Shown here one piece after another: positions 1 to 64,000 of a stretch of 64,000 nt of DNA. The stretch is from NCBI RefSeq assembly GCF_029870285.1, contig NZ_JACSYA010000008.1, positions 62,001 to 126,000 on the forward strand, given 5' to 3'. The DNA is from Delftia sp. PS-11. Lineage in GTDB: Bacteria > Pseudomonadota > Gammaproteobacteria > Burkholderiales > Burkholderiaceae_C. The notes under the pieces are model-generated. The model saw only the letters and a list, made by a program, of their open reading frames with translations, did no database searches and had not been told where the DNA came from. The position numbers and the translations under genes are program-made. Numbering within the stretch: position 1 is the first letter of the stretch; each line of letters starts with the position of its first letter.

Positions 1-2273
1 CAGATGCCCACATACTTGCCCTGATCCAGGCAGGCCTTGATGGCCCGCGACAGCATCTTGCGCACGGCGGGGTCGCGCTCGTCGAAGTCGGCGGCCAGCA
101 GTTCCAGGCCCGAGTCGCGGTCCAGGCCCAGCGTCAGCTGGGTCAGGTCGTTGGAGCCGATGGAGAAGCCGTCGAAGTACTCGAGGAACTCGTCCGCCAG
201 AATGGCGTTGGAGGGAACCTCGCACATCATGATGAGCTTGAGCTCGTTTTCGCCGCGCTGCAGTCCATTGGCGGCCAGCAGCTGGGTGACGCGCTCAGCC
301 TGCTTGAGCGTGCGCACGAAGGGGATCATGATCTGCACGTTGGTCAGGCCCATGTCCTCGCGCACGCGGCGCAGCGCCTCGCACTCCATGCGGAAGGCTT
401 CACCGAAGTCCTCGGAGATGTAGCGCGCCGCGCCCCGGAAGCCCAGCATCGGGTTCTCTTCCTCGGGCTCGTAGCGGCTGCCGCCGATGAGCTTGCGGTA
501 CTCGTTGGACTTGAAGTCCGACATGCGCACGATCACGGGCTTGGGCCAGAAGGCGGCCGCGATGGTGGCCACGCCTTCGGCGACCTTGTCCACATAGAAG
601 GCGCGGGGCGAGGCATGGCCGCGGGCCACGGACTCGACGGCCTTCTTGAGGTCGGCATCCACAGCGGGATAGTCCAGGATCGCCTTGGGGTGCACGCCGA
701 TGTTGTTGTTGATGATGAACTCCAGGCGCGCCAGGCCCACGCCCTCGTTGGGCAGCTGAGCGAAGTCGAAGGCCAGCTGGGGGTTGCCCACGTTCATCAT
801 GATCTTGGTCTTGATGGCGGGCATCTCGCCGCGCTGCACTTCGGTGACCTCGGTCTCGATCAGGCCGTCATAGATCTTGCCGGTATCGCCTTCGGCGCAG
901 CTGACGGTGACCAGGGTGCCGTCCTTGAGCAGTTCGGTGGCGTTGCCGCAGCCGACCACGGCCGGAATGCCCAGCTCGCGCGCAATGATGGCCGCGTGGC
1001 AGGTGCGGCCGCCACGGTTGGTGACGATGGCCGAGGCACGCTTCATCACCGGTTCCCAGTTGGGATCGGTCATGTCGGTCACCAGCACGTCGCCGGGCTG
1101 GACCTGGTCCATGTTGGCGATGTCATTGACCAGGCGCACGGGGCCGGTGCCGATCTTCTGGCCGATGGCGCGGCCTTCGGCCAGCACGCTGCCCGTGCCC
1201 TTGAGGGCATAGCGCTGCTCGGCCTGGCCCTTGGCCTGGCTCTTCACGGTCTCGGGGCGGGCCTGCAGGATGTAGAGCTGGCCGTCCGTGCCGTCCTTGC
1301 CCCATTCGATGTCCATGGGGCGGCCATAGTGCTGCTCGATGACCAGCGCGTACTGGGCCAGCTGCTGCACGTCCTCGTCGGACAGCGAGTAGCGGTTGCG
1401 CAGCTCATGGGCCACATCGGTGGTCTTGACGAGCTTGCCGCTGGCGGCCTTTTCCTCGGGGGAGGCAAAGACCATCTGGATCAGCTTGGAGCCCAGGTTG
1501 CGGCGGATCAGCGCCTGCTTGCCGGCACGCAGCATGGGCTTGTGCACGTAGAACTCGTCGGGATTGACGGCGCCCTGCACCACGGTCTCGCCCAGGCCGT
1601 AGCTGGAGGTGATGAAGACCACATCCTCGAAGCCCGACTCGGTGTCGATGGTGAACATCACGCCGGCGGCGCCCAGGTCGGAGCGCACCATGCGCTGCAC
1701 GCCGGCCGACAGGGCCACCACGTCATGGGCAAAGCCCTTGTGCACGCGGTAGGAGATGGCGCGGTCGTTGTACAGCGAGGCGAACACCTCCTTCATCTTA
1801 TGCAGCACCTGCTCGATGCCCACCACGTTGAGGAAGGTTTCCTGCTGGCCCGCGAACGAGGCATCAGGCAGGTCTTCGGCCGTGGCCGAGGAGCGCACGG
1901 CAAACGAAGCGGCCTCGTTGCCGCCCTGCAGGCGGGCGAATTCCTCGCGGATGGCCTGCTCCAGATCGGCAGGGAAAGGCTGATTCTCGACCAGAGCGCG
2001 GATCTCGGCGCCCACCTGGGCCAGGGCGCGCACATCGTCCACGTCCAGAGCGGCCAGCCTGGCGCTGATCTTGTCGGCCAGGCCGTCATGGGCCAGGAAC
2101 TGGCGGAAGGCATGGGCCGTGGTGGCAAAGCCCGTGGGCACGCGCACGCCTTGCGGCAGCTGCGAGATCATTTCGCCGAGCGAGGCGTTCTTGCCGCCTA
2201 CGGACTCGACATCCGTCATCCTCAGTTTTTCAAACGGTACAACCAGGGCGGTTGCCTCGAACAGTTGGGACAT
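1..2273 (-). CDS. ppsA: Phosphoenolpyruvate synthase, C-terminus cut by window edge
   Basis: Converts pyruvate, ATP and water to phosphoenolpyruvate, AMP and phosphate for gluconeogenesis; cytosolic. About 757 codons are visible against roughly 790 in the E. coli enzyme. The N-terminal ATP-grasp (PPDK_N) part opens with [11 protein letters not shown]. The swivelling phosphohistidine domain carries [19 protein letters not shown], with the phospho-accepting His at about residue 426. The PEP/pyruvate-binding TIM barrel follows. The frame leaves the window at VGI plus TG, exactly where the family has the VGICGQ loop with its catalytic cysteine, so some 35-40 residues are missing. ATG at 2273 gives the expected N-terminus ([17 protein letters not shown]). 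It is divergent from ppsR, the usual proteobacterial arrangement. Confidence 0.97.
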
Positions 2274-2482
2274 GGGAAAGCTCCAGAAGTTGAAAACCGA
2301 GGCAGCCCGCCCCGGCGGCAGGAGCCGGGAGCGCGCGATCCACCCATGCCGACTGACATGAGGCTTTGCTGTTCTGGTTGGAGGCCGGCAGCGAGCATGG
2401 ATGGGAAATTGGGAATAATGGGCGCCATTGTAGGCCCTTGCCGAAAACTGCTGGCAGCCTCATCGTCCAGAGCCCCACCACC

Positions 2483-3304
2483 ATGCATACCCATACCATC
2501 TTCGTCATCTCCGACGGCACCGGCATCACTGCAGAGACCTTTGGCACGGCCATCATGGCCCAGTTCGACACCAAGCCCCGGCTGGTGCGCATTCCCTTCG
2601 TGGACACCATGGACAAGGCACACCAGGCCGTGCGCCAGGTCAACCATGTGGCGGAGTCCGAAAGCCACAAGCCCATCGTCTTCACCACTCTGGTCAACCA
2701 GGACATGCTGGACATGATCGAGGCGCAGTGCAAGGGCAAGGTCTTCGACATGTTCGGCACCTTCGTGCGCCCGCTGGAGCAGGAGCTGGGACAGAAATCG
2801 CTGCACCGCGTAGGCCGCTTCGCCGACATCAGCGAAAGCAAGGAATACCTGGAGCGCATGGAGGCCATCAACTACACGCTGGCCCATGACGACGGCCAGA
2901 CCCATCAGGATCTGTCGGGGGCCGACGTCATCCTGGTGGGCGTCTCGCGCAGCGGCAAGACGCCCACCAGCCTGTACCTGGCCATGCAGTTCGGCCTCAA
3001 GGTCGCCAACTACCCGCTGATTCCCGAGGACTTCGAGCGCCGGCAGTTGCCGCCCGCGCTCGTGCCCTACCGCAAGAAGCTGTTCGGACTGACCATCGAT
3101 CCGCAGCGCCTGTCCAGCATCCGCAACGAACGCCGCCCGGACTCGCGCTATGCCAGCCTGGAAAACTGCCGCTACGAAGTCGCCGAGGCGGAGTCCATGA
3201 TGCGCCGCAGCGGCATCCAGTGGCTGTCGAGCACCACCAAGTCCATCGAGGAAATCGCGACCACCATCCTGCAGGAAGTGCTGCCCCAGCACCTGGGCCA
3301 CTGA
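2483..3304 (+). CDS. ppsR: PEP synthase regulatory protein (bifunctional kinase/pyrophosphorylase)
   Basis: DUF299 family. It inactivates PEP synthase by ADP-dependent phosphorylation of a Thr next to the catalytic His and reactivates it by Pi-dependent phosphorolysis. The protein is 273 aa, near the 277 of E. coli PpsR. The N-terminus HTIFVISDGTGITAET is the family signature, and the P-loop GVSRSGKTPTSLYLA lies at about residues 153-167. The ATG at 2483 is chosen because homology begins there; an in-frame ATG at 2366 would add a non-homologous tail. There is no good Shine-Dalgarno sequence. It is divergent from its target ppsA, and its stop is immediately followed by the stop of the convergent LysR gene. 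Confidence 0.96.
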   Translation: MHTHTIFVISDGTGITAETFGTAIMAQFDTKPRLVRIPFVDTMDKAHQAVRQVNHVAESESHKPIVFTTLVNQDMLDMIEAQCKGKVFDMFGTFVRPLEQELGQKSLHRVGRFADISESKEYLERMEAINYTLAHDDGQTHQDLSGADVILVGVSRSGKTPTSLYLAMQFGLKVANYPLIPEDFERRQLPPALVPYRKKLFGLTIDPQRLSSIRNERRPDSRYASLENCRYEVAEAESMMRRSGIQWLSSTTKSIEEIATTILQEVLPQHLGH

Positions 3305-4252
3305 TTACGGCGCAGGCAGTTCCCAGCGCAGCTGGGACTGCTGCGGCAGCACCTCCACCAGATAGTCCACCAGGGCCCGCACCTTGGCCGGCACGTACTG
3401 GCGGTCGCGAAAGCACGCGAAAAAATCCAGCGTCGAATCTTCGAACTGCAACTGCCCATCGCGCGCGGGATGCAGCGCCAGCGGCTGCAGCAGGCCCTCG
3501 CGCACGCAGCGGTGGGCGATGAACGAGCCGATCCAGACAATGCCGGCGCCGGCCACGGCCATTTCGGTGAGCGCATCGATGTCGGTGGCAATCGCGGCGA
3601 TGCGCAGCGGCGGGTCCACACGCTTGCCGTCGCGCAGGAACGGCCAGCGCATGAAGCGGCCATCGACCTCGCGCCGGTACAGCAGGCAGGCATGCTCCAG
3701 CAGGTCGTCGGCCGTGCGCGGCATGCCATGGGCCTGCAGGTAGGCTGGTGAAGCGCACAGCACACGCGGCACCGCCACCAGCGGCCGCACGGCCATGCCC
3801 GGCTCCAGCACATCGCGGTAGCGCACGCTGACATCCACATCTTCCTTGAGCACATCCACCTGCCGGTCCACGATCAGCAGCTCCAGCTCCAGCCTCGGAT
3901 GCCGGGCCATGAAGGCAGGCATCAGCGGCGCCAGCACATGGCGCCCGAAGGCCGACATGCAGGCAACGCGCAGCCGCCCCTGCAATGCGCCATGCAGCTG
4001 GGAGAGGTCGGATTGCGCCTTCTCCAGCGCCTGCAGCACCGGAGCCACGCGCGCCAGATAGTGCTCGCCTGCCTCTGTCAGCGCCATCGAGCGCGTGGTG
4101 CGCGTCAGCAGCCGCGTGCCCAGCTCGCGCTCCAGGCGCGTGATGTTCTGGCTGGCGGCAGCGGGCGATATGCCCAGCTGGCGTGCTGCGGACGCTATGG
4201 AGCCGCCTTCCAGCGCCTTGACAAAGGTTTCTATGGATCGCAGATTCGGCAT
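3305..4252 (-). CDS. LysR-family transcriptional regulator
   Basis: A 315-aa LysR-type regulator. The N-terminal winged helix-turn-helix covers residues 1-60 (LRSIETFVKALEGGSIASAA, then ISPAAASQNITRLERELG), followed by an effector-binding domain with RLRVACMSAFGRHVLAPLM and a typical C-terminus. It belongs to the subgroup often annotated as DsdC/CrgA-like. ATG at 4252 starts right before the HTH; an upstream in-frame Met at 4324 only adds unrelated sequence. It diverges from the DUF2798 gene across 153 bp, so that gene is a plausible target, but the effector cannot be read from the sequence. Confidence 0.93.
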   Translation of the reverse strand: MPNLRSIETFVKALEGGSIASAARQLGISPAAASQNITRLERELGTRLLTRTTRSMALTEAGEHYLARVAPVLQALEKAQSDLSQLHGALQGRLRVACMSAFGRHVLAPLMPAFMARHPRLELELLIVDRQVDVLKEDVDVSVRYRDVLEPGMAVRPLVAVPRVLCASPAYLQAHGMPRTADDLLEHACLLYRREVDGRFMRWPFLRDGKRVDPPLRIAAIATDIDALTEMAVAGAGIVWIGSFIAHRCVREGLLQPLALHPARDGQLQFEDSTLDFFACFRDRQYVPAKVRALVDYLVEVLPQQSQLRWELPAP

Positions 4253-4405
4253 GAAAACCAGTGCGCGCAGAGATGATTCGTCACTATAGCTTACGAGTCC
4301 TGCAAGCCCTGCGCCCCTACACACGATAACGGGTATTCCCTAGGATTCATCCATCCGATCCGGCCACGACGGCAGGAAACATCCCAACCCATCACGCCCG
4401 TACAC

Positions 4406-4666
4406 ATGCAACCCAGCCCTTTGCCCACCCGCAGCCGCCGCAAGCTGCACCGCCGCTTCGCGCCCGTGGTATTTGCCTTCTACATGTCAGGCATCATGGC
4501 ATTTCTGATGTGCTGCGCCATCGTCGGCGCCAACAGCGGCCTGGGCACGGGCTACCTGTGGCGCGTGGCCCAATCCTATGCGCTGGCCATGCCCGTAGCC
4601 TTCATCTGCGTGATGCTGGTGCGCCCGCTGGTCGGCAGGCTGGTGGCCGCCACCGTGCACCAGTGA
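4406..4666 (+). CDS. DUF2798 small membrane protein
   Basis: An 86-aa protein with a basic N-terminus (SRRKLHRRFA) and two predicted membrane helices at roughly residues 20-42 and 55-77, the second ending PVAFICVMLVRPLVGRLV. This is the layout and sequence pattern of DUF2798 proteins, whose function is unknown. It is divergent from the LysR gene and convergent with hmuS. The ATG at 4406 is the only good start. An inverted repeat of GAGC/GCTC with a CCCGCGCGGG core lies just past its stop and may act as a weak convergent terminator. Confidence 0.8.
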   Translation: MQPSPLPTRSRRKLHRRFAPVVFAFYMSGIMAFLMCCAIVGANSGLGTGYLWRVAQSYALAMPVAFICVMLVRPLVGRLVAATVHQ

Positions 4667-4684
4667 GCGGCCCGCGCGGGCTCA

Positions 4685-5797
4685 TCATGCCGTGCTGGCC
4701 GGCTGCACTATGGCGTGGCGCGGCAGGCCTTTCACCAGCGCGCGCCAGGCCGGCAACTCCGGCTGGCCGGGCTTGCGCTCGCCGAAGAACATGGTCATCA
4801 GTTCATCCTGGACATCGAAGACCTCGACCGAAGTGACCACGCCATCGGCCGTGGGCTTTTGCACGGCCCAGACGCTGCCGACCCGGTCGCTGCGCAGGTG
4901 CAGGTTGAAGCCCGGATCCATCACATTGATCCATTGCACGCCGCCTGTCCTCTCCATGGGCAGGACGCGGTGCACAGGGCCGGTGTGGATCTGGATGCAG
5001 CCACCGCTGTCCACAAAGACCATGATGGGCAGCTCATCGAGCGCCGCATCGTCGAGAAGCCGGGCCACTGCGCCGTCCGCAAGGCGTGTGCAATGGCGGG
5101 AAATCAGCCGCAGGGCCTGCTGGCGCCCGGCGCCGAAGCGCTGCAGCAGGCCGGAGAATTCGTGGGTGTCCTGCATGGCGTCCCAGGCAGCAGCCAGCCC
5201 TGCCACATCGATGTCTGCATCGGCCAGCGGCGCAGGACGCGGCGGCGCATGGCGAAACAGATAGCAGGCACTGGGCTCGGCAAAGCGCTCCACCAGCGAC
5301 TCCCATGCAGCCATGTCAGTGGATTCGCGCGCATGGACCTTGTGCACGGCCCGACCATGGGCGTCGAAGAACTGCAGGCTGCGCAGCGCCGGCCGGCCAG
5401 CCTGGAGCGCGCGTTCCGTCACGGCATAGCCTGCATGCCACTGCTTGAAAAACAGGCGCAGATCAATGTCGCGGCCCAGCGCCAGACCCATGCTGCCATT
5501 GGCCGAGAGATTCTGGTAAATGCCGGTCTTCTCGTGCACCACGGACTCGTTGCGCGTGAGTGCCATCACGGGGCCGCAATCGTGCAGCGCCTGCAAGATG
5601 GCCAGCCATTCGGCGCGCAGCGGCACAGCCTGCGGACTGCCATCGTGCTGGCCTGCATGGGCCGCCATCGCAGCGCCTTCCGGCAGGCCCAGGGATTCGG
5701 CCGCTTCCTTGCTTCTCAGCCCGCCCAGGCACGCCAGAGCAAAACGCTGGCGCACCTGCGGCGCATCTATCGGAATCAACTGGTCGCCCGCGCTCAT
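4685..5797 (-). CDS. hmuS: Hemin-degrading/heme-trafficking factor HmuS (HemS/ChuS family)
   Basis: A 370-aa cytosolic protein with the two tandem HemS/ChuX repeats of this family. Landmarks are VMALTRNESVVHEKTGIYQNLS in the first half, written here as VMALTRNESVVHEK plus TGIYQNLS, and the corresponding PIMVFVDSGGCIQIHTGPV and WINVMDPGFNLHLR in the second. Family members bind heme delivered by an ABC importer and either pass it on or cleave it to release iron. The start overlaps the stop of the upstream 120-aa gene by 4 bp, so the two are co-translated. No heme receptor or hmuTUV genes are adjacent. Confidence 0.9.
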   Translation of the reverse strand: MSAGDQLIPIDAPQVRQRFALACLGGLRSKEAAESLGLPEGAAMAAHAGQHDGSPQAVPLRAEWLAILQALHDCGPVMALTRNESVVHEKTGIYQNLSANGSMGLALGRDIDLRLFFKQWHAGYAVTERALQAGRPALRSLQFFDAHGRAVHKVHARESTDMAAWESLVERFAEPSACYLFRHAPPRPAPLADADIDVAGLAAAWDAMQDTHEFSGLLQRFGAGRQQALRLISRHCTRLADGAVARLLDDAALDELPIMVFVDSGGCIQIHTGPVHRVLPMERTGGVQWINVMDPGFNLHLRSDRVGSVWAVQKPTADGVVTSVEVFDVQDELMTMFFGERKPGQPELPAWRALVKGLPRHAIVQPASTA

Positions 5798-6156
5798 TGC
5801 AACGTGTCCAGCGGGGCATGCCAGAGCGCATGCGCAGCAGAAGGCGCAGCCGTCATGGGCCCGGAGCCCTCAGCCGGCGCATGGCGCGAGCGCACGGGTG
5901 CACCCGCATCGGCCACGGCCTGCCAGCGCTGGCGCAGGCGGTGCAACAGCGCACGCATGTCGGCAGACAGGCCGGCACTGCACGCCAGGGCCTCAAGCTG
6001 CTCGGCCACCCGCGCAGCCATGACAGGCCGATGCGCATCGCAGCAGCCGTGGCCAAAGCCCGTCATCAAGGCCAGCGTGGCGGCCAGGGCCGCTTCGTTT
6101 TCGGCCAGCAGATATTCCTCGTCGCCCGCAAAGCGGTCGTTCTCGGAGAGGGGCAT
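5794..6156 (-). CDS. Unknown 120-aa protein, first gene of the hmuS unit
   Basis: I do not recognise the family. The product is Ala-rich and mostly helical in character. It starts MPLSENDRFAGDEEYLLAEN, has a Cys pair (GHGCCDAHRPVMAARVAEQL) and ends near DTLQ. A real gene is supported by a good ribosome binding site (GGGAG six bases before the ATG), a 4-bp ATGA overlap with hmuS, codon use like its neighbours, and a Fur-box-like promoter upstream. The context suggests a role in heme or iron handling, perhaps as an HmuS partner; that is inference. It is too long and lacks the motif to be HemP. Confidence 0.72.
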   Translation of the reverse strand: MPLSENDRFAGDEEYLLAENEAALAATLALMTGFGHGCCDAHRPVMAARVAEQLEALACSAGLSADMRALLHRLRQRWQAVADAGAPVRSRHAPAEGSGPMTAAPSAAHALWHAPLDTLQ

Positions 6157-6346
6157 TCATTTCTCCCTGCCATTGAGGCATCGTGGCATGCACATGGGGG
6201 CAGGCTGCCGGCGCGCGTCTGTCCTGCCAACGCAACGCAGGTCCCGAATACCGCGTGCACGCTCCATGGGTGGAAAGCTGGCTTCTGACGACGATGGCAG
6301 GTGCAATGGACCGCTGCCGCCGCATCATGTGCTGGCACAACGCGTC

Positions 6347-6378
6347 ATTATATGCAAACAGTTCTCATTATCATTTAA
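6347..6378 (-). promoter_or_regulatory. Fur-box-like operator and -10 hexamer of the hmuS unit
   Basis: Read on the minus strand, 6378-6360 contains AAATGATAATGAGAA. It matches the 19-bp Fur consensus GATAATGATAATCATTATC at 11 positions, including the contiguous core AATGATAAT. A perfect TATAAT lies just downstream at 6352-6347, so the box overlaps where -35 would be, the classical place for iron-dependent repression. It points toward the 120-aa gene and hmuS. Confidence 0.65.
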
Positions 6379-6418
6379 GTATGGATTCATCCATTGAGGC
6401 ACCATGCAACAGCGCCAT

Positions 6419-6450
6419 GAACAAAGGACTGCCATGGCAGTCCTTTGTTC
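6419..6450. repeat. Perfect 32-bp palindrome 3' of ahpF
   Basis: The left arm GAACAAAGGACTGCCA and its exact reverse complement meet at an uninterrupted centre (CCATGG). It sits 34 bp past the ahpF stop. It may be the ahpF transcription stop, but neither strand has a clean T-run after it, and the lack of a loop also fits a protein-binding site. Confidence 0.55.
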
Positions 6451-6483
6451 GCATGCCCCCTTGATCAGGGGCTGCCCCGGGCC

Positions 6484-8040
6484 TCAATGCCGGATCAGGT
6501 GATCGAAGGCCGACAGGGCTGCCGTGGCGCCTGCGCCGGCTGCAATGATGATCTGCTTGTAGGGCACATTGGTGCAATCGCCTGCAGCAAACACGCCGGG
6601 CACGCTGGTGTGACCCTTGGCATCGATCACGATTTCGCCGAAGCGCGTCAGCTCCACCGTGCCCTTGAGCCAGTCGGTGTTGGGCAGCAGGCCGATCTGC
6701 ACGAAGATGCCTTCGAGCGCCACGGTCTTCACCTCGTCCGTCGTGCGGTCCTTATAGGCCAGGCCGGTGACCTTCTTGCCGTCGCCGGTGACTTCGGTGG
6801 TCTGTGCGTTGAGGATGATGGTCACGTTGGGCAGGCTGCGCAGCTTCTTTTGCAGCACGGCATCGGCCTTGAGCTCGCCGGCGAACTCCAGCAGCGTCAC
6901 GCTGCGCACGATGCCGGCCAGGTCGATGGCGGCCTCCACGCCCGAGTTGCCGCCGCCAATGACAGCCACGTCCTTGCCCTTGAACAGCGGGCCGTCGCAG
7001 TGCGGGCAGTAGGTGACGCCCTTGGTGCGGTACTTGTCCTCGCCGGGCACGTTCATGTTGCGCCAGCGCGCGCCGGTCGAGAGGATGATGGTCTTGGCCT
7101 TGAGGCTGGCACCCGAAGCGGTCTGCACTTCGATCAGGCCGCCTTCGGAGGTAGCGGGAATCAGCTTCGATGCGGTCTGCAGGTTCATGACATCGACTTC
7201 GTAGTCGCGCACATGGCGCTCCATGGCAGAGGCCAGCTGCGGGCCTTCCGTCTTGGAGATGGAGATGAAGTTCTCGATGTCCACGGTATCGAGCACCTGG
7301 CCGCCAAAGCGTTCGGCAGCGATGCCGGTACGGATACCCTTGCGCGCCGCATAGATGGCCGCTGCCGCGCCAGCCGGGCCGCCGCCGACGATCAGCACAT
7401 CGAAGGCCTCCTTGGCGGATATTTTTGCGGCTTCGCGCGCTGCTGCGCCGGTATCGACCTTGGCGACGATCTCGGCCAGATCCATGCGGCCCTGGCCGAA
7501 GCGCTCGCCGTTGACGAAGATCGTGGGCACACCCATGACTTCGCGCTGCTCGACTTCCTTCTGGAACAGGCCGCCGTCGATGGCCGTGTGCGTGATCCTG
7601 GGATTGAGCACGCTCATCAGGTTCAGCGCCTGGACCACGTCGGGACAGTTGTGGCAGGACAGGGAGTAGTAGGTCTCGAAGTGCAGCGGCACGTCGATGT
7701 TGCGCACCTGCTCCAGCAGCTCGGCGGACTCCTTGGACGGATGGCCGCCGACCTGCAGCAGCGCCAGCACCAGCGAGGTGAATTCATGGCCCAGGGGCAC
7801 GCCGGCAAAACGCAGGCCGGTATCGACGCCGGGGTTGGTGATCAGGAACGAGGGCTTGCGTACATCGGCATCGTTGTGCTCGACGACGGTGATCTTGTCG
7901 TTCAGATCGCGGATTTCCAGCAGCAGCTCCTTCAGCTCGCGCGCACCCTGGCTGTCATCCAGCGAAGCCACCAGCTCCACCGGACGCTGCAGGCGCTCCA
8001 GATAGGCCTGCAATTGGGCTTTCAGGTTGTTGTCAAGCAT
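6484..8040 (-). CDS. ahpF: Alkyl hydroperoxide reductase subunit F
   Basis: A 518-aa flavoprotein that passes electrons from NADH to AhpC. It has an N-terminal tandem thioredoxin-like module with the redox pair CHNC (Cys129/Cys132, the same numbers as E. coli AhpF). A FAD-binding [17 protein letters not shown] motif follows, then the thioredoxin-reductase-type disulfide CPHC and an NADH-binding [18 protein letters not shown] at 8040 has the ribosome site GAGGAG nearby; the longer frame to 8097 runs through the upstream terminator and is rejected. It lies downstream of ahpC on the same strand, but a strong terminator separates them. Confidence 0.97.
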
Positions 8041-8073
8041 GTCGGACTCCTCGGGAAACACGAAATTTGGGGT

Positions 8074-8103
8074 AAAAAAAGCCCGGGCGCCAGGCACCCG
8101 GGC
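8074..8103 (-). terminator. Intrinsic terminator between ahpC and ahpF
   Basis: On the minus strand the stem GCCCGGGTGCC/GGCGCCCGGGC is followed by seven T. It lies 117 bp past the ahpC stop and only 33 bp before the ahpF start, so ahpF needs read-through or its own start site inside this short gap. Confidence 0.85.
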
Positions 8104-8219
8104 GTCTTCAGCAGTTCAACTGTGAATGTGTGGAACAAGCTATGGCCCAAGGCGCATCGGCTATTCCATGAGCAGCCGCGCCACCTCGGGGCACGGCAGC
8201 TCAGGACGGTGTCTCAGAC

Positions 8220-8783
8220 TCAGATCTTGCCAACCAGGTCCAGGGACGGTGCCAGGGTCTTGGCGCCTTCTTCCCACTTGGCGGGGCAGACTTCGCCGGG
8301 GTGGTTGCGCACGTACTGGGCTGCCTTGACCTTGCGCAGCAGGTCCTGGGCGTTGCGGCCGATGCCTTCGGCAGTGATTTCCACAGCCTGGATCACGCCA
8401 TCGGGATCGACGATGAAGGTGCCGCGGTCAGCCAGGCCCTGGCCGGGGCGCAGGACTTCGAAGTTGTTGCTGATTTCCCAGGTCGGGTCGCCCAGCATGG
8501 TGTACTTGATCTTGCGGATGGTGTCGGACGCATCGTGCCATGCCTTGTGCACGAAGTGGGTGTCGGTGGACACGGAGTACACCTCGACGCCCAGCTTCTG
8601 CAGCTCTTCATAGTGGTCGGCCACATCGCCCAGTTCGGTGGGGCACACGAAGGTGAAGTCAGCGGGATAGAAGAAGAACACGGCCCACTTGCCCAGGACG
8701 TCCTTTTCGGTCACTTCGATGAACTTGCCATCCTTGAAGGCCTGCGTCTTGAAGGGCTTGATTTGGGTGTTGATCACGGACAT
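8220..8783 (-). CDS. ahpC: Alkyl hydroperoxide reductase subunit C (2-Cys peroxiredoxin)
   Basis: A 187-aa typical 2-Cys peroxiredoxin, identical in length to E. coli AhpC, that reduces H2O2, organic peroxides and peroxynitrite. The peroxidatic Cys47 is in DFTFVCPTE and the resolving Cys166 in [13 protein letters not shown] at 8783 follows AAAGGAAACAGCA; the longer frame to 8894 covers the promoter region. It is followed by a terminator and then its reductase ahpF. It diverges from the bacterioferritin gene across a 342-bp intergenic region with an OxyR-like stretch. Confidence 0.97.
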
Positions 8784-9125
8784 TGCTGTTTCCTTTGTGG
8801 TTGGTGAGTGAACACAGGACAAAGTGTAGGGCCAGGCCAATGATTGATCCAATGAATTGATTGAATTCAATCGATTGCCAAAATCTATGTACACTTGCTC
8901 GGCGCCAGCCCCCTGGACGCTGCCGCCCCGGTCTGGCCCGAATGCCTATTTTGGGGTGGAAGATGACATTGCAATGCACAAGCCCCTTGCGGGCGTGATT
9001 CTGTTGCGCAAACGAGAACGCGCCTCAGAAGCAGCCAATGCGTAGCAAAGGGGGCTTGCTTGATTTGGCGCAGAAACCCTAGACAATCTTCACAACACAC
9101 GCCCCTCGGAAAAAAAGGAGTTCCC
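8784..9125. promoter_or_regulatory. Divergent control region, ahpC / bfr
   Basis: 342 bases without a gene. On the minus strand, ATAG near 8884 is followed at 7-base steps by CAAT, ATTC and TCAT. This loosely fits the OxyR spacing of four tetranucleotides, and it covers a perfect 14-bp palindrome GATTGAATTCAATC at 8859-8872. A weak ahpC -10 (TACACT) is at 8828-8823. For bfr, TTGATT at 9060-9065 and GACAAT at 9082-9087 are 16 bp apart. An imperfect inverted repeat pairs 8979-8990 with 9045-9058. Confidence 0.45.
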
Positions 9126-9602
9126 ATGCAAGGCGACGCTCAAGTCATCACCTGGCTGCAGGCCCAGCTCAAAAACGAGCTGACTGCCATCAACCAGTAC
9201 TTCCTGCACTACCGCATGTACAAGCACTGGGGCTTCGACAAGCTGGCCAAGAAGGAGTACGAGGAGTCCATCGGCGAGATGAAGCACGCCGACTGGCTCA
9301 TGGACCGCATCTTCATGCTCGATGGCCTGCCCAATCTGCAGGATCTGGGCAAGCTGCAGGTCGGCGAGGACGTGCCCGAGGCACTGGCCTGCGACCTGCG
9401 CAGCGAGCAAGGTGCGCAGCAGACCCTCAAGGACGGTATCGCCCACTGCGAAAGCGTGCGCGACTATGTCTCGCGCGACCTGCTGCGCAAGATCCTCGAT
9501 GACACCGAGGAGCACATCGACTACCTGGAGACCCAGCTGGAGCTGATCGACAAGGTCGGCCTGCAGAACTATCTGCAGTCGCAGATGGGCGACGCGTCCT
9601 GA
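9126..9602 (+). CDS. bfr: Bacterioferritin
   Basis: A 158-aa, 24-mer-forming heme ferritin that oxidises and stores iron. All diagnostic residues align with E. coli Bfr without gaps: the heme ligand Met52 in EMKHAD, and ferroxidase ligands Glu18, Glu51, His54, a Glu near 94, and Glu/His in EEHIDYLETQLELI. The ATG follows AAGGAG. It is divergent from ahpC, linking iron storage to peroxide defence, and is followed by a symmetric hairpin. The copy is intact and heme-binding, unlike the heme-less paralogues that lack Met52. Confidence 0.97.
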   Translation: MQGDAQVITWLQAQLKNELTAINQYFLHYRMYKHWGFDKLAKKEYEESIGEMKHADWLMDRIFMLDGLPNLQDLGKLQVGEDVPEALACDLRSEQGAQQTLKDGIAHCESVRDYVSRDLLRKILDDTEEHIDYLETQLELIDKVGLQNYLQSQMGDAS

Positions 9603-9632
9603 CGCCGGGCCGGCCAGGCCGGATGCCATGAA

Positions 9633-9665
9633 ACACAACGGGCCCCAGGGCCCGTTGTGTCTTTG
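9633..9665. terminator. Hairpin between convergent bfr and alpha-E gene
   Basis: ACACAACGGGCCC and GGGCCCGTTGTGT form a 13-bp perfect stem with a 2-base loop. The T-tracts are short on both strands (CTTT on plus, GTTTC on minus), so it is a modest bidirectional terminator. Confidence 0.55.
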
Positions 9666-9702
9666 GAGCAGCGGCTATCGCGCAGAGATCGCGGACAGGC
9701 GC

Positions 9703-10671
9703 TCAGGTCGGCACCAGAAAATCCCGGCTGATGCCCTGGCCCAGATCATGCACCCTGTCCAGGAACTGCGTGAGGTAGGCATGCAGGCCCGTGGCCAGGA
9801 TTTCATCGATGCGTGCGTAACGCAGATCGGCCAGCAGGCGTCCGGCCTTGCGCTGGGTTTCGCGCGACTGGTCATTGGCCACGCTCTCCAGATTGGCCAC
9901 CACCTCCAGCATGCTGGCCAGCAGCGAACGGGGCATGTCGCTGCGCAGCATCAGCAGTTCGGCCACGCGCTCGGGTGTGATCACGTCGCGGTAGACCTTG
10001 CGGTAGACCTCGAAGGCCGAGACGCTGCGCAGCAGCGCGCTCCAGTGGTAAAAGTCGAACGGCGTGGCGGTCTTGGCCACTGCGCCATTGCGCGTGCTGC
10101 CATGGTAGTCGCGCTCCAGCGCATGGAACTTCACATCCAGCAGGCGCGCCGTGTTGTCGGCCCGCTCGATGAAGATGCCCAGGCGCAGGAATTGGAAGGC
10201 CTCGTCCTGCAGCATGGTGCCCAGCGTCACGCCGCGCGACAGGTGCGAGCGGTGCTTGACCCACTCGAAGAACTGGCCGGGATCGCGCTCCCAGTCGCCT
10301 TCGGCCATGATGCGCTTGAGCTCCAGCCAGGTCTGGTTCTGGGTCTCCCAGGCCTCGGTGGTCAGCGCGCCGCGCACGGCACGCGCATTCTCACGCGCCG
10401 CCCGCAGGCAGGCGGCGATGGAGGACGGGTTGTTCTCATCGCACACCATGAAGCGAAGCACGGCTTCCCGCTGGATTTCGCCATGGCGGTAAGCATAGGC
10501 CGGGATCAGCTCGCTGATGGAGAGCACGCCCTGCCAGGCCTTGCGCGCCGCCTGCGGCGCCTGCGGCAGCATCGATGTGTCATAGGAGACGTTGAGCATG
10601 CGGGCCGTGTTTTCCGCACGCTCGGTGTACCTCGACATCCAGTAAAGATGGTCTGCAGTTCTCGACAGCAT
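9703..10671 (-). CDS. Alpha-E domain protein (DUF403)
   Basis: A 322-aa all-helical protein starting MLSRTADHLYWMSRYTERAE, the signature of the alpha-E/DUF403 family. Conserved acidic/aromatic positions continue in LGIFIERADNTARLLDVKFH. Biochemical activity is unproven. Comparative genomics places the family in peptide-ligase or peptide-modification operons with a circularly permuted ATP-grasp protein, a transglutaminase and sometimes the Anbu peptidase. The stop codon of the ATP-grasp gene directly abuts this start with no spacer, so the two are co-transcribed and probably co-translated. Confidence 0.9.
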   Translation of the reverse strand: MLSRTADHLYWMSRYTERAENTARMLNVSYDTSMLPQAPQAARKAWQGVLSISELIPAYAYRHGEIQREAVLRFMVCDENNPSSIAACLRAARENARAVRGALTTEAWETQNQTWLELKRIMAEGDWERDPGQFFEWVKHRSHLSRGVTLGTMLQDEAFQFLRLGIFIERADNTARLLDVKFHALERDYHGSTRNGAVAKTATPFDFYHWSALLRSVSAFEVYRKVYRDVITPERVAELLMLRSDMPRSLLASMLEVVANLESVANDQSRETQRKAGRLLADLRYARIDEILATGLHAYLTQFLDRVHDLGQGISRDFLVPT

Positions 10672-12138
10672 TCAATGCTCCCCTTCCGTGGCAGCAGCTT
10701 CCAGCACCCAGGTATCCTTGGTGCCGCCGCCCTGTGATGAATTGACGACCAGCGAGCCTTCCTTGAGCGCCACGCGCGTCAGGCCGCCCGCCACCATACG
10801 CACCTGGTTGCCGCTGAGCACAAAGGGGCGCAGGTCGATATGGCGCGGCGCAATGCCCTGCTCGACCAGGGTCGGGCAGGTGGACAGCGACAGCGTGGGC
10901 TGGGCGATGTAGCCGCTGGGGTTGGCCTGCAGCGCACGCCGGAAGTCCTCGATCTCGGCACGCGAGGCGGCAGGGCCGATCAGCATGCCGTAGCCGCCGG
11001 CGCCATGGACTTCCTTGACGACCAGTTCATGCAGATGGTCCAGCACATAGCGCAGATCGTCGGGCTTGCGGCACAGCCAGGTGGGCACGTTCTGCAGGAT
11101 GGGCTCCTCGCCGAGATAGAAGCGGATCATCTCGGGTACGTAGGGATAGACGGACTTGTCATCAGCCACCCCTGTGCCGGCAGCATTGCAGATGCTGACA
11201 TTGCCTGCGCGGTAGGCGCGCATCAGGCCAGCGCAGCCCAGCGTCGAATTCGGACGGAAGACCTCAGGATCGAGGAAGTCGTCGTCCACGCGGCGGTAGA
11301 TCACGTCCACGCGCTGCAGTCCGCGCGTGGTGCGCATATAGACCACATCCTTTTCCACGACCAAATCCTGCCCCTCGACCAGCTCCACCCCCATTTGCTG
11401 GGCCAGGAAGGCATGCTCGAAATAGGCGCTGTTGTACATGCCCGGCGTCAGCACCACCACGGTGGGCTCGGGCGTGCCCAGCGGAGCGCTGGCGCGCAGC
11501 GTCTCCAGCAGCATGTCGGGGTAGTGGGCCACGGGCTCAACGGCATGGCGCGAGAACAGGTCGGGGAACAGGCGCATCATCATGCGCCGGTTCTCCAGCA
11601 TGTAGGACACACCCGAGGGCACGCGCAGATTGTCCTCCAGCACGTAGTACACGCCTTCGCCCTTGTCGTCGGCTGCGCGCACGATGTCGATGCCCGCGAT
11701 GTGCGCATAGATGCCGCCCTGCACGGCCAGGCCCTGCATCTCGGGCCGGTACTGGCTGTTGTTGAGCACCAGATCACGCGGCAGCACGCCGGCGCGCAGG
11801 ATTTCCTGGTCGTGATAGACATCGTGCAGGAAGCGGTTGAGGGCCGTCACGCGCTGCACCAGCCCGGCCTGCATGCGCTCCCACTCGCTGGAGGGGATGA
11901 CGCGCGGGATCAGGTCGAACGGGATCAGCCGCTCGGTGCCAGCACCGCTTTCGTCCTTGTCGCCGTAAACGGCGAACGTGATGCCCACGCGGCGGAAAAT
12001 GATCTCGGCTTCGGCGCTTCGCGCCCGCAGCATGTCCACGGACTGCTTCGACAGCCATTGCGCATAGTCCCGGTAGTGCTGGCGCACATCACCAGCCTCG
12101 AACGGCATTGCCGCATACATCTCATCAAATGGCTGCAT
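10672..12138 (-). CDS. Circularly permuted type 2 ATP-grasp protein (DUF404/DUF407)
   Basis: A 488-aa predicted carboxylate-amine ligase of the circularly permuted ATP-grasp fold. Its conserved blocks include PRVIPSSEWERMQAGLVQRV, YYVLEDNLRVPSGVSYMLEN, VEGQDLVVEKDVVYMRTTRG and VVKEVHGAGGYGMLIGPAA, carrying the nucleotide- and metal-binding residues of the family. The substrate is unknown; a small peptide or amino-acid conjugate is the usual proposal. The ATG at 12138 has an ideal AGGAGG site six bases upstream. It is the first gene of a two-gene unit with the alpha-E protein. Confidence 0.92.
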   Translation of the reverse strand: MQPFDEMYAAMPFEAGDVRQHYRDYAQWLSKQSVDMLRARSAEAEIIFRRVGITFAVYGDKDESGAGTERLIPFDLIPRVIPSSEWERMQAGLVQRVTALNRFLHDVYHDQEILRAGVLPRDLVLNNSQYRPEMQGLAVQGGIYAHIAGIDIVRAADDKGEGVYYVLEDNLRVPSGVSYMLENRRMMMRLFPDLFSRHAVEPVAHYPDMLLETLRASAPLGTPEPTVVVLTPGMYNSAYFEHAFLAQQMGVELVEGQDLVVEKDVVYMRTTRGLQRVDVIYRRVDDDFLDPEVFRPNSTLGCAGLMRAYRAGNVSICNAAGTGVADDKSVYPYVPEMIRFYLGEEPILQNVPTWLCRKPDDLRYVLDHLHELVVKEVHGAGGYGMLIGPAASRAEIEDFRRALQANPSGYIAQPTLSLSTCPTLVEQGIAPRHIDLRPFVLSGNQVRMVAGGLTRVALKEGSLVVNSSQGGGTKDTWVLEAAATEGEH

Positions 12139-12214
12139 TTTTTACCTCCTGTCGCTGCATGTAGCAAGCTACGGGCCAGCCACCATGCGCATCCAGTGTA
12201 GCCAGCGCAGCGGG

Positions 12215-14683
12215 CTATCGCAGCGAGGCATCCCAATAGCGGCGGGAACGCTGCCGCTCGCAGGTCAGCGCATGGGGCGCCACAGAGGACCAGCGCGCCG
12301 CGCCGCAGTGGTCCGAACGCACCACCGTGGAGCCTGCTGAGACATAGCGCTGCACCACTTCGGGTACCGGATGGCCATAGCGGTTGCGGTAACCTGCCTG
12401 GACGATGGCCCATCGTGGTGCGCCGGCCTGCACCAGCGCCGTGCTTGACGAGGTCCGGCTGCCATGGTGGGGCACCAGCAGCCAGTCGAGCCGGGGCAAC
12501 TGGTCGGCCTGGACCAGGGCGCGCTCCTGCGCGGCCGCGATGTCGCCAGCGAGCAAGGCCGTGGCCCCTGAAGCCGAGCGCACCAGCAGCACGCAGCTGC
12601 CCGCATTGGAGTGGCGCAGCGCTTGCGCAGCGGGCCGAGCAGGCCCGGCGGGTGGGTGCAGCACCTGTAGTTGCACGCCATCCCACTGCCAGTGCTGGCC
12701 AGCCTGGCAGGACTGCACGGCCCCCAGCCCGGCCAGCGCAGGGTCCAGGATGACCGAGTCAGAGCCCCAGACTTCGGCCTGCGGATACGCCTGTCGCAAG
12801 GCCAGGGCGCCGCCCGTATGGTCGCCGTCACGGTGGCTCAGCCACAGGGCATCGGGGCGCGTGCCCAGCGCCTGCAGCAAGGGCAGCAGCACGCGCTCGC
12901 CGGCATTGCCGCCTGTGCCATACCGGGGCCCCGTGTCATAGAGCAGGCTGTGCCGCGCGGTGCGCAGCAGTACGGCATTGCCCTGGCCGATGTCTGCGGC
13001 CAGCAGCTCGAACTCCCCCTCGGGAGGTCGCTCGGCAGGCCACCACAGCGCCGGCAGGCACAGTGCCAGCCCGGCGCAGCGCCAGCCACCCGGCAGCGGT
13101 GCCACCAGGGCCAAGCCACCAGCCAGCGCGGCCAGGCTGGCCCACAGCGGCGGCTGCGGCAGGTGGAGAACCGCCCAGGACCACTGGTCCAGCCATTGCA
13201 GCGAGGCCATCAGCGGCGCCACGGCCCACGCCCCCAAAGACCACAGGGGCGCCCACAGCACGCCCAAAAGCGCCAGCGGCGTGATTACCAGCGTCACCCA
13301 GGCAATCGAAAAAAGATTGGCCACCAGCCCGGCCAGCGACAGCTGGCCGAACAGCAACAACCCAAGCGGCGCCAGCGCCAGCGAAATGCGCCATTGCTCA
13401 CGCCACAGTGACAGCGCCCTGGCTGCCAGCGAAGGGCTGGCTGGCTGCTGCATGCGGGCATCGGTGGCCAGCAGCACCCCCACGGCAACGAAGCTCAGCC
13501 AGAAGCCCGCCTGCCACAGCGCCCACGGGTCCAGTGCCACCACTGCCGCCAAGGCCAGGCACCATGTCGATGTCCAGGGCCAGCGCAGGCCGGCGCAGCG
13601 CAGCGCGACCACCGCAGCCAGCATGCAAACGGTGCGCTGGGCAGGCACGCCCCAGCCGCTGAACAACGCATAGCCGCCTGCCAGCATCACGCCCCCGACC
13701 AGCGACGCCAGCGGCGCCGGACACCACAGACATGCCCTGGCGCTGAGGCGCCACAGCCGGGCCAGTGCCCGGGCGGCCAGCCAGGCAAACATCGTGATGT
13801 GCAGGCCGGAAATGCTCATCAGGTGGGCCACGCCCGTGCGCCTGAACAGCGTCCAGTCGCTATCCGATATGGCCTGCTGGTCACCGACAGCCAGCGCTGC
13901 CACGACGCCCAGCAGGCGCCGGGCCTGCGCCGCCTCCATGCCTGTCCATTGCACCAGTTGCGCCTGGCGCCCGCCGATGGCATCGCGCATGCGCTGGCGC
14001 AGGCGCTGCAAGGCATGGGCGGGAGTCGATGCCAGCAGCTCGGCTGCAGGACGCGCGCGCACATAGCCCGTAGCCTGCACGCCCCGCTCCCACTGCCACA
14101 GCTCATAGTCGAAGCCATGGGGATTGCGCGCACCATGCGGCCGCTTAAGCCGGACCATCATGCGCCAGCGCTGCCCCGGCTGCAGCACGGGCGGCTTGCC
14201 CGCATCAGGGCTGCGGCCGTACTGTGCCCCGTACCAGGACAGCTCGACCAGTGAGGGCGGCGGATGGGGCAAGGCCTCCTGCCCGGCCGCCTGCACCTGC
14301 TCCACGGCCATCAGCCAGCGCTGCCCCTGGTCCGTGCGCTGGGTCATGGATGCCACGACCCCGACGATCTGCACATCCCGACCCTCGAACCATGGCGCCA
14401 GCGCGCTGTCCGCGAACACCTGGGCGCGCCAGCCGGTCATGCCGGCCATCACCAGGGCAGCGCAGGCGGCAGCCCATAGTGCGCGGACCACGCTACGTCT
14501 GTGCGGCCCGCGCCACAGCAGCCAGACAGCGCACAGCCCGCCCAGGGCCAGCATGGCCGGGTAGGTCCATGGCTCCCACAACTGCGGCTGCGTGACCTGC
14601 CAGGCAGCGCCAGCGACCCCGCCGAGCAGGCAGGTGGTCCATGAGGTCGGTTGCCGGGTCGGGCGGGATGCATTGGCTGGCAT
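12215..14683 (-). CDS. comEC: ComEC/Rec2-type DNA uptake channel
   Basis: An 822-aa polytopic inner-membrane protein of the ComEC/Rec2 family, which carries transforming single-stranded DNA into the cytoplasm. The order is N-terminal helices and a DUF4131 soluble segment, the Competence domain (GVAHLMSISGLHITMFAWLA is diagnostic), many membrane helices, then a C-terminal metallo-beta-lactamase domain with SHRDGDHTGG and LLVPHHGSRTSSS. All three parts are present and intact, so the host may be naturally competent; the other competence genes are not here. The start at 14683 fits the domain limits. It diverges from the RidA gene. Confidence 0.94.
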   Translation of the reverse strand: MPANASRPTRQPTSWTTCLLGGVAGAAWQVTQPQLWEPWTYPAMLALGGLCAVWLLWRGPHRRSVVRALWAAACAALVMAGMTGWRAQVFADSALAPWFEGRDVQIVGVVASMTQRTDQGQRWLMAVEQVQAAGQEALPHPPPSLVELSWYGAQYGRSPDAGKPPVLQPGQRWRMMVRLKRPHGARNPHGFDYELWQWERGVQATGYVRARPAAELLASTPAHALQRLRQRMRDAIGGRQAQLVQWTGMEAAQARRLLGVVAALAVGDQQAISDSDWTLFRRTGVAHLMSISGLHITMFAWLAARALARLWRLSARACLWCPAPLASLVGGVMLAGGYALFSGWGVPAQRTVCMLAAVVALRCAGLRWPWTSTWCLALAAVVALDPWALWQAGFWLSFVAVGVLLATDARMQQPASPSLAARALSLWREQWRISLALAPLGLLLFGQLSLAGLVANLFSIAWVTLVITPLALLGVLWAPLWSLGAWAVAPLMASLQWLDQWSWAVLHLPQPPLWASLAALAGGLALVAPLPGGWRCAGLALCLPALWWPAERPPEGEFELLAADIGQGNAVLLRTARHSLLYDTGPRYGTGGNAGERVLLPLLQALGTRPDALWLSHRDGDHTGGALALRQAYPQAEVWGSDSVILDPALAGLGAVQSCQAGQHWQWDGVQLQVLHPPAGPARPAAQALRHSNAGSCVLLVRSASGATALLAGDIAAAQERALVQADQLPRLDWLLVPHHGSRTSSSTALVQAGAPRWAIVQAGYRNRYGHPVPEVVQRYVSAGSTVVRSDHCGAARWSSVAPHALTCERQRSRRYWDASLR

Positions 14684-14794
14684 GTGGGCATGCTAGGTTC
14701 AGCCGGGCGGCCTGCAGGGACGGCTGCGGGCCGTGGATGCGCCACAAGACACGAACCTTGCCAGCACAGGCAAACCTGCTGCGTGTCCAAGGCA

Positions 14795-14866
14795 GCCGGC
14801 GCTGGCGCCACTGTCCGGAGAACGCGGGCCGCTGTGTCAAACTGTCCGTCTGCCGGCGCTGGCGCC
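14795..14866. repeat. 15-bp direct repeat in the comEC/RidA intergenic region
   Basis: GCCGGCGCTGGCGCC occurs at 14795-14809 and again at 14852-14866, 57 bp apart. The second copy continues into GGCGCTG so that it can also fold back on itself. It lies in the 217-bp divergent region just ahead of the RidA gene. Meaning unknown. Confidence 0.6.
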
Positions 14867-14900
14867 GGCGCTGTTTTCACCTGTACCCAAGGAATCCCTG

Positions 14901-15359
14901 ATGAGCGTTTATGACCAACTGAAAGCACTGAACATCGAACTGCCCTCGCCGGCCATCCCCGCTGCCGCCTATGTGCCCTATGTGCAGACCGGCAACCAGG
15001 TTTTCCTGAGCGGCCACATCGCCCGCAAGGACGGCAAGGTCTGGGCAGGCCAGCTGGGCCGCGACCTGCAGACCGCCGAAGGCCAGCAGGCTGCGCGCGC
15101 CATTGCCATTGATCTGATGGGCACGCTGCAGCATGCCGCTGGCGGCGACCTCAACCGTGTGCGCCGCATCGTCAAGGTGATGTGCCTGGTCAACTCCACC
15201 GGCGACTACACCGAGCAGCACCTGGTCGCTAACGGCTGCAGCGAGCTGCTCGGCCAGGTGTTCGGCGAGCGGGGCACGCATGCGCGCAGCGCCTTCGGCG
15301 TGGCCCAGATTCCCCTGGGTTCGTGCGTGGAAATCGAGCTGATCGCCGAACTGGCCTGA
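14901..15359 (+). CDS. RidA-family (YjgF/YER057c/UK114) protein
   Basis: A 152-aa Rid-superfamily protein. Blocks seen are YVQTGNQVFLSGHIARKDGK near the N-terminus, a central GDLNRVRRIVKVMCLVNST, and the C-terminal RSAFGVAQIPLGSCVEIELI. RidA proper hydrolyses reactive enamines/imines from PLP enzymes and needs an Arg near the C-terminus; here the equivalent stretch reads ARSAFGVAQIPLG. The longer form and sequence fit a Rid subgroup outside the archetypal RidA, so deaminase activity is uncertain. ATG at 14901 is preceded by AAGGAATCCCTG. It stands alone, divergent from comEC. Confidence 0.88.
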   Translation: MSVYDQLKALNIELPSPAIPAAAYVPYVQTGNQVFLSGHIARKDGKVWAGQLGRDLQTAEGQQAARAIAIDLMGTLQHAAGGDLNRVRRIVKVMCLVNSTGDYTEQHLVANGCSELLGQVFGERGTHARSAFGVAQIPLGSCVEIELIAELA

Positions 15360-15365
15360 TCTGAT

Positions 15366-15397
15366 GCAGCGAGCCCGCACACTGGCGGGCTCGCTGC
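15366..15397. terminator. Hairpin between convergent RidA gene and chemoreceptor
   Basis: GCAGCGAGCCCGC and GCGGGCTCGCTGC form a 13-bp perfect stem with a 6-base loop. No T-tract follows on either strand, so efficiency is uncertain, but its position between two convergent stops fits a shared terminator. Confidence 0.45.
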
Positions 15398-15419
15398 ACC
15401 ATGGCTGGCCAGCTCAGGC

Positions 15420-17186
15420 CTAGAAGCTTTCCCACTGCCCGTCATCGGCAGCGGCGGCAGGCGCACGGCGCCGTGCAGAAGGTGCGGGCAGAGCGCTCGC
15501 CGGTGCAGCGGCGGGCGCTGGCGCGGCGGCAGCCGCCTTGCGGGCAGCCGGCAAAGGCGCTGCCGCAGCGGCCTGTACGCGCGGCGCAGGCCGGCTGGCC
15601 GCTGCCTGGCGAGGCGCAGGTGCGGGAGATGCGTGCACGCCCTGCGGCCTAGCCACCTTGAACACGGCCACCACATCGGACAATTGCCGGGCCTGCTCGC
15701 GCAGGCTCTGGGCGGCTGCGGCGCTTTGCTCGACCAGGGCCGCGTTTTGCTGGGTCATCTGGTCCAGTTCGCCCACGGCATGGTTGACCTGGGACACGCT
15801 GGAACTCTGCTCGGAGGCCGCTGCAGTGATCTCGCCGATCATGTCATTGACCCGGCGCACGGAGGCGACGATGCCATCCATGGTCTGCCCTGCGTCCTCG
15901 ACCAGCAGCGTGCCGGTCTCGACCCGCGATACCGAGGCGCTGATAAGCTCCCGAATTTCCTTGGCGGCTGAGGCGCTGCGCTGGGCCAGCGCGCGCACTT
16001 CGCCCGCCACCACGGCAAAACCCCTGCCCTGCTCGCCCGCGCGGGCGGCTTCCACCGCTGCGTTCAACGCCAGGATATTGGTCTGGAAGGCAATGCCATC
16101 GATCACGCTGATGATGTCGGCGATCTTGCGGCTGCTCTCGGTGATGCCCTTCATGGTATCGACCACCTGGGCCACGACCTCACCGCCACGCCGGGCCACG
16201 TCCGAAGCCCCTGCCGCCAGGCCACTGGCCTGCTGGGCGCTGCTGGCGCTTTGCTGCAGCGTGTGGGTGAACTGGCCCATGGCAGCAGCCGTTTCCTGCA
16301 GGTTGCTGGATGTCTGCTCGGTGCGTGCCGACAGATCCTGATTGCCCGAGGCAATCTGGGCACTGGCCGTGGCAATGCTGTCCGTGCTCTGGCGCACCTG
16401 CAGCACGATGTGCGAGAGGGATTCACGCATGCCCTGCAGGGCACGCAGCAGATCACCGAATTCATCGGCGCGCGCCACGGCGCCATCGCTGGCGAGGTCC
16501 CCCTGGGCAATGCGTTCGGCCAGGGCGCTGGCCTGCTCCAGCGGCTTTCTGATGCTGGCGATCAGATAGTGGGCGCCCACGATGATGCACAGCATCAGCA
16601 GCGCCACCGACACGGCCGCGAACTGGACGGTGCGCATGCGCGTTGCCGCCATCTCCCTGGCGCTGGCCTGGGCATGCTGGCGCTGCATCTGCACAAAGTC
16701 GCCCAGGGTCTGCAGATAGGCCTGCACGGAAGGGTTGTAGGACTGCTTGATCAGCGACACCGCCTCATCCTGGCGACCCGCCGCCTTGAGCTCGCGGGCC
16801 TTGCTGCGCAACTCCAGCATAGCCTTGCGAGCCGCAGCGATCTTGACCATCTGGGCCTTGTCGGCCTCGCCCAGCGGCATGGCTTCCAGGGATTTCTGCA
16901 CCTCGGAAATGCGCGTCGATGTGGCAGCAATCACCTCCTTAAATTCCGCCTCAACGGCCGGGTCGTTGCTCACGACCAACGCTTGTGTGCGGGCGGCGTT
17001 GGTCTCGGTCATCCCCATCCAGCGCACAGCGGCATCGATGCGGCCCCCCATCTCACTGGACAGGGCTTCGGATTGCGCCTGCACCCGGGCAGACCGGTAG
17101 GCAGACACTCCGACCACGACCACCATTGCCAGCACGATGGCAGTCACCGCAAGCCACAGCTTGTGGGCCATGCGAAGTTGCAGCAT
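15420..17186 (-). CDS. Methyl-accepting chemotaxis protein with QWESF tail
   Basis: A 588-aa transmembrane chemoreceptor. Helix 1 is near residues 9-29, followed by a periplasmic four-helix-bundle sensor to about 185, helix 2 near 190-212, a HAMP domain (RIAQGDLASDGAVARADEFG) and a long cytoplasmic signalling coiled coil. The hairpin tip contains ISVIDGIAFQTNILALNAAV and EAARAGEQGRGFAVVAGEVR. The C-terminus is a flexible Ala/Pro tether of about 60 residues ending in QWESF, matching the xWxxF pentapeptide that docks CheR/CheB in high-abundance receptors such as Tsr and Tar. The ligand is unknown. ATG at 17186 follows GGAGAGGG; the frame to 17237 is less likely. Confidence 0.93.
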   Translation of the reverse strand: MLQLRMAHKLWLAVTAIVLAMVVVVGVSAYRSARVQAQSEALSSEMGGRIDAAVRWMGMTETNAARTQALVVSNDPAVEAEFKEVIAATSTRISEVQKSLEAMPLGEADKAQMVKIAAARKAMLELRSKARELKAAGRQDEAVSLIKQSYNPSVQAYLQTLGDFVQMQRQHAQASAREMAATRMRTVQFAAVSVALLMLCIIVGAHYLIASIRKPLEQASALAERIAQGDLASDGAVARADEFGDLLRALQGMRESLSHIVLQVRQSTDSIATASAQIASGNQDLSARTEQTSSNLQETAAAMGQFTHTLQQSASSAQQASGLAAGASDVARRGGEVVAQVVDTMKGITESSRKIADIISVIDGIAFQTNILALNAAVEAARAGEQGRGFAVVAGEVRALAQRSASAAKEIRELISASVSRVETGTLLVEDAGQTMDGIVASVRRVNDMIGEITAAASEQSSSVSQVNHAVGELDQMTQQNAALVEQSAAAAQSLREQARQLSDVVAVFKVARPQGVHASPAPAPRQAAASRPAPRVQAAAAAPLPAARKAAAAAPAPAAAPASALPAPSARRRAPAAAADDGQWESF

Positions 17187-17294
17187 GTTCAGTCCCTCTC
17201 CTTGTTGGATGTCTCCATGTTGAGGCTTGCAGGACATTTGGGATGGAGAAACCCCGTGGACAACTCACCTTTCGCTGGCCATGCCCTGCAGGAA

Positions 17295-19682
17295 CTATTC
17301 GACCCGTGTCACGCTGTGTGGCTTGAAGCCCAGATCGGCCGCCTTGCCCTTGCGTCCACGCGTGCCGCGCGCGTTGTTGAGGCTGCGGATCTCCAGCGTC
17401 TCGCTGCGCGCCTTGCCACCCCGGCCCAGGCCATCCAGACGGATGCTGCGCGTATAGGCTGCCGCGCCTGCCAGGGTGTCCTTGTCCTCCAGGTCCAGCA
17501 GCATCAGCCCGCGCCCGCCCTTGGCCATGTGCTTGAGGCCGGCAATCTCGAACGTGAGAATGCGCCCGCCTGTCGAGGCGCAGACCACATGCGTGGCCGG
17601 CAGCAGCAGCCCGGCTCCCGCCTCCCCCTCCTGCGGCTCGGCACGCGCGCCCATGGGCACGCCATGGACCGTGGACGGCGCGCACAGCGTCTCGCCGTCG
17701 GCCAGCGCAACGAAGGCCTTGCCAGCCTTCTGGCGCGAGACCATGTCGCCCACTGCGGCCACGAAACCATAGCCCCCCGACCCCGTCAGCAGCAGCACCG
17801 TGTTTTCAGCGCCCGCGAAGTAGTACAGGATCTGGGTGCCTGTCTCCAGCTCGATCAGCGTGGTCACGGGCTGGCCGTCGCCACGCCCGCCAGGCAACTG
17901 GGACACGGGCACGGAGTAGATGCGGCCGTTGCTGCCGAAGGCCAGCAGTTGGTCCACGGTGCGGCATTCGAAGGTGCCATGGAGACTGTCGCCGGCCTTG
18001 AAGCTCAGCGTGCCCGTATCGACGCCATGGCCCTGGCGCGTGCGCACCCAGCCCTTGTCGGAGATGATGACCGTGACCGGCTCATCGACCACCTTGACCT
18101 CGGCGACGACCTTCTTTTCCTCCTGGATCAGGGTGCGGCGCGCATCGGCGAACTGCCGGGCGTCGGTCTCGATTTCCTTGCAGATCAGGCGGCGCATGGC
18201 GCTTTCGCTGCCCAGCACGTCTTCGAGCTTGCCCTGCTCGGTGCGCAGTTCCTTGAGCTCCTGCTCGATCTTGATGGCTTCCAGGCGCGCCAGCTGGCGC
18301 AGGCGGATTTCAAGAATGTCCTCGGCCTGGCGTTCGGACAGCCTGAACTCATCGATCAGCGCCTGCCTGGGCTCGTCGCTGGCACGGATGATGGCAATCA
18401 CCTTGTCGATGTTCAGCAGCACGGCCTGGCGGCCTTCGAGGATGTGGATGCGGTCCAGCACCTTGTCCAGGCGGTGCTGGCTGCGCCGTGTCACCGTGGC
18501 ATGGCGAAAGGCGATCCACTCTTCGAGCATCTGGCGCAGGCTTTTTTGCACCGGGCGCCCATCCAGGCCGATCATGGTCATGTTGATCGGGCTGGAAGAC
18601 TCCAGGCTGGTGTGCGCCAGCAGCGCCGTCACCATCTCCTGCTGGGGCACCTTGCCAGTCTTGGGCTCGAACACCAGACGCACGGGCGCATCCTTGCTGG
18701 ACTCGTCGCGCACGCCATCGAGCACGGCCAGCATGCTGGCCTTGAGCTGGGTCTGCTCCTGGCTCAGCGCCTTCTTGCCGGTCTTGACCTTGGGGTTGGT
18801 GATGTCTTCGATCTCTTCGAGCACCTTCTGCGCGGAGACGCCGGGAGGCAGCTCGGTCACCACCATCTGCCACTGGCCGCGCGCCAGCTCCTCGATCTTC
18901 CAGCGTGCCCGCAGCTTCAGGCTGCCGCGCCCCGTGCGGTAGGCCTCCCGGATGTCGGCGGCGCTGCTGATGATCTGGCCACCGCCCGGATAGTCGGGCC
19001 CGGGGATGTACTGGAACAGCTCGTCATCGCCGAGCTGGGGCTTCTTGATCAGGGCCACGCAGGCGTCGGCCACTTCACGCAGGTTGTGGCTGGGGATTTC
19101 CGTGGCCAGGCCCACAGCGATGCCGCTGGCGCCATTGAGCAGCGCGAACGGCAGCCGCGCGGGCAGCTGGCGCGGCTCCTGGGTGCTGCCATCGTAGTTG
19201 GGCACGAAATCCACCGTGCCCATGTCGATCTCATCGAGCAGCAGGCTGGTGATCTTGGACAGGCGCGCCTCGGTGTAGCGCATGGCTGCGGCGCCGTCGC
19301 CATCGCGGCTGCCGAAGTTGCCCTGCCCGTCAACCAGCGGATAGCGCTGGTTGAAGTCCTGTGCCATGCGCACCAGCGCATCGTAGGCCGACTGGTCGCC
19401 ATGCGGGTGGAAACGGCCCAGCACGTCGCCGACCACGCGCGCGCTCTTGACCGGCTTGGCCGCCGTATTGTTGTTGGTGCCGCCATAGCCCAGGCCCATG
19501 CGGTCCATCGCAAAGAGGATGCGCCGCTGCACGGGCTTGAGTCCGTCGCAGACATCGGGCAGTGCGCGGCCCTTGACTACCGACAGCGCATATTCAAGGT
19601 ATGCGCGCTGCGCGTACTGGCCCAGGTCCAGTGCATCGCCCGCAGCCTGCTGCGCCAGATCCAGAGTGTTTTGATCGCTCAT
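17295..19682 (-). CDS. parC: DNA topoisomerase IV subunit A
   Basis: A 795-aa type IIA topoisomerase breakage-reunion subunit; with ParE it decatenates daughter chromosomes. The winged-helix region has [18 protein letters not shown]. The quinolone-determining stretch reads [19 protein letters not shown], and the catalytic Tyr is in [13 protein letters not shown]. The C-terminal beta-pinwheel repeats end in a basic tail ([14 protein letters not shown]). At the position of E. coli Ser80 this protein has Gln, and Glu84 is Asp. The ATG at 19682 lies 68 bp after the parE stop, so parE-parC form one unit. Confidence 0.96.
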
Positions 19683-19750
19683 GAAGAAATTCGTGACTCA
19701 AAAAATGCGGTGAAGCCATCCGGCGCCAGGCGCCGGGCATCTGGCCAGGC

Positions 19751-21733
19751 TCAGATATCCACCTCGATGGCGTCGCCGTGCAGCTCCATCAGTTCGCGGC
19801 GCGCCGCAGCCTCGCCCTTGCCCATGAGGCGGGTGAGCACCTGTTCGGCTGCCGCGAAGTCCAGGTTCATGAACTGCACCGGCAGCAGGCGGCGCGTGTC
19901 GGGGTTGAGCGTGGTCTCCCACAGCTGCTCGGCATTCATCTCGCCCAGGCCCTTGAAGCGGCTGATCTGGCATTTCTCGCGCGGCACGCCATCCTTGGCG
20001 CACTTGTCGAGGATGGCGCTCAGTTCACCCTCGTCCAGCGCATAGAGCTTGGCCGCAGGCTTCTTGCCCCGCGCCGGCACATCGACGCGGAACAGCGGGG
20101 GCAGCGCCACATGGATATGGCCCGCCTCGATGAGCTTGGGGAAGTGGCGCATGAACAGCGTCAGCAGCAGCACCTGGATGTGCGAGCCGTCCACATCGGC
20201 ATCCGACAGGATGCAGACCTTGCCGTAGCGCAGGCCCGAGAGATCGGGCGTATCCTGCGGACCATGCGGGTCCACGCCGATGGCCACGGAGATGTCATGG
20301 ATCTCGTTGTTGGCAAACAGCCGGTCGCGGTCCACCTCCCAGGTATTGAGTACCTTGCCGCGCAGCGGCAGCACGGCCTGGGTTTCCTTGTTGCGGCCCA
20401 TCTTGGCGCTGCCGCCAGCCGAGTCGCCCTCGACCAGGAAGACCTCGTTGAGGCTGATGTCGCGGCTTTCGCAGTCGGTGAGCTTGCCGGGCAGCACGGC
20501 CACGCCCGAGCCCTTGCGTTTTTCGACCTTCTGGCCGGCCTTCTGGCGGGTCTGCGCAGCCTTGATGGCGATTTCGGCCAGCTTGCGGCCCCACTCGACA
20601 TGCTCGTTGAGCCACAGCTCCAGCGCCGGGCGCACATAGCCGCTGACCAGGCGCACGGCATCGCGCGAGTTCAGCCGCTCCTTGATCTGCCCCTGGAACT
20701 GCGGGTCCAGCACCTTGGCGTTGAGCACGTAGCTGGCGCGTGCGAACACGTCGTCGGGCATGAGCTTGACGCCCTTGGGCAGCAGCGAGTGCATCTCGAT
20801 GAACGCCTTGACCGCCTGGAACAGCCCTTCGCGCAGGCCGCTGTCGTGTGTGCCGCCCGCCGAAGTGGGGATCAGGTTGACATAGCTTTCGCGCAGCGGC
20901 GCCCCGTCCTCGGTGAATGCCACGCACCAGGCAGCGCCCTCGCCCTCGGCGAAGCTGTCATGGTGGCGATCGGCAAACCCCTCGCCCTCGAACAGGGGAA
21001 TCACGGGTTCGCCATGGAGGCTTTGCTGGAGATAGTCGCGCAGGCCGCCCTTGAACTGCCAGGTCTGGGTGTCGCGTGTCTTTTCGTTGACCAGCGTCAC
21101 CGACACGCCCGGCATGAGCACGGCCTTGCTGCGCAGCAGATGCATGAGCTCGCCCATGGGCAGCTGCGAGGACTCGAAATAACGGGCATCCGGCCAGACA
21201 CGCACCGTTGTGCCCTGCTTGCGCTCGCCGCTGACCAGCTCGCGGGTGGCCAGGGGCTCGACCACATCGCCCCCGGAGAACGCGATGGTCGCCAGCTTGC
21301 CTTCCCGGTGGATGCTGGCCTGCAGCCGCGTGGCCAGCGCATTCGTGACAGAGACGCCGACACCGTGCAGGCCGCCCGAGAAGCTGTAGGCCCCGCCCTT
21401 GCCCTTGTCGAACTTGCCGCCCGCATGCAGGCGCGTGAAGACCAGCTCGACCACGGGCGCCTTTTCCTCGGGGTGCAGGCCGAACGGAATGCCTCGGCCA
21501 TCGTCCTCGACGCTGAAGGAGCCATCGGCGTGGATGGTGAAGCGGATTTTCTTGCCGTAGCCGGCCAGCGCCTCATCGGCGGCGTTATCGATCACCTCCT
21601 GCAGGATATGCAGGGGGTTGTCGGTACGCGTGTACATGCCGGGACGCTGCTTGACGGGCTCAAGGCCCTTGAGCACCCGGATCGAGCCTTCGGAGTATTC
21701 GCTGGCGGAAGAGGAGGAAGGTTTGACTGCCAT
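19751..21733 (-). CDS. parE: DNA topoisomerase IV subunit B
   Basis: A 660-aa ATPase subunit of topoisomerase IV. The GHKL ATP site shows EVIDNAADEALAG, DDGRGIPFGLHPEE and GGLHGVGVSVTNALA. The TOPRIM domain has VEGDSAGGSAKMGRNKETQA and the metal-binding DADVDGSHI. The C-terminus RFKGLGEMNAEQLWETTL is the standard GyrB/ParE ending. It is ParE rather than GyrB by length, by linkage to parC and by lack of the GyrB insertion. ATG at 21733; it diverges from the MFS gene with 140 bp between. Confidence 0.96.
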   Translation of the reverse strand: MAVKPSSSSASEYSEGSIRVLKGLEPVKQRPGMYTRTDNPLHILQEVIDNAADEALAGYGKKIRFTIHADGSFSVEDDGRGIPFGLHPEEKAPVVELVFTRLHAGGKFDKGKGGAYSFSGGLHGVGVSVTNALATRLQASIHREGKLATIAFSGGDVVEPLATRELVSGERKQGTTVRVWPDARYFESSQLPMGELMHLLRSKAVLMPGVSVTLVNEKTRDTQTWQFKGGLRDYLQQSLHGEPVIPLFEGEGFADRHHDSFAEGEGAAWCVAFTEDGAPLRESYVNLIPTSAGGTHDSGLREGLFQAVKAFIEMHSLLPKGVKLMPDDVFARASYVLNAKVLDPQFQGQIKERLNSRDAVRLVSGYVRPALELWLNEHVEWGRKLAEIAIKAAQTRQKAGQKVEKRKGSGVAVLPGKLTDCESRDISLNEVFLVEGDSAGGSAKMGRNKETQAVLPLRGKVLNTWEVDRDRLFANNEIHDISVAIGVDPHGPQDTPDLSGLRYGKVCILSDADVDGSHIQVLLLTLFMRHFPKLIEAGHIHVALPPLFRVDVPARGKKPAAKLYALDEGELSAILDKCAKDGVPREKCQISRFKGLGEMNAEQLWETTLNPDTRRLLPVQFMNLDFAAAEQVLTRLMGKGEAAARRELMELHGDAIEVDI

Positions 21734-21873
21734 GGGGGCGGATTGTAGTGCGCGCCGGCCAATCGCTGGATAAATTCACAGTTACCACTGCACAAAGCCC
21801 GCACAAAGGCCCATGCATGGCGCTGACGCGGCGGGCACAGCGCAAAACCCGGAGTTTCGCTACAGTTTGCCGC

Positions 21874-23103
21874 ATGCATCAAAACAACCGATCCATGTCC
21901 ATGGCGCAGATCCTGCTGTGCGGGGGCGCCATCGTCACGCTGTCCATGGGCATACGCCACGGCTTTGGCCTGTGGCTGCAGCCCATCACCCAGGAAATGG
22001 GCTGGACGCGCGAGTCCTTCGCGCTGGCGATTGCCATACAGAACCTGTCCTGGGGCGTGCTGGGCATTTTCGGCGGCATGCTGGCCGACCGCTTCGGCGC
22101 CTTCCGGGTGCTGACCGCAGGCGCGCTGCTGTATGCGCTGGGGCTGGCGGGCATGTCCATGGCGCCCACCACGACCTGGTTCGCGCTGACGGCGGGCGTG
22201 GTGATCGGAGCGGCCCAGGCGGGCACCACCTATGCGGTGATTTACGGCGTGCTGGGCCGCCAGATTCCCGTGGCGCGGCGCAGCTGGGCCATGGGCGTGA
22301 CGGCTGCGGCAGGCTCTTTCGGCCAGTTCTTCATGGTCCCCGTGGAGGGCAGCCTGATCGCGAACTTCGGCTGGTCCAATGCCCTGCTGCTGCTGTCGCT
22401 GTGCGCGCTGATGATCGTGCCCCTGGCCTTCGGGCTGCGCGAGCCCGGCTTTTCGGGCAGCACGCCCGCAGCGGTGCGCGACCAGAGCGCAGGCCAGGCG
22501 GCGCGCGAGGCACTGGGCACACCCAGCTTCGTGCTGCTGACGGCAGGCTACTTCGTCTGCGGCTTCCAGGTGATGTTCATCGGCGTGCACATGCCCAGCT
22601 ACCTCAAGGATTTCGGCATGGCGCCGCAGGTGGCCAGCATCGCGCTGGCGCTGGTGGGCCTGTTCAACATCTTCGGCACCTACGCTGCGGGCAACCTGGG
22701 CCAGCGCCTGCCCAAGCGCTACCTGCTGTCCGGCATCTACTTCACGCGCTCGGTGGTGATTGCCCTGTTCCTGCTGGCGCCGCTGTCGCCCTGGTCGGTC
22801 TACCTGTTCACCGCCGCCATGGGCCTGCTGTGGCTGTCCACCGTGCCGCTGACCAATGCCACCGTGGCGCAGATCTTTGGCGTGCAGCATCTTTCCATGC
22901 TCAGCGGCATGGTTTTCTTCAGCCACCAGGTCGGCAGCTTCCTGGGCGTCTGGCTTGGCGGCTATCTGTATGACCATACCGGCAGCTACCAGGTGGTCTG
23001 GTACCTGGCCATCGCCCTGGGCGTGGCCGCAGGCCTGCTGAATCTGCCGATCCGGGAAATGCCAGTGATGCGCCTGCGCACGGCACAGGCCGCCGCATCA
23101 TGA
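21874..23103 (+). CDS. Major facilitator superfamily permease
   Basis: A 409-aa protein with about 12 membrane helices. MFS signatures are GGMLADRFGAFRVLTAGALL between helices 2 and 3 and the charged loop RQIPVARRSWAMGV mid-protein. The sequence resembles the monocarboxylate/oxalate-formate-antiporter-like branch of the MFS, but the substrate cannot be called. ATG at 21874 is preferred because the hydrophobic core begins soon after; the frame open to 21748 would add a basic non-homologous stretch. Its stop overlaps the start of a 46-aa membrane gene by 4 bp. Confidence 0.88.
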   Translation: MHQNNRSMSMAQILLCGGAIVTLSMGIRHGFGLWLQPITQEMGWTRESFALAIAIQNLSWGVLGIFGGMLADRFGAFRVLTAGALLYALGLAGMSMAPTTTWFALTAGVVIGAAQAGTTYAVIYGVLGRQIPVARRSWAMGVTAAAGSFGQFFMVPVEGSLIANFGWSNALLLLSLCALMIVPLAFGLREPGFSGSTPAAVRDQSAGQAAREALGTPSFVLLTAGYFVCGFQVMFIGVHMPSYLKDFGMAPQVASIALALVGLFNIFGTYAAGNLGQRLPKRYLLSGIYFTRSVVIALFLLAPLSPWSVYLFTAAMGLLWLSTVPLTNATVAQIFGVQHLSMLSGMVFFSHQVGSFLGVWLGGYLYDHTGSYQVVWYLAIALGVAAGLLNLPIREMPVMRLRTAQAAAS

Positions 23104-23240
23104 AAGACCACACCACCCGCATGCTGCGCCGGGTGGCATCCTGGGCCGCCGCCTGTCTGGTGCTGGGCCTGGTGTTCATGCTGTACCTGCAGCCGCAATT
23201 CATGATGGGCATGGCCAACCAGCTCTGGGCCTGCTTCTGA
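23100..23240 (+). CDS. Small 46-aa membrane protein coupled to the MFS permease
   Basis: A short gene whose ATG overlaps the MFS stop (ATGA). The product has a basic start (MKDHTTRMLRR), one strong membrane helix (about residues 14-31, ending VFMLYLQPQF) and a short tail MGMANQLWACF. Overlap, helix and codon use support it being real; the family is unknown to me. It may be an accessory subunit of the permease, since small single-helix partners of transporters are known, but nothing in the sequence proves that. Confidence 0.6.
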   Translation: MKDHTTRMLRRVASWAAACLVLGLVFMLYLQPQFMMGMANQLWACF

Positions 23241-23296
23241 ACGCGCCGGCTGCGGCACAATCGCGGCCGCCGCCACTTCCATGCCCTTCCTTGACC

Positions 23297-23848
23297 ATGC
23301 ACGCAGACACGCCCGCTTCTCCCTGGATCCAGCGCTGGTCCCACCTGGTGCCAGCCCACGCCACGGTGCTGGATGTGGCCTGCGGCCAGGGCCGGCACAT
23401 GCGCTGGTTCCATGCGCGCGGCCACGCGGTCACCGGCGTGGACCGCGACCGCCTGGCACTGGACGGCCTGCAAGGCCTGGGCGAGCGGCTGTGCGCCGAC
23501 ATCGAGAACGACCCCTGGCCACTGCAGGGCCGGCAATTCGGCGCTGTCGTGGTGACCCACTACCTGTGGCGCCCGCTGTGGCCGCGCATCCTGGACAGCG
23601 TCGCCCCTGGCGGCCTGCTGCTGTACGAAACCTTCGCCCAGGGCAACGAGGCCTTCGGCAAGCCCTCCCGCCCCGACTTCCTGCTGGCGCCGGGCGAGTT
23701 GCTGCAAGTCTGCGCAGGGTGGCGCATCGTGGCCTATGAGCATGGTCTGCTGCGCGGTCCCGAACGCATGGTCCAGCGCATCGCGGCGCTGCGCCCCGAT
23801 GGCTCGGCCAGGGAACCCATGGCGCAACTGGCGTATCCAATGGACTGA
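23297..23848 (+). CDS. Class I SAM-dependent methyltransferase
   Basis: A 183-aa protein with a Rossmann-type methyltransferase core. Motif I is VLDVACGQGRHMRWFHARGH, the acidic residue of motif II follows in VTGVDRDRLAL, and the motif IV region is FGAVVVTHYLWRPL. A post-motif VAPGGLLLYETFAQGNEAFG resembles TehB-like and UbiE-like small-molecule methyltransferases. The acceptor is unknown. ATG at 23297 is used; a TTG two codons upstream in frame is possible. Isolated between the MFS unit and dapA. Confidence 0.85.
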   Translation: MHADTPASPWIQRWSHLVPAHATVLDVACGQGRHMRWFHARGHAVTGVDRDRLALDGLQGLGERLCADIENDPWPLQGRQFGAVVVTHYLWRPLWPRILDSVAPGGLLLYETFAQGNEAFGKPSRPDFLLAPGELLQVCAGWRIVAYEHGLLRGPERMVQRIAALRPDGSAREPMAQLAYPMD

Positions 23849-23929
23849 AGACGCAACCCGGCAGGCAGCCGCCTTGGGCCGGGGCCCGACACTCGTTAGA
23901 ATGACCCTTTCCCGTTTTTTCTTGCGGAC

Positions 23930-24826
23930 ATGACATCCTCCTCCGTCGCCCTCACTGGCAGCATCGTTGCCCTCATTACGCCCATGCACGAGGACGGTAG
24001 CGTCGACTACCCGGCGCTGCGAAAACTGATCGACTGGCATGTGGCCGAGGGCACGGACTGCATCGGCGTCGTGGGCACGACTGGCGAATCCCCCACCGTC
24101 AACGTGGAGGAGCACTGCGAGATCATCCGTGTCGCCGTCGAGCAGGCGGCAGGCCGCGTCCCGGTGATGGCCGGCTGCGGCGCCAACAGCACGCACGAGG
24201 CCATCGAGCTGGCCCGCTATGCCAAGAAGGTGGGCGCCGACAGCCAGCTGCAGGTGGTGCCCTACTACAACAAGCCGACGCAGGAAGGCCAGTACCAGCA
24301 CTTCAAGGCCATTGCAGAGGCTGTGGGCGACCTGCCCATCGTGCTCTACAACGTGCCCGGCCGCTCTGTCGCGGACATGCAGCACGACACCGTGCTGCGT
24401 CTGGCGCAGATCCCCGGCATCATCGGCATCAAGGAAGCCACGGGCAACATCGAACGCGCTCAATGGCTGATCCGCGAAGTGCCACAAGGCTTTGCCGTCT
24501 ACTCCGGCGATGATCCGACCGCAGTCGCGCTGATGCTGTGCGGCGGCCATGGCAACATCAGCGTCACGGCCAACGTGGCGCCGCGCCTGATGAGCGACCT
24601 GTGCAAGGCGGCACTCGCCGGCGACACCCGCCGCGCCATGGAGATCCAGATGCGCCTGATGCCCGTGCACAAGAATCTCTTCGTGGAAGCCAACCCCATT
24701 CCCGTCAAGTGGGCTGCAGCCCGCATGGGCCTGTGCGGCCCCACAATGCGTCTGCCCATGACGCCGCTGAGCCAGAACCTCGAAGCCACCGTGGAAACCG
24801 CTCTGCGCTCCGCAGGCCTGCTGTAA
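23930..24826 (+). CDS. dapA: 4-hydroxy-tetrahydrodipicolinate synthase
   Basis: A 298-aa (beta/alpha)8 aldolase-family enzyme that condenses pyruvate with aspartate semialdehyde, the first committed step of lysine/meso-diaminopimelate synthesis. Seen are [10 protein letters not shown], the proton-relay Tyr motif [23 protein letters not shown], and the Schiff-base Lys in [12 protein letters not shown]. Length matches the family (292 in E. coli). ATG at 23930. bamC follows after 39 bp, the same dapA-bamC arrangement as in E. coli, which joins peptidoglycan precursor supply and outer-membrane assembly in one transcript. Confidence 0.97.
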
Positions 24827-24865
24827 GGCTTGCGCCCACTGCCCGAAAGCACCAAGGACATTCGC

Positions 24866-25981
24866 GTGAAACAGCCAACCGCCCGCCTGGGCCTGCTGAC
24901 CCTGGCCATCGGCCTGACAGCCTGCACCACCACTTTCCAGGAAAGCAAGATCGACTACAAGAGCGCCGGCAAACAGCAGGCGCCCTCGCTGGAGGTGCCT
25001 CCTGACCTGACCCAGCTGTCGAACGATTCCCGGTACGCAGTGCCCGGAGGCGTGGTATCGGCAGCCGCCATGCAGGCCAATGCCAAGACGCAAAAGCCTG
25101 CCGAGGTGCGCACGGCCGCAGCTTCGCTGGGCGACGTGCGCATCGAGCGCAATGGCGAGCAGCGCTGGCTGGTCATCAAGCGCCCGGCCGACCAGCTGTG
25201 GGAGCCTGTGCGTGATTTCTGGCTCGAAAACGGCTTCATCTTCACTACGGAAGACCGCCAGCTCGGCATCATCGAGACCGACTGGGCCGAGAACCGCGCC
25301 AAGATCCCGCAGGATGTGATCCGCAAGACGCTGGGCAAGGTCTTCGACGGACTGTACTCCTCCAGCGAGCGCGACAAGTTCCGCACCCGCCTGGAGCGCG
25401 CCGCCGACGGCTCCACCGAGGTCTACATCACGCACCGTGGCATGCAGGAGGTCTACACCAGCGCGCAGAAGGACCAGACCATCTGGCAGCCGCGTCCCTC
25501 CGATCCGGAGCTGGAGACCGAATTCATGCGCCGCCTGATGGTCAAGCTCGGCGTGAGCCAGGAGCAGGCCGATGCCGTCGCCAAGGCCAACACCAGCGCG
25601 GCAGCACCGGTCACGGGCACGGTGCGCATGACCACGGTCGACGCACAGCCCGTGCTGCAGATCGATGAAGGCTTTGACCGCGCATGGCGCCGCGTTGGCG
25701 TGGCGCTGGACCGCACGGGCTTCACGGTCGAGGACCGCGACCGCAGCCGGGGCCTGTACTTCGTGCGCTATGTGGCCCCTGACGCCAAGGTCGAGCCCAA
25801 GGGCTTCTTCGGCAAGTTGTTCAGCCGCTCGCCGGATGCCGCCGCTCCGGTCAAGTACCAGATCCAGGTGCGCAGCGAGGGCAGCAAGTCCACGGTGACC
25901 GTGCTCAACACCCAGGGCCAGCCCGAGACCTCGTCCAACGCACAGCGCATCGTGCGCGTGCTGACTGACGACATGAAGTAA
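24866..25981 (+). CDS. bamC: Outer membrane assembly lipoprotein BamC
   Basis: A 371-aa lipoprotein of the NlpB/DapX family, an accessory subunit of the BAM beta-barrel insertion machine. The signal peptide ends in the lipobox LTAC (TLAIGLTACTTTFQ). The unstructured lasso segment with SKIDYKSAGKQQAPSLEVPP is typical of BamC. Two helix-grip domains follow. The GTG at 24866 is chosen: it has AAGGA at the right distance and leads straight into a signal peptide, whereas TTG at 24830 would spoil it. Second gene of dapA-bamC, with a strong terminator 28 bp after the stop. Confidence 0.93.
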   Translation: MKQPTARLGLLTLAIGLTACTTTFQESKIDYKSAGKQQAPSLEVPPDLTQLSNDSRYAVPGGVVSAAAMQANAKTQKPAEVRTAAASLGDVRIERNGEQRWLVIKRPADQLWEPVRDFWLENGFIFTTEDRQLGIIETDWAENRAKIPQDVIRKTLGKVFDGLYSSSERDKFRTRLERAADGSTEVYITHRGMQEVYTSAQKDQTIWQPRPSDPELETEFMRRLMVKLGVSQEQADAVAKANTSAAAPVTGTVRMTTVDAQPVLQIDEGFDRAWRRVGVALDRTGFTVEDRDRSRGLYFVRYVAPDAKVEPKGFFGKLFSRSPDAAAPVKYQIQVRSEGSKSTVTVLNTQGQPETSSNAQRIVRVLTDDMK

Positions 25982-26008
25982 GACGGCTGCACCGCATCCG
26001 CCTTCCAG

Positions 26009-26040
26009 GCCGCCGCGCACAGATGCCGGCGGCTTTTTTT
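26009..26040 (+). terminator. Intrinsic terminator of dapA-bamC
   Basis: GCCGCCG and CGGCGGC form a 7-bp GC stem followed at once by seven T, 28 bp after the bamC stop. Confidence 0.85.
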
Positions 26041-26084
26041 GCGCCCCCGGCTGCCTCCAGTGCCGCAGGACAAACGCCCAAAAC

Positions 26085-26116
26085 AAAAAAACCGCATCGG
26101 CAGGGATGCGGTTTTT
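26085..26116. terminator. Bidirectional terminator 3' of the Ala/Pro-rich lipoprotein
   Basis: CCGCATC/GATGCGG stem flanked by A7 on the left and T5 on the right, so it works for the minus-strand lipoprotein gene (seven T after the stem) and backs up the bamC terminator on plus. Confidence 0.82.
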
Positions 26117-26158
26117 CGTGCAGGAGGGGCAATCCCCCTGCGCAGGGCAAGCGCCGAA

Positions 26159-26452
26159 TTACTTGGCGGCTTCCTTGGCTGCGGAGTCAGCAGCGGCCTT
26201 GGCAGCGTCAGCAGCTGCGTCAGCGGCAGGCGCTGCGGGAGCAGCAGCTGCGTCGGCAGCAGGTGCTGCGGGAGCAGCAGCAGCGTCAGCGGCGGGAGCA
26301 GCAGGAGCGGCTTCAGCAGGAGCAGCAGCGGGAGCAGGTGCGGGTGCTTCGGCAGCAGGTGCGGGAGCAGGAGCCGGAGCCTCTTCCTTCTTGCCGCAAG
26401 CGGCCAGAGCTGCAGCAGCGATCACGGTAGCCAGGATCAGGGAATTCTTCAT
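26159..26452 (-). CDS. Small Ala/Pro-rich repeat lipoprotein
   Basis: A 97-aa predicted lipoprotein. The signal peptide MKNSLILATVIAAAALAAC ends in a LAAC lipobox, and mature residues begin CGKKEEAPAPAPAP. The rest is almost only Ala, Pro, Asp, Glu and Lys, with an 11-residue period (APAADAAAAPA repeated) and a final amphipathic AADSAAKEAAK. A flexible periplasmic spacer anchored in a membrane is the natural reading. ATG at 26452 follows AGGAAATTGTG; the adjacent GTG is not needed. A perfect TATAAT sits about 120 bp upstream and a terminator lies downstream, so it is monocistronic. No specific function is known. Confidence 0.8.
   Translation of the reverse strand: MKNSLILATVIAAAALAACGKKEEAPAPAPAPAAEAPAPAPAAAPAEAAPAAPAADAAAAPAAPAADAAAAPAAPAADAAADAAKAAADSAAKEAAK
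26216..26300. repeat. 33-bp in-frame tandem repeat inside the lipoprotein gene
   Basis: Two nearly identical 33-bp units at 26216-26248 and 26249-26281 plus a partial third. The period is a multiple of three, so copy-number changes would add or remove 11 residues without a frameshift. Many GCAGC runs make it slippage-prone. Confidence 0.7.
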
Positions 26453-26834
26453 CACAATTTCCTAGAAAGTAGGTAACAAGACAGTAGGGAGGGTCCTGCC
26501 ACCGCACTCAGGGAATTGCAACCACTGACTGCACCGGCAGAGCCGCGTCAAAACATTCATTCGACTCGGGGCGGATTATACGGGGTTTTCCCCAATGCTG
26601 ACTGAAACTGACAGTCCACCATCCATCCCTTGCATGCCCTATGGCATGAAGCCGAAAAGGCAGCAGCGAACTGCCTTGACCTCCACTGTGGAACAAAACC
26701 AGGACGCTGTCAATTTACTGACGGATTAAAGACAATTTTTTACAGCTTTCCTGTGGCGGCCACTGCGCTGCGTGCAGCACCAGCCCCCGTGGAAACCCGA
26801 ACTTAACATGTCATCCAGCTGGCGTCCACACGAT
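26453..26834. promoter_or_regulatory. Lipoprotein promoter region and roxA 3' flank
   Basis: 382 bases without a gene. On the minus strand a perfect -10 TATAAT lies at 26580-26575, just after a GGGGAAAACCCC palindrome; the -35 is poor. A second minus-strand TTGACA is at 26713-26708 but lacks a matching -10. The remaining part downstream of roxA shows no clear terminator. Confidence 0.5.
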
Positions 26835-27965
26835 TCACGACAACTGGCCTGCGCGCACCCAGCCAGCGTCAAACCAGGAGGACAGCAGCTCCAGCGCATC
26901 GTCACTGGCTTTGGCCAGATCGGCGCGCGACAGGGCCCGGGTATCCGCGAGCTTGCGCATCAGCGTGGCATCGCGTCCGCCGGCCAGATAGCTCTCGCCG
27001 TTGATGAAGATGTGCCGGGCGTCATACATCATGCGCGTGCGCCGGTCGAGCACCACGCTCTCGAACATGCCGTTTTCCTCGCCATGCTCGAACCAGACAT
27101 GGGGCTTGGGCTCGGTCATGTACTCGCCCAGGGCCCGCTCCAGCGCCAGTGGCTCGGCCAGTGCGCGCTCCAGCGCCTTGCGGGCAAAGTCGTGCAGGCT
27201 GGCCGGAATCTCGCCCGGGCATTCGACGGCCGGCTGGTCGGGATCCCGGTAGACCACAGGCGCCTCGGGCTCGTCCGGCTCGTCGGACATGCGCAGCAGC
27301 AGTTCCCTGGCCAGCTCGTCGCGCGCGGGCGAGCGAAAGCCGATGGAGTAGGTCATGCACTCGCCTTCGGCGATGCCGTCGTGCGCCCATTTGGGCGGCA
27401 GGTACAGCATGTCGCCGGGCTCCAGCACGAATTCCTCTTCGGGCTCGAAGTGCGAAAGAATCTTGAGCGGCACATCGGGCTGCAGCGACAGATCCTTCTG
27501 GCGGCCGATGCGCCAGCGGCGGCGGCCATGGGCCTGCAGCAAAAAGACGTCGTAGCTGTCGAAGTGCGGCCCTACTCCGCCCTGGTCGGTGGCGAAGCTA
27601 ATCATCAGGTCATCGAGACGGGCCTCCGGTACGAAGCGGAACTGCTGCATGAGCTGGTGCACAGGGTCATCATGCAAGTCCACGCCCTGCACGAGCACGG
27701 TCCAGCCCGGTTTCTGCAGCGAAGGCAGGCTGCGCCGCGACAGCGGGCCGTGGCTGAGCTTCCAGGCGCCGCCATCGAGCTGCTGGATCAGGCGCGACTC
27801 GACCCCCTCCTCGCCCGCCATGGCCAGCAGGCGGGCGCGGGGGATCAGCGGCTTGAAGCCCGGGATCGCCTGGCGCACCAGCAGCGGCTTTTTGTGCCAG
27901 TGGCGGCGCATGAATTGAGAAGCAGTAAGCCCGCCCAGCAGGGCAAGCGGGGTGTTCGTGTCCAT
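26835..27965 (-). CDS. roxA: 50S ribosomal protein L16 3-hydroxylase (cupin/JmjC oxygenase)
   Basis: A 376-aa 2-oxoglutarate/Fe(II) oxygenase of the YcfD/RoxA group (373 aa in E. coli), which hydroxylates an Arg of ribosomal protein L16. The iron triad is clear: His134 and Asp136 in GPHFDSYDVF and His195 in PPKWAHDGIAEG. The C-terminal dimerisation and winged-helix parts follow, ending SSWFDAGWVRAGQLS. ATG at 27965 begins MDTNTPLALLGG, the homologous start; upstream Met codons add unrelated sequence. Stands alone on the minus strand. Confidence 0.93.
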   Translation of the reverse strand: MDTNTPLALLGGLTASQFMRRHWHKKPLLVRQAIPGFKPLIPRARLLAMAGEEGVESRLIQQLDGGAWKLSHGPLSRRSLPSLQKPGWTVLVQGVDLHDDPVHQLMQQFRFVPEARLDDLMISFATDQGGVGPHFDSYDVFLLQAHGRRRWRIGRQKDLSLQPDVPLKILSHFEPEEEFVLEPGDMLYLPPKWAHDGIAEGECMTYSIGFRSPARDELARELLLRMSDEPDEPEAPVVYRDPDQPAVECPGEIPASLHDFARKALERALAEPLALERALGEYMTEPKPHVWFEHGEENGMFESVVLDRRTRMMYDARHIFINGESYLAGGRDATLMRKLADTRALSRADLAKASDDALELLSSWFDAGWVRAGQLS

Positions 27966-28064
27966 TGAACGGTCCGGAAAGAGCAAAATGACAGGGCGGC
28001 ATTGTCCTATGCCGCGCCAGCCCCGTGTTGGCACAGCGCAAGCCGGCCTCCTTCAGGACGGCTT

Positions 28065-29027
28065 TCAGCCGGCCGCGCAGACGCGCATGGCCCGGAAATC
28101 CGAGGGTGCCAGACCCGTATAGGCCTTGAAGGCCCGGCTGAAGTGCGCGCTGCTGCCGAAGCCGCAGTCCATGGCGATGTCGGTGATGGTGCGCTGCGCG
28201 TGCTCGGGCAGCAGCAGCTCGCGCATGCACAGCTCCAGCCGGCTGTGCTGGATGAAGGCCCCCAGGCTGGTTTCGCTTTCTGCAAAGGCGTTGTGCAGAT
28301 GGCGCTTGCTGCACTGCAGCGCAGCCGCCACCGACTCCACGGACAGGCCGGGGTCGCGCAGATGGGCCGCCACATGCGCACGGATGCGGTCCTGCAGCGC
28401 CAGCTGCTGCGTACCGGCCGTGGCCTGGCCCGCCAGCTCCTGCAGCGACAGATGCACCATGTCGATCAGCAGCTCGCCGGCACGGCGCGCCAGTTGCGGC
28501 GCCATGCCCGGCAGTTCCTGGTAGGTGCTGCGCATGGTCTCCAGCGCAATGCGCGCGATGCCGGAGCTGCCGCCGACATTGCGCCCCATCAGGCCATCGA
28601 GCCGTATGCCCCGGTCCGCGATAGCCTGGCGCGGCAGCATGACGACCAGATGCTCGGACCACTCGGGGTTGGTGACTTCGTATTCGCGTGCCGTGTCGTA
28701 GATCACCCAGCTGCCGCTGCGCGCGCAGGCTTCCCGGCTGTTCTGGCGCACGCTGGCCACCCCCTCCCAGGGAGCGACGATCTTCAGATAGGGCGACTCG
28801 TGCGCGCGCAGGCCCTGCATGCTGCGGATCACGCGGTGGCGCCCCGCCTCCAGCCGGGTCAGAACCACATCGCCGGCATTGGCCACGCGCACATGGCCCT
28901 CGAACCGGCTGGCGCCATACAGGTCCGTCTCCAGCCCTGCAAACAGGCTGGCCATCCAGGCATGCCAGGCAGCGCCCGCCTCGCGCGGCGGCAATCCGTC
29001 GGTGCTCAACACCATGGCATCGGTCAT
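28065..29027 (-). CDS. AraC-family regulator of the adjacent dehydrogenase cassette
   Basis: A 320-aa activator-type protein. The N-terminal AraC-binding-like (FeaR-type) half is followed by a C-terminal double HTH with LSVESVAAALQCSKRHLHNA and ITDIAMDCGFGSSAHFSRAF. This architecture is common in regulators of aromatic and amine catabolism. ATG at 29027 is preferred because GAGGAG lies nine bases before it; a GTG two codons earlier is too close to that site. It is transcribed away from the aldehyde and alcohol dehydrogenase genes across 269 bp, so they are its likely targets. Confidence 0.88.
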   Translation of the reverse strand: MTDAMVLSTDGLPPREAGAAWHAWMASLFAGLETDLYGASRFEGHVRVANAGDVVLTRLEAGRHRVIRSMQGLRAHESPYLKIVAPWEGVASVRQNSREACARSGSWVIYDTAREYEVTNPEWSEHLVVMLPRQAIADRGIRLDGLMGRNVGGSSGIARIALETMRSTYQELPGMAPQLARRAGELLIDMVHLSLQELAGQATAGTQQLALQDRIRAHVAAHLRDPGLSVESVAAALQCSKRHLHNAFAESETSLGAFIQHSRLELCMRELLLPEHAQRTITDIAMDCGFGSSAHFSRAFKAYTGLAPSDFRAMRVCAAG

Positions 29028-29296
29028 CGACACAGTCTCCTCTTGGCCGCACGCAGATGCACACGGGTTGCACGGCCATGGAAGAGATTATGGAAACAAG
29101 CGGCAGCATGCCCCTTGATGCTTTCCCCGCATGGCGCCGGGTTACAGCGCAATCAAGGGAAAACCCCAGGCGCCGTGCACGATCCGTCAAGCACTTTGTG
29201 CGCCCTGCGCACGGCCATGCCAGGCCTGGCGCCCTACCATGACCGGATAGACCCGCGTGCGCGGGCACCCCGAATTACCACGCCCAGGAGACATCC
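29028..29296. promoter_or_regulatory. Divergent control region, AraC regulator / aldehyde dehydrogenase
   Basis: 269 bp gap. A short perfect inverted repeat GTGCGC-CCT-GCGCAC lies at 29198-29212, about 85 bp before the dehydrogenase start. It is a candidate operator; AraC proteins usually prefer direct repeats, so this is weak. No convincing sigma70 hexamers seen. Confidence 0.3.
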
Positions 29297-30748
29297 ATGA
29301 TTGAACAGAACATGCTCATCGCCGGCCAGGCCGCGCAGGCCAGCAACGGCGCCACTTTCGAACGCCTCAACCCGCTCGACGGCTCGGTGGCCACGCGCGC
29401 TCCGGCCGCCACGCCCGAAGATGCCGTGCGTGCCGTCGAAGCCGCGCACAAGGCCCTGCCCGCCTGGGCGGCCCTGGGCCCGACCGAGCGCCGCCAGATG
29501 CTGATGAAGGCATCCCAGGCGCTGGAAGCCAAGACCGAAGCCTTTGCCGCCGCCATGGCCGCCGAAACCGGCGCTTCCGGCATCTGGGCCGGCTTCAATG
29601 TGCACCTGGCTGCCAACATGTTCCTGGAGGCCGCGTCGCTGACCACCCAGATCAACGGCCAGGTCATCCCGTCCGACGTTCCCGGCAGCCTGGCCATGGC
29701 CGTGCGCCAGCCGGCTGGCGTGGTGCTGGGCATCGCGCCCTGGAATGCGCCCGTCATCCTGGCGGTGCGCGCCATTGCCACGCCGCTGGCCTGCGGCAAC
29801 ACCGTGGTGCTCAAGGGCTCGGAACTGTGCCCCGCAACCCATGGCCTGATCATCGAGGCGCTGCAGGAAGGCGGCCTGCCGGCGGGCGTGGTCAACTTCG
29901 TGACCAATGCCCCGGCCGACGCCGGCGCCGTGGTCGAGGCCATGGTCGCCCACCCGGCCGTGCGCCGCGTCAACTTCACGGGCTCCACGCGCGTGGGCCG
30001 CATCATCGGCCAGACCTGTGCCAAATACCTCAAGCCGGCCATCCTCGAACTCGGCGGCAAGGCGCCCTTCGTGGTGCTGGACGATGCCGACATCGATGCC
30101 GCCGTGGCCGGCTGCACCTTCGGCGCCTTCGCCAATTCGGGCCAGATCTGCATGTCCACCGAGCGCATCATCGTGGACGAGTCCGTGGCAGAGGAGTTCC
30201 TGGCCAAGCTCGCAGCCCGCGCCAGCTCGCTGCCCCTGGGCGATCCGCGCAAGGGCCCCGTGGTGCTGGGCTCGGTGGTGGACATGGCCACCGTGGAGCG
30301 CGCCAACCGCCTGATTGACGACGCACTGGCCAAGGGCGCGAAACTGCTGTGCGGCGGCAAGGCCACCGACACGCTGATGCCCGCCACGCTGATCGATGGC
30401 GTCACGCCCGAGATGGACATCTTCCGCGAAGAGACCTTTGCGCCCGTCAAGGCCATCGTGCGCGTGCGCGGCGAGGAGGAGGCGATTGCCATGGCCAACG
30501 ACAACGAGTTCGGCCTGTCCGCTTCCGTCTACACCCGTGACACCGCGCGCGGCTGGCGCGTGGCCGCCCGCATCGAGTCCGGCATCTGCCATGTCAACGG
30601 CCCCACGGTCCATGACGAGGCCCAGATGCCCTTCGGCGGCGTGAAGAACTCGGGCTATGGCCACTTCGGCGGCCAGGCCGGCATCGATGCCTTCACCGAA
30701 ACGCGCTGGATCACCATGCAGACCGCGCCGCGCCACTACCCGTTCTGA
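29297..30748 (+). CDS. NAD(P)-dependent aromatic aldehyde dehydrogenase (vanillin/salicylaldehyde type)
   Basis: A 483-aa aldehyde dehydrogenase. The active-site Cys285 is in GQICMSTER, the general-base Glu in LELGGKAPFVVL, the oxyanion Asn in APWNAPVIL, and cofactor-binding FTGSTRVGRIIG is present. It resembles the vanillin/salicylaldehyde/benzaldehyde dehydrogenase branch, so an aromatic aldehyde to acid reaction is the best guess. ATG at 29297 follows CAGGAGACATCC. The next gene, an aryl-alcohol dehydrogenase, begins 24 bp later, so the pair would oxidise an alcohol to the acid in two steps. Confidence 0.88.
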   Translation: MIEQNMLIAGQAAQASNGATFERLNPLDGSVATRAPAATPEDAVRAVEAAHKALPAWAALGPTERRQMLMKASQALEAKTEAFAAAMAAETGASGIWAGFNVHLAANMFLEAASLTTQINGQVIPSDVPGSLAMAVRQPAGVVLGIAPWNAPVILAVRAIATPLACGNTVVLKGSELCPATHGLIIEALQEGGLPAGVVNFVTNAPADAGAVVEAMVAHPAVRRVNFTGSTRVGRIIGQTCAKYLKPAILELGGKAPFVVLDDADIDAAVAGCTFGAFANSGQICMSTERIIVDESVAEEFLAKLAARASSLPLGDPRKGPVVLGSVVDMATVERANRLIDDALAKGAKLLCGGKATDTLMPATLIDGVTPEMDIFREETFAPVKAIVRVRGEEEAIAMANDNEFGLSASVYTRDTARGWRVAARIESGICHVNGPTVHDEAQMPFGGVKNSGYGHFGGQAGIDAFTETRWITMQTAPRHYPF

Positions 30749-30771
30749 CGCCAGTGCCCAGGAGTTGAGCC

Positions 30772-31875
30772 ATGCAGATACAAGCCGCCGTCGTACGCGC
30801 GCCCCATGCGCCCATGTCCTTCGAGACCCTGGAGCTGGATGCGCTGCGCGACAACGAAATCCTGGTGCGCCTGGTGGCCACCGGTGTCTGCCACACCGAC
30901 ATCGCCATGCGCGACCAGGCCTTCCCCGTGCCGCAGCCCATCGTGCTCGGCCACGAGGGAGCAGGCATCGTCGAGGCGGTGGGCCGCAGCGTCACCAAGG
31001 TGCGCCCAGGCGATCCGGTGGTCATGAGCTACAACTCCTGCGGGCACTGCGGCAGCTGCCAGGCACATGCGCCCAGCTACTGCCATGACTTCTTTGGCGC
31101 CAACTTCGCGGGCCAGCGCCCCGATGGCAGCACGCCGCTGTCAAGCGGCGGCGAGCCGGTGCATGGCAACTTCTTCGGCCAGTCCTCGTTCGCCACCTAC
31201 TCGGTCTGCACCGAGCGCAACATTGTCAAGGTGCCGGCCGATGCCCCGCTGGAGCTGCTGGGTCCGCTGGCCTGCGGCATACAGACGGGGGCAGGTGCCA
31301 TCATCCATGCGCTGCGCCCTGCCGTGGGCCAGTCGCTGGCCGTGTTCGGCGCAGGCTCGGTGGGACTGGCCGCCGTCATGGCGGCGCGCGCCATCGGCGT
31401 GACCACCATCATTGCGGTGGATCTGGTGGCGTCGCGCCTGGACATGGCGCGCGAACTGGGTGCGACGCATGTGATCAACCCGGGGCACATGCCCGACACA
31501 GTGCAGCAGATCCGCGCTATCACCGGCGCAGGCGTCGATTGCAGCTTCGAGACCACCGGCGTGATGAAGGTGCTGCGCCAGGCCGTGGAGGCGCTGGCGC
31601 CACGGGGCCGCTGCGGCTTCGTGGGCGCCGCGCCCGTAGGCACCGAGCTGACGCTGGACGTGATGGACCTCATGACCCAGGGCAAGACCCTGCGCGGCAT
31701 CGTCGAAGGCGATGCCAACTCCGAGGTCTTCATCCCGGCCATGATCGAGCTGCATCGCCAGGGACGGTTTCCATTCGACCGGCTGATCACCTTCTATCCA
31801 TTCGATCAGCTCAACCAGGCGATTGCGGACTCGGAGGCGGGCCGCGTGATCAAGCCCGTGGTCAGAATGCCCTGA
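30772..31875 (+). CDS. Zinc-dependent aryl-alcohol dehydrogenase (MDR family)
   Basis: A 367-aa medium-chain dehydrogenase. Catalytic zinc ligands are Cys40 in VATGVCHTDI and His61/Glu62 in VLGHEGAGIVE. Structural zinc cysteines are in CGHCGSCQAHAPSYC. The Rossmann motif is VFGAGSVGLAAVMAARAIG, followed by Asp in IAVDLVASRL, so NAD is the cofactor. The closest known group is benzyl/aryl-alcohol dehydrogenase (XylB-like). The ATG follows AGGAG. Second gene of the cassette under the divergent AraC regulator. Confidence 0.88.
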   Translation: MQIQAAVVRAPHAPMSFETLELDALRDNEILVRLVATGVCHTDIAMRDQAFPVPQPIVLGHEGAGIVEAVGRSVTKVRPGDPVVMSYNSCGHCGSCQAHAPSYCHDFFGANFAGQRPDGSTPLSSGGEPVHGNFFGQSSFATYSVCTERNIVKVPADAPLELLGPLACGIQTGAGAIIHALRPAVGQSLAVFGAGSVGLAAVMAARAIGVTTIIAVDLVASRLDMARELGATHVINPGHMPDTVQQIRAITGAGVDCSFETTGVMKVLRQAVEALAPRGRCGFVGAAPVGTELTLDVMDLMTQGKTLRGIVEGDANSEVFIPAMIELHRQGRFPFDRLITFYPFDQLNQAIADSEAGRVIKPVVRMP

Positions 31876-32010
31876 CCCGGCGGGCGTTCCGACAGGCGTG
31901 GGAAAATCACGGCAACATGGCCGCTCCTGGATCAAAACGCCTCCGAAGGGGTGGTTCGGGCGGCCGTTTTTCATTCCCACTGCGGCGCCAGCCGCGCAAG
32001 CCTGAACACC

Positions 32011-32532
32011 ATGGAAATCACCGAACAATGCGTGGTCGCACTGACCTGGACCCTGAAGGACACCCTGGGCGAGGAGCTCGATGTGCTCGACGAGCCCGTG
32101 GAGTTTCTGGTCGGCGGCGATGACCTGCTCAAGCGCATCGAGGAAGCCCTGCAGGGCCACGGCATGGGCAAGACGCTCAATCTGCACCTGGAGCCCGAAG
32201 AGGCCTTTGGCGACTACGACGAAAGCCTGATCTTCCTGGAGCCGCGCGCCCTCTTTCCCGCCGAGCTGGAGGAAGGCATGAGCTTCGAGGCCAGCGCACT
32301 GCCCCAAGGATGCAGCGCCGTGCCGCCGGACCTGCTCTATACCGTGACCGAAATCTACCCCGAGCATGTGGTGCTCGATGGCAACCATCCGCTGGCTGGC
32401 ATCGCCCTGCGCCTGCAACTCAAGGTCGAAGGCGTGCGCGAGGCCACCGAAGAGGAGATCGGCCGGGGCTCGGCAGGCACGGGCTTTTTCCGCGTCCAGC
32501 CCATGGCGCCGGGCAGCGACACGCTGCACTGA
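32011..32532 (+). CDS. SlyD-like FKBP-type peptidyl-prolyl isomerase
   Basis: A 173-aa protein with the FKBP/SlyD fold. The short FKBP half begins VALTWTLKDTLGEELDVLDE, an IF insertion (chaperone flap) occupies the middle (PEEAFGDYDESLIF), and GNHPLAGIALRLQLKVEGV closes the fold. This corresponds to the SlyD signature DGNHPLAG. It lacks the His/Cys-rich metal-binding tail of E. coli SlyD and ends FRVQPMAPGSDTLH. It acts as a folding catalyst and chaperone in the cytosol. ATG at 32011; the open frame to 31951 has no support. Convergent with the first PepSY gene. Confidence 0.92.
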   Translation: MEITEQCVVALTWTLKDTLGEELDVLDEPVEFLVGGDDLLKRIEEALQGHGMGKTLNLHLEPEEAFGDYDESLIFLEPRALFPAELEEGMSFEASALPQGCSAVPPDLLYTVTEIYPEHVVLDGNHPLAGIALRLQLKVEGVREATEEEIGRGSAGTGFFRVQPMAPGSDTLH

Positions 32533-32544
32533 GCTGGCGCAGGC

Positions 32545-32928
32545 TCAATGCCGGGTGCGCACGCTCAGCACATTGCCGCTGTGCCCATCGACATAGAGCT
32601 TGACGGCCCGCCCATCGGACGCCAGGCCCTTGACCTTGTACAGGCCGTCATCCCACTCGATCTCGCGCAGATCGCGGTAGCCCAGGGCTTCGATGCGTTC
32701 GGAGATTTCACGGATACCCAGGCCGGGCCCCTGCAAGGCGCCGCGGACGGAAGCGGCCGTGGCTGCCACGGCCTGGGAGGCTTTTGCTGTCACAGAAGGC
32801 TCATCCGCGCTGGCGGCGGCAGCCTGCACCTGGGCCACCAGGCCAGCGCCAGCAATCAGGGCAATGCCCACGCCCGTCAGACCGTGGCGGGCGATGCGGG
32901 AAATCAGCGAGGGGGTGGAAGACGACAT
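32545..32928 (-). CDS. Exported PepSY-domain protein (divergent copy)
   Basis: A 127-aa protein. A signal peptide (basic start, hydrophobic GLTGVGIALIAGAGLVAQVQA, cleavage after an Ala) is followed by a small PepSY domain: ISERIEALGYRDLREIEWDD, then YKVKGLASDGRAVKLYVDG and a final SGNVLSVRTR strand. PepSY modules are small periplasmic domains, often next to two-component systems or attached to peptidases. ATG at 32928 follows AAGGAG. It faces a second PepSY gene heading the RR/HK operon, and the two share a symmetric box region, so it is probably in that system's regulon. Confidence 0.87.
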   Translation of the reverse strand: MSSSTPSLISRIARHGLTGVGIALIAGAGLVAQVQAAAASADEPSVTAKASQAVAATAASVRGALQGPGLGIREISERIEALGYRDLREIEWDDGLYKVKGLASDGRAVKLYVDGHSGNVLSVRTRH

Positions 32929-32998
32929 GTGTTGCTCCTTGGCGATGTGAATGGATGTGGGTCCGCGCGGCGGCGGTTCCCGGCGATGGCGTGCGGCC

Positions 32999-33071
32999 AT
33001 TGTTCGCCGCCGGGCATGAACGCAGGCTGAAGCCTTTGTTCATGTCCGGTTCATCCATGCCACGCTATAAG
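32999..33071. promoter_or_regulatory. Back-to-back PhoP-like direct-repeat boxes between the PepSY genes
   Basis: Plus strand: TGTTCA (33037-33042), five bases, GGTTCA (33048-33053), then exactly 12 bases to the -10-like TATAAG (33066-33071). Minus strand: GCTTCA (33033-33028), five bases, CGTTCA (33022-33017), then exactly 12 bases to AACAAT (33004-32999). Hexamer, 5-bp spacer, hexamer with 12 bp to -10 is the architecture of PhoP-type promoters. The inner ends of the boxes are 3 bp apart. The adjacent OmpR/PhoP-type regulator is the natural ligand; that step is inference. Confidence 0.65.
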
Positions 33072-33108
33072 CTTGGCTGACATCGAACCGGCCATCCGCA
33101 GCCCTGCC

Positions 33109-33459
33109 ATGCACACCACACCTGCCGCCATCAACCACGCACACCGTCTCCCGATGCGGGCGACCGCACTGGCACTGACGGCGGCCGCCCTGCTGGCCTG
33201 GGCGCCCCCCGGCAAGGCCGGCGGCGACGACCACGAACTGGCGCGCCAGGCCCTGCAGCAAGGTCAGGTACTCCCCCTGCGCACTGTGCTGGACCGCGTC
33301 GAGCGCGAGTTCCAGGGCCAGGTAATCAAGGTCGAGTTCGACCATGACGATGGCCGCTTTCTGTACGAAATCCGGCTGCTGCAATCGGGTGGCCGCGTGG
33401 CCAAACTCAAAATCGATGCGCGCGATGGCAAGGTGCTGAGCTTCAAGCGCAAGGACTAG
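33109..33459 (+). CDS. Exported PepSY-domain protein heading the two-component operon
   Basis: A 116-aa protein with an N-terminal hydrophobic stretch (MRATALALTAAALLAWAPPGKA, given here only as a span: MRATALALTAAALLAW at residues 16-31) and a signal-peptidase-like AGG junction. A PepSY-type domain follows: VLPLRTVLDRVEREFQGQVI, the strand pair FLYEIRLLQSGGRVAKLKID, and DGKVLSFKR. Start ATG at 33109; an internal ATG at 33154 would give a tighter signal peptide. It ends 5 bp before the response regulator start. A periplasmic input or modulator for the kinase is plausible but unproven. Confidence 0.85.
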   Translation: MHTTPAAINHAHRLPMRATALALTAAALLAWAPPGKAGGDDHELARQALQQGQVLPLRTVLDRVEREFQGQVIKVEFDHDDGRFLYEIRLLQSGGRVAKLKIDARDGKVLSFKRKD

Positions 33460-33464
33460 CACGC

Positions 33465-34139
33465 ATGAGAATCCTGGTGATCGAGGACGAACCCACGCTC
33501 TGCGCCCAGCTCGTGCAGGCGCTGCGCCAGGCCGGCCATACGGTGGAGACGGCCAGTGATGGGGCCACCGCCCAGTACCTGGGCGAAGTCGAGGATTTCG
33601 ATGCCGCCGTGCTGGACCTGGGTCTTCCCGTGCGCGACGGACTGACCGTGCTACGCGCATGGCGCGGACAGGGGCGCAGCATGCCTGTGATGATCCTCAC
33701 GGCCCGCGGCGCCTGGCATGAAAAGGTGGCGGGCATGGATGCCGGCGCGGACGACTATCTGTCCAAGCCATTTCACATGGAGGAACTGCTGGCGCGCCTG
33801 CGCGCGCTGCTGCGCCGCCTGGGCCCGCACGCCAGCGCCCAGTGGCAATGCGGCCCCATCGTGCTCGACTCCAGCCAGGCCCGCGTGAGCGTGGCCGGGC
33901 AGGCGCTGAGCCTGACCAGCCATGAGTTTAAGGTGCTGGCCCTGCTGATGCAGCGCATGGGCACGGTGATCTCGCGCACCGAGCTGTCCGAGCATATTTA
34001 CCCGCAGGACAGCGACCGCGACTCCAACACCATCGAAGTCTTCGTGGGGCGCCTGCGCAAGAAGCTGCCCCCCGGCAGCATAGAGACGGTACGCGGCCTG
34101 GGCTACCGGCTGGTGGACACCCGCCAGACCTGCGCATGA
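33465..34139 (+). CDS. OmpR/PhoP-family response regulator
   Basis: A 224-aa regulator. The receiver domain has acidic pocket EDE at residues 7-9, phospho-acceptor Asp51 in VLDLGLPVRDG, Thr in ILTARG and Lys in LSKPF. The C-terminal winged helix (LTSHEFKVLALLMQRMG, then DSNTIEVFVGRLRKKLP and the final GLGYRLV) recognises direct-repeat boxes in this family. The start has AAGGA within the PepSY 3' end. It overlaps the kinase start by 4 bp. The direct-repeat boxes upstream of its operon suggest autoregulation. Confidence 0.95.
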   Translation: MRILVIEDEPTLCAQLVQALRQAGHTVETASDGATAQYLGEVEDFDAAVLDLGLPVRDGLTVLRAWRGQGRSMPVMILTARGAWHEKVAGMDAGADDYLSKPFHMEELLARLRALLRRLGPHASAQWQCGPIVLDSSQARVSVAGQALSLTSHEFKVLALLMQRMGTVISRTELSEHIYPQDSDRDSNTIEVFVGRLRKKLPPGSIETVRGLGYRLVDTRQTCA

Positions 34140-35563
34140 GCGCGCTGCCGCCAGGACAGCGCAGGCGCCTGGGCGACTCCCTGCACCTGCGCCTGCTGGC
34201 CGGCACGCTGGCCTGGGTGCTGATGGCCGTGCTGCTGGCAGGCTGGGGGCTGCGCGAATTGTTCAGGGAGCATATCGAGCAGCAGCTGCAGGCCCAGCTG
34301 CTGCTGCAGCTCGACCAGCTCAGCGCGGCCGCCAACAGCCTGCCGGGCGGTGATATCGAGGTCACCAGCGCCTTCGGCGACCCGCGCCTGGCCCAGCCGC
34401 TGTCGGGCCTGTACTGGCAGATCGACCGGCTGGCGGCCCCTGCGGGCAGGCCCGCAGCAGCAGGCGTGCTGCGTTCACGCTCGCTCTGGGACCAGACCCT
34501 GGACTGGGCGCAGTTCCGGCGCACACCATCCCTGCTGACGGATGCACAGACCGCCACGGTCGCGGGCCTGCTGCCCGACGCGCAGGGCCACACCCTGGCC
34601 GCAGTCTCCCGCCCGCTGCAACTGCCGGAGGCCGATGCGCCGCCGCTGCGCCTGATCGTGGCGGCCGACGGCGCCCTGCTGTCCGAGCCCATACAGCGCT
34701 TCACCACCATGCTGGTCGCAGCGCTGGGGGCGCTGGCGGCCGGGCTGGCGCTGGCCGTTCTGCTGCAGTTGCGGCTGGCGCTGCAGCCGCTGCAGCTGCT
34801 GCGCAAGGGATTGTCCGATGTACGCTCGGGTGCGACGCCACGCCTGCAGGGGCGCTTTCCCAGCGAGTTGCAGCCCCTGGTGCAGGAATTCAACCATGTG
34901 CTGGGCGTCAACGCCGACATGGTGCAGCGCGCGCGCACCCAGGCCGGCAACCTGGCACATGCCGTCAATACGCCGCTGACCATCCTGGGCCATGCCGCCG
35001 CGCAGGCAGAAGGACCGCTGGCCGAACTGGTGCGCGAGCAGGTGGCCAGCGCCAGCCGCCAGGTCGAGCACCACCTGGCCCGCGCGCGCGCCGCTGCACG
35101 CCAGGCCACCGGCCTGCGCACGCCTGTGCAGCCGCCGCTGGCATCGCTGATACGCACCATGGCCCGGCTGCATGCACAGCGCGCCATCCGCTTCACGCTG
35201 GAGGGCGAGTCCGCAGATTGGGACTTCCTGGGCGAAGCCGAGGACCTCATGGAGATGCTGGGCAACCTGCTGGACAACGCCGGCAAGTGGGCCGCACAGA
35301 CCGTGCGGCTCGATGTGCGGGGCCAGAACGGGCAACTGCTGCTGACCGTGGAAGACGACGGTCCGGGCATTGCGCAGGACGCGCAGGAGCGCATCTTCAG
35401 CCGGGGCGAGCGTCTGGATGAACGGCGCCCCGGCGCAGGACTGGGACTGGACATCGTGCGGGAGCTGGTGCAGGCCTATGGCGGCAGCATCGAGGCCGGC
35501 CGCAGCGCGCTGGGCGGACTGCGCATGCAGCTGCGCCTGCCAGGGGCAACGCGGCAGCAGTGA
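34136..35563 (+). CDS. Membrane sensor histidine kinase (PhoQ-like)
   Basis: A 475-aa kinase. Membrane helix 1 is near residues 19-38, a periplasmic sensor domain runs to about 190, and helix 2 is near 191-212 with a HAMP-like linker. The dimerisation helix carries His275 in NLAHAVNTPLTILGH, the variant H-box of PhoQ-type kinases. The catalytic domain has MEMLGNLLDNAGKWA (N box), VEDDGPGI (G1) and RRPGAGLGLDIVRELV (G2). The start overlaps the regulator stop (ATGA), so they are translationally coupled. The signal is unknown; an acidic cation-binding patch like PhoQ's is not obvious. Confidence 0.94.
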   Translation: MSALPPGQRRRLGDSLHLRLLAGTLAWVLMAVLLAGWGLRELFREHIEQQLQAQLLLQLDQLSAAANSLPGGDIEVTSAFGDPRLAQPLSGLYWQIDRLAAPAGRPAAAGVLRSRSLWDQTLDWAQFRRTPSLLTDAQTATVAGLLPDAQGHTLAAVSRPLQLPEADAPPLRLIVAADGALLSEPIQRFTTMLVAALGALAAGLALAVLLQLRLALQPLQLLRKGLSDVRSGATPRLQGRFPSELQPLVQEFNHVLGVNADMVQRARTQAGNLAHAVNTPLTILGHAAAQAEGPLAELVREQVASASRQVEHHLARARAAARQATGLRTPVQPPLASLIRTMARLHAQRAIRFTLEGESADWDFLGEAEDLMEMLGNLLDNAGKWAAQTVRLDVRGQNGQLLLTVEDDGPGIAQDAQERIFSRGERLDERRPGAGLGLDIVRELVQAYGGSIEAGRSALGGLRMQLRLPGATRQQ

Positions 35564-35569
35564 CGCGCC

Positions 35570-36385
35570 TCAGCGGCCGCGCAGCGCGCCCAGCACCTGG
35601 GCCAGCGTGTCCGCGCCGGGGAACAGCCAGTCGGCCATCGCACCGAGTGCCACGGCACAGACCAGGGCGCCCAGCATGGGTTTCCAGCTCAGGCGCAGGG
35701 CCACGAGCAGCCAGCCCTCGCGCTCGACGACATACAGCGTGCGCGCCATCAGCAGCGCAAACGCCACCTCCACCGCAACCGCCAGGAACAGATCGGCACC
35801 AAAGACCAGCCATAACAGGGAGCCGGCGCCGGTGACGATCAGCAGCAGCGCGGCAAACAGCAGCAGCACTGGCACCACCACCACGGCCCCCTCGTCCAGC
35901 CCGTCCAGATCCGGCAGGCCCACGCCATCACAGGCCTGGGCTGCGGTCTCAGCCAGCCCGGCGCCGTCCGTCCAGGCGCCATCGAGATCGCAGGCGCTCT
36001 GTCCGCTGGCGGGCGCAGGCGTTGGCACCGCCGCCTGAGCGGCCTGCGGGGACGCATTGCATGACGGCGCAGGTGCATCCACCGGCACATCCCAATCGCG
36101 GCGCAGCATGCATCCGGCCCACAGGCGCACCAGAAGCAGGTACAGCAGGTAGCCGCAGGCCAGCGCCACCCCGTAGCGCAGCGCCATGCTGCGCACGCCC
36201 ATGTGCAGCAGCGCCATGCTCAGCAGCGCCATGCAGGCCAGCCCCAGGCCCGCCGTCAGCAGCGCATGCAGGCGCAGCCAGTGACGTTGCTGCAGGCGGC
36301 GGCGCATGCGGTCTTCCTGCGCCAGCAGGACGCGCGTCCATGACGCGCCAGGCTGGCGCTGCGTGCGCCGGTGCTCCCCGGTCAT
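35570..36385 (-). CDS. Unknown multi-spanning membrane protein
   Basis: A 271-aa protein I cannot assign to a family. A basic N-terminus (RMRRRLQQRHWLRLHAL) is followed by two membrane helices (about 37-60 and 66-87). Next comes a soluble, acidic, Ala/Pro-containing segment (about 95-160, e.g. GVGLPDLDGLDEG), then three more helices to the C-terminus. ATG at 36385 has AGGAG eight bases upstream. It is the last gene of the coaBC-157 aa-dut run, 31 bp after dut, and convergent with the kinase gene. Presumed inner-membrane location; no function assigned. Confidence 0.72.
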   Translation of the reverse strand: MTGEHRRTQRQPGASWTRVLLAQEDRMRRRLQQRHWLRLHALLTAGLGLACMALLSMALLHMGVRSMALRYGVALACGYLLYLLLVRLWAGCMLRRDWDVPVDAPAPSCNASPQAAQAAVPTPAPASGQSACDLDGAWTDGAGLAETAAQACDGVGLPDLDGLDEGAVVVVPVLLLFAALLLIVTGAGSLLWLVFGADLFLAVAVEVAFALLMARTLYVVEREGWLLVALRLSWKPMLGALVCAVALGAMADWLFPGADTLAQVLGALRGR

Positions 36386-36416
36386 TCAGGCTGCTCCTGG
36401 TGGCGGGCCGCAGGCA

Positions 36417-36866
36417 CTACTGCTTGCCGGTCGAGCCGTAGCCGCCCGCGCCACGCTCGGAGACAGCCTCGAACTCATCGACGATGTTGAAGCCCGCCTG
36501 CACCACCGGCACGATGACCAGTTGGGCCAGGCGGTCCATGGGCTGCAGCGTGAAGGCCGTGGCCGAGCGGTTCCAGGCGCTGACCATGAGCTGGCCCTGG
36601 TAATCGCTGTCGATCAGGCCTACCAGGTTGCCCAGCACGATGCCGTGCTTGTGGCCCATGCCGGAGCGCGGCAGGATCATGGCAGCATAGCCAGGGTCCT
36701 TGATGTACATGGCCATGCCCGTGGGCACCAGTTGCCACTGGCCGGGTTCGAGCGTCAGCGGCGCATCGATGCAGGCGCGCAGGTCCAGTCCGGCACTGCC
36801 CGGCGTGGCGTAGGCGGGCATGTTCTCGCGCAGGCGCGCGTCAAGGATCTTGATATCGACATTCAT
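36417..36866 (-). CDS. dut: Deoxyuridine 5'-triphosphate nucleotidohydrolase
   Basis: A 149-aa trimeric dUTPase that hydrolyses dUTP to dUMP and pyrophosphate, keeping uracil out of DNA and feeding thymidylate synthesis. All five motifs are present: [10 protein letters not shown] (1), [15 protein letters not shown] (2), [17 protein letters not shown] (3), [11 protein letters not shown] (4) and the flexible C-terminal [12 protein letters not shown] (5). ATG at 36866 begins [11 protein letters not shown], the usual start. It lies downstream of coaBC as in many proteobacteria, with one unknown gene between. Confidence 0.97.
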
Positions 36867-36938
36867 GGGATACAACCTGGGGAGCGCCTTGCGGCAGGCT
36901 CCCGTCAAAAAGCAAAGCGCGCATTGTGCCCCGCCGCG

Positions 36939-37412
36939 TCACCGCGAAGCGTGCAGCCCGGAGCGAAAGCCTTTGAAGATGGCATGGACGACGGTCAGCA
37001 GCAGGATGAGGGCGCCGACGCCGGGAATCAGCGCCGACAGGAGCATGCCGGCTGCAATCCCCAGCACGGACCCCGGACCCAGCCTGAATCCCGGCTTTCT
37101 GCCGGCCTTGGTTCGCGCCTTTGCGCCAGCCTTGGCAGCCGAGGCACGTGCCGCAGGCTCGCGCGCAGCGGAGGCAGGAGCCTGTTGCGCTGCAGCACGC
37201 GCTTTGCCTGCTGCGGCCAGCACCTGCTCGCGCACACGCCCGGCCACAGACTGCGCCTGCGCGCCCGGCGTGGCCATGGCATCGGTGAAGTCGCCAGGGC
37301 CCTGCCCCGTCCAGCCGGATGCCGAGCGGTACAGGGGGCTGGCGCGCAGCAGCTCATCCACATAGCGCACATAGTCGCCATGGCGGGGGCCTTCGTAGGA
37401 GGTATGGGGCAT
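36939..37412 (-). CDS. Unknown 157-aa protein between coaBC and dut
   Basis: Not recognised. The N-terminal third is polar (SYEGPRHGDYVRYVDELLRA). The middle is a low-complexity Ala/Arg/Lys region of about 70 residues, and the C-terminus has one long hydrophobic stretch (GIAAGMLLSALIPGVGALIL and following residues, about 120-143) with a short basic tail. A membrane-anchored protein with a basic linker is the likely form. ATG at 37412 with GGAG upstream; the coaBC stop is 32 bp before it. Conserved placement with dut and coaBC would be worth testing. Confidence 0.65.
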   Translation of the reverse strand: MPHTSYEGPRHGDYVRYVDELLRASPLYRSASGWTGQGPGDFTDAMATPGAQAQSVAGRVREQVLAAAGKARAAAQQAPASAAREPAARASAAKAGAKARTKAGRKPGFRLGPGSVLGIAAGMLLSALIPGVGALILLLTVVHAIFKGFRSGLHASR

Positions 37413-37414
37413 GA

Positions 37415-40588
<3,174 letters not shown>

Positions 40589-40625
40589 CCCCACAGCCCG
40601 ATCCATCTCCCAAGGAATACCCACC

Positions 40626-41483
40626 ATGCAACTGTGCGGCTTCGATGTCGGCCTCGACCGGCGCTTCTTCCTCATTGCGGGCCCCTGCGTCGTCGAGTCC
40701 GAACAGCTGCAGATGGATGTAGCGGGTCATCTCAAGGAGGTGACGGCATCCCTGGGCATCCCCTTCATCTTCAAGAGCAGCTACGACAAGGCCAACCGCA
40801 GCTCGGGCGCGAGCTTTCGGGGCCCGGGCATGGAAAAGGGCCTGGAGATCCTGGCGAAGGTGAAAAAGGAGCTGCAGGTTCCCATCCTGACCGATGTGCA
40901 CTCCGAGGCCGAGATCCCGGCCGTGGCGCAGGTGGTGGACGTCCTGCAGACGCCCGCCTTCCTGTGCCGCCAGACCGACTTCATCCGGGCAGTCGCCCAG
41001 TCGGGGCTGCCGGTGAACATCAAGAAGGGCCAGTTCCTGGCGCCCCATGACATGAAGCATGTCATCGACAAGGCCCGGGTCGCCGCCCGCGAGGCAGGCC
41101 TGTCCGAAGACCGCTTCATGGCCTGCGAGCGCGGCGCCAGCTTCGGCTACAACAATCTGGTGTCGGACATGCGCAGCCTGTCCATCATGCGCGAGACAGG
41201 CGCGCCTGTGGTGTTCGATGCCACGCACAGCGTGCAGCTGCCCGGCGGCAACGGCACCAGCAGCGGCGGCATGCGCGAGATGGTGCCGGTCCTGTCGCGT
41301 GCGGCCGTGGCCGTGGGCGTGGCGGGCCTGTTCATGGAAACCCATCCCAACCCGCCCTGCGCCCTCAGCGACGGCCCCAACGCCGTGCCGCTCAAGCACA
41401 TGAAGGCACTGCTCGAAACGCTGGTTGCGCTCGACGGCGTGACCAAGAAAAACGGCTTCCTCGAAAACGACTTCGGAGTCTGA
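40626..41483 (+). CDS. kdsA: 3-deoxy-8-phosphooctulonate (KDO-8-P) synthase, metal-dependent type
   Basis: A 285-aa TIM-barrel enzyme that condenses PEP with arabinose 5-phosphate for the lipopolysaccharide inner core. It has [15 protein letters not shown] near the N-terminus, [31 protein letters not shown] and [14 protein letters not shown]. The Cys of GPCVVES stands where E. coli KdsA has a catalytic Asn, so this belongs to the class needing a divalent metal, with the Cys plus downstream His, Glu and Asp as ligands. The ATG follows AAGGAATACCCACC, 37 bp after pyrG. Confidence 0.95.
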
Positions 41484-41487
41484 TCCC

Positions 41488-41778
41488 ATGGCCTGCGGCT
41501 ACATCATCGCATCCGTCACCGTCACCCGGCCAGAGCAGTACGAGGAGTACCGCAAATGGAGCACCGAGGCCATCAACACGCACGGAGCAGAAGTCTGCGT
41601 GCGCGGCGGCAAGGTCGAAGTGCTGGAAGGCGACTGGAACCCGGGCCGCACCGTCGTGCTCAAATTCCCCAGCTTCGAGGCAGCCAGGGCCTTCCACGAC
41701 ACGCCGGAGTACCGCAAGGCGCGCCAGGTCCGCGAAGGCGCGGCCATCATGCGCATGGTCTGCGTGGAGGGGGTCTGA
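41488..41778 (+). CDS. DUF1330 protein
   Basis: A 96-aa dimeric alpha-beta-barrel-like protein: ACGYIIASVTVTRPEQYEEY at the start, then VEVLEGDWNPGRTVVLKFPS and AARAFHDTPEYRKARQVREG. These are the DUF1330 hallmarks. No activity is established for the family. It starts 4 bp after the kdsA stop with its ribosome site (CGGAG) inside kdsA, so the two are tightly linked; this order before eno recurs in related betaproteobacteria as far as I recall. Confidence 0.92.
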   Translation: MACGYIIASVTVTRPEQYEEYRKWSTEAINTHGAEVCVRGGKVEVLEGDWNPGRTVVLKFPSFEAARAFHDTPEYRKARQVREGAAIMRMVCVEGV

Positions 41779-41846
41779 CTTCCCCCCGGATTTGCCGTCA
41801 AGAGCGCGGCGCATACAAAGCCATCCACCCAATTTGTGCACAATAG

Positions 41847-43298
<1,452 letters not shown>

Positions 43299-43307
43299 AG
43301 CGCGACC

Positions 43308-43341
43308 GGCTTGCAGGCCCTCAGGACCTGCAAGCCTTTTT
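43308..43341 (+). terminator. Intrinsic terminator between eno and ftsB
   Basis: GGCTTGCAGG and CCTGCAAGCC form a perfect 10-bp stem with a 9-base loop, followed by TTTTT. It starts 9 bp after the eno stop and ends 13 bp before the ftsB ATG. Confidence 0.87.
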
Positions 43342-43354
43342 GCCCCTGCCCCGT

Positions 43355-43633
43355 ATGGTCAACCGCATCGTCCCGCTCGTCTTGCTCGTCTTGCTCGCCG
43401 CCGTGCATGCACGGCTGTGGCTGGGCCATGGCAGCGTGGCCTATGTCAATGAGCTGCGCCAGCAGATCCACGCGCAGAACGCAGCCAACGCCGTGGAAAA
43501 AGCCGAAAACGACCGCCTGGCCTCCGAGGTCAACGACCTCAAGGACGGCTTGGCCATGGTCGAGGAAAAAGCGCGCAGCGAGCTGGGCATGGTCAAGCCC
43601 AACGAAATCTTCGTGCAAATCCTCAAGCGTTGA
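43355..43633 (+). CDS. ftsB: Cell division protein FtsB
   Basis: A 92-aa bitopic membrane protein of the divisome. A short cytoplasmic start precedes one membrane helix (VPLVLLVLLAAVHARLWLGH). A periplasmic leucine-zipper coiled coil (VNELRQQIHAQNAANAVEKA to about residue 70) then leads to a C-terminal stretch EKARSELGMVKPNEIFVQIL that contacts FtsQ. It forms FtsQ-FtsB-FtsL, which activates septal peptidoglycan synthesis. ATG at 43355. Linkage to eno is standard in beta- and gammaproteobacteria. Here it lies between two strong terminators, and there is no clear ribosome site before the ATG. Confidence 0.94.
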   Translation: MVNRIVPLVLLVLLAAVHARLWLGHGSVAYVNELRQQIHAQNAANAVEKAENDRLASEVNDLKDGLAMVEEKARSELGMVKPNEIFVQILKR

Positions 43634-43651
43634 CCTGCGCCGCGCAACGGC

Positions 43652-43690
43652 AAAGAAAAAGGCTGGCACTATCTGCCAGCCTTTTTCTTT
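43652..43690 (+). terminator. Long perfect terminator after ftsB
   Basis: A 17-bp perfect stem (arms 43652-43668 and 43674-43690, GGCTGGCA core) with a 5-base loop. A and T tracts inside the stem make it work in either direction. It lies 18 bp past the ftsB stop and directly before the next gene. Confidence 0.88.
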
Positions 43691-43707
43691 GCCTGCCCAT
43701 TTGCCTC

Positions 43708-44187
43708 ATGCACGCCACAGCCCCTCCCGATGCCATCACCCTGCTGGGTGCCCCTGCCACGCTGGCACGCTCCATGGCGCACGCACTGCGCCAGGCCTGG
43801 CTGGACCAGGGCCACGGCGCCGGCTGGCAATGCCTGGCACCCGAAATGCAGGACCCTCTGCCACCGGCTGCGGACATCTATCTGCTGGGACTGGACTGGC
43901 AGGCCCTGCAGGAGACTGAGACCGCAGCCGCAGCGCAGCATCAATACTGGCGCGAACGCCTGCACAGCGAGGGACGCGGCTATGTCGTTCTGTACGGAAG
44001 CCCTGCGCGCCAGTGGCAGCAGCTGGCCCAATCGCTCATGGCGCGCCAGCCGCAGGCAGACTGGTCATGGCTGCCGGCAGGAGAGCCGGCACGCCAGGGC
44101 GGCAGGCTGCGCCCCTGGGGATGCGAGCAATGCAGCGACCCCGACTGCGAACGCCGGCTGTTCGATGCGCTGCGCGGGCACACCTGA
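43708..44187 (+). CDS. Unknown 159-aa cytosolic protein with Cys cluster
   Basis: Not recognised. The product begins MHATAPPDAITLLGAPATLA, has a sheet/helix pattern (ADIYLLGLDWQAL, YVVLYGSPARQWQQLAQSL) that could be a small Rossmann-like fold, and ends with a cysteine cluster WGCEQCSDPDCERRLFDAL that may bind metal. ATG at 43708 lies 17 bp after the ftsB terminator, so its promoter is unclear. The codon pattern is like that of the neighbours. It is convergent with hslO at a 17-bp distance. Confidence 0.68.
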   Translation: MHATAPPDAITLLGAPATLARSMAHALRQAWLDQGHGAGWQCLAPEMQDPLPPAADIYLLGLDWQALQETETAAAAQHQYWRERLHSEGRGYVVLYGSPARQWQQLAQSLMARQPQADWSWLPAGEPARQGGRLRPWGCEQCSDPDCERRLFDALRGHT

Positions 44188-44204
44188 ACGCCGGCGCCAG
44201 CCGT

Positions 44205-45197
44205 TTACTGCACGGCCGACGAGCTGGGCGGCAGCTTATCCGCCTCAGTGAAGAGCCGCGCCGCGTCGATGGGATCGAACACATACTGCTGCCCGCAGAA
44301 ATCGCAGCCCACCTCGATGCTGCCGCGCTCCGCAATGATGTCCTCGATCTCCGCCGCCCCCAGCGAGGTCAGCATGGAGGCCACCCGGGCCCGGCTGCAG
44401 GTGCAGGCAAAGCGGGGGCTTTCCTCGTCCTGCTGGGGCACGAAGCGCATCAGCTTCTCTTCCCAGAAAAGGCGCCGCAAAATGGTTTCCACATCCAGAG
44501 TCAGCAGCTCGTCGCGCGTGAGGCTGGCCGCCAGCGTGGCAATGCGGTTGTAGTCTTCGTTGAGGCCGATGGCGTCGTGCTGCGCGCTTTCGCTTTCGGT
44601 GGCCGCCGCCAGGTTGGCTTCGCCCTTGACCGGCATGCGCTGGATCATGAGACCGGCCGCCACCTGGTCATCGGCAGCCAGCACCAGCACTGTGTCCAGC
44701 TGCTCGGACTGCAGCATGTAGTGCTGCAGCACATCCGACATCTTCTGGAAGCGCCGGCCCTGTGCATCCTGCAGCGGCACCACGCCCTGATAGGGCTGCT
44801 GGCCGGGCTGGCGGTCCTTGGGGTCCAGCGTGATGGCGCAGCGTCCGCCCCCGCGGACGTTGAGCAGCGGCTCCAGCGAGGCCCCGTCAGCGACTTCACC
44901 CACCAGAGAGGCTGTGGCACGCAGGCTCAGGTCGGACTGCACCTCGGCCACCGCCAGCTTGACAGGCCCATCGCCCATGACCTGAAAGACCAGGGCGCCG
45001 TTGAACTTGATGTTCGATTGCATCAGCACGCCGGCAGCCGCCATCTCGCCGAGCAGCTCGCGCACGGCCACCGGGTAGGCGCCGGTTTCGCTGTTGTCCG
45101 CACGCCGGCGCAGGATTTCCTGCCAGGCGTCCGTGAGCCGGACGATGGAGCCGCGCACGGGCTGGCCCTCGAAGATGAATTTATGCAGTTCAGACAC
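44205..45197 (-). CDS. hslO: Redox-regulated chaperone Hsp33
   Basis: A 330-aa holdase activated by oxidation (E. coli 292 aa; extra length lies in internal loops). The N-terminal substrate domain has LHKFIFEGQPVRGSIVRLTD. The C-terminal redox switch holds four zinc-binding cysteines: a CxC in RFACTCSRARVASML and CxxC in EVGCDFCGQQYVFD. A GTG at 45197 is the best start because homology (SELHKF) begins there; the ORF extends to 45275 without support. It is 37 bp downstream of the gamma-carbonic-anhydrase-like gene on the same strand and fits the peroxide-defence theme of the window. Confidence 0.93.
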   Translation of the reverse strand: MSELHKFIFEGQPVRGSIVRLTDAWQEILRRRADNSETGAYPVAVRELLGEMAAAGVLMQSNIKFNGALVFQVMGDGPVKLAVAEVQSDLSLRATASLVGEVADGASLEPLLNVRGGGRCAITLDPKDRQPGQQPYQGVVPLQDAQGRRFQKMSDVLQHYMLQSEQLDTVLVLAADDQVAAGLMIQRMPVKGEANLAAATESESAQHDAIGLNEDYNRIATLAASLTRDELLTLDVETILRRLFWEEKLMRFVPQQDEESPRFACTCSRARVASMLTSLGAAEIEDIIAERGSIEVGCDFCGQQYVFDPIDAARLFTEADKLPPSSSAVQ

Positions 45198-45234
45198 GCT
45201 GATGGTTTTCCGTAAAAAGAATGCCGGACCGTAT

Positions 45235-45759
45235 TCAGCCCAGCTTGCGCAGGCCGGTCTTGAACCGGCGCGCATTGTCGATATAGTGCGCGGCGCTGCG
45301 GCGCAGGCCTTCGATCTGCTCCGGCGTCAGCTGGCGCACGGCCTTGGCCGGACTGCCGATGATCATCGAGCCATCGGGGAACTCCTTGCCTTCGGTCACA
45401 AGGGCGCCAGCGCCAACCAGGCAGTTGCGGCCGATTTTTGCGCCATTGAGCACCACGGCGCCGATGCCGATCAGCGACTCGTCGCCAATCGTGCAGCCAT
45501 GCAGCATGACCTGATGGCCCACGGTCACATGGCGGCCCACGACCAGCGGCTTGCCCAGATCCGCATGCAGCACGCTGGCGTCCTGGATGTTGCTGCCCTC
45601 GCCGACCGTGATGCTTTCGCAATCGCCACGCACCACGGCGCCGAACCAGATGCTGGCATCCTCGGCGAGCCGCACATTGCCCATCACCTGGGCGCTGTCG
45701 GCCACCCAGGCCGACGCCGCCACCTCGGGGGCCACTCCATCCAGTTCATAAATCGCCAT
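45235..45759 (-). CDS. Gamma-carbonic-anhydrase-like hexapeptide-repeat protein
   Basis: A 174-aa left-handed beta-helix protein of the YrdA/PaaY group. Imperfect hexapeptide repeats run from about residue 15 to 125 ([20 protein letters not shown], then [17 protein letters not shown]). Three His correspond to the metal site: one in SVLHADLG and two in [16 protein letters not shown]. The C-terminal helix follows. Some family members are thioesterases or inactive as carbonic anhydrase, so the reaction is open. ATG at 45759; divergent from the DUF455 gene with 52 bp between. Confidence 0.9.
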
Positions 45760-45811
45760 GGGTTCGTCTCCGTCAATAGTTGTCGATGGCAGGAAACCTA
45801 GAATTGTAGGG

Positions 45812-46618
45812 ATGGAGTTACGTCACCGCGCCCTTGAGGTCTTGTGCCTCTCGGACCCCGAAGAAAAGGCAGCCGCCACGCTTGACATGTATGCGCGGCA
45901 GGCTTTGTATTCAATAGCACCGCAGGCACCGGCCCTGCCAGATCCCGCACCGGACCTTCCGGGCCGGCCGCAGCGGCCGGAACTGCGCCACCATACGGCC
46001 GTGGCCAGGCGCTCGCCGGCCACGCCCGAAGGCCGCGCCGTGCTGATCCATGCGATTGCGCACATCGAGTTCAACGCCATCAATCTGGCGCTGGATGCAG
46101 TCTGGCGCTTCGACGGCATGCCAGAGCAGTACTACCACGACTGGCTGCTGGTGGCCGCAGAGGAGGCCAAGCACTTTCGCCTGCTGCGCGCCCACCTGCG
46201 CGAACATCTGGGACACGACTACGGCGATTTTCCGGCACACCAGGGCCTGTGGACCATGTGCGAGAAGACAGCCCACGACGTGGTGGCGCGCATGGCACTG
46301 GTGCCGCGCACGCTGGAAGCGCGCGGGCTGGACGCCACGCCCCAGATACAGCACAAACTGCGCAACACGCGGGCACCCGATGCGCTGGCTGCCGTGGACA
46401 TCCTGGACATCATCCTGCGCGAAGAGGTCGGCCATGTGGCCATTGGCAACCACTGGTACCGCTGGCTGTGCGGGCGGGAGGGTCTGGACCCCGAGACGCA
46501 CTATCTGGCGCTGACCCAGCGCTACGAGGCGCCACGCCTGCGGCCGCCGTTCAACGAACGGGCGCGCCGCGCTGCAGGCTTCAGCGACGCCGAGATAGCA
46601 TGGCTGCAGCAGATATGA
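45812..46618 (+). CDS. DUF455 ferritin-like protein
   Basis: A 268-aa helical protein of DUF455. The likely diiron ligands are seen as Glu/His pairs: [37 protein letters not shown] and [16 protein letters not shown], matching ExxH patterns of ferritin-like oxidases. The N-terminal [13 protein letters not shown] block is also family-typical. Substrate unknown. ATG at 45812 follows TAGG and is the homologous start; the frame to 45758 overlaps the divergent gene's leader. Confidence 0.9.
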
Positions 46619-46820
46619 AGCGCGCTCCCTGCCTGACTGGCAGGCGACGCTACGGCACGAATCGCAAACAAGTGTGAACGAACTTTAGGATTGGTCTTAT
46701 TTTGTATCCAACTGATACCAGACCATTCATTAATTTTGCATATCCGATCAGAACATTCCTACAATCCAGACTACTTGTCAGACTGATCCCATACCCGGTG
46801 TTCCACCGCCAGCACGCTCC
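46619..46820. promoter_or_regulatory. AT-rich leader with nested palindrome before the EAL-HDOD pair
   Basis: In an unusually AT-rich stretch, GGTCT (46693-46697) pairs with AGACC (46720-46724), and inside it GTATC (46704-46708) pairs with GATAC (46714-46718). This is a nested dyad about 100 bp before the first start, a candidate operator for the tandem signalling genes. Confidence 0.4.
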
Positions 46821-48098
46821 ATGACCGAATTGCCAGCTTCTACGCCAGCCGATGCATCACCTGCCGTGCCAGGTGCTGCGGATCGGGGCATGATCGCAAG
46901 GCAGGCGATTGTCAATGAAGCGCAGCAGATCATCGGCTATGAGCTGTTCAACCGCTCGCGTGCCTACCCCGACCATACAGCGGCCTCGGATGTGACCCTG
47001 GTATTCACGGCACTATCCCATGCGGGCGAGGAGGATCTGGTCGGCACCAAGCTGATGTTCGTCAACTGCACGCATGAAAGCCTGGCGGGCGGGCATCTGG
47101 AACTGCTCAACCCTGACAAGGTGGTGCTGGAGATCCCTCCCCTGGGACTGGCAGCGCAGCAGGAAGTAGCGGCACGCCTGCCGATACTGCACAACCTGCG
47201 CGAGCGCGGCTTCAACCTGGCCTTCAACCATACGGTGCTGGAGTCGGCCTATGCGGCGTGGCTGCCGCTGGCCGACTACATCAAGTTCGATCTTTCCGTG
47301 CTGGCGCCTGACCACCTGGCCGTGCTGATCAACTATGCAGGGCGCCATACCCGCGCCGAGCTGATCGCAGAGAAGGTGGAGAGTGCGCAGCAGCACGAGC
47401 AGGCCAGCCGGCTGGGTGTGCAGCTGTTCCAGGGATTCTGGTTCGCGCGCCCGACCGTGGTGCGCACCAAGCTGCTGTCGCCGGCGCAGCAAAACGTGGT
47501 GCAGCTGCTCAATCTCGTGCGCCAGCAGGCCAGCACCGACGCCATCGAGGATGTGCTCAAAAAGGATGCCGGCCTGGCTTTCAACCTGATGCGACTGATC
47601 AATTCCGTGGGCTTTGGCGTGCAGCGCGAGATCACCTCGTTTCGCCAGGCCGTGATGCTCATGGGCCTCAAGAAGCTGTTCCGCTGGGCGGCCATGCTGC
47701 TGACGGCATCACGCAACAGCGGCACACCGCCAGCCGTGGGCCAGACTGCCGTGATCCGGGGCCGCCTGATGGAATTGCTGGCCCAGGAGTCGCTGTCAGA
47801 GGAAGACACGGAAATGGCCTTCGTGGTCGGCATCTTCTCGCTGCTCGGCCAGATGCTGCAGTTGCCGCAGGACGTGGCCATGGGACTGATTCCGGTGCCT
47901 GAAGCCGTCTCGGCAGCCGTGCTGCGCCACGAAGGGCAGCTCGGGGAACTGCTGATACTGGCCGAGGCCTGCGAGTCCAGCGATGACGAGGCATTCCACC
48001 GCAGCGCGGGCCTGCTGCAGCTCAGCAGCCAGCAAATCAACTGGGCCCATCTGCAGGCGCTGGCATGGACAGACCAACTGACAGACAGCGCACTGTAA
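46821..48098 (+). CDS. EAL-HDOD signalling protein, copy 1
   Basis: A 425-aa protein. The N-terminal degenerate EAL domain (about 20-215) is followed by an HDOD domain (about 220-410, beginning NVVQLLNLVRQQASTDAIED and including GLAFNLMRLINSVGFG). EAL-type residues are only partly kept: the motif reads YELFNRS instead of EAL, Asn is in MFVNCTHESL, Glu in VVLEIPP, Asp in IKFDLS and Gln in QLFQGFWFARP, but the DDFG loop is replaced by FNHTVLESAYAAW. Catalytic c-di-GMP hydrolysis is therefore unlikely; a YuxH/CdgJ-like regulatory role is the known theme. A paralogue follows 59 bp later. Confidence 0.9.
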   Translation: MTELPASTPADASPAVPGAADRGMIARQAIVNEAQQIIGYELFNRSRAYPDHTAASDVTLVFTALSHAGEEDLVGTKLMFVNCTHESLAGGHLELLNPDKVVLEIPPLGLAAQQEVAARLPILHNLRERGFNLAFNHTVLESAYAAWLPLADYIKFDLSVLAPDHLAVLINYAGRHTRAELIAEKVESAQQHEQASRLGVQLFQGFWFARPTVVRTKLLSPAQQNVVQLLNLVRQQASTDAIEDVLKKDAGLAFNLMRLINSVGFGVQREITSFRQAVMLMGLKKLFRWAAMLLTASRNSGTPPAVGQTAVIRGRLMELLAQESLSEEDTEMAFVVGIFSLLGQMLQLPQDVAMGLIPVPEAVSAAVLRHEGQLGELLILAEACESSDDEAFHRSAGLLQLSSQQINWAHLQALAWTDQLTDSAL

Positions 48099-48157
48099 GT
48101 TCGCAGTAGGATGGCATTCAACGCTGCGATCGGCACTCCATCCTCTTTCGCTCCCAC

Positions 48158-49441
48158 ATGACAACCAACGACAACCCCCCCGCATCGTCCACGCCCGCCC
48201 TGCCTGCTGGCGTGGAAGATGGCCAGGTGGCCGTGATCGCGCGCCAGGCCATCGTCAATGAACAGCGCGACGTTTTCGGCTACGAACTCTTCGACCGCTC
48301 GACGGCGCACCATGCACACACGGCGGCCTCCGATGCCGCCCTGCTGTTCAATGCGCTGTCCTATGCCGGCGCCGAGGCACTGGTGGGCCGCAAGACCGTC
48401 TTCATCAACTGCACCCATGACAGTCTGGCCGGCGGCCACCTGGAGCTGATCCATCCGGACAAGGTGGTGCTGGAGGTGCCCACGCTGGGCGAAGGCGCCA
48501 CGGCGGCGGATGTCGAAGAGCGGCTGCCCACATTCAATGCCTTGCGCCAGCGCGGCTTCCGCCTGGCCTTCAACCAGAACCTGCTGCGGCGCGCCTACGC
48601 CAGCTGGCTGCCATCGGCTGCCTTCATCAAGCTGGACATGCAGACCTTCGCGCTGTCCGACGCCGACACGCTGGTGCGGTTCGCACGCGCGCACACCCAG
48701 GCACAGATCGTGGCCGAGAAGGTCGAGACCTCCGAGCAGTTCGACCGCATGCGCGAGCTGGGCGTGCGCCTCTTCCAGGGCTTCTGGTTTGCCCAGCCTC
48801 AGCTGGTGCAGGCCCGCACCATCCGGCCCACGCAGGCCACCATCATCCAGCTGATCAATCTCGTGCGCCAGCAGGCCAGCACCGACGAGATCGAGGAATT
48901 GCTCAAGAAGGACCCCACCCTGTCCTTCAACCTGCTGCGCTTCATCAACTCCTCGGGCTTCGGCCTGTCCTGCGAGATCACCTCGTTCCGCCACGCGGTG
49001 ATGATCCTGGGCCTCAAGAAACTGTTCCGCTGGGCTGCGCTGCTGCTGACCACGACACGTGCAGGCGGCACGCCCCCTGCCGTGGGACAGACCGCCGTGG
49101 TGCGCGGACGCCTGATGGAGCTGCTCACGGCCGAGCTGCTGCCACCGGAAGAGAGCGACAACGCCTTCGTGGTCGGCGTGTTCTCGCTGCTGGACGTAAT
49201 GCTGGGCCAGCCCATGGAAAAGGCGCTCGCTTCCGTGGCCCTGCCCCAGCCTGTCGTCGATGCGCTGGTGCATGGCACGGGCGTGTTCGCACCCTTCCTG
49301 GAACTGACGCGCGCCTGCGAAAGCGGCGATGAAGCCAGCTTTGCCAGGGCGGCCACCGCGCTGCAGCTGTCCAACCACCAGGTCAACTGGGCCCACCTGC
49401 AGGCGCTGACCTGGGCCGACAACCTGACAGCCAACGAATAG
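48158..49441 (+). CDS. EAL-HDOD signalling protein, copy 2
   Basis: A 427-aa paralogue of the preceding gene with the same order: a degenerate EAL domain (FGYELFDRSTAHHAHTAASD, FINCTHDSLAGGHLELIHPD, IKLDMQTFAL, LFQGFWFAQP), then HDOD (IIQLINLVRQQASTDEIEEL, LSFNLLRFINSSGFG). The DDFG loop is likewise absent (FNQNLLRRAYASW). The two copies share long identical stretches, so this is a tandem duplication that has diverged, mostly in the N-terminal 20 residues and C-terminal third. Convergent with the Bug-protein gene across a stem-loop. Confidence 0.9.
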   Translation: MTTNDNPPASSTPALPAGVEDGQVAVIARQAIVNEQRDVFGYELFDRSTAHHAHTAASDAALLFNALSYAGAEALVGRKTVFINCTHDSLAGGHLELIHPDKVVLEVPTLGEGATAADVEERLPTFNALRQRGFRLAFNQNLLRRAYASWLPSAAFIKLDMQTFALSDADTLVRFARAHTQAQIVAEKVETSEQFDRMRELGVRLFQGFWFAQPQLVQARTIRPTQATIIQLINLVRQQASTDEIEELLKKDPTLSFNLLRFINSSGFGLSCEITSFRHAVMILGLKKLFRWAALLLTTTRAGGTPPAVGQTAVVRGRLMELLTAELLPPEESDNAFVVGVFSLLDVMLGQPMEKALASVALPQPVVDALVHGTGVFAPFLELTRACESGDEASFARAATALQLSNHQVNWAHLQALTWADNLTANE

Positions 49442-49454
49442 CCTCGCAACGGCG

Positions 49455-49484
49455 GCACCCACACGCCCCAGGGCCTGTGGGTGC
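49455..49484. terminator. Hairpin between convergent EAL-HDOD and Bug genes
   Basis: GCACCCACA and TGTGGGTGC form a 9-bp stem with a 12-base loop, between the two stop codons. No T-run, so it is a weak or Rho-assisted end. Confidence 0.42.
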
Positions 49485-49492
49485 ACCCGGCG

Positions 49493-50485
49493 TCAGTTGG
49501 GCTGGATATTGGCTGCGCGGATGATGCGCGCATTGGCCTGGGATTCGGCCTCGATCTGGCGCGCAAAATCGGCGGCCTTGCCGCCTGTGGGCACATTGTC
49601 CGTGACAGCGAGGCGCTCGCGGACCTCGGGCATGGACAGCACCTGGTTGATCTCGGCATTGAGGCGCTGCAACACGGCGGCAGGAGTGGCTGCGGGCGCA
49701 AAAACGCCAAAGACCGACGTCATGTTCGCATTCTTGTACCCCAGCTCGGCCAGCGTCGGTACCCCTGGCAGCGACTCCAGGCGCCTGGGCGCGCCCACGG
49801 CCAGCGCCTTGAACTTGCCCGCCTTGATATGCTGGAGCACGGCGGGTCCCGCATTGGTGGACAGCACCTCGAACTGCCCGCTCAGGCCGTCATTGAGCTG
49901 CTGCCCACCGCCCTTGTAGGGAATGTGGGTGATCTGCACCTGGGCAGCCTGCGTGATCTGCTCCAGCATGATGTGCCCCAGCGAAGCCAGACCTGCCGTG
50001 GCCCAGCGCACTTCGCCAGGGTGGCCCTTGGCCTGGGCCAGCAGTGCCGGAAAGTCCGTTGCCGCCAGGCGCCCCGTGCCCAGCAGCAGCACGGGGGAAT
50101 ACATCACGCTGCTCACCGGCGCCAGATCGCGCAGCGGATCGAACAGCGGCTTGCCCAGGTGCGGGCTCAGCGTCAGCGGACTGATCGAGGAAAAGCCCAG
50201 CGTATAGCCATCGGGCGCCGCCTTGGCCACCAAATCCAGGCCAATGGCGCCACCGGCACCGGCCTTGTTGTCCACCACCACTGGCTGGCCGAGCCGGGCC
50301 GCGAGCTTTTCGCCCAGCGCACGTGCCACCACATCGCTGACGCCGCCGGCAGGATAGGAGACCACCAGACGGATCGGCTTGGCGGGCCAGGAAGGCGCAT
50401 CGGTGGCCTGGGCCACGATCGGCAGGGCCGCCATGCCAGCCAGCAGGCAGGACGCAAGCAGGCGGCGGCGCGGGAATTCAGTCAT
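49493..50485 (-). CDS. Bug-family (tripartite tricarboxylate) periplasmic binding protein, copy A
   Basis: A 330-aa exported protein. The signal peptide with RRRLLASCLLAGMAALPIVA is followed by the Bug signature: [54 protein letters not shown] and THIPYKGGGQQLND. These proteins trap a carboxylate or related ligand through two bound waters. No TctA/TctB membrane genes are adjacent, so it is an orphan Bug, common in Comamonadaceae and Bordetella. ATG at 50485. The ligand cannot be predicted. Confidence 0.92.
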   Translation of the reverse strand: MTEFPRRRLLASCLLAGMAALPIVAQATDAPSWPAKPIRLVVSYPAGGVSDVVARALGEKLAARLGQPVVVDNKAGAGGAIGLDLVAKAAPDGYTLGFSSISPLTLSPHLGKPLFDPLRDLAPVSSVMYSPVLLLGTGRLAATDFPALLAQAKGHPGEVRWATAGLASLGHIMLEQITQAAQVQITHIPYKGGGQQLNDGLSGQFEVLSTNAGPAVLQHIKAGKFKALAVGAPRRLESLPGVPTLAELGYKNANMTSVFGVFAPAATPAAVLQRLNAEINQVLSMPEVRERLAVTDNVPTGGKAADFARQIEAESQANARIIRAANIQPN

Positions 50486-50585
50486 TGCAACTCCGGAAAA
50501 AACGCATCGAACACGGCAGCCATTGTTCTACGAAGCGCAAGCCCCTCGCCGCCTGCACGGCACTTCGACGCTTCGCCAGTGCCTG

Positions 50586-50635
50586 TGCGCAGGGCGCCTC
50601 TGCGCAGGGCGCCTCTGCGCAGGGCGCCTCTGCGC
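50586..50635. repeat. 15-bp tandem repeat, 3.3 copies, next to xerD stop
   Basis: TGCGCAGGGCGCCTC repeats three times without error at 50586-50600, 50601-50615 and 50616-50630, plus TGCGC. It lies five bases beyond the xerD stop in a non-coding gap. GCGC-rich units can also pair with each other as RNA. Confidence 0.9.
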
Positions 50636-50639
50636 CGGA

Positions 50640-51611
50640 TCAGCCGCGCGGATGGTGCTGCGCATGCAGTGCCTTGAGCCGCTCGCGCGCCACATGGGTG
50701 TAGATGGTCGTGGTCGAGATGTCTGCATGGCCAAGCAGCATCTGCACCACGCGCAGATCGGCGCCATGATTGAGCAGATGCGTGGCGAACGCATGGCGCA
50801 GCGTGTGCGGCGACAGCGGCGCCGTGATGCCCGCCATCTGCGCGCACCGCTTGACGATGACCCAGAACATCACGCGCCCCATGGCTGCAGCGCGCTGGGT
50901 GACGAAGACCGCATCGCAACGCTGACCGCCGAGAATCGCGCCGCGTGCCGTGGCCAGATAACGCTCCAGCCACCACTGCGCCTCCTCGCCGAAAGGAACG
51001 AGCCGCTCCTTGCCGCCCTTGCCCATCACACGCAGCACCCCCGAGCGCAGATCGATGGCATGCAACGGCAGCTCCACCAGCTCGCTGACGCGCAGGCCGC
51101 TGGCATACATCAGCTCCAGCATGGCGCGGTCTCGCAAACCCAGCGGGGTATCGGTATCAGGGGCCTGCAGCAGCGCCTCCACCTGTGCCTGGGTCAGCGT
51201 CTGCGGCACCCGCAGCGGCTGGCGGGCGGACAGCATGCGCACACAGGGGTCGGCCGCAATGCGGCGCTCGCGCAGCGCCCATTGGTAGTAGCGGCGCAGC
51301 ACCGTCAGCCGCCGGTTCGACGAGCTGGCCTTGGTCTGCTCCACCCGGGCCGCGAAATAGCCCTGCAGCTCGGCTTCGCCGGCAGCATCCAGCGCCAGCG
51401 CAGGTTGCTGCAAGGCCAGCCACTGCGCCCAGGCTGTCAGATCGCGGCGGTAGGCAGACAGGGTATTGCGCGACAGGCCATCCTCCAGGAGCAGCGCATC
51501 GATGAACAGATCGATGGCATCCTGGCTGGCGGGCAGCGGTGCGGGCCAGGACTGTGGCGCTTGCGAGGCATCAGGCACGGGGATGGTGGAAGAAACAGGC
51601 GCTTGGGACAT
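50640..51611 (-). CDS. xerD: Site-specific tyrosine recombinase XerD
   Basis: A 323-aa recombinase that with XerC resolves chromosome dimers at dif under FtsK control. The N-terminal SAM-like DNA-binding domain has LFIDALLLEDGLSRNTLSAY. The catalytic residues are all there: Arg in ASGLRVSELVEL, Lys in MGKGGKERLVPF, HxxR in SPHTLRHAFATHLL, His in LLGHADISTTTIYTH, with the nucleophile Tyr in the last. The N-terminal extension MSQAPVSSTIPVPDASQAPQ is longer than in E. coli (298 aa). It is a housekeeping member, not a phage integrase: no att site or mobile cargo is near. Confidence 0.93.
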   Translation of the reverse strand: MSQAPVSSTIPVPDASQAPQSWPAPLPASQDAIDLFIDALLLEDGLSRNTLSAYRRDLTAWAQWLALQQPALALDAAGEAELQGYFAARVEQTKASSSNRRLTVLRRYYQWALRERRIAADPCVRMLSARQPLRVPQTLTQAQVEALLQAPDTDTPLGLRDRAMLELMYASGLRVSELVELPLHAIDLRSGVLRVMGKGGKERLVPFGEEAQWWLERYLATARGAILGGQRCDAVFVTQRAAAMGRVMFWVIVKRCAQMAGITAPLSPHTLRHAFATHLLNHGADLRVVQMLLGHADISTTTIYTHVARERLKALHAQHHPRG

Positions 51612-51629
51612 GGCGCCAAGCCTACAACG

Positions 51630-51662
51630 AAAAAACCCGGAGCCCTCTGCGGACTCCGGGTT
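51630..51662 (-). terminator. Terminator of Bug copy B gene
   Basis: On the minus strand AACCCGGAG and CTCCGGGTT form the stem, followed by a six-T tract. It lies 42 bp past the stop of the Bug gene and just ahead of xerD. Confidence 0.85.
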
Positions 51663-51704
51663 GTGCGGGCACAAGGCCATGGAAGGCTCAGGCGCTGCCC
51701 GGCA

Positions 51705-52667
51705 TCACTCCAGCGTCAGTTTCTGCTGGGCGACCACTTTCTTGTAGATCTCGAACTCTTCCTTGATCTGCTGGGCGAACTCTTCCGGCGAGTTGGCAAT
51801 GACCAGCGACCCCGTGTCCTCGATGCGCTTCCTGACAGCAGGGTCCTGCACCACCTTGCGAACGGCGGCATTGACCTTGTCCACGATGTCCTTGGGCAGG
51901 TTCTTGGGGCCGAGAATGCCGTAGTAGGCCATGCGGTTGACAGGCGCCAGGCCCACCTCCTTGAAGGTAGGCACATTGGGCAGAACGGCCAGGCGCTGGG
52001 GCGCGGCGACCACGATGGGCACCAGGCGGTTGTCCTTGATGAATGGCAGGGCAGAGGGCAGGTTGTCCAGCACCATCGGCACCTGGCCCGCCACCACATC
52101 GTTGAGCGCTGGGCCTGCGCCACGGTAGGGAATATGGGTGACGAAGGTGTGCGTCAGGCTCTTGTACAGCTCCATCAGCATGTGCTGGATGCCGCCCGTA
52201 CCGGAAGACGCATACGAGTACTTGCCCTGGGACTTTTTGAGCTCGGCTTCGAAGCTCTTGTAGTCCTTGGCCGGGAACTTGGGGTTCACCGCGATCACGT
52301 TGGGCGTAGCTGCCACGTTGACGATCGGTGTGAAGTCGGTCAGCACGTTGTACTGGATCTTGGGGTTGATGGCCGGGTTGGTGGCCGTGGTCGAAACCGT
52401 GGCAATCCCCAGGCTGTAGCCGTCGGGCTGGGCACGCGCCGTCTCCATGGCACCGATGACGCCGCCGCCGCCGCCGCGGTTGTCCACCACCACGGGCTGG
52501 CCCAGTTCCTTGCTCAGGGGCTCGGCCAGGACGCGGGCAATGATGTCCGTCGTGCCGCCAGGAGCGAACGGCACCACGAGCTTGATGGGCTTGGTCGGAT
52601 AGGCCTGGGCCAGTGCACCGGTGCTTGCGAGGACCAGGGACAGGCCCAGCCAGTTGCGACGATTCAT
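51705..52667 (-). CDS. Bug-family periplasmic binding protein, copy B
   Basis: A 320-aa exported protein. The signal peptide [20 protein letters not shown] is followed by [74 protein letters not shown] and the final [18 protein letters not shown]. It is a tripartite-tricarboxylate type receptor without adjacent membrane subunits. It is only distantly related to copy A beyond the family motifs. ATG at 52667 follows AAGGAGATCTTGC; the ORF to 52844 is not supported. Divergent from the AEC transporter. Confidence 0.93.
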
Positions 52668-52978
52668 GCAAGATCTCCTTTTGGGGGGTCGTGTTGACGA
52701 AAGAAGGGGGAATGCTCCCGGACATGGCCCGGAAGCGGCCCGGACAATGGCGCTGCGTGGCACTGCCATGGTATGGCATGGTGCACGGCGCGCAGTGAAT
52801 GCCCGCCCAGACCAAGGGATGCCATGGCAGCGGTGGACGGTCATGAACCGATGCTACGCGCCTCACGCGGTGCACCAGAGTGGGTCATGCGGCTGTTTTA
52901 CCAGTATTTACCCTTATATGCAGCCAGACCGCTGCGCGGACGAGGCAAATCGGACGGGCGCGCTTATGCTCTGAACCT
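52668..52978. promoter_or_regulatory. Divergent gap between Bug copy B and AEC transporter
   Basis: 311 bases without a gene. The notable element is a direct repeat of TTTACC at 52897-52902 and 52907-52912 (10-bp period), framed by GGCTG (52891-52895) and CAGCC (52921-52925), about 60 bp before the AEC start. It may be a regulator site; no ideal sigma70 promoter stands out. Confidence 0.4.
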
Positions 52979-53887
52979 GTGAACTACGCCCAGCTGCTTT
53001 TCCCCGATTTTTCGCTCATTGTGCTCGGCTATGTGCTGTGCCGCTTCACACAGCTCAACCGCACGGTCTGGCAGGCGGTGGAGGCACTGGTGTACTACCT
53101 GCTGTTTCCGGTACTGCTGTTCCACTCCATTGTCAAAAGTCCTCTGGACTGGGGAGCCACCTCCAGCCTGGTGGCCGCAGGCGTCAGCGCCGCCCTGCTG
53201 GGCATCGCGCTGGCATACAGCCTGCCCTGGTGGCCTGGCATGCGCGGCCGGCTCGATGCGCGCGCGCATGCGGGCGCAGTGCAGGTGGCGTTCCGTTTCA
53301 ACTCCTTCATCGGTCTGGCGCTGGCCAGCCGCCTGGCTGGCCCTGAAGGGCTGCTGCTCATCTCGGTGCTGATAGGGGTGAGCGTGCCGCTGTGCAATAT
53401 CGCAGCTGTCTGGCCCATGGCGCGCGGCAGCAACCAGCATTTCCTGGGGCAGCTGGCACGCAATCCGCTGATCGTGGCCACGCTGGCGGGACTGGTCTTC
53501 AGCGCGCTCGGGCTGCGCCTGCCCTCCTTGCTGGAGCCCACCGTCTCGCGCATCGGCGCAGCCTCCATCGCCCTGGGGCTGATGTCGGCCGGTGCCGGCA
53601 TGCAGTTCGGCGCACTGGCTGCAGGCAAGCTGCTGGCCGTGATGCTGCTGGCGGCACGCCACCTGGTGCAGCCACTGATTGCCTATGCCATGGTCAGGGT
53701 TTTCGGCCTGAGCGGCGCACAGGCACTGATCCTGATGGCCTTTTCCGCACTGCCCACGGCCTCCTCATGCTACGTGCTGGCCGCACGCATGGGCTACGAC
53801 GGCTCGTATGTGGCAGGACTGGTCACGCTCTCGACGCTGCTGGGCGTGCTGAGCCTGCCTTTCGCACTGAGCCTGCTGCCCGGCTGA
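52979..53887 (+). CDS. AEC-family (auxin efflux carrier/malonate-type) transporter
   Basis: A 302-aa membrane protein with about ten helices in the AEC inverted-repeat arrangement: ALVYYLLFPVLLFHSIVKSP near the N-terminus, FNSFIGLALASRLAGPEGLL mid-protein, then ARNPLIVATLAGLVFSALGL and MAFSALPTASSCYVLAARMG near the end. AEC members include MdcF-type malonate permeases; the direction and substrate here are unknown. GTG at 52979 is the best start since the first helix region begins NYAQLLFPDF; a longer frame to 52880 adds no homology. Confidence 0.87.
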   Translation: MNYAQLLFPDFSLIVLGYVLCRFTQLNRTVWQAVEALVYYLLFPVLLFHSIVKSPLDWGATSSLVAAGVSAALLGIALAYSLPWWPGMRGRLDARAHAGAVQVAFRFNSFIGLALASRLAGPEGLLLISVLIGVSVPLCNIAAVWPMARGSNQHFLGQLARNPLIVATLAGLVFSALGLRLPSLLEPTVSRIGAASIALGLMSAGAGMQFGALAAGKLLAVMLLAARHLVQPLIAYAMVRVFGLSGAQALILMAFSALPTASSCYVLAARMGYDGSYVAGLVTLSTLLGVLSLPFALSLLPG

Positions 53888-53948
53888 GCCCGGCGCATGG
53901 CAGGCCAAGCGGGCTGCGGCCTCTTCTGCGCTGACGGCTGCCCGCCAC

Positions 53949-54944
53949 TCAAGCGTGGGCCAGCGCCTTTTGCTTCTTGCTTGCCACGCGCAGCATGCGC
54001 ACCGGCGAGCCGCCGAAGCGCTCGCGAAAGCGCCGGGAAAAATGCGCGGGCGAGCTGAAGCCGCAACGCCTTGACACATCCATGACAGCAAGCTTGCCGA
54101 TGCTTGTCCCTGCGCTGCGCAGCATGGCGTGGGCACGGTCCAGCCGGTAGGCCATGAGTTCGGCGCTGAGGCTGGTGCCTTCACGCGCCAGATGGGCCTG
54201 CAGCGTGCGCACCGGCATGCCCAGGCCCTGGGCCACCTCGGTGGGGCCGAGCTGGGGGTCGGAATACTGGCGGGCGATCAGCTGGCGCACGCGCTGCAGC
54301 AGGAATCCCTGAGGACGCGAGGGCTCTGCGCTGGCGGGACTGCCGGACTGCAGCACGGCCCGCAAGGTGGCCGTGACCAGATCGGACAGCTGCGATGCTT
54401 CGGCAGTCGGCAGCTCGTGGGACCACTGGCCCAGCAACTGCATCTGGTGCTCCAGCAACTGCAAGGATGCGCTGGCAGACAGCGGACAGGCCAGTTGCTG
54501 CTGCAGCACATCCTGCCGCAGGTCAAGCAGGGCCAGGGGCACCGCCAGGATCAGCAACTCGCAGGGGCCGCCCAGTATCAGGCGATAAGCCTGGCGTTCA
54601 TCCAGTGCGAAAAGCTGTCCGGGAGGAATCTGCTGCCCGCGTGCAGCGGCGGGCCCCTGCAGAGAGACGAGCGCGCTGCCCTTGAGGCACAGCACGACCA
54701 GCAGGCTGGGCGGCCCCGGGCGTTCCATGTCGGCGCTCAGGCGCTCCATGCCATAGCCCATGCTGGACTGGATGCGGTTGAGCACGATGGCTCCTACGCC
54801 ACGCGAAACCAGCGTGGCGTCGAAGCGCTCGGGCTGCGAGACATGGGGCGTGGCGCCCGCATGCGCACGGTGCATGGCATCGCGCCAGAAACTCGCGCGC
54901 TGCGGCGGAGGTATGTGGAGTGTGGACCAGCGGTTGTATGTCAT
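53949..54944 (-). CDS. AraC-family regulator
   Basis: A 331-aa protein. The N-terminal half, rich in hydrophobic beta-strand sequence (SLLVVLCLKGSALVSLQGPA), would bind an effector (AraC-binding-like/cupin). The C-terminal double HTH has LGPTEVAQGLGMPVRTLQAH and VSRRCGFSSPAHFSRRFRER. ATG at 54944 leads to MTYNRWSTLHIPPPQRASFW, a start typical of this subgroup. It is convergent with the AEC transporter gene and upstream of nothing obvious, so its targets are unknown. Confidence 0.88.
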   Translation of the reverse strand: MTYNRWSTLHIPPPQRASFWRDAMHRAHAGATPHVSQPERFDATLVSRGVGAIVLNRIQSSMGYGMERLSADMERPGPPSLLVVLCLKGSALVSLQGPAAARGQQIPPGQLFALDERQAYRLILGGPCELLILAVPLALLDLRQDVLQQQLACPLSASASLQLLEHQMQLLGQWSHELPTAEASQLSDLVTATLRAVLQSGSPASAEPSRPQGFLLQRVRQLIARQYSDPQLGPTEVAQGLGMPVRTLQAHLAREGTSLSAELMAYRLDRAHAMLRSAGTSIGKLAVMDVSRRCGFSSPAHFSRRFRERFGGSPVRMLRVASKKQKALAHA

Positions 54945-55124
54945 GGCTTCCCCGCCCTGCCTGCGGCAGGGACTCAGTTAAGACAGGGCTGTGCAGCAAG
55001 ATTGCGCACAGGACGGTGTGAAGGAAATTCTCTCCATCACGTCACCGTCTGACCACAAGATGAGTCTGAAAATGGGATTAGACTATTCTGATTTTTCAGC
55101 CCGGCAGCGCCCGGAATGCCAGAT

Positions 55125-58100
55125 TCAGACCTTTTCGATGGCTGGCAGCGCCTCGGTCCAGAGGGTGGACCGGTTGCGGCCATGGCGCTTTGAATAGTAG
55201 AGCGCTGCATCGGCACGCTCCAGGCACACTTGGCCCGAAGGGTCCGTACTGCGCATTTCGTACACGCCCAGGCTGATGGTGTAGCGCAGCACGCCAGCCT
55301 TGCCGGCATCGACACGGCGGGCATCGACCATCTCGCGCAATTGCTCCGCACGGCGCATGCCTGCCCCTGCATCTGCGCCCGACAGCAGCAGCACGAACTC
55401 CTCGCCGCCCAGCCGCCCCACCATGTCCTCTTTGCGCAGCCCATGGCCCAGGGCTGTGACAAGGTCCTTGAGCACCACATCGCCCACTGCATGGCCGTAG
55501 CTGTCATTGACCTGCTTGAAACAGTCGATGTCCAGCAGGATCAGGGCCGCGCATGGCACAAGACCGCTGTGGATATGGGACATCTCCATATCCAGCCGCT
55601 CCAGAAAAGCCCGGCGGTTGGGAATGCCCGTGAGCCCATCGGTCAGTGCCAGGGTTTCGAGCTGCGACTCCCGCCTCTGGCGCTCGGTGGCATCGTGCAG
55701 CACCCAGCAGTGGCCAATCGATTGCCCGGCATCACGCAGCGGCACCCCTTCGATTTCGACATAGTGTCCGCCGGGCAGCTCGTGCAGCGACCGGCCAGAC
55801 ACTTCCAGTGCGGCGGTGTCCTGCGCCAGCGCGCTGGCCAGAGAGGACGGCAGCCTCTGCAGCAGCGCGTTCATGGTCAGGCCATGCAGCGCTTCGACAG
55901 CCATATCCAGCCCGAGCACAGAGCCCAGCATGCGGTTGGCGGCGATGATCTGCTGCCCGCATGCGTCGGTCACGAGAATGCCTGCGGGAAAGCGGTCGAT
56001 GATGGCCTCCAGCCTGCGCTGTGTCTGCGCCAGCGCGGTTTCGGCACGGCGGCGCGCATCCGTGTCGATCATGGTCCAGATGACGCGGCCATCGTCCGCC
56101 TCGGGGTCGAGCAGAGAGCCCTGCATGTCGAACCAGTGACCCGTGCCCGAGGGCATGCGCAGGATCCATTCGGAGCGAACCGTGCCTTGGGCGTTGAGCT
56201 GGCCGTACAGCTGACTGAACCGCTCGAAGCTGTCGTCACTGATATGCAGCGCGCGCAGCGGCACGCCGCCCGGCAGCCTGCGGGTGTCGATCTGGAAGGT
56301 CTGCAGCGCGCGCTCGTTGGCATAGAGGATTTCGCGGTGGGGGCCGGCCATGACGATGAGCGCACTGCCCCGGTCCAGCAGCGCCTTGATCAGGCGCGAT
56401 TGCTCGACGCGCTGCTGTATGTCCGTGTGCGTGCCCAGCATGCGCTCGGGCGTGCCATCGGCATGGCGCTGGGTGACTTCGCCACGCGACTCGACCCACA
56501 GCCAGCCATGCTGGGCAGTTCGCATGCGCATCTCCAGGCGGTAGTCGATGCCGGAATCAATATGCTGGCGCAGACGCTCCTGCATCCTGGCTCGGTCGGC
56601 AGGGTGCACCAGAGAGCAGAACGTGTCGAAGTCCATCGAAAAGGCCTGATCGCCGAAGCCCAGCATCTCGAAGCAGCGCGCATCCCATTCGACATGGCCG
56701 CTGCGGCAGTCCCAGTGCCACAGGCCGTCGCGCACGGCGCCCATGGTCAGCCGCAGCCGCTCCTCGCTCATGCGGATGGTTTCCTGCATGGCCTGGTCCT
56801 GCGTGATGTCATGCACATAGCCATGCCAGATCAGGGGACCGTCCTCCTCCCGCTGAGGCCGGGCATGGCCATGCAGCCAGCGCAACTGGCCGTCAGGCAG
56901 CAGCACGCGGTATTTGCATTCCCAGACGCCCTGGGCATCCACGCTGGCGCGCACCGATGCAGCCAGTGCTGTCTGGTCTTCGGGATGCACACGCTGCAGC
57001 AGGGCATTGCCCAGAAAAGACGTGCGGTCAGACTGTGCGCCGTGCAGCGCGAAAAAGGCCGGCGTCGTGAACGGCAGCAGGAACCGCCCGGCCGCATCCA
57101 CCTGGAACTGGAACAGCCCGCCGGGCACCTCCTGAGCCATCTGGGCAAAGCGCTGCTCGCTCTGCAATCGCAGCCGTTCGCTGAGGCTGCGCTGGCGGGC
57201 CAGCCAGACAGTCAGCAAAGCCGCCAGCAGCAGCACTGCCGTGCCTGCGGCATTGCGCATCAGGCTCTGGCGCAGCGAGGCATCCAGGGGATCGAAGATC
57301 GCCTGACGGTCCAGTCCCGTGACGGCGATGAGAGGATAGCCGCTGACCCGGCTCCAGGCATAGAGGCGGGTGGTACCGTCCAGCGCTGTGGCAATTTCAT
57401 AGGTGCCCTCCGAACGATCCTGCGCAAACAGGGACAGGTGCTGCTCAGACACAGCCGTCCCCATCACCTCCTCATACTGCCGGGTGCGCACCAGATAGGA
57501 GCCATCGTCGCGCAGCAGCATCACGATGTCCCGGGGTCCATCGAAAATCGCCTGCAAATACCGCAGGATGTACTCGGGCGACAGCGACAGCACCAGCACG
57601 CCGGAAAAACGCCCCTTGCGGTACAGGGCGCGGCTCAGCTGAATGGTCCATCGGCCGGACACACGGCCCTGGACGGGATGGCTGATATAGGTCCCCATGA
57701 TTTCGCGGTCCGCGTGGACCCGGAAGTGTTCACGGTCACGGATGGAGACCTTGAATGCAGACTCCACACCCACCTGCAGATTGGAATAGACAATGTCGCC
57801 GCTGGCATCCGCCACCGCGATCTGCAGGAAAGTCCCGGGGGGGTAGGCATCGTAAGTATTCTGGATCGCGTGCTGGAAGTCGTCGGCGCGATCATCTTCG
57901 TATTCCGACTCCAGCGCCCGCATGGTGTGCTCAAGGCCGGCCAGCAGCGTCTGCACCTGGACGGAAACCGCATGCGACATCTGGCTGACACGCAGCCAGG
58001 ACTGCGAGGCAATGAAGCCGCGCTGGGTCTGGTGGCTGCTCAGCAATACCGACCAGTACGCCACGATGGCCAGCAGCACGCAGCCCATGCCTGCCCAGAT

Positions 58101-58181
58101 GGCAATCGTCACCTGGGTTGGCCTTTTACGACCACGGAAAAAAGCGGTTGCACGCATATCGGGCGTCAGTTGGCATGGCAT
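55125..58181 (-). CDS. Multi-PAS membrane diguanylate cyclase
   Basis: About 1018 aa. The N-terminal membrane helix has IAIWAGMGCVLLAIVAYWSV, followed by a double-Cache periplasmic sensor (about 50-290; e.g. DREHFRVHADREIMGTYISH) and a second helix near 300-320. Four PAS domains follow: FQFQVDAAGRFLLPFTTPAF; LWHWDCRSGHVEWDARCFEM; HREILYANERALQ; and one near NRMLGSVLG. The C-terminal GGDEF domain has the active site GRLGGEEFVLLLSG with the inhibitory I-site RKED five residues before, so product inhibition is expected. No EAL domain. The likely start is ATG 58181, but ATG 58157 or 58259 are possible. Not in an operon. Confidence 0.92.
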   Translation of the reverse strand: MPCQLTPDMRATAFFRGRKRPTQVTIAIWAGMGCVLLAIVAYWSVLLSSHQTQRGFIASQSWLRVSQMSHAVSVQVQTLLAGLEHTMRALESEYEDDRADDFQHAIQNTYDAYPPGTFLQIAVADASGDIVYSNLQVGVESAFKVSIRDREHFRVHADREIMGTYISHPVQGRVSGRWTIQLSRALYRKGRFSGVLVLSLSPEYILRYLQAIFDGPRDIVMLLRDDGSYLVRTRQYEEVMGTAVSEQHLSLFAQDRSEGTYEIATALDGTTRLYAWSRVSGYPLIAVTGLDRQAIFDPLDASLRQSLMRNAAGTAVLLLAALLTVWLARQRSLSERLRLQSEQRFAQMAQEVPGGLFQFQVDAAGRFLLPFTTPAFFALHGAQSDRTSFLGNALLQRVHPEDQTALAASVRASVDAQGVWECKYRVLLPDGQLRWLHGHARPQREEDGPLIWHGYVHDITQDQAMQETIRMSEERLRLTMGAVRDGLWHWDCRSGHVEWDARCFEMLGFGDQAFSMDFDTFCSLVHPADRARMQERLRQHIDSGIDYRLEMRMRTAQHGWLWVESRGEVTQRHADGTPERMLGTHTDIQQRVEQSRLIKALLDRGSALIVMAGPHREILYANERALQTFQIDTRRLPGGVPLRALHISDDSFERFSQLYGQLNAQGTVRSEWILRMPSGTGHWFDMQGSLLDPEADDGRVIWTMIDTDARRRAETALAQTQRRLEAIIDRFPAGILVTDACGQQIIAANRMLGSVLGLDMAVEALHGLTMNALLQRLPSSLASALAQDTAALEVSGRSLHELPGGHYVEIEGVPLRDAGQSIGHCWVLHDATERQRRESQLETLALTDGLTGIPNRRAFLERLDMEMSHIHSGLVPCAALILLDIDCFKQVNDSYGHAVGDVVLKDLVTALGHGLRKEDMVGRLGGEEFVLLLSGADAGAGMRRAEQLREMVDARRVDAGKAGVLRYTISLGVYEMRSTDPSGQVCLERADAALYYSKRHGRNRSTLWTEALPAIEKV

Positions 58182-58285
58182 GGGCCCTGGCCGGCAGGAC
58201 AGAGCGTCCGGCCGATATGCAATGCGGTCCCGGCCAGACCGGTCCATTGTTTCACACACACGCGTGCGTCAAGCACTGAACTGCA

Positions 58286-59395
58286 TCAACATATGCCTTG
58301 GCTCCCAGGCTCCGCACAGGCGTGCCAGGAGCGCTGCGCCAGCGCCCATTGCACATGTTCGCGCACCAGCGCATCGGGATGTGCGGCGCGGCTGGCCAGC
58401 GCCTGACGCAGCGTGGCATCGCCCGTGGCACGCCAGGCATTGCCCAGGGCCACGGCGACATTGCGCAGCCAGCGCGCATGGCCGATGCGGCGGATGGGGC
58501 TGCCCTCGGTCAGGCGCAAAAAGGTGGCCTCATCCCAGGCGAAGAAATGCACCAGTTGCGCATCCGCCAGTCCGGCGCGGGCATCGAAGTCGGGCAGCCG
58601 GCTGGGCTGGGCGAACTTGTTCCAGGGACAGGCCAGCTGGCAATCATCGCAGCCGTAGATGCGGTTGGCCATCAGCGGACGCATCTCTTCGGGAATTGCG
58701 CCAGCATGCTCGATGGTCAGATAGGAGATGCACCGCCTTGCATCGACGCGGTGCGGCGCGACGATAGCGCCCGTCGGGCATGCATCCATGCAGGAGGAGC
58801 AGCTGCCGCAGTGCGCCGTGACCGGCGCGGTGGGCTCCAGCGCCAGATCCACATAGATCTCGCCCAGAAAGAACATGGAGCCGGCCTCGCGGCTGAGCAC
58901 CAGCGTATGCTTGCCGCGCCAGCCCTGCCCGCTGCGCCGGGCCAGCTCGGCCTCCAGCACGGGAGCGGAATCGGTGAAGGCCCTGTGGCCGAAAGGGCCT
59001 ATCTCCTGCGCGATGCGCTCGGCCAGCTTCTGCAGCCGGCTGCGCAGCACCTTGTGATAGTCGCGCCCCCTGGCATAGACGGACACGATGGCCTCCTGCG
59101 GGCGCTGCAGCCGGCTCCACTCCAGGGCCTGCCAGCCGGCGGGCGTGTCCGCTGGCAGATAGTCCATGCGCGCAGTGATCACGCTGACCGTCCCCGGCAC
59201 CAGCTCGGCTGGCCGCGCACGCTTGAGGCCATGCGCCTGCATATAGTGCATCTCGCCATGGAACCCCTGCGCCAGCCACTGCAACAACCCCGGCTCGGCC
59301 GACGACAAATCCACGCCAGCCACGCCAATTTGGGAAAATCCCAGCTCGCGGGCCCAGCCTTGCATCAAAGGAACCAATTGACTGCTGCACAACAT
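58286..59395 (-). CDS. queG: Epoxyqueuosine reductase
   Basis: A 369-aa cobalamin- and iron-sulfur-dependent enzyme that makes the last step of queuosine synthesis in tRNA anticodons. The N-terminal region has WARELGFSQIGVAGVDLSSA and FHGEMHYMQAHGLKRARPAE. Two [4Fe-4S] motifs are CGSCSSCMDACPTGAI and CDDCQLACPWNKFAQ. The C-terminal HEAT-like stretch has RWLRNVAVALGNAWRATGDA. ATG at 59395 with GGGGAG right before it gives the needed residues ahead of the core. This start overlaps the divergent tsaE start. Confidence 0.95.
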   Translation of the reverse strand: MLCSSQLVPLMQGWARELGFSQIGVAGVDLSSAEPGLLQWLAQGFHGEMHYMQAHGLKRARPAELVPGTVSVITARMDYLPADTPAGWQALEWSRLQRPQEAIVSVYARGRDYHKVLRSRLQKLAERIAQEIGPFGHRAFTDSAPVLEAELARRSGQGWRGKHTLVLSREAGSMFFLGEIYVDLALEPTAPVTAHCGSCSSCMDACPTGAIVAPHRVDARRCISYLTIEHAGAIPEEMRPLMANRIYGCDDCQLACPWNKFAQPSRLPDFDARAGLADAQLVHFFAWDEATFLRLTEGSPIRRIGHARWLRNVAVALGNAWRATGDATLRQALASRAAHPDALVREHVQWALAQRSWHACAEPGSQGIC

Positions 59396-59905
59396 ACTCC
59401 CCCGATTGTAGAAAGCGGCCGGCCGCAGGAAGCGGGCACGGCCTGCCATCGCTGGATATGGCACGGCGAAGAGGACACCCAGCGCTTCGCGCAAAGGCTC
59501 GCGGCACAGCCGGGCCTGCGCGATGCCTACGTCACGCTGCACGGTGATCTGGGTGCAGGCAAAACCACGCTGGTGCGCCACTGGCTGCGCGCGCTGGGCG
59601 TGCAGGGCCGCATCAAAAGCCCCACCTACGCCGTGGTCGAGCCGCACGAAGCACCAGGTCTTGCCATCTGGCACTTTGACTTTTACCGCTTCGATGACCC
59701 CAGGGAATGGGAAGATGCAGGATTTCGCGATATTTTCGCCAGCCCCGGCCTCAAACTGGCAGAATGGCCCGAAAAAGCGGCGGCATTGACGCCTGTGGCC
59801 GATATCGCCCTGCACATCGAAGCCATTGACGAAATCCAACGGCAGGTGAGCCTGAGCGCCGGCACACCTGTCGGCCGCGCCGTGATCCAAGCACTCCAGG
59901 CATGA
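59378..59905 (+). CDS. tsaE: tRNA threonylcarbamoyl-adenosine synthesis ATPase TsaE
   Basis: A 175-aa ATPase needed with TsaB and TsaD to add threonylcarbamoyl to A37 of ANN-reading tRNAs. Walker A is LHGDLGAGKTTLVRHWLRAL. Other landmarks are KSPTYAVVEPHE, IWHFDFYRFDDPREWEDAGF and LAEWPEKAAALTP. No in-frame ATG precedes Walker A, so the start must be non-ATG; TTG at 59378 has AAAGGA seven bases before and is the best choice, though it overlaps queG's 5' end by 18 bp. The stop overlaps the amiC start by 4 bp. Confidence 0.9.
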   Translation: MTAAQHTPPIVESGRPQEAGTACHRWIWHGEEDTQRFAQRLAAQPGLRDAYVTLHGDLGAGKTTLVRHWLRALGVQGRIKSPTYAVVEPHEAPGLAIWHFDFYRFDDPREWEDAGFRDIFASPGLKLAEWPEKAAALTPVADIALHIEAIDEIQRQVSLSAGTPVGRAVIQALQA

Positions 59906-61407
59906 GCGACGCCCACCTTTCCACTCCATCCTGCGGCCTGTCACGCCGCAGCCTGCTTCAAGCCGGCTCCATCGTGCTGCTGCTGGGCAGCCAGCAGATC
60001 GCGCGCGGCGCCACCATCGTCGCAGTGCGCGTCTGGCCTGCGCCCGAATACTCGCGTGTGACCATCGAGTCCGACACGCCGCTGGCAGCCAAGCAATTTT
60101 TTGTGGACCAGCCGCCACGACTGGCCGTGGACATCGATGGCATCGAACTCAATCCGGCGCTGCGCGAGCTTGTGGCCAAGGTCCGGCCCGACGACCCCAA
60201 CATCGCCTCGATCCGCGTCGGCCAGAATTCGCCCAGCGTCGTGCGCCTGGTCATCGACCTCAAGCAGCCCGCCAAGCCCCAGGTTTTCACGCTGCAGCCA
60301 GTCGCCCCCTACAAGCACAGACTGGTGTTCGACCTGTACCCGGCCAAGGCGCTGGACCCCATGGAGGCACTGATCAGCGAGCGGCTGCGCGAGGCGGGCC
60401 ACGGCAGCACCGCCGTGGCATCGGCCCCTGCGGCTCCGGCCACGGCGCCTGCGCACGCTGCGCCACGCACCACGCCACAGGCCGACCCGCTGGGCGACCT
60501 GATCGCCCAGCACAGCAGTGGCAAGGCCGGGACGCCCGCGCCCGCAGTGGTGGCTCAGGCTCCGCTGCCCCCCCCTGCGCCGAAACTGCCGCAGCCACCC
60601 TCGCCCGCACCCGTACCGGTTCCACCACCTGCGCCAACGCCTGCCCCCCCTGCAGGGCCCAATATCGCCACCTCGCGCCAGACCGACCGCATCATCATCG
60701 TGGCGCTGGATCCGGGCCATGGCGGCGAAGACCCCGGCGCCACCGGCCCCAGCGGCACCCGTGAAAAGGATGTGGTGCTCAAGATCGCCCACCTGCTGCG
60801 CGAGCGCATCAACAACACGCGCATCGGCGGCAGCCCCATGCGGGCCTTCATGACGCGCGACGACGATTTCTTCGTGCCGTTGGCCACGCGTGTCGAAAAA
60901 GCACGCCGTGTGCAGGCCGACCTGTTCATCAGCATCCATGCCGATGCCTTCACCACCCCCGAGGCACGCGGTGCCAGCGTGTTCGCACTCAGCGACAAGG
61001 GCGCATCAAGCACGGCTGCGCGCTGGCTGGCCAACAAGGAGAACCAGTCCGATCTGGTGGGCGGCCTGAACATGGGCTCGCAGGACCAGCATGTGCAGCG
61101 CATGCTGCTGGACATGAGCACCACCGCGCAGATCAAGGACAGCCTCAAGCTCGGCGGCGCGCTGCTGGGCGAGATCGGCGGCATGGCCAAACTGCACAAG
61201 CCGCGCGTGGAACAGGCCGGCTTTGCCGTGCTCAAGGCGCCCGACATCCCCAGCGTGCTGGTGGAAACGGCCTTCATCAGCAACCCCGAAGAAGAGGCCC
61301 GTCTGCGCAGCACCGCCTACCAGGTGCAGTTGGCCGATGCGCTGATGCGCGGCATCCGCAACTACTTCGCGCACAACCCGCCACTGGCGCGCAGCCGCTC
61401 CGTTTGA
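59902..61407 (+). CDS. amiC: N-acetylmuramoyl-L-alanine amidase (AmiC-type)
   Basis: A 501-aa periplasmic zinc amidase that splits septal peptidoglycan to separate daughter cells. It has a Tat-type signal (SRRSLLQAGSIVLLLG), an N-terminal AMIN domain (about 38-150) that targets the septum, a Pro/Ala-rich linker (about 170-255) and the Amidase_3 domain. The latter has zinc and catalytic residues in ALDPGHGGEDPGATG, REKDVVLKIA, LFISIHADAF and SVLVETAFISN. The ATG overlaps the tsaE stop. It is a typical tsaE-amiC-mutL neighbourhood, although here a lipoprotein/dedA insertion separates amiC from mutL. Confidence 0.95.
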   Translation: MSDAHLSTPSCGLSRRSLLQAGSIVLLLGSQQIARGATIVAVRVWPAPEYSRVTIESDTPLAAKQFFVDQPPRLAVDIDGIELNPALRELVAKVRPDDPNIASIRVGQNSPSVVRLVIDLKQPAKPQVFTLQPVAPYKHRLVFDLYPAKALDPMEALISERLREAGHGSTAVASAPAAPATAPAHAAPRTTPQADPLGDLIAQHSSGKAGTPAPAVVAQAPLPPPAPKLPQPPSPAPVPVPPPAPTPAPPAGPNIATSRQTDRIIIVALDPGHGGEDPGATGPSGTREKDVVLKIAHLLRERINNTRIGGSPMRAFMTRDDDFFVPLATRVEKARRVQADLFISIHADAFTTPEARGASVFALSDKGASSTAARWLANKENQSDLVGGLNMGSQDQHVQRMLLDMSTTAQIKDSLKLGGALLGEIGGMAKLHKPRVEQAGFAVLKAPDIPSVLVETAFISNPEEEARLRSTAYQVQLADALMRGIRNYFAHNPPLARSRSV

Positions 61408-61592
61408 TCTGTGCGGCCATGCGTGTGCGCCCTGTGGGACAGGGAGCACACGGTGCCTGCAGGCCTCCCGGCGCGCGCTTGGGAGGCTCTCCTACCACGG
61501 CGCTGCGGCACGCGTGGGAGCATTGCCACATGTTCCACACAGTGCCTGCGCCACCCGCCACAGGGCGGCGCGGGCCACGACAGGAGATGAAC

Positions 61593-61817
61593 ATGAAGAC
61601 CCGCTTTCATGCACTTGCCGCAAGCGCCGCCCTTGCGCTGTTTTGCGCCGGCTGCTCCACCAACCCCAGCAATGCCCAAATTGGCACCGGCGTAGGCGCC
61701 GTGGCTGGTGGCGTCGTGGGCGATGCCCTGTTCGGCAGCACCCTGGGCACCGTAGGCGGCGCTGCCGCCGGCGCCCTGATCGGCAACGAGGTCGGCAAGC
61801 GCAACGACCGCCGCTGA
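61593..61817 (+). CDS. Glycine-zipper lipoprotein, copy 1
   Basis: A 74-aa lipoprotein with a glycine-zipper membrane segment. The signal peptide ends at the lipobox FCAGC (ALALFCAGCSTNPSNAQ), followed by IGTGVGAVAGGVVGDALFGS and TLGTVGGAAAGALIGNEVGK with GxxxG spacing, and a basic end RNDRR. It resembles OsmB/YMGG-like small outer-membrane proteins induced by stress. ATG at 61593 has AGGAG six bases upstream; the earlier ATG at 61587 is too close. A close paralogue lies 0.94 kb downstream. Confidence 0.87.
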   Translation: MKTRFHALAASAALALFCAGCSTNPSNAQIGTGVGAVAGGVVGDALFGSTLGTVGGAAAGALIGNEVGKRNDRR

Positions 61818-61826
61818 CCCTGGCGC

Positions 61827-61867
61827 AAAAAAGCCCCTGGCGCCATCTGGCATCAGGGGCTTTTTTT
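61827..61867. terminator. Bidirectional terminator between lipoprotein copy 1 and dedA
   Basis: AAAAAAGCCCCTG and CAGGGGCTTTTTT make a perfect 13-bp stem with T and A tracts on both sides, serving the two convergent genes. Confidence 0.9.
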
Positions 61868-61882
61868 GCAGGGATGCCGCGC

Positions 61883-62533
61883 TCAGGCCGTGGCCTTGGG
61901 CGAGCGGCCCGCGCGCCAGGCGCCAAACAGCGCGATCAGGCCCGGCCCCAGGATCAGGCCCCAGATGATTTTTTCAAGGTTCTCGCGCACCCAGGGCATA
62001 TTGCCGAAGAAGTAGCCCGCCGCGCTGATGCCGAACACCCACACCAGGGCTCCGCCCACATTGAAGGCGGTGAATTTGCTGCGGCTCATGGCCGCCACGC
62101 CAGCAACGAAAGGAGCAAAAGTACGGATGAAGGGCATGAACCGCGCCAACACGATGGTGATGCCGCCGTAGCGCTCGTAGAACGCATGGGCCTGGTCGAA
62201 GGCACGGCGGTTGAACCAGCGCGAGTCCTCCCACTGGAAGACCTTGGGCCCGATGAAGCGGCCGATGGAATAGTTGCACTGGTCACCGAGTACGGCCGCC
62301 ACGAACAGGACGCCACCGGCGATGGAATAGTCCATGAGGCCCGCGCCGCACAGTGCGCCCACAATGAACAGCAGCGAATCGCCCGGCAGGAAAGGCATGA
62401 CGACCACGCCCGTTTCCACGAAAACGATGAGAAACAGCAGCGCGTACACCCAGGGCCCGTAGGCCACCACGAAAGCCTCCAGGTGTTTGTCCACATGCAG
62501 GATGAAGTCGATCAGGAACTGAATGATTTCCAA
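61883..62533 (-). CDS. dedA: DedA-family membrane protein
   Basis: A 216-aa inner-membrane protein of the DedA/SNARE-associated family, linked to undecaprenyl-phosphate or phospholipid flipping and envelope integrity. Signatures are FVETGVVVMPFLPGDSLLFI, GDQCNYSIGRFIGPKVF, the long FYERYGGITIVLARFMPFIR, and FAPFVAGVAAMSRSKFTAFN. The TTG at 62533 is preferred because GGAGG lies at the right distance and the length matches E. coli DedA (219). An ATG at 62638 would add an unusual Ala/Gly-rich lead. Convergent with copy 1 and divergent from copy 2 of the glycine-zipper lipoproteins. Confidence 0.9.
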   Translation of the reverse strand: MEIIQFLIDFILHVDKHLEAFVVAYGPWVYALLFLIVFVETGVVVMPFLPGDSLLFIVGALCGAGLMDYSIAGGVLFVAAVLGDQCNYSIGRFIGPKVFQWEDSRWFNRRAFDQAHAFYERYGGITIVLARFMPFIRTFAPFVAGVAAMSRSKFTAFNVGGALVWVFGISAAGYFFGNMPWVRENLEKIIWGLILGPGLIALFGAWRAGRSPKATA

Positions 62534-62754
62534 AAGAGGGTCCTCCGCGGCACCAGCCGCACCGGCCCGTAATGTAGCGCGCCCCCCTGCCATCGAGCCG
62601 GCACAAAGTCCTGGGACGGCATGGCGTTTGTTCTCCATTTGTTACATCTGCGGATGAATATGAGCAAAAAGCTCACAAGCCAGTCAGCTTGCTGCAGGCA
62701 AAGTCACGGCATCGGCGCAGCCATTCTGCCCGCAACCCACACAGGAGAATCTCC

Positions 62755-63012
62755 ATGCAAAAGATGAACACCCGATTTGGCAGGACACTGGTCATGGTCA
62801 CCGCTGTAGCCGGCGCCCTGGCGCTGGGCGGCTGCGCCCACCGGCCCAACAACGCACAGTTGGGCACCGGCGTGGGCGCCGTGGCGGGCGGCGTGCTGGG
62901 CAATGCAGTCTTTGGCTCCACGCTGGGCACCGTCGGCGGTGCGGCTGCCGGAGCACTGATCGGCAACGAAATGGGCAAGAACAGCGACCGTGCGGGCAGG
63001 CGCCGCTATTGA
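62755..63012 (+). CDS. Glycine-zipper lipoprotein, copy 2
   Basis: An 85-aa paralogue of the gene 0.94 kb upstream. The signal peptide ends ALALGGCAHRPNNAQ, then LGTGVGAVAGGVLGNAVFGS and TLGTVGGAAAGALIGNEMGK are almost the same as in copy 1, with a tail NSDRAGRRRY. The N-terminal signal differs more than the mature part. ATG at 62755 follows CAGGAGAATCTCC; an extra in-frame Met at 62689 is not needed. OsmB-like small envelope proteins are the nearest known analogy. Confidence 0.88.
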   Translation: MQKMNTRFGRTLVMVTAVAGALALGGCAHRPNNAQLGTGVGAVAGGVLGNAVFGSTLGTVGGAAAGALIGNEMGKNSDRAGRRRY

Positions 63013-63099
63013 TGCCATGGCCGTGCGCCCTTGGGCACAGTGCGGTCATCGGCCAGCCGGCGGGGCAGGCATGCGGCGGGCGCAGCCTAAAATCGTCGC

Positions 63100-64000
63100 G
63101 TGAATGCATCCATCTCCTCCCCTGACGCGCCCGCCCGCCGCCCCATCCGCGATCTGCCCGACGAGCTCATCAGCCAGATAGCGGCTGGCGAAGTTGTCGA
63201 GCGCCCGGCCTCGGTGGTGCGCGAGCTGGTGGACAACGCGCTGGACGCCGGCGCCCGCCAGATCACGCTGCGCCTGCTGGCCGGCGGCGTGCGCCTGATT
63301 TCGGTGGAAGACGACGGCGGCGGCATCCCCCGCGACGAGCTGCCCGTGGCGCTGCGCCGCCATGCCACCAGCAAGATCACCGACCTGCACGATCTGGAGA
63401 CCGTGGCCACCATGGGCTTTCGCGGCGAGGCGCTGGCTGCCATCGCCTCGGTGTCGGAGACGTCCATCTTCTCGCGCCCCGCAGGCCAGGACTCGGCCTA
63501 CCTGCTCGATGCACGCAGCGGCGAGCTGCGCCCGGCCGCACGCAACCAGGGCACGACGGTCGAAGTCAAGGAGCTGTTTTTTTCCACCCCCGCGCGGCGC
63601 AAATTCCTCAAAAGCGATGCCACCGAACTGGCGCACTGCATCGAGGCCGTACGCCGCCACGCGCTGGCCCGGCCCGACGTGGGCTTTGCCATCTGGCATG
63701 AAGGCAAGCTGGTGGAGCAGTGGCGCGCTGCGCAGGGTGATGGCCAGGAGGCGCAGGCGCGCCGGCTGGCCGATGTGCTGGGTGACGGCTTCGTGCAGAA
63801 CTCCGTGGCCGTGGACCACTGGGCAGGTGCCGTGCATGTCACGGGCCGCGCCGGCATCCCCGACGCCGCGCGCTCGCGGCCCGACCAGCAGTTTTGCTAT
63901 GTCAATGGCCGCTTCGTGCGCGACAAGGTACTGACCCATGCGGCCCGCAGCGCCTACGAGGATGTGCTGCACGGCCACAAGCAGCCTGTGTACGCGCTGT
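63100..64000 (+). CDS. mutL: DNA mismatch repair protein MutL, C-terminus cut by window edge
   Basis: The first 300 codons are present; complete MutL is usually 600 or more. The GHKL ATPase of MutL couples MutS mismatch recognition to strand cleavage. Motifs: IRDLPDELISQIAAGEVVER, ELVDNALDAGA (Mg/ATP), DDGGGIPRDEL, RRHATSKI and GFRGEALAAIASVSE, then the second domain with FCYVNGRFVRDKVLTHA. The start is GTG at 63100 since no in-frame ATG lies near; it encodes a short tail NASISSPDAPARRP before the core. Whether the C-terminal endonuclease motif exists cannot be seen. Confidence 0.95.
   Translation, partial: MNASISSPDAPARRPIRDLPDELISQIAAGEVVERPASVVRELVDNALDAGARQITLRLLAGGVRLISVEDDGGGIPRDELPVALRRHATSKITDLHDLETVATMGFRGEALAAIASVSETSIFSRPAGQDSAYLLDARSGELRPAARNQGTTVEVKELFFSTPARRKFLKSDATELAHCIEAVRRHALARPDVGFAIWHEGKLVEQWRAAQGDGQEAQARRLADVLGDGFVQNSVAVDHWAGAVHVTGRAGIPDAARSRPDQQFCYVNGRFVRDKVLTHAARSAYEDVLHGHKQPVYAL

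Follow-up and report, generated by a model that had tools for sequence, protein, structure and literature searches.

In the 64,000-nucleotide stretch of Delftia sp. PS-11 DNA analysed here (the window; NZ_JACSYA010000008.1, positions 62,001 to 126,000), a short region read at 32999-33071 lies between two divergent genes that encode PepSY-domain proteins, one of them heading an operon with a two-component system, and the repeats within it raise the question of whether a single regulator could act on both sides. We consider it probable that a 37-bp element in this region is a two-sided operator of the local FeuP-like regulator, which would activate both sides with PepSY feedback; the binding, the two-way activation, the start sites and the feedback are what we infer.

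Layout of the intergenic region

On the plus strand, TGTTCA (33037-33042) and GGTTCA (33048-33053) are read 5 bp apart and form the operon-side direct repeat (33037-33053), and on the minus strand GCTTCA (33033-33028) and CGTTCA (33022-33017), likewise 5 bp apart, form the divergent-side repeat (33017-33033); both repeats are conserved in relatives. The inner hexamers are separated by 3 bp, and 12 bp beyond each repeat stands a -10-like hexamer, TATAAG (33066-33071, plus strand) on the operon side and AACAAT (32999-33004, minus strand, read 33004-32999) on the divergent side, with 61 bp between the two. The 5-bp spacers, the 3-bp gap and the 12 bp to both hexamers had all been given in an original prediction made from this DNA alone, and reading of the sequence found each of them exact. 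A distance of 12 bp from box to -10 is also that of PhoP promoters. Reduced to tetramers, the arrangement becomes TGAA-N7-TGAA-N7-TTCA-N7-TTCA (33017-33053, 37 bp, no strand assigned), a putative operator on the evidence of sequence, conservation and shuffles, whose four boxes share a single 11-bp register about a two-fold axis, two facing each way. This pattern matched once in the window and never in 100 dinucleotide-preserving shuffles, and its operon-side half, TTCA-N7-TTCA, occupies 33039-33053 upstream of the operon. A generic sigma-70 scan of 32500-33600 found no promoter.

The plus-strand operon begins, ahead of the regulator, with a small PepSY protein of 116 aa (33109-33459, predicted start codon; PF03413, E=6.1e-10), judged by eye to be exported from its signal peptide, with one solved-structure match, a weak one to a PepSY/peptidase M4 propeptide entry. 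It is followed by an OmpR-type response regulator (33465-34139, plus strand), about 0.4 kb from the 37-bp element, which domain and family searches and alignment mark as FeuP-like and which carries the recognition helix DSNTIEVFVGRLRKKL, and by a histidine kinase (34136-35563, plus strand) identified by domain search, whose GLYWQ and RSRSLWD motifs correspond to the SK1 class of PMC2909971. The same kinase has the sequence REHIE, an RExxE motif, just past its first membrane helix (window 34265-34279). On the minus strand, the divergent gene encodes a PepSY_2 protein of 127 aa (32545-32928, predicted start codon; PF13670, E=5.2e-8).

The system had been proposed to be PhoP/PhoQ-like with PhoP-class promoter grammar, an identity that was not upheld: the regulator scored 197.7 bits against the PhoP equivalog cut-off of 336 and the kinase 157.8 against 497 for PhoQ, and the boxes end in GTTCA or CTTCA, not (T/G)GTTTA, on which grounds PhoP/PhoQ proper was rejected. 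What stood of that proposal is the hexamer-N5-hexamer layout, with TTCA-N7-TTCA as the actual box. The window boxes likewise do not fit the BqsRS operator, TTAAG-N6-TTAAG, and the Bqs-type RExxE sensor motif (named ExxE in PMC12666569), present in the window kinase, occurs in 4 of 108 related kinases and is not conserved among them. Among these 108, the 51 kinases from four-box loci comprise 50 with both SK1 motifs and one with RSRSLWD only, and the other 57 divide into 16 with both, 12 with the first only and 29 with neither. By sequence, the system is best read as a module of the FeuNPQ/DbfQRS/SK1-Orf1 type, not PhoPQ proper.

Conservation of the element

A search for the regulator within the genus (E<=1e-75) gave matches in 29 of 53 genomes, at 30 loci, which together with a further 80 loci (the best 80 of at least 587 confirmed candidates, some duplicating genus loci) make up the 110 regulator loci considered, that is, 117 minus 7 own-genome paralogues. 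With orientation fixed, 28 of the 30 genus loci have the four-box element in their upstream region; the exceptions are L034, cut by a contig end, and L037, which has one pair only. Across all 110, which include those best 80 and are related loci from overlapping collections whose counts are not independent events, 52 have the element, selected by exact pattern, within 900 bp and 58 do not (51 with two boxes, 7 with neither), most of the latter belonging to Rhizobiales and other groups that show the operon-side pair only, and the four-box form as a universal rule is contradicted by these 58. In all 52 the centre gap is 7 bp, though 0-20 bp was allowed, and a gap fixed in this way indicates one 37-bp element, not two loosely abutting sites. 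The repeats described in the original prediction are thus real, whereas its division of them into two separate back-to-back operators did not hold.

Removal of copies at least 80% identical over 117 bp left 40 of the 52 sites, a non-redundant set in which the boxes are fixed by pattern selection and the flanks are unselected. At outward positions 13-18, these 40 sites show a -10 on both sides, with T30 A37 T25 A39 A32 on the operon side and A23 A38 C21/G11 A34 A32 T37 on the divergent side. When -10 offsets were scored by an A at position 2 with a T at position 1 or 6, offset 12 was obtained in 36 of 40 sites on the operon side (the next, 28 sites at offset 14, overlaps the same TATAA). On the divergent side it was obtained in 37 of 40, where the next-best offset reached 7 sites, and among non-redundant two-box loci in 34 of 38, where the next best reached 13. 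In relatives, the bases between the boxes vary and the box spacing is constant. Farther out on the divergent side, C is present in 32 and A in 27 of the 40 sites at positions 24-25, which correspond to 32992-32993 (minus strand) in the window, and transcription of the divergent gene could start at this CA. Conservation of the spacings in relatives was the test that the original prediction had set itself, and the centre gap, the two 12-bp offsets and the 28 genus loci agree with it.

Genome-wide, the exact element was counted from the table at 50 places in 33 of the 53 genus genomes, with 20 genomes lacking it and the backwards-read pattern absent from all 53. With gaps of 0-30 bp allowed, the genus scan yielded three places with gap 4 beside the 50 with gap 7, 53 in total. 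The gap-4 places (G045:C110:171622-171655, G049:C1:4420870-4420903 and G050:C1:4244324-4244357) are near-perfect, terminator-like hairpins. A scan of 300 genomes from the order, in which gaps of 0-20 bp were allowed, found 25 distinct places (21 with gap 7) in 14 genomes, and the backwards control gave matches in one genome; one of the 21, in G265, looks like what we take to be a neisserial uptake-sequence pair. The element is rare across the order and, where present, its gap is fixed. One genus of the order (G251, G306 and G331; L151-L159) has two to five four-box elements per genome, several adjoining the gene for a short hydrophobic protein (about 80-110 aa) beginning MTTQKPSFLETLS, and the two such proteins examined, at L153 and L154, had no Pfam match. 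Within the Delftia sp. PS-11 genome itself, GTTCA-N6-GTTCA occurs 5 times, compared with once for the pattern read backwards, and the four sites other than that of the window combine no convincing promoter with a gene start. Two patterns that included the -10 gave no match, but these are of little informative value, both requiring a final T that is absent from the window's operon site. The genome shows little further regulon.

Genes beside the element

In the genus, tblastn matched the window PepSY_2 protein on the divergent side of 25 of the 28 four-box regulator loci, and the remaining three have a ferric reductase by Pfam (L032, L035) or a gene resembling one by eye (L033); the Pfam searches covered 30 selected proteins near four-box sites. 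Outside the genus, the divergent position holds PepSY_2 at L039, L047, L055 and L069 and, in the order scan, at L149 and L150, but also a ferric reductase (L041), cytochrome b561 (L045, L046) or DUF1924 (L048, L054, and L160 in the order scan), which we take to be the SHP haem-protein family. At L053, a separate four-box element lies beside a DUF1924 gene about 1.1 kb upstream of the regulator, which has an operon-side pair in addition, and at L072 the divergent gene, of ambiguous orientation, perhaps encodes an EF-hand protein. L045 contains three four-box elements within a 6.6-kb locus, at 82, 805 and 2598, the second with a YceI protein gene on one side and the third with a cytochrome b561 gene on one side. 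The predicted divergent PepSY partner is therefore present in the window and fails as a general rule, since other lineages carry redox genes in its place; this replacement points to the divergent gene as an output and makes a feedback role for both PepSY proteins less likely. By a crude orientation call, the neighbouring gene is divergent in 44 of the 52 four-box loci, co-directional in 5 and ambiguous in 3, and four of the five co-directional calls (L026, L029, L030, L031) still have a divergent PepSY_2 tblastn match; the same call for two-box loci gives 18 divergent, 17 co-directional and 15 ambiguous, with one too short.

Four-box elements also stand at 22 further places in the genus (L123-L144), with an eptA-like gene on one side in 15, called by EptA_B_N and Sulfatase domains in the two examined and by N-terminus similarity in the others. 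An OmpR-type regulator lies opposite the eptA-like gene in 14 of these 15 and is absent at L128. On the eptA side (L123-L143), the -10 is 11 bp from the box, not 12, in 15 of 15. There, the likely start codon often follows about 8-10 bases past the -10, as in a leaderless transcript. Elsewhere in this group the element adjoins a PepSY_2 gene (L127, L130, L134, L135), L131 repeats the arrangement of the window, and a DUF2271 gene is found at L141; the last of the 22 is L144.

The candidate regulator

The window regulator is 60-62% identical to those of Rhizobiales loci, and the helix DSNTIEVF is common to both; in the helix alignment, 11 related loci have DSNTIEVF and six own-genome paralogues differ. 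Five eptA-linked regulators, 38-43% identical to the window regulator, carry the helix DSNTLEVFISRLRRKL. In a tally of 144 related and partly duplicated loci (2 of 146 being too short), TTCA-N7-TTCA was found 290-620 bp upstream in 104 of 112 loci with DSNT[ILV]EVF and upstream in 6 of 32 with other helices, and reversed tetramers were found upstream in none of the 144; given the relatedness and duplication, the Fisher value for this tally is no true probability. Among 29 loci of the wider class, 11 have the pair within 650 bp, including three of the four DSNT loci (one as the four-box form), the fourth, L178, being without it. The helix DSN[TV][ILV]EV was found in none of 24 other own-genome regulator genes examined (55 matches listed, many receiver-only). 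Because the box tracks the helix and none of those 24 genes carries it, the local regulator appears the best candidate for binding the element.

Proposed mechanism and related systems

We propose that each TTCA-N7-TTCA pair would be occupied by one phosphorylated regulator dimer in head-to-tail arrangement, which would substitute for a -35 and bring RNA polymerase to the -10 found 12 bp farther out. The rightward output would be the pepSY-regulator-kinase operon, amounting to positive autoregulation, and the leftward output the second PepSY gene; such two-way activation would be consistent with where the parts lie. If DbfQ and FeuN are a guide, the operon PepSY most likely modulates the kinase negatively: it would bind and restrain the periplasmic domain of the kinase, and the resulting negative feedback would come with a delay. 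The divergent PepSY may be a paralogue directed at that sensor too, or one of the outputs of the pathway.

Several described systems resemble this module in part. FeuN-FeuP-FeuQ of Sinorhizobium meliloti also unites a small exported protein, an OmpR-type regulator and a kinase in one operon, with TTCA-N7-TTCA as a candidate FeuP site that lies upstream of feuN too (PMC3616915) and with periplasmic FeuN binding and restraining FeuQ (PMC12486126). Ensifer/Sinorhizobium loci L075 and L088, compared without a FeuP-labelled sequence, are about 60% identical in the regulator and share the box; unlike the window, the Rhizobiales loci examined show the operon-side pair only, and four rhizobial small proteins examined have no Pfam PepSY match. 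It is position that makes the operon PepSY a putative FeuN counterpart. The protein in the FeuN position is a clear PepSY at L061 and L117, a weak one at L101 and L097, and without Pfam match in rhizobia, the loci compared also including L075, L088, L078 and L100. FeuN may, on sequence, be a worn-down PepSY protein. In DbfQ-DbfR-DbfS of Vibrio cholerae, likened here by description and not by sequence, a periplasmic PepSY protein is again first in a positively autoregulated operon, and binding of DbfQ to the DbfS sensor (dissociation constant 30 nM) shifts the sensor toward phosphatase (PMC12714742); the available extract of that report describes one PepSY gene, no divergent partner and no DNA site there, and it mentions two DbfQ-like PepSY proteins in P. 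aeruginosa and one Burkholderia in which PepSY and two-component genes lie on opposite strands. The SK1 kinases of SHP operons are characterized by variations of SGVYWQ and RSRSLWD and are always associated with Orf1, and in Rhodospirillum a promoter region bordered left and right by homologous orf1 genes was interpreted in 2010 as possibly divergent (PMC2909971), the excerpted text giving no operator. The window shares the kinase motifs and the adjacent small periplasmic protein, and Orf1 would then be a PepSY protein, but the divergent gene of the window is a PepSY_2 gene without haem genes beside it.

Two further systems resemble the module in layout. In Salmonella and E. coli, PhoP boxes consist of (T/G)GTTTA repeated after 5 bp, in the same hexamer-N5-hexamer form, bound head to tail and overlapping the -35 at some promoters, and the excerpted text of PMC3335776 describes no mirror-image four-box element. 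BqsRS of Pseudomonas aeruginosa has two PepSY proteins beside the two-component system (PMC12714742) and shares the 11-bp period, its sites being TTAAG-N6-TTAAG with some four-pentamer promoters, yet the box differs and the repeats are, in the sections available, spaced alike and not mirror-imaged (PMC4682146).

Alternative explanations

The regulator might drive only the operon side, the leftward boxes being an auxiliary strengthening site and the divergent gene being regulated separately; many relatives do keep the operon-side pair only (50 scorable two-box loci), and extra pentamers at the P. aeruginosa BqsR promoter raise output without being essential, according to PMC4682146. This is unlikely, as in 37 of the 40 sites a separate -10 stands 12 bp from the box on the divergent side, the conserved CA follows farther out, and 44 of the 52 loci received an outward gene call. 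Repression of one gene or of both by the element, or mutual exclusion of the two promoters, we hold distinctly unlikely: there may not be room for two polymerases at once on -10s 61 bp apart, but the repeats lie upstream of each -10, in the position of an activator, and the dbfQRS promoter is reported to be positively autoregulated (PMC12714742).

The main binder could also be another regulator of the same helix class, given that the eptA-linked regulators of the genus have DSNTLEVF and adjoin the same element; with 0 of the 24 other own-genome regulator genes examined bearing the helix and the element adjoining the local regulator's own operon, this is very improbable. A hairpin, a terminator or a chance arrangement can practically be set aside. 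An inverted repeat does overlap the element, an imperfect one whose 19-nt arms are 84% complementary, but its axis differs from that of the boxes, it lies upstream of both genes, and the inter-box bases vary in relatives while the spacing stays constant; hairpin and terminator were rejected on these points and on the controls, and the absence of any match in the 100 shuffles and in the 53 backwards controls speaks against chance. The two-sided operator of the local regulator remains the reading we prefer.

Implications

Searches of an open-licence library brought up no paper recognised as describing the four-box element, and we regard as new the two-sided, phase-locked operator, its lineage-variable divergent gene and its recurrence elsewhere, for example beside eptA-like genes. 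More tentatively, the element could be a portable, phase-locked two-way switch, on which a cooperative tetramer of back-to-back dimers would occupy one DNA face, 11 bp apart throughout, and couple or mutually exclude two polymerases at -10s 61 bp apart; its divergent side would accept varied envelope and redox genes, and paralogues with the DSNT helix would reuse the layout, as at eptA. The fixed centre gap raises a testable question that single-site activators do not, namely whether one regulator assembly locks two divergent promoters. FeuNPQ, DbfQRS and the SK1/Orf1 systems of SHP operons, which have been named separately, would be united by one DNA site and one recognition helix, and their sharing of both would make targets predictable. 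The arrangement further suggests that the sensor which PepSY proteins are thought to restrain often has these proteins among its direct outputs, and the element points to ferric reductase, cytochrome b561, DUF1924 and EptA-like proteins as partners.
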